A program made the translations under genes and the position numbers. Shown piece after piece: positions 1-12,421 of a stretch of DNA of 12,421 nt (the first letter of the stretch is position 1; each line of letters begins with the position of its first letter). The stretch covers positions 1 through 12,421 of the forward strand of contig JAUYLR010000065.1 in assembly GCA_030698935.1 (NCBI GenBank), read 5' to 3'. Origin of the DNA: a bacterium (GTDB lineage: Bacteria > Patescibacteriota > Minisyncoccia > Phycocordibacterales > UBA2100). The notes beneath the pieces were generated by a model that saw only the letters and a program-made list of their open reading frames with translations, had not been told where the DNA came from and made no database searches.

Positions 1-559
1 TGGCGCGCACGGCGCCCACCAGCCGCTTCTCAAGACGGACGATGACTTCCTCAAGGGCCAAAACGGGGGCTACCAGCGCTTTCGCTGATTTGAGCGCATT
101 CGGGAGCATATTAATCATCCGCATCATCGCCTGAACAATGGAATCCTGTGCAACCTGCCCCGGCGCAAAGATTGGGTCGGGCATGGGGACCCGTTTGGGA
201 AACTGCAGCGGTGAAGTACCCCATACACGCCGCAAGAGCTTAGCGGATTTACGGATGATGGCGTAGCGCGCAAGCCGCCGTTCAAGCTCCTCTACGCTCT
301 CGCGCTCATCCTCGGAAAGCTCCAGTGTGGGGAGAAGCATCCGCGACTTTATGAGAAGCAGCGTTGAAGCGACGAGCACAAACTGCGCCGTCTCTCCGAG
401 AGGCAATGACGGAAGTTTTTCCACATATGAAAGGTATGCGTCGGTGACATCGGCCAACGAGACGTCGGAAACGGAAAGCCTGCGTTCCTCTATCAAATTA
501 AAAAGGGTCTCAAGCGGCCCCGTGAAATTTTGGGTTGAAACAACGAATTTTGTCATCAT
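1..559 (-). CDS. scpA: Segregation and condensation protein A (partial, C-terminus beyond left edge)
   Basis: ScpA is the kleisin subunit that bridges SMC heads in the SMC-ScpAB condensin and helps compact and segregate the chromosome. The visible 186 residues show the kleisin N-terminal pattern: GPLETLFNLIEE at about 14-25, the SDVSLADVTDAYLSYV stretch at about 31-46, and the helix TLLLIKSRMLLP at about 66-77, which matches the family's very conserved 'AATLLEIKSRMLLP'-like segment. A charged helical linker follows. The C-terminal winged-helix domain that caps SMC lies off the window. The start is ATG at 559 or the adjacent in-frame ATG at 556. The first overlaps the aspS stop by four bases (ATGA), so translation is probably coupled to aspS. 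No Shine-Dalgarno sequence is visible. The identification rests on motif recognition and is fairly secure. Confidence 0.87.
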   Translation of the reverse strand, partial: MMTKFVVSTQNFTGPLETLFNLIEERRLSVSDVSLADVTDAYLSYVEKLPSLPLGETAQFVLVASTLLLIKSRMLLPTLELSEDERESVEELERRLARYAIIRKSAKLLRRVWGTSPLQFPKRVPMPDPIFAPGQVAQDSIVQAMMRMINMLPNALKSAKALVAPVLALEEVIVRLEKRLVGAVRA

Positions 560-1992
560 GATTTTTTCCCGCCGGTTGTGGCGGGACCTGTAGACGGCCC
601 GTCTTTTTTTACTATGCTGAGTCCAAGTTCCGCGAGCTGCTCCTTCGTCAGCGGCTTCGGGGCGTTCATAACGGCGGTTTGGCCCCTGCGCGTCATCGGA
701 AATGCCTGAACCTCGCGCAGGTACTTCTCTCCGGTGAGCGTCATCAAAATTCTCTCAACACCCAGCGCGATGCCTCCGTGCGGCGGAGCGCCGTAGGTAA
801 ACGCTTTCAGCATGTGCCCGATGCGCTCCTCAATTTCCGCCTCGCTGTATCCCATGACCTCGTAGACTTTCTTCAGAGGCTCCGGTTTGTGCTCGCGGAC
901 ACTTCCGCCGCCGATTTCGTAGCCGTTGCAGACGAGGTCGTATTGCATGGTGAGAATCTTGCCGATATTTTTATTCTGCATGAGCCAATCCGCGTGCTCG
1001 GCTATTGTCCTTGAGAACGGGTTGTGGGTAAACGTCCACCCGCCCTCATCGGTCTTCTCAAAAAACGGGAATTGGTACACAAACGCGAAGGCGAGAACTC
1101 CCTTTGCCTTGTCTTCTTCCGTGCGGAGGTCAAATTTGTCGGCGCCGAATTTTGCAACAGCTTCGGCGTAAGTAAATCGGGGGAACGGTTTCTCTTTAAG
1201 CACGAAGCCCATGCCCTCGCATGTTTCGGTCATCATTTCCTCCACGAGGTCCATGACATCGCTCTCATCCACGAACGACATTTCAATGTCCACCTGCGTG
1301 TGTTCAAAACCGCGGTCTGCGCGCAGGTCTTCGTCGCGCACCGCGCGCGCTATCTGGAAATATTTCTCAAATCCCCCCACCATAAGAAGTTGTTTGTATT
1401 GCTGGGGCGCCTGCGGAAGCGCGTAAAAGGAACCCGGATGCAGACGGGACGGCACGACGAAATCCCGCGAGCCTTCGGGCGTGGATTCCGTGAGAAGCGG
1501 AGTTTCAATTTCCGTAAATGATTTCTTGAAAAGAAACTCGCGAACTCTGCGGACAAAATCGCTGCGCATGCGCAGGTTTTTCTGCATACGCTCACTGCGG
1601 AGATCCAAATAGCGGTATTCCAGCCGCGTTTCCTCGCCAATGCCGGATGTATCCGCCGTTACGTCAAACGGCGGCGTTTCTGAAGCGTTCAGTGTTGTGA
1701 TTTTTTCTATGCGCAGTTCCAAGCCGCCGTTTTCTTTCCCCTGTTGGACATTCTTCTCGCCGCGCTTTACCACTTCGCCGGTTACTGCAACGACATATTC
1801 GGGGCGCAGGATTTTCGCCTCTTCCATCGCGGGAGAGGCCGGCAACACAACTCCCTGAACGGTGCCGGAGGCATCGCGGAAATCAAAGAAAACCATTTTA
1901 CCTTGGTTGCGGCGCACCGAGACCCAGCCTGAAATAGTAACGGTTTGGCCGATGTTCTTCCGGAGGTCTTTTATTAGTACCCTGTTTTTCAT
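556..1992 (-). CDS. aspS: Aspartate--tRNA ligase, short form lacking the GAD insertion
   Basis: This class II synthetase charges tRNA-Asp (possibly also tRNA-Asn, which cannot be judged here). It has 478 residues. An OB-fold anticodon-binding domain occupies about 1-105 (VTISGWVSVRRNQGKMVFFDFRD). The catalytic core follows, with the flipping-loop region TPEGSRDFVVPSR at about 171-183, PQAPQQYKQLLMVGGFEKYFQIARAVRDEDLRADR as a continuous conserved block at about 193-227, and motif 3 GGIALGVERILM at about 406-417. Typical bacterial enzymes have close to 590 residues because of a GAD domain inserted in the core. Here KFDLR (286-290) is followed after about ten residues by AFAFVYQFPFFE, so that insertion is missing. 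The start at ATG 1992 gives MKNRVLIKDL; a TTG at 2010 is a weaker alternative. Its stop overlaps the scpA start. Confidence 0.95.
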   Translation of the reverse strand: MKNRVLIKDLRKNIGQTVTISGWVSVRRNQGKMVFFDFRDASGTVQGVVLPASPAMEEAKILRPEYVVAVTGEVVKRGEKNVQQGKENGGLELRIEKITTLNASETPPFDVTADTSGIGEETRLEYRYLDLRSERMQKNLRMRSDFVRRVREFLFKKSFTEIETPLLTESTPEGSRDFVVPSRLHPGSFYALPQAPQQYKQLLMVGGFEKYFQIARAVRDEDLRADRGFEHTQVDIEMSFVDESDVMDLVEEMMTETCEGMGFVLKEKPFPRFTYAEAVAKFGADKFDLRTEEDKAKGVLAFAFVYQFPFFEKTDEGGWTFTHNPFSRTIAEHADWLMQNKNIGKILTMQYDLVCNGYEIGGGSVREHKPEPLKKVYEVMGYSEAEIEERIGHMLKAFTYGAPPHGGIALGVERILMTLTGEKYLREVQAFPMTRRGQTAVMNAPKPLTKEQLAELGLSIVKKDGPSTGPATTGGKKS

Positions 1993-2105
1993 ATCTTGTT
2001 TATGTTCCAATCTACGAATTTATTTCAATCTACGAATGTCTACAAATAAATAATGCTCATATTTGTAGCAATTTGTGGTATTCGTATCATTTGCAGATTG
2101 GGACT
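1993..2105. repeat. Intergenic spacer with degenerate 12-base repeats and an inverted repeat
   Basis: This 113-base AT-rich gap between trpS and aspS contains CAATCTACGAAT twice, at 2008-2019 and 2026-2037, spaced 18 bases apart. CTACAAATA at 2040-2048 is the inverted partner of TATTTGTAG at 2060-2068 and can form a nine-base-pair hairpin with an 11-base loop. Looser copies (ATTTGTGG, ATTCGTAT, CAGATTG) continue on the plus strand to about 2100. The aspS promoter and leader must lie here or in trpS, but no convincing -10/-35 pair stands out. The repeats may be a regulatory leader or a dispersed intergenic repeat family; the sequence alone does not say. Confidence 0.55.
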
Positions 2106-3047
2106 TCATATTGTAACGCCGACTTTCTCTCGGACTATTTTCATTTTTGCCTCCGCTTGCCCGCGTGCTTTCTGTGCTCCGTCTTTCAGAATCCGGATAA
2201 CATCGGCATCACTGATTGATTCGCGCCGCTCCCGCATGGGCGCCACGAGCGCTTCAATGTCCGCCGCAAGCGCTTCCTTCACGACCTTGTACTTTCCTTT
2301 GTTTGCTTTGTAGAGCGACGCGATTTCAGTTTCATCTTTTATCAGGCGATGGATTGCGTACACATTTTCGGGGCTCTCGCCCTTTGAATCGGTAAGAATT
2401 CCCATAACGGCCTTATGAATCTCATCCGCGTTGCCGAAAAGCGGAATAGTATTGCCGTAGCTCTTGCTCATCTTCTTTCCGTCCGTACCGGGTACGATTG
2501 CGACTGAACGAAGAATCTTCTCTTCAGGCTCCTTAAAAGTATCGCCGTATGCCGCATTGAACTTTGCCGCCGCCTCACGCGCGTACTCAACGTGCTGACG
2601 CTGGTCGGCGCCGACGGGAACCACGTCGGTGTCGTACAGAAGGATGTCGGCCGCCATGAGCATCGGGTAGCAAAAAAGGCCCGCGTTTGCTTCAAGACCT
2701 TTGGCAACTTTGTCTTTATACGCATGCGCCTGCATCAAAAAAGGAACGGTGACCTGACATTCCAGAATCCACGCGAGTTCCGTGTGTTCCGGAATTGCAG
2801 ACTGCTGAAAGATTGTCGCCCGCTTTGGGTCAACGCCAATCGCGATATAGTCTTTGACGGCATTCAGTACATTATCCCGCACTTCTCTAGGGTCTTTGAG
2901 CGTCGTAAGCGCGTGGTAATCAGCCACCATCAGCATGCTTTCATAATCCCCGTACGCCGCAACAAACGGCTTCAGAGCGCCGAAATAATTGCCTATATGG
3001 GTCGTGCCGGATGGCTGAACGCCGGTTAAAAGTCGTTTCTTCTGCAT
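2106..3047 (-). CDS. trpS: Tryptophan--tRNA ligase
   Basis: This class I synthetase attaches tryptophan to tRNA-Trp in the cytoplasm. It has 313 residues, slightly shorter than the usual 325-340. The HIGH signature is THIGN at 16-20, preceded by LTGVQPSG, the classic TrpRS opening. PVGADQRQHVEYARE at about 144-158 is the conserved block after it, and the KMSKS loop is exact at 192-196 (GTDGKKMSKSYGN). The C-terminal anticodon-recognition helices follow. The start is ATG at 3047. A TATATT hexamer lies six bases upstream, so the mRNA is likely leaderless. It lies downstream of the histidine kinase with a 31-base gap and is probably transcribed from its own promoter. Stop is TGA. Confidence 0.97.
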   Translation of the reverse strand: MQKKRLLTGVQPSGTTHIGNYFGALKPFVAAYGDYESMLMVADYHALTTLKDPREVRDNVLNAVKDYIAIGVDPKRATIFQQSAIPEHTELAWILECQVTVPFLMQAHAYKDKVAKGLEANAGLFCYPMLMAADILLYDTDVVPVGADQRQHVEYAREAAAKFNAAYGDTFKEPEEKILRSVAIVPGTDGKKMSKSYGNTIPLFGNADEIHKAVMGILTDSKGESPENVYAIHRLIKDETEIASLYKANKGKYKVVKEALAADIEALVAPMRERRESISDADVIRILKDGAQKARGQAEAKMKIVREKVGVTI

Positions 3048-3082
3048 TGATTAAATATACCAGAAAATCCCTGAATACTTAA
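3048..3082 (-). promoter_or_regulatory. Predicted trpS promoter (extended -10, leaderless)
   Basis: On the minus strand TATATT (plus-strand 3054-3059) is preceded by TGG, giving an extended -10 (TGGTATATT). Six bases separate it from the trpS ATG, so transcription would start at or next to the initiator codon. TTAAGT, 17 bases further upstream (3077-3082), is a poor -35 and overlaps the histidine kinase stop codon. The call comes from sequence pattern only. Confidence 0.5.
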
Positions 3083-4695
3083 TCAGTCGGCAGTTCAGTG
3101 ATAAATCTAGAACCCCTGTCTTTCCCTTCCGATTCGGCCCAGATTTTGCCGCCGTGCGCCTCCGTAATGGATTTGGCAATGTATAGTCCGTATCCGGTTG
3201 AGTGCACATTTACTTTTATAGAATCCGCGCCGTGGCCGCCTTCGGTGAACAGTCTTTTCATATCTTCCGCAGTTATGCCCACGCCGGTGTCGGTGATGGT
3301 CATTCTCAATATGCCGGCGGTCTTTGAGAGTTCCACATGCACACTCCCCGAAGGCGTGTACTTAATTGAATTGTCTATCACGTTCCGTATGACGTGCCGG
3401 CGCAATTTGTTCTCATCACCGTTCACTGTTGCGGGGCCGTCCGTGTTGTCTGTATATTCCAATGAGATTCCCTTTTCTTGCGCCATCGGTTTTAGCGAAT
3501 TCACTACGTCCTGAACCGCAACAGAAAAGTTGAACGGTTTCTTGTCGTAGGCGACTGTTCCCTTTTTCAAATTGGATGCGTCAAGTATGTCCATAACCGT
3601 TTCCACCCCCTTGCGCGTGTCTACGAGTGCTGAAGCCGCCATCGTTTTCAGGGGTTCCGACACAGCACCATAATCCCCTTCTGTAATAGCCGCAAAACCA
3701 GCCTCATTCTTTGTAAGGTATCCCTTAATTTCGTGGCTGATGAAATGCAGAAGCCCTTCCTGTTGATGATTGACCACTTCCAATTCCTGTTCCTGTTTTT
3801 GGATGAGTTCCCGCTGCGCGATTTCTCTTTCAGAAACTCTGAACAGCATGATTCCGAGGGTGAGGACGACGCCGAAACTTATAGCTGTCAGAACAAAATC
3901 AGTGGTACTTTGAACCGAAAAGAACTGCGTACCGGCCAGTGCAAGAAAGACGTAAAAAAGGGCTTTGACCGCCGTGCTACCCAGTTTAAAAGTGCCGTAG
4001 CTGGTGATGGCAATAGTCAACAAAAGGATAAATACCGGAAGCGAGAAGAAAGAGTAGAGCTCTATCTCGTACACTCCCGTGTAACTTGATATATACTCGC
4101 TTCCCGCGAATATCCCCATAAAAAGTACGATGGGCGCGACAACGAACCCAATCCGGACCCGCTCCCGCCTGTCTCTATGCGTCCGGAAGACTTTTATGAG
4201 TCCGAACAGAAATGTTGCCGCGAGGATAATTGCTTCAAGTGCGAGCTTGTAGTCTTCAATCAGTCTGTTATTGAGCATCTCACATTGCGGCTGATTGAAT
4301 CCGGTCACGGCATTTCCCGTGACTGTTATAACCAAAGGTACGGCAATGGAAATGACAATCGCGGGAGACACCCAGCGGCGGACGTTCGCAGGAAAAAGGT
4401 CATCGCTCACAAAGCCAAATAAAAGGAGAAAGAACGTTATTTCTATATAATCCATTGCTTGCCATACAGCCGCGACCAGATGGTAGCTGTCGCTCGTCCA
4501 CAATATAAGGTCTCCAATAAGCCAGAGAGCGAATCCGACGACAAACGCGAAGAAATACTCGGCCTTGTGGCGATTTTCAGCCTTCTGATATGCGAAGCAT
4601 CCTAAAATGAAGATTGCGAGGGACGGGATAAGATGCGCATACAAAGCCAAGTTTCTGTATGATTCAGTTGTGGCGAAACAAGTGTTGATATCCAT
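3079..4695 (-). CDS. Multi-pass membrane sensor histidine kinase
   Basis: This sensor kinase has 538 residues. The N-terminal half holds about eight or nine hydrophobic segments (roughly 15-37, 47-67, 82-99, 108-128, 150-170, 182-203, 212-233, 243-260, 265-285) with short loops, so the signal is probably sensed within or near the membrane. A coiled-coil-like linker (about 288-312) leads to the phospho-acceptor H-box HFISHEIKG, with His at 321. The ATP-binding domain shows the N-box RNVIDNSIKYTPSG (437-450), G1 DTGVGI (469-474) and G2 GYGLYIAKSI (501-510). All catalytic boxes look intact. No receiver domain is fused, and no response regulator lies in the window. The ATG at 4695 is chosen because it lies four bases after the preceding stop; the 36-residue extension upstream is Arg/Ser-rich and reads over that gene. 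It is the last gene of the 3079-6576 run. The ligand is unknown. Confidence 0.88.
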   Translation of the reverse strand: MDINTCFATTESYRNLALYAHLIPSLAIFILGCFAYQKAENRHKAEYFFAFVVGFALWLIGDLILWTSDSYHLVAAVWQAMDYIEITFFLLLFGFVSDDLFPANVRRWVSPAIVISIAVPLVITVTGNAVTGFNQPQCEMLNNRLIEDYKLALEAIILAATFLFGLIKVFRTHRDRRERVRIGFVVAPIVLFMGIFAGSEYISSYTGVYEIELYSFFSLPVFILLLTIAITSYGTFKLGSTAVKALFYVFLALAGTQFFSVQSTTDFVLTAISFGVVLTLGIMLFRVSEREIAQRELIQKQEQELEVVNHQQEGLLHFISHEIKGYLTKNEAGFAAITEGDYGAVSEPLKTMAASALVDTRKGVETVMDILDASNLKKGTVAYDKKPFNFSVAVQDVVNSLKPMAQEKGISLEYTDNTDGPATVNGDENKLRRHVIRNVIDNSIKYTPSGSVHVELSKTAGILRMTITDTGVGITAEDMKRLFTEGGHGADSIKVNVHSTGYGLYIAKSITEAHGGKIWAESEGKDRGSRFITELPTD

Positions 4696-4699
4696 ATGT

Positions 4700-5536
4700 T
4701 TACGCGCTGATGAGCGGCTCAATTTTCTTCGGATACGACTCCCACAATCTCCTTCCCTCTTTATTTTTCGGCACGAGCCGGACGATGAGCGGCGGCATGC
4801 CAAATTGTGCCGTTACACTCTGGAACGCCGGAACCATGGTTTCGCGTACAAATTTCTGTTCCGATTCCGTCGGCTCAAAATATTCAAATAGAATCGCATC
4901 GCGGATAAAAAGCGCGAGGAATTCCTCATAATACTTTCCCGCAATTCCGCCTAAGCACTGGAACCACGGCGTCGCATCCGCACAGTGGGTACTGATATTA
5001 AGGCGCGACATTTTGTCTAATAGCTTATGGTGAAAATCAATCATTGATTCTCCGGATTTGCATTTCACGTCGGAGAGCGGTTTTCCCGTATACGCGTTGA
5101 AGTCAACGACGTTGTGATATTTCACGTTGTCCCTGCCGTCAATGCCGGTGTGTTGGTAAATCGGCATTTTCCCGAGGGCGCGCTTATACGGATTTCCCGC
5201 GCTGACGAACTTGTCGCCGTAATACTCAAGAATTACGGGGTTTAATTTCATGTGCTTCGCAATGCGCAAAAATCGCAGGATTTCGTGCGTAGGCGTTGCA
5301 ACTTGCCTGAAGAGCATTGCCCGGGGCGAACTGAATTTAGAGATAATGACGCGCGCCTCCGGACTCATTTTTTCCCAGACCCTTTTCTTCAGCTCCGCAT
5401 CCTTTTTCCGGTTTATCAGGGTGGCTCTGGCTTCGTTTTGGGACACGAAAAGATGGTCGGTCGTTTCCACAATTTTCCCCAAATGCATGAGCGTCTGCAG
5501 CTGGTCTATGAGTGACGGGGCAACGGTCGTGTTCAT
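4700..5536 (-). CDS. Conserved-looking soluble protein of unknown function
   Basis: I do not recognise this 278-residue protein. It has no signal peptide or membrane segment and is probably cytoplasmic. The N-terminal 100 residues look helical and basic. A central block (about 103-171) is rich in aromatic and polar residues of the kind conserved in enzymes or nucleic-acid proteins: LEYYGDKF, NPYKRALGKMPIYQHTGIDG, VVDFNAYTGK, VKCKSGESMIDFHHKLL. The last third is helical and ends in a mixed segment (PPLIVRLVPKNKEG). The ATG at 5536 lies two bases after the upstream stop, and the histidine kinase starts four bases after this gene ends, so co-transcription is very likely. A longer reading to 5638 overlaps the upstream gene and is not used. 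The operon position suggests a link with membrane sensing, but no function can be assigned. Confidence 0.75.
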   Translation of the reverse strand: MNTTVAPSLIDQLQTLMHLGKIVETTDHLFVSQNEARATLINRKKDAELKKRVWEKMSPEARVIISKFSSPRAMLFRQVATPTHEILRFLRIAKHMKLNPVILEYYGDKFVSAGNPYKRALGKMPIYQHTGIDGRDNVKYHNVVDFNAYTGKPLSDVKCKSGESMIDFHHKLLDKMSRLNISTHCADATPWFQCLGGIAGKYYEEFLALFIRDAILFEYFEPTESEQKFVRETMVPAFQSVTAQFGMPPLIVRLVPKNKEGRRLWESYPKKIEPLISA

Positions 5537-5538
5537 AC

Positions 5539-5958
5539 TTATTGAAAAGCGCGCGGCCCCGAACATTCTACGTCTACCTGTGACGAGCATGGTATCTCTT
5601 TGCAGACCGTGTTTCCGGCGGTGCAGATATTTGAGCAACTATTATCGGTACATGAGCTAAAAAGAGCGGCTGGAACACGGTACAGGCTGTATGCCGAAAG
5701 ATTGTTTGGCGGGCAATCGCCGGTTGAACAATCGCGCACATAACACTGACTCAATGCCGCGTCGCACGGCGCTTCTATCAAAAAGTCGTAATTCTTTGTA
5801 AAGAAGTATATATAAAAACTCGCCAGTATCGCGATGGCCGTGGACGCGAGCAACACCCAGTGAAGCGGAAATTGTCTGGTCGCAACGATTTTTGCACCGG
5901 CGGCTTCTTCAGGTTGTTCCACATCCATAGTATACAACACCGCGCGTTCACGCCTCAT
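5539..5958 (-). CDS. Single-pass membrane protein with cysteine-rich outer domain
   Basis: This protein has 139 residues and no recognised family. A short polar, basic and acidic N-terminus (1-32) is followed by one clear transmembrane helix (about 33-53, LHWVLLASTAIAILASFYIYFF). The remaining 85 residues carry ten cysteines, at 65, 72, 77, 82, 103, 108, 112, 119, 124 and 132, all after the helix. With an N-in topology (inferred) the cysteines would face outward and could form five disulfides. There is no lipobox, thioredoxin CXXC active site or heme CXXCH. The start at ATG 5958 lies 15 bases after the upstream stop; ATG 5928 is an alternative that shortens the N-terminus by ten residues. It is the second gene of the membrane/kinase run, so it could be an envelope partner of the sensor. 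Confidence 0.78.
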   Translation of the reverse strand: MRRERAVLYTMDVEQPEEAAGAKIVATRQFPLHWVLLASTAIAILASFYIYFFTKNYDFLIEAPCDAALSQCYVRDCSTGDCPPNNLSAYSLYRVPAALFSSCTDNSCSNICTAGNTVCKEIPCSSQVDVECSGPRAFQ

Positions 5959-5973
5959 CGTACCTGTTTACAA

Positions 5974-6576
5974 TCAGGCAATTCCAAGCGCCATGAAAAG
6001 CGGTTTCAGAACATATTGCCACAGCGGCTGTATAAGCGCGACGATAACTCCCCATTGGAGCGTCCAATACGCGTTTGAAAACACCACGCTCGCCCAGAAG
6101 ATTGACCAGTCCCGCTTTGAAAGGCCGTTGTACAAATGGGCGCCGCGCCGGAAATAGAGCGTGACCACAAAGGGGTCTCCATATATTGATAGAACGACGA
6201 ACATCGGAAAGTCGCCGAGCTTGGTGAGCCTGATAACCCAGCGCATGACGGGGCCCGCCGTTTCTTCCGATTGCCTCAATTCTTCTATTGTTTCCAATCC
6301 GAGCCAATCTTTCTTTGCCCAATCGTAGAAACGGATATACGCATAGCATACAAGGGCCGATAGGGACGACATCACCGCGAAAGCGACGAGCGAGCCCCAG
6401 TAAGGCCCGTAGATTTCTGCGGCCTTGAATACCACAAATCCGTACAATAACCAGTCAAAAAGAAACTCCTCAATTTGTTTCGCCGTATGTCCGATAGCGA
6501 TGATGCCGATCCGCTCCTTATGGCGGTTGAACCAACTTACTATTCCGCTTCCCCACCCGGTATCTTTTGCAGGCAT
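5974..6576 (-). CDS. Multi-pass integral membrane protein of unknown function
   Basis: This protein has 200 residues and about four hydrophobic segments (roughly 38-56, 61-83, 122-144 and 157-190), with charged loops (WAKKDWLGLETIEELRQSEE at about 86-105). It is rich in Trp, Tyr and Phe, often near predicted membrane borders. No signal peptide, catalytic motif or transporter signature was recognised. It is the first gene of the leftward run that ends in the histidine kinase, and it is divergent from the surface-protein gene across 77 bases. The start at ATG 6576 is the first ATG in frame. No Shine-Dalgarno sequence precedes it; the AT-rich stretch before it offers several weak -10-like hexamers. 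It is probably a real gene because of its clean hydropathy pattern and operon spacing. Confidence 0.78.
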   Translation of the reverse strand: MPAKDTGWGSGIVSWFNRHKERIGIIAIGHTAKQIEEFLFDWLLYGFVVFKAAEIYGPYWGSLVAFAVMSSLSALVCYAYIRFYDWAKKDWLGLETIEELRQSEETAGPVMRWVIRLTKLGDFPMFVVLSIYGDPFVVTLYFRRGAHLYNGLSKRDWSIFWASVVFSNAYWTLQWGVIVALIQPLWQYVLKPLFMALGIA

Positions 6577-6640
6577 ATTGATATAAATGAGAATACCACG
6601 GGATATGCACAGTCACGGGCTGGCGCGTACTTGAGAGGCG

Positions 6641-6653
6641 TATACTAAACACC
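6641..6653 (+). promoter_or_regulatory. Predicted -10 element of the surface-protein gene
   Basis: TATACT at 6641-6646 (five of six matches to TATAAT) ends seven bases before the ATG at 6654, which predicts a leaderless transcript. No good -35 lies 16-18 bases upstream. It is read from the sequence only. Confidence 0.45.
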
Positions 6654-8111
6654 ATGAACGCACAGGCCCACGGAGGGACGTTTTCTGCGTTAGCTATTGC
6701 CGCCCTATTGCCTGTACTATTCTTTTCCTTTGCCTCGGCGGAATCGCTTTCACCCTGCCCGTATTCATGGGATAAGAATCTCAAAGTCGGAAGTTCGGGT
6801 CCGGATGTGTTAGCGCTCCAGAAATTATTAAACACGTTTCCGGACACGCTGATAGCCGATGCGGGAGCGGGTTCTCCCGGCAATGAAAGTAATTTCTTGG
6901 GAGCAAAAACAAAACAGGCAATCATAAAATTCCAAGAGAAGTATGCGTCCGAGATATTGGTGCCGAACGGTCTTGCAAAAGGCACCGGCACAGTCGGGCC
7001 TTCTACGCGCGCGAAATTAAACGACTTGTGCAAAGAGACGGTCTCGCAAACATCGTCCGAACAGAAAGACGAGAGCGCGGCAAACGCTCCCGTGGCGGCT
7101 CCGCAAGCAGATATGATAACAATACGCGACCCCGGCCAGCCGACATCCTTGATAGCTCCCGCGAGCGCCACGCCGTTATTCCTGACCTTCGATTTATCTG
7201 CGGGAAGCGGGGATATCATTGTAAAAGAGATAACAATAGAGCGCGTCGGCCTCGGCGCAGATGCCGCCTTCGGAAGCTTCGGGCTTTACGATGAGGATGG
7301 CTTGCAGATAGGAAATGTCGTATCTCTCAACGCAATCCACAGGGCAGTTTTTAGGACTCCATTCAAAATTCAGGCAGGCGAGACGCGGAATTTTGAGATA
7401 TATGCGAACATGCAGACCGATTTATCTTCGTACGATTCTCAAATACCAGCCATTCAAATTTCAAGTATCGTCGCTTCCTCTCCCGTGGAGGGGGTCTTGC
7501 CGTTGCGCGGAACGACGCAGAAAATAAACAGCACTCTTGTCGTCGGCGGAGCAACGGCAACTTTGTCGCAGTTTGACCCGGCCAGCGCGACCACGCGCTA
7601 CGTCAACGACAAAGAAATCAAATTTTCGGGCATAAGGATAAGCGCCAACTCTCCGGAAGACATAACCTTAGCCAATATAGTCTGGACGCAATCCGGCAGC
7701 GCGGGAAGCGCAGATTTTGCAAATATTGCAACTGTAGTTAATGACGTGTCATATCCCGCAATTATGAGCCCTTATTCCAACAAGGAGTACGTTTCATTTT
7801 TCGAGCCGGGTATTGTCTTTAAAAAGGGAGAAACCATTGATGTCTATGTCAAGGGCGACCTGACCGTAACCGGCGCGGGCAGAACGGTGGAGTTCGACAT
7901 CAGGGATATAAACGACGAGGTCTCGCTTTCCGGAAATCAGTACGGTTTTGCGGTCTGGCTTTCACCCGCCGGAAACACAGATGTTGCCGGAGCGCATTCT
8001 GCGTTCTTGACAAGCGACGGGACAACGGACGGCACGACTGTCATGCCGTTCTTCTCGGGTTCTATAGTTACAATCAGCGGCGGCGCCGCCACCTCAATTG
8101 GCAAGAATTAA
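6654..8111 (+). CDS. Secreted peptidoglycan-binding protein with beta-rich surface repeats
   Basis: This 485-residue protein is probably anchored in the cell wall. A signal peptide occupies about 1-29, ending in the AXA site ASA before Glu30. A PG_binding_1-like helical domain follows at about 38-125, with the diagnostic LKVGSSGPDVLALQKLLN and, later, KTKQAIIKFQEKY and GTVGPSTRAKLNDLC. A polar linker (about 128-155, rich in Ser, Gln, Ala) leads to two beta-rich modules (about 165-290 and 310-480). Both share the pattern of strand-rich text, a Phe followed after a few residues by KxGETxxxxIYxx (QAGETRNFEIYANM versus KKGETIDVYVKGDL), and an ending like TLVVGGATATLS / SIVTISGGAATSI. The protein stops exactly after the second such ending. 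Similar modular proteins occur in Parcubacteria as putative S-layer or envelope proteins (general knowledge). Its own promoter lies directly upstream. It is convergent with dnaJ. Confidence 0.85.
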   Translation: MNAQAHGGTFSALAIAALLPVLFFSFASAESLSPCPYSWDKNLKVGSSGPDVLALQKLLNTFPDTLIADAGAGSPGNESNFLGAKTKQAIIKFQEKYASEILVPNGLAKGTGTVGPSTRAKLNDLCKETVSQTSSEQKDESAANAPVAAPQADMITIRDPGQPTSLIAPASATPLFLTFDLSAGSGDIIVKEITIERVGLGADAAFGSFGLYDEDGLQIGNVVSLNAIHRAVFRTPFKIQAGETRNFEIYANMQTDLSSYDSQIPAIQISSIVASSPVEGVLPLRGTTQKINSTLVVGGATATLSQFDPASATTRYVNDKEIKFSGIRISANSPEDITLANIVWTQSGSAGSADFANIATVVNDVSYPAIMSPYSNKEYVSFFEPGIVFKKGETIDVYVKGDLTVTGAGRTVEFDIRDINDEVSLSGNQYGFAVWLSPAGNTDVAGAHSAFLTSDGTTDGTTVMPFFSGSIVTISGGAATSIGKN

Positions 8112-8190
8112 TCCAATCAGTCGGATACATTACGGACTTCGCTATGGCTTGGCCCACGTATCACTACACCCTGTCCCCTAAAACCTAGTC
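8112..8190. other. Convergent gap between surface-protein gene and dnaJ, no terminator recognised
   Basis: This is a 79-base gap between two converging genes. No strong hairpin followed by a T-run is visible for either direction; only stems of about four base pairs can be drawn. TAGTCC occurs twice close to the dnaJ stop. Transcription may end by factor-dependent means or run into the opposing gene. Nothing else was recognised. Confidence 0.4.
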
Positions 8191-9264
8191 CTATAGTCCT
8201 TCCTTCCGCAGTTGCGCAATGAGTTCGTTCGCCGTGCGCGAGAGTTTTTTCGGGAATTGGATGTCAATCCGTACCAGCAGGTCTCCGCGCGACCCCCTGC
8301 CGTGCGGAACCCCCCGCTCGCGCACCCGTATGAGCTCCCCGTGCGCAATTCCCTGCGGGACGGTTACAGATACACCCCCGTCAAGCGTCTCAACCTTAAA
8401 TTCACCTCCCAAGAGCGCGTCGGTAAGTTTCAAATGAAGAACGGTCAGCAGATTATTTCCGTCCCGCGTAAACGATCTGTCGGCTTTAACGTGCAGTTTT
8501 ATATAGAGGTCGCCTGCGACACCGCCGGCGGCCGCTTCTCCCCTGCCCGGCATGCGAACCATCTCACCGTCGGATACTCCCGCGGGAATGACAACGTGCA
8601 CCTCCTCTTCCCGTTTTGCGACACCCTGCCCTTTGCACGTGTCGCACGGGTGTTCCGGAACCTCGCCGCGCCCCAAACAGGTGGGGCATGTGCGCGTGGT
8701 TGTGAAGTTGCCGAAGAATGTGTTGCGGGCTTCGCGAATTTCGCCCTTGCCGTTGCATGAAGCGCATGTGGTGCGCTTCGTACCCTTCTTGGCTCCTGTG
8801 CCGTCGCATCCTCCGCAGACGCTCATTTTGGCGATGAGCATTCTGCGCTCTGTGCCGAATATAGCCTCACGGAACGGCAGTTCAATATCAACGGAGATGT
8901 CGCGGCCGCGACTCCTGCCCGAAGCGCCACGGCCCCCTCCGCCGAAAAACTCGCCGAAAATGTCGCCGATATCAAATTCCTGCTCGTTGAATCCGCCGTG
9001 AGCGAAGTTGGAGAAATCGAATCCGCCGAACCCGCCGGCCTGTTGGCCTCCGCCGGCGAATGTCTTTCCGTATGTGTCGTACTCCGCCCGCCTCTTTTTG
9101 TCTGAAAGCACCGCGTACGCCTCGCTCGCCTCCTTGAACTTTTTTTCATCCCCTCCCTTTTTATCCGGATGGTATTTATGAGCGAGTTTTCTAAACGCGC
9201 TTTTTATTTCGTCTTCACTCGCGCTTTTCGTAACGCCGAGAATATTGTAATAATCCTTTGCCAT
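8191..9264 (-). CDS. dnaJ: Chaperone protein DnaJ (type I Hsp40)
   Basis: DnaJ delivers unfolded proteins to DnaK and stimulates its ATPase. It has 357 residues and full type I architecture: J-domain at 1-68 with the HPD tripeptide at 32-34, a Gly/Phe-rich region at about 70-118, and a zinc-binding domain with four CXXCXGXG repeats (CGGCDGTG, CASCNGKG, CPTCLGRG, CDTCKGQG) at about 150-214. The C-terminal substrate-binding domains follow (VVIPAGVSDGEMVRMPGRGE; TLDGGVSVTVPQGIAHGELIRV). The start ATG 9264 gives the standard MAKDYYNILGV opening; an 11-residue extension to 9297 would include the promoter and is rejected. A clear promoter lies just upstream. It lies downstream of grpE-dnaK on the same strand but is separated from them by a plus-strand gene, so it is transcribed on its own. 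Confidence 0.97.
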   Translation of the reverse strand: MAKDYYNILGVTKSASEDEIKSAFRKLAHKYHPDKKGGDEKKFKEASEAYAVLSDKKRRAEYDTYGKTFAGGGQQAGGFGGFDFSNFAHGGFNEQEFDIGDIFGEFFGGGGRGASGRSRGRDISVDIELPFREAIFGTERRMLIAKMSVCGGCDGTGAKKGTKRTTCASCNGKGEIREARNTFFGNFTTTRTCPTCLGRGEVPEHPCDTCKGQGVAKREEEVHVVIPAGVSDGEMVRMPGRGEAAAGGVAGDLYIKLHVKADRSFTRDGNNLLTVLHLKLTDALLGGEFKVETLDGGVSVTVPQGIAHGELIRVRERGVPHGRGSRGDLLVRIDIQFPKKLSRTANELIAQLRKEGL

Positions 9265-9273
9265 AGTCTGATG

Positions 9274-9302
9274 ATTATACGCCAGCATTTTTGGCAATGC
9301 AA
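9274..9302 (-). promoter_or_regulatory. Predicted dnaJ promoter (TTGCAT-17-TATAAT, nearly leaderless)
   Basis: On the minus strand TTGCAT (plus 9297-9302) and a perfect TATAAT (plus 9274-9279) are separated by exactly 17 bases, a near-ideal sigma70-type promoter. The ATG starts nine bases after TATAAT, so transcription would begin about two to four bases before it. The spacer overlaps a short inverted repeat, GCATT (9285-9289) with AATGC (9296-9300). No CIRCE element (HrcA site) was seen here. A loose stem, GGCAT (9312-9316) with ATGCC (9330-9334), lies further upstream. Confidence 0.7.
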
Positions 9303-9342
9303 AAAAGAAAAGGCATGAAATGAATTCCTATGCCAATGATAT

Positions 9343-9354
9343 ACGCCTAGGCGT
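9343..9354. repeat. Perfect 12-base palindrome ACGCCTAGGCGT in the promoter region of the PaaX-like gene
   Basis: ACGCCTAGGCGT is its own reverse complement and lies 20-31 bases before the ATG at 9374, just upstream of the -10-like TAGACT (9362-9367, six bases before the ATG). That is where a repressor operator would be expected. It also lies about 40 bases upstream of the dnaJ -35, in the shared divergent region. The same 12-mer recurs after the gene at 9948-9959. Confidence 0.75.
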
Positions 9355-9373
9355 TATATGTTAGACTATTCAT

Positions 9374-9935
9374 ATGCTCGTCAGTCGGCGCGGAAAAATA
9401 CTTGGCAGGGTCCTATCGACCATCGCAAACGCCGCGATTGCCATGGCGCGCCACCCCGGAAACACTTCGCTCAGCGCGTATAGGGCAATGCGCGAATTTG
9501 AAAAGCTTCAGGATATATCGGATAGACAATTGCGGAGCGTATCACGCTACATTGTCGCAAAGAAGTACATCTCTATTACAAGACGAGGAAACGCCGCAGA
9601 GATTGCACTTAGTGAATCAGGCAAAAAGATTATCGCGTGGCAAGCGCTTCTTGCGCTAAAGCCGCAAAAAACAAAAAGTATGGGATAAAAAATGGCGCGT
9701 TGTTATCTTTGATATACCAAATCAATTGAAAACCGCTCGTGATGGATTTGCCGCAATGCTGAAAAGATTGGATTTCACACACGTCCAGAAATCAGTCTTT
9801 ATTTCACCTTACCCGTGCGAGGAGGAACTCGAGGTTATCGCTGATTATTTCGGCATCGCGGATTGTATAGAAATTATCATTGCCGAACGTATATGGCACG
9901 AACGGAAATATAAATCCCACTTCGGATTAAAATGA
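9374..9935 (+). pseudogene. PaaX/Cas2-like winged-helix regulator, split by a one-base frameshift
   Basis: Read as one gene of about 186 codons, this is the CPR family with a PaaX-like N-terminal winged helix (frame 9374-9688: ARHPGNTSLSAYRAMREFEKLQ, ISDRQLRSVSRYIVAKKYISITRRGN) and a Cas2-like ferredoxin-fold C-terminus (stop at 9935: WDKKWRVVIFDIP, then LDFTHVQKSVFISPYPCEEELEVIADYFG). The halves are in different frames. The downstream frame is open upstream to KKQKVWDKKWRVV across 9666-9692. Removing one A from the six-A run at 9666-9671 joins them into KPQKQKVWDKKW, which fits the family linker. The downstream half alone has only a TTG (9726) start, inside the conserved domain. It could be a pseudogene, a sequencing error, or a product of slippage at the A-run. 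The Asp of FDIP corresponds to the Cas2 metal-site position, but no CRISPR array or other cas gene is near, so a CRISPR role is unlikely. Palindromes flank it on both sides. Confidence 0.72.
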
Positions 9936-9940
9936 TTATG

Positions 9941-9966
9941 ATAATTTACGCCTAGGCGTAAATTAT
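9941..9966. repeat. Perfect 26-base palindrome after the PaaX-like gene
   Basis: The left half is ATAATTTACGCCT and the right half is its exact reverse complement, so all 26 bases are symmetric. Its centre (9948-9959) is the same ACGCCTAGGCGT as at 9343-9354. It starts five bases after the gene's last base and lies in the 125-base gap between converging genes (dnaK ends at 10061 on the other strand). As RNA it could fold into an 11-base-pair stem with a CUAG loop on either strand. No T-run follows, so it is not a textbook terminator. Confidence 0.8.
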
Positions 9967-9974
9967 TGGTATGG

Positions 9975-9993
9975 TTTTGATTTCGGATCAAGG
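9975..9993. other. Short hairpin with TTCGG loop in the convergent gap
   Basis: TTGAT (9977-9981) and ATCAA (9987-9991) enclose TTCGG; two flanking T-G wobbles extend the stem to seven pairs in plus-strand RNA. It lies just after the 26-base palindrome. It could help end or stabilise the PaaX-like transcript, but no T-run follows and the signal is weak. Confidence 0.3.
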
Positions 9994-10060
9994 AGTGAAG
10001 CAATCAGACGCCTTGTTTAGACAGCTAATCAGCTCTTCATTTCGTTCCCCCACCTATCGT

Positions 10061-11953
10061 CTATGGGGTCTTAGGGGGTTCCTCCGGAGGTTTCTGTTCG
10101 CCTCCCTGCGGCGGCTCTTGCGGTGGAGGATTTTTCGCCATTGCCTCGCCGATTGCGCTCATCGCCGTTCCGAGCGCGTCGGTCGCCGATTTGATGGCGG
10201 CCGTGTCCGTGCCCGCGCGTGCCGTCTTCAGTGCATCAATTCTCACTTCTACATTCTTGCGGATATCCTCGCTTACCTTTTCGCCGTGTTCTTTCAGCGC
10301 TTTCTCCGCGGCGTAGTGGATTTGGTCTGCGGCGTTTTGCGCCTCAACGAGTTCTTTCTTTTGCTTGTCGGCATCGGCGTTAATATCGGCGTCTTTCCGC
10401 ATTTTTTCAACTTCGGCGTCAGTGAGCCCCGAACGTGCCTCAATGCGGATTGACTGCTCTTTTCCTGAAGCCTTATCTTTTGCAGTGACGCTCAAAATTC
10501 CGTTTGCATCTATATCAAACTTGACCTCCACCTGCGGTATCCCGCGGGGCGCCGGCGGAATGCCGTCCAAATTGAACCGTCCGAGCGACTTGTTATCACC
10601 CGCCATCGGTCTCTCGCCTTGCACGATATGGATTTCAACCGACGGCTGGTTATCCGATGCGGTGGAAAATACCTGCGAGCGCGATGTGGGGATGGTCGTA
10701 TTGCGCTCAATTATCTTTGTGGCGACTCCGCCCATGGTTTCAATTCCCATTGAAAGCGGAATCACGTCCAAAAGCAAGACGTCTTTGACGTCGCCTTGAA
10801 GGATTCCTCCTTGGATTGCCGCGCCGATGGCGACCACCTCGTCGGGATTCACCGTCATGTTCGGCTTCTTCTTGAAGAAATCCTCAACGGCCTTCTGAAG
10901 CGCGGGCATACGCGTTTGCCCGCCCACGAGAATGACTTCGTTCAAATCTCCCACCTTAAACGGAGAGGCGTCCATGGCGCGCTTTGTAATTGCCATCGCC
11001 TGTTGCACAAATTCGGCGGAAAGGTCTTCCAACTTTGCGCGCGACATTTTGACGAGCAGGTGTCGCGGACCCGATGAGTCAGAGGTGATGAACGGGATAT
11101 TTATTTCGGTTTCAAGGGCCGTTGAAAGCTCAATTTTTGCCTTCTCCGCGGCCTCGTCCAGCCGTTGGCGGGCGAGCGGGTCGTTCCTCACGTCTATACC
11201 CGACTCCTTTTTGAACTCATCGGCAATCCACGCCATGATTTTCTGGTCTATATCTTTTCCTCCAAGATGGCTGTCGCCGTCTGTTGAGCGCACCTCAATG
11301 ACGTCGTCACCAACCTCCAGAACAGAGATATCAAACGTGCCTCCCCCGAAGTCAAACACCACAATTTTCTCGTTCTTTTTTTTGTTGAACCCATATGCGA
11401 GCGCCGCTGCTGTCGGCTCATTTATTATGCGCTTCACATCCAGCCCCGCGATTTTACCCGCATCGCGCGTAGCCTGCCGCTGAGCGTCGTTGAAATACGC
11501 AGGGACCGTGATAACAGCCTCCGTAATTGTCTCACCGAGCTTCGCTTCGGCATCCTGCTTCAGCTTCTGAAGTATCATTGCGGATATTTCTTCAGGTCGG
11601 TACCATTTCGGCTCGTTTGACCCGCCCGGAGCCGCTCCCATGTGCACCTCAATGCCGCCACTTGAAGATTTTCTAACCTCAAATGGAACGGCTTTTCTGT
11701 CCTTATCAACTGCGGACTCATCATATGAGTGCCCAATGAAGCGTTTTATTTGGAATATTGTGTTTTTTGGATTTGTTACGGCTTGTCTCCTTGCCAAGAG
11801 TCCCACTAGCCGCTCTCCGGTTTTTGAAATTGCGACTACCGATGGCGTCGTTCGCGCGCCCTCTGCGTTCTCAATTATTTCCGGTTCTCCGCTTCGCACA
11901 ACGGCGACTGCGGAGTTTGTGGTTCCCAAGTCAATTCCAATTATTTTTCCCAT
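10061..11953 (-). CDS. dnaK: Chaperone protein DnaK (Hsp70)
   Basis: DnaK binds exposed hydrophobic segments of client proteins in an ATP-driven cycle with DnaJ and GrpE. It has 630 residues, normal for the family. The ATPase domain opens with [15 protein letters not shown] (5-19), has the catalytic lysine at 70 (FQIKRFIG), the phosphate-2 motif [10 protein letters not shown] (201-210), and later [14 protein letters not shown]. The substrate-binding beta domain includes [21 protein letters not shown] and the lid helices follow. A Gly/Ser-rich stretch at about 97-113 sits in the ATPase domain. The tail is proline-rich ([19 protein letters not shown] and a few more residues) instead of the acidic end of E. 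coli DnaK. The start ATG 11953 lies 11 bases after the grpE stop, without a Shine-Dalgarno sequence, so the two are probably one transcript. Confidence 0.98.
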
Positions 11954-11964
11954 GATGTTTTATT

Positions 11965-12421
11965 CTATTCTTTATGCGCGACAATCGCAACCCGTGCCGG
12001 CCGAATTATATTGCCCGGAGTACGATACCCGCGCCGCAAGACTTTTACAACACTGCCCGGTTTGCCATCCGCATCAACTTCCTGCACCGCCTCGTGCAAT
12101 ACCGGGTCAAAATCATCTCCGATTTCCGCGTAAGCGCTCACACCTTGATTGGAAAGTGCGGTAATAAGTTGTGAGCGCACGTTTTCCATTCCGGTCCGCC
12201 AGTTTGGGTCCATGCTTACCCATGCGTCGCTTGCGATTGCCATATCAAAACTATCCAGTGCGGGAATAATATCTTCAACAAGGGCGTCACGGGAGCGGTT
12301 GCCCGAACGTTCCGCCATTAGCACCGCATCCTTACGGGCGTTTATGGAGTCGGCCTTGCATCTCTGCCAACCCACGAGATATTCCTGTTTCTCTTCTTTA
12401 TACTTTTCCAATTCAGCCCGC
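11965..12421 (-). CDS. grpE: GrpE nucleotide exchange factor (partial, N-terminus beyond right edge)
   Basis: GrpE releases ADP from DnaK and resets the chaperone cycle. The visible 151 residues include the end of the long dimerisation helix (ELEKYKEEKQEYLVGWQRCKAD), the four-helix-bundle region (DIIPALDSFDMAI), and the beta domain that contacts DnaK, with DFDPVLHEAVQEVDADGKPGSVVKVLRRGYRTPGN as a continuous family block and the signature end IIRPARVAIV. The frame is open to the right edge, so the start lies outside; the TTG at 12411 is internal. It is directly upstream of dnaK on the same strand. Whether hrcA precedes it cannot be seen. Confidence 0.95.
   Translation of the reverse strand, partial: RAELEKYKEEKQEYLVGWQRCKADSINARKDAVLMAERSGNRSRDALVEDIIPALDSFDMAIASDAWVSMDPNWRTGMENVRSQLITALSNQGVSAYAEIGDDFDPVLHEAVQEVDADGKPGSVVKVLRRGYRTPGNIIRPARVAIVAHKE

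Follow-up and report, generated by a model that had tools for sequence, protein, structure and literature searches.

A winged-helix/Cas2-fold protein gene of Patescibacteria paired with its own hairpin-forming palindromes

The sites of telomere resolvases are palindromes of about 40-56 bp that are processed at their centre into hairpins, and REP sequences are known to flank the RAYT gene. RAYTs duplicate hairpin-forming REPINs and are inherited vertically, with 69-235 REPINs reported per E. coli genome (PMC8049555). The gene-and-repeat system described here resembles the RAYT-REPIN arrangement in that a resident, vertically inherited gene is bordered on both sides by palindromic repeats with the ability to form hairpins, but its copy numbers look low against this range. 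Since the defining RAYT protein is absent, it is not a RAYT: the family combines a winged helix with a Cas2 fold, and none of 38 members matched Y1_Tnp (PF01797, which we take to be the Y1 (HUH/tyrosine) transposase) at E <= 0.01, in a scan that returned matches to 15 families in all. It also differs in its near-perfect palindromes with a C-NNNN-G centre and in the presence of several genes per genome (up to 14 matches, in genome G072); the genes inspected, seven in G072 and nine in G071, mostly carry different palindromes. Telomere resolvases are alike in palindrome size but belong to a different protein family. A literature search limited to a PMC subset, judged from titles and the openings of abstracts, returned no description of a PaaX/Cas2-like gene paired with a palindrome; some of the titles retrieved concerned Csa3, CARF, type I-D, casposons and Cas1.

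The locus at the origin of this analysis lies in the window, the whole stretch of 12,421 nt of DNA that was analysed. Its host is a Kaiserbacteria-like Patescibacterium, and the nearest named homologue of the gene comes from Candidatus Kaiserbacteria. The features discussed below are the following, with the strand given for genes:

8191..9264, minus strand: dnaJ, flanking gene (DnaJ PF00226, DnaJ_C PF01556)
9330..9972: whole unit in the dnaK-dnaJ gap, a single gene within 25-nt inverted-repeat ends (88%)
9331..9366: upstream (U) palindromic site, with the core ACGCCTAGGCGT at 9343-9354, a degenerate inner arm and an outer arm resembling solitary copies of the family
9374..9688, plus strand: gene piece 1, N-terminal winged-helix part, ending at a stop after the frame break
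9687..9935, plus strand: gene piece 2, PaaX_M/Cas2-like domain, an in-frame stretch for which no start of its own is assumed
9936..9971: downstream (D) palindromic site, with a perfect 26-bp palindrome at 9941-9966 and a hairpin fold
10061..11953, minus strand: dnaK, flanking gene (HSP70 PF00012)

An earlier note on this DNA had described an identical palindrome on both sides of a small gene, with the second copy at the heart of a 26-base perfect palindrome. Both observations hold: the two ACGCCTAGGCGT copies (9343-9354 and 9948-9959) are 605 bp apart, no third copy is present in the window even with up to two mismatches, and the second copy forms the core of the palindrome at 9941-9966. A repeat search additionally identified a 25-nt inverted repeat (9330-9354 / 9948-9972, 88% complementary), so that the outer arms of the two sites match as well. 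The left site is a perfect palindrome over the 12-mer only and, as a single strand, folds no better than shuffled sequences (-3.4 kcal/mol, z -0.64); for the right site, single-strand folding predicts a hairpin whose 4-nt loop is CTAG (-9.0 kcal/mol, z -5.7). The gene itself is frameshifted, with its two pieces in different frames, which reflects either decay or an assembly error; its nearest homologues, as far as they were read here, are full-length. The break falls in an A-rich run (9660-9690). Piece 2 matches PaaX_M (PF20803, E 7.6e-18) and CRISPR_Cas2 (PF09827, E 1.9e-6) and contains an invariant Asp (in FDIP), an Arg and a QxS motif, residues taken from homologue alignments, whereas the winged-helix assignment of piece 1 is based on an AlphaFold model of a homologue from genome G026. 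The window contains no match to Rfam at the gathering threshold. In a region unrelated to the palindromes (3079-4698), it encodes a sensor-like protein with a histidine-kinase ATPase domain (HATPase_c), adjoining a gene that, judging from its translation, is presumably trpS.

Members of the protein family are about 190 aa long and consist of a winged helix followed by a Cas2-fold PaaX_M domain. Both PaaX_M and Cas2 models (E <= 0.01) matched all 38 members scanned; the winged helix was seen in the one structure model made, that of the G026 homologue. Fold comparisons retrieved E. coli PaaX (8a39), the best solved relative, together with Cas2 chains. PaaX repressors, which control the phenylacetate regulon, show the same succession of winged helix and Cas2-like PaaX_M domain but are larger (316 aa). 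Moreover, the family has a Cas2 fold and keeps the catalytic-type Asp: this residue and an Arg are invariant in 106/106 homologues. In E. coli PaaX, FDI is replaced by SEG, as judged by eye from the printed protein, and the Asp is thus missing. The equivalog model for full-length PaaX (TIGR02277, cut-off 264.55 bits) was matched by 37 of the 38 members at E <= 0.01. The first member scores 22.9 bits, and the others also lie below the cut-off, because the best E-value obtained (1.4e-16) is too weak for 264.55 bits. The Cas2 proteins of CRISPR adaptation share the ferredoxin-like domain with its conserved Asp, but here this domain is fused to a winged helix, and the neighbours of the window gene, the single locus checked for a cas1 or CRISPR context, are dnaK and dnaJ. 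One scan of viral contigs with one alignment yielded no viral relatives. We know of no member of the PaaX/Cas2-like family whose activity is known.

The pairing of gene and palindrome was analysed in two sets of loci. The first comprised PF20803 genes from 60 genomes (107 matches in 36 genomes, the window's own included) and 80 of the 191 loci that a scan of named genomes yielded; by their titles, the latter stem from Patescibacteria-type or unnamed bacterial bins, except for one Syntrophaceae bin, the assignment of the Candidatus names to Patescibacteria being our assumption. After the removal of two duplicates, 185 loci remained, 180 of them scorable. The score was that of the best pair of palindrome-centred 36-nt stretches, one located before the start codon (picked by script) and one after the stop, with a threshold of at least 24/36. 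Counted over loci that are phylogenetically non-independent (the first set mostly represents one genus, and the locus pairs considered below share species), matching U and D palindromes were found at 150/180 loci, compared with 3/387 mismatched pairs in which U of one gene was combined with D of another. The window locus scored 26 of 36. In a second, phylum-wide set, 18/30 loci were paired, compared with 2/400 in the control; one of its loci (G396:C2) is identical to a member of the first set (L174), leaving 17/29 new. E. coli paaX, the negative control, scored 11 of 36 and thus differs from the family in having no matching pair. The link between palindrome and gene family suspected in the earlier note therefore extends across the phylum, and the observation made in the window is real and far more general than first seen. 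The resemblance in layout to REP palindromes around RAYT genes, which the note had pointed out, is supported as well. Chance pairing is rejected by the mismatched-pair controls. The same applies to chance palindromes: at least one flank scored 8 or more in 72/104 and 57/78 loci, against 10/352 and 9/348 control windows placed away from genes.

Below the pairing threshold were 30/180 loci of the first set and 12/30 of the second. Pairing varied with protein length, reaching 156/188 for proteins of 165-209 aa, 3/5 for those below 165 aa and 8/21 for those of at least 210 aa, of which 13/21 were unpaired. At the 168 paired loci, the centre of U lies a median of 30 nt before the start codon and that of D a median of 30 nt after the stop, with a median spacing of 638 nt between the two centres. 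The gene family was detected in 122 of 379 evenly drawn Patescibacteria genomes. It is patchy, with 0-9 copies per genome among 60 relatives.

When copies were picked by symmetry only (at least 15 of 18 pairs), 159/168 had a C-NNNN-G centre. The central tetranucleotide varies (GATC, TATA, CATG, GACC, GGCC, ATAT, AATT, CTAG and others) and is mostly itself a palindrome. As a single DNA strand, a solitary copy is predicted to fold with -21.8 kcal/mol into a hairpin whose loop is exactly this tetranucleotide. U and D of one gene diverge chiefly in mid-stem, and a good part of these differences are paired. When D was selected for symmetry and U for sequence likeness alone (58 loci), 54/66 double changes keep the pair, compared with 6.0 expected if the two sides changed independently, alongside 133 one-sided changes in 983 pairs; in the reverse direction (40 loci), the pair is kept in 50/56 double changes (3.6 expected), alongside 59 one-sided changes in 683 pairs. 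These compensated changes either mark a selected structure or show that one arm has been copied from the other. Further repeat families made of perfect palindromes, with different centres, were noticed in G072, G071 and other records (e.g. L350-L352, L376), namely CATTCTAACGTTTTGCAAAACGTTAGAATG, CATTCCAACATTCTGCAGAATGTTGGAATG, TTATATGCTTATTCGCGCGAATAAGCATATAA and ATCCCGATACTTAGT...ACTAAGTATCGGGAT. No gene has so far been paired with any of them; they may belong to a partner family that has gone unrecognised.

Within its own assembly (678,695 bp in 111 contigs, 69% complete), the 12-mer occurs at three further places, each time in a longer palindrome: a perfect 46-nt palindrome at the start of contig C105, a somewhat shorter palindrome on C42, in which one position is mispaired, and a copy on C76 that is cut off by the contig end. 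A search of the three contigs for PF20803 genes gave no match, with both flanks visible only for the C42 copy; a gene beyond the ends of C76 and C105 is possible, because both copies sit at contig ends. These two contigs thus break within or beside long CCTAGG-family palindromes, and such hairpins may fragment assemblies of this kind and lower the counts obtained from them. Three out of 52 genomes from the genus contain the 12-mer, at five places in its own genome, two in G023 and one in G072; it is accordingly not scattered without a link to the family, with the reservation that G023 carries its two copies as perfect CCTAGG-family palindromes yet has no close homologue of the window gene (assembly 90% complete). 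Nor do close relatives lack the palindrome, as the earlier note had considered: GCCTAGGC is kept at 10/10 sites flanking the window gene and the four genes nearest to it within the genus (G026:C41, G026:C5, G072:C56 and G075:C5).

The gap between dnaK and dnaJ contains a homologous gene in equal orientation in G072 and G026 (C41). G071 and G023 encode DnaJ proteins with 89% and 82% identity to that of the window; in these two genomes, the gap lacks the gene and instead holds a solitary palindrome of the CATATG family, and in G008 it holds one of the CAGCTG family. Given these contents, the window unit resembles a long-standing resident, retained by some lineages but not by others that have lost it, and palindromes of different families may settle preferentially in this gap. 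Another subfamily is located about 2.2-2.7 kb upstream of dnaJ in G034, G028, G020 and G035, a distance suggesting that dnaK lies in between; three of these species have CAATTG as its centre and one has CATATG, the two flanking copies having changed jointly.

The central hexamer is common to U and D at 136/167 loci, and the type of centre tracks the protein tree. For 145 labelled proteins and nine states, it requires 57 changes on this tree, whereas none of 100 shuffles needed fewer than 88. Correspondingly, the fraction of protein pairs sharing a centre is 0.06-0.09 below 30% identity and rises to as much as 0.57 at 70% identity or more. The dynamics of the two sites can be followed in 40 locus pairs (48 loci) from different genomes or records with both flanks homologous. 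On average, U and D of the same locus agree at 30.2/36 positions, compared with 21.6/36 for the same site in the two genomes, and within-locus agreement is higher in 32/40 pairs. In the remaining 8/40, the same site agrees between genomes equally well or better, as expected for close species, and these pairs are not evidence for concerted change. When a flank match of at least 150 nt is demanded on each side (32 pairs, 37 loci), the averages are 30.0 and 21.8, with the within-locus value higher in 26/32. Among 1181 stem pairs compared over the 40 locus pairs, 335 changes are compensated, 107 one-sided and 41 double but unpaired. The higher agreement within than between loci thus indicates that the gene stays put and that both of its palindromes are replaced together, a process that close species do not yet show. 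In a close case, the CATATG locus shared by G000 and G071 (flanks 82-83% identical), the D sites differ by two compensated pairs and the U sites by two one-sided changes.

As in RAYT-REPIN systems, dispersed copies match the gene, here in part. In seven genomes, 21/55 solitary C-NNNN-G palindromes match the gene sites of their own genome at a threshold of at least 27/36, compared with 26/770 comparisons with single other genomes; the gene matches covered were 9/11 in G071 and 7/14 in G072. When all other genomes are considered, 19/55 match some element, and 34/55 have no match to an element of their own genome. A threshold of 24/36 would not be strict here, because 7/200 random palindromes reach it against some element palindrome. 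Some of the solitary palindromes belong to other repeat families, and some may be terminators. One intergenic gap holds a CAATTG-centred solitary palindrome in both G014 and G035, with unlike stems: the G014 copy scores 29/36 against the gene sites of its own genome and 24 elsewhere, and the G035 copy 28/36 against its own, but 32 against those of another genome. The 716 kb examined in G071 and G072 contain 40 solitary C-NNNN-G palindromes, including some from other repeat families; 33 of the 40 lie outside open reading frames, compared with 571/4000 random points. These 33 are distributed over 23 tandem, five divergent and five convergent gaps (random points: 333, 116 and 97, with 25 at edges), without an excess in tandem or divergent over convergent gaps. 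In a small comparison, element-like palindromes numbered eight in 392 kb of gene-rich genomes and none in 340 kb of five gene-free genomes of the genus. The relatives compared, all of them distant, yielded no case of a recently inserted solitary copy marked by a target duplication and a clean empty site. Where the flanks of solitary palindromes had homologues in other genomes, the matches listed mostly held another palindrome or a diverged gap in place of a clean empty site. Recent insertion into genes was likewise rejected, as 24 locus-strand cases of open flanking frames contained no clear interrupted gene by eye.

Taken together, we consider it somewhat better than an even bet (probability of roughly 0.55) that the window represents one locus of a Patescibacteria protein-plus-hairpin repeat system with a RAYT-REPIN-like layout and an unrelated winged-helix/Cas2-fold protein. 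The gene for the ~190-aa protein would then sit between two copies of its own palindrome of 36-46 nt, with further solitary copies that are mostly intergenic. What the protein recognises is most likely the hairpin form of the palindrome, either an extruded cruciform or a single strand at replication, and it may read the C-NNNN-G tip and the outer stem by sequence and the middle of the stem by pairing. Nicking or bridging of the hairpin is suggested by the conserved Asp of the Cas2 type. The palindrome copies would be rewritten, homogenised and occasionally seeded elsewhere, while the gene remains in place. The calculations establish the association, the matching of cognate sites, the compensated stems, the joint turnover of both sites, the solitary copies and the conserved residues; hairpin recognition, nuclease activity and palindrome copying are roles that these patterns and the Cas2-type residues lead us to propose for the protein. 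More tentatively, the family may constitute an undescribed element class of the CPR, built on a winged-helix hairpin nuclease of Cas2 fold that would recognise its own perfect palindromes, rewrite them and spread them, with its specificity drifting together with all sites.

The arrangement could alternatively reflect an autoregulatory repressor of the PaaX type that binds the palindromes as duplex dimer operators, with U mediating repression, D assisting by looping and the solitary copies forming a regulon. We regard this explanation as unlikely, even though own-operator binding is a possible activity of the predicted window protein, its domains (winged helix and PaaX_M) are those of such a repressor and the centre of U is located where a promoter is expected. 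Between U and the start codon, 135/168 loci have a TANNNT motif, an uncontrolled count of a motif that is common in AT-rich DNA, and the link between centre type and protein tree would also suit a regulator. However, D is at least as regular as U (58 and 43 of 104 loci, respectively, score 8 or more), solitary copies show no bias to promoter-bearing gaps, and the stems of U and D of one gene differ and yet remain paired. Usual dimer operators are, moreover, shorter than 36-46 nt. Binding to its own operator would thus leave the downstream copy, the intergenic solitary copies and the compensated stems unexplained. Ordinary transcription terminators, a role that perfect hairpins could serve, or a chance repeat are hardly credible in view of the pairing controls and the windows away from genes; in addition, U copies precede the start codon, and most centres are palindromic tetramers.

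The earlier note had further proposed a cassette that moves as a unit, and this part of its interpretation was not supported here, in contrast to the family link and the REP/RAYT-like layout. Such a palindrome-gene-palindrome element would transpose or recombine at palindromic attachment sites and leave solitary copies as excision scars or small non-autonomous elements. The patchy distribution of the family, the 25-nt inverted repeat at the ends of the window unit and the dnaK-dnaJ gaps with palindromes of other families in G071, G023 and G008 would fit this scenario. Nevertheless, the gene keeps its position between dnaK and dnaJ in G072 and G026, and locus positions are held across several species, with both flanks shared in 40 locus pairs. 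The window copies are inverted, but there is no fixed terminal inverted repeat across the family, since 143 element pairs scoring at least 25 comprise 53 direct, 26 inverted and 64 undecided cases. The single scan of viral contigs found no relative, and the matches listed, from distant relatives, included no clean empty site or target duplication; overall, we find a mobile cassette improbable. Even less probable is the absence of any functional link, with palindromes perfecting themselves by template switching during replication next to a gene that is merely tolerated. Template-switch correction is a known process that would yield symmetric changes, and such correction of quasi-palindromes, together with gene conversion, could produce compensated stems and concerted change without a protein; the perfect CCTAGG-family copies of G023, which lacks a close gene homologue, would also agree with it. 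This view does not account for the pairing of both sides with their own gene, the fixed C-NNNN-G tip or the link to the protein tree, and family copies are absent from the 340 kb of gene-free genomes.

Collectively, our results point to a gene-and-repeat system, undescribed so far, that is common to many ultra-small Patescibacteria, organisms with tiny genomes and many unexplained genes. A protein family found in 122 of 379 genomes thereby gains a cognate DNA partner for most of the copies examined (150/180 and 18/30), which makes its function testable by a single binding experiment. Should hairpins be cut or remodelled by the protein, the Cas2 superfamily would gain a further DNA-processing role, and repeat populations of the RAYT-REPIN type would have arisen a second time, independently. 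If the family indeed forms a class of hairpin nucleases, it would be the Cas2-superfamily counterpart of REP-associated transposases, and the drift of its specificity, comprising the central tetranucleotide and the stem, would give rise to many distinct protein-palindrome pairs that exist in parallel within a genome. Such coexisting pairs represent a natural data set on the evolution of protein-DNA specificity.
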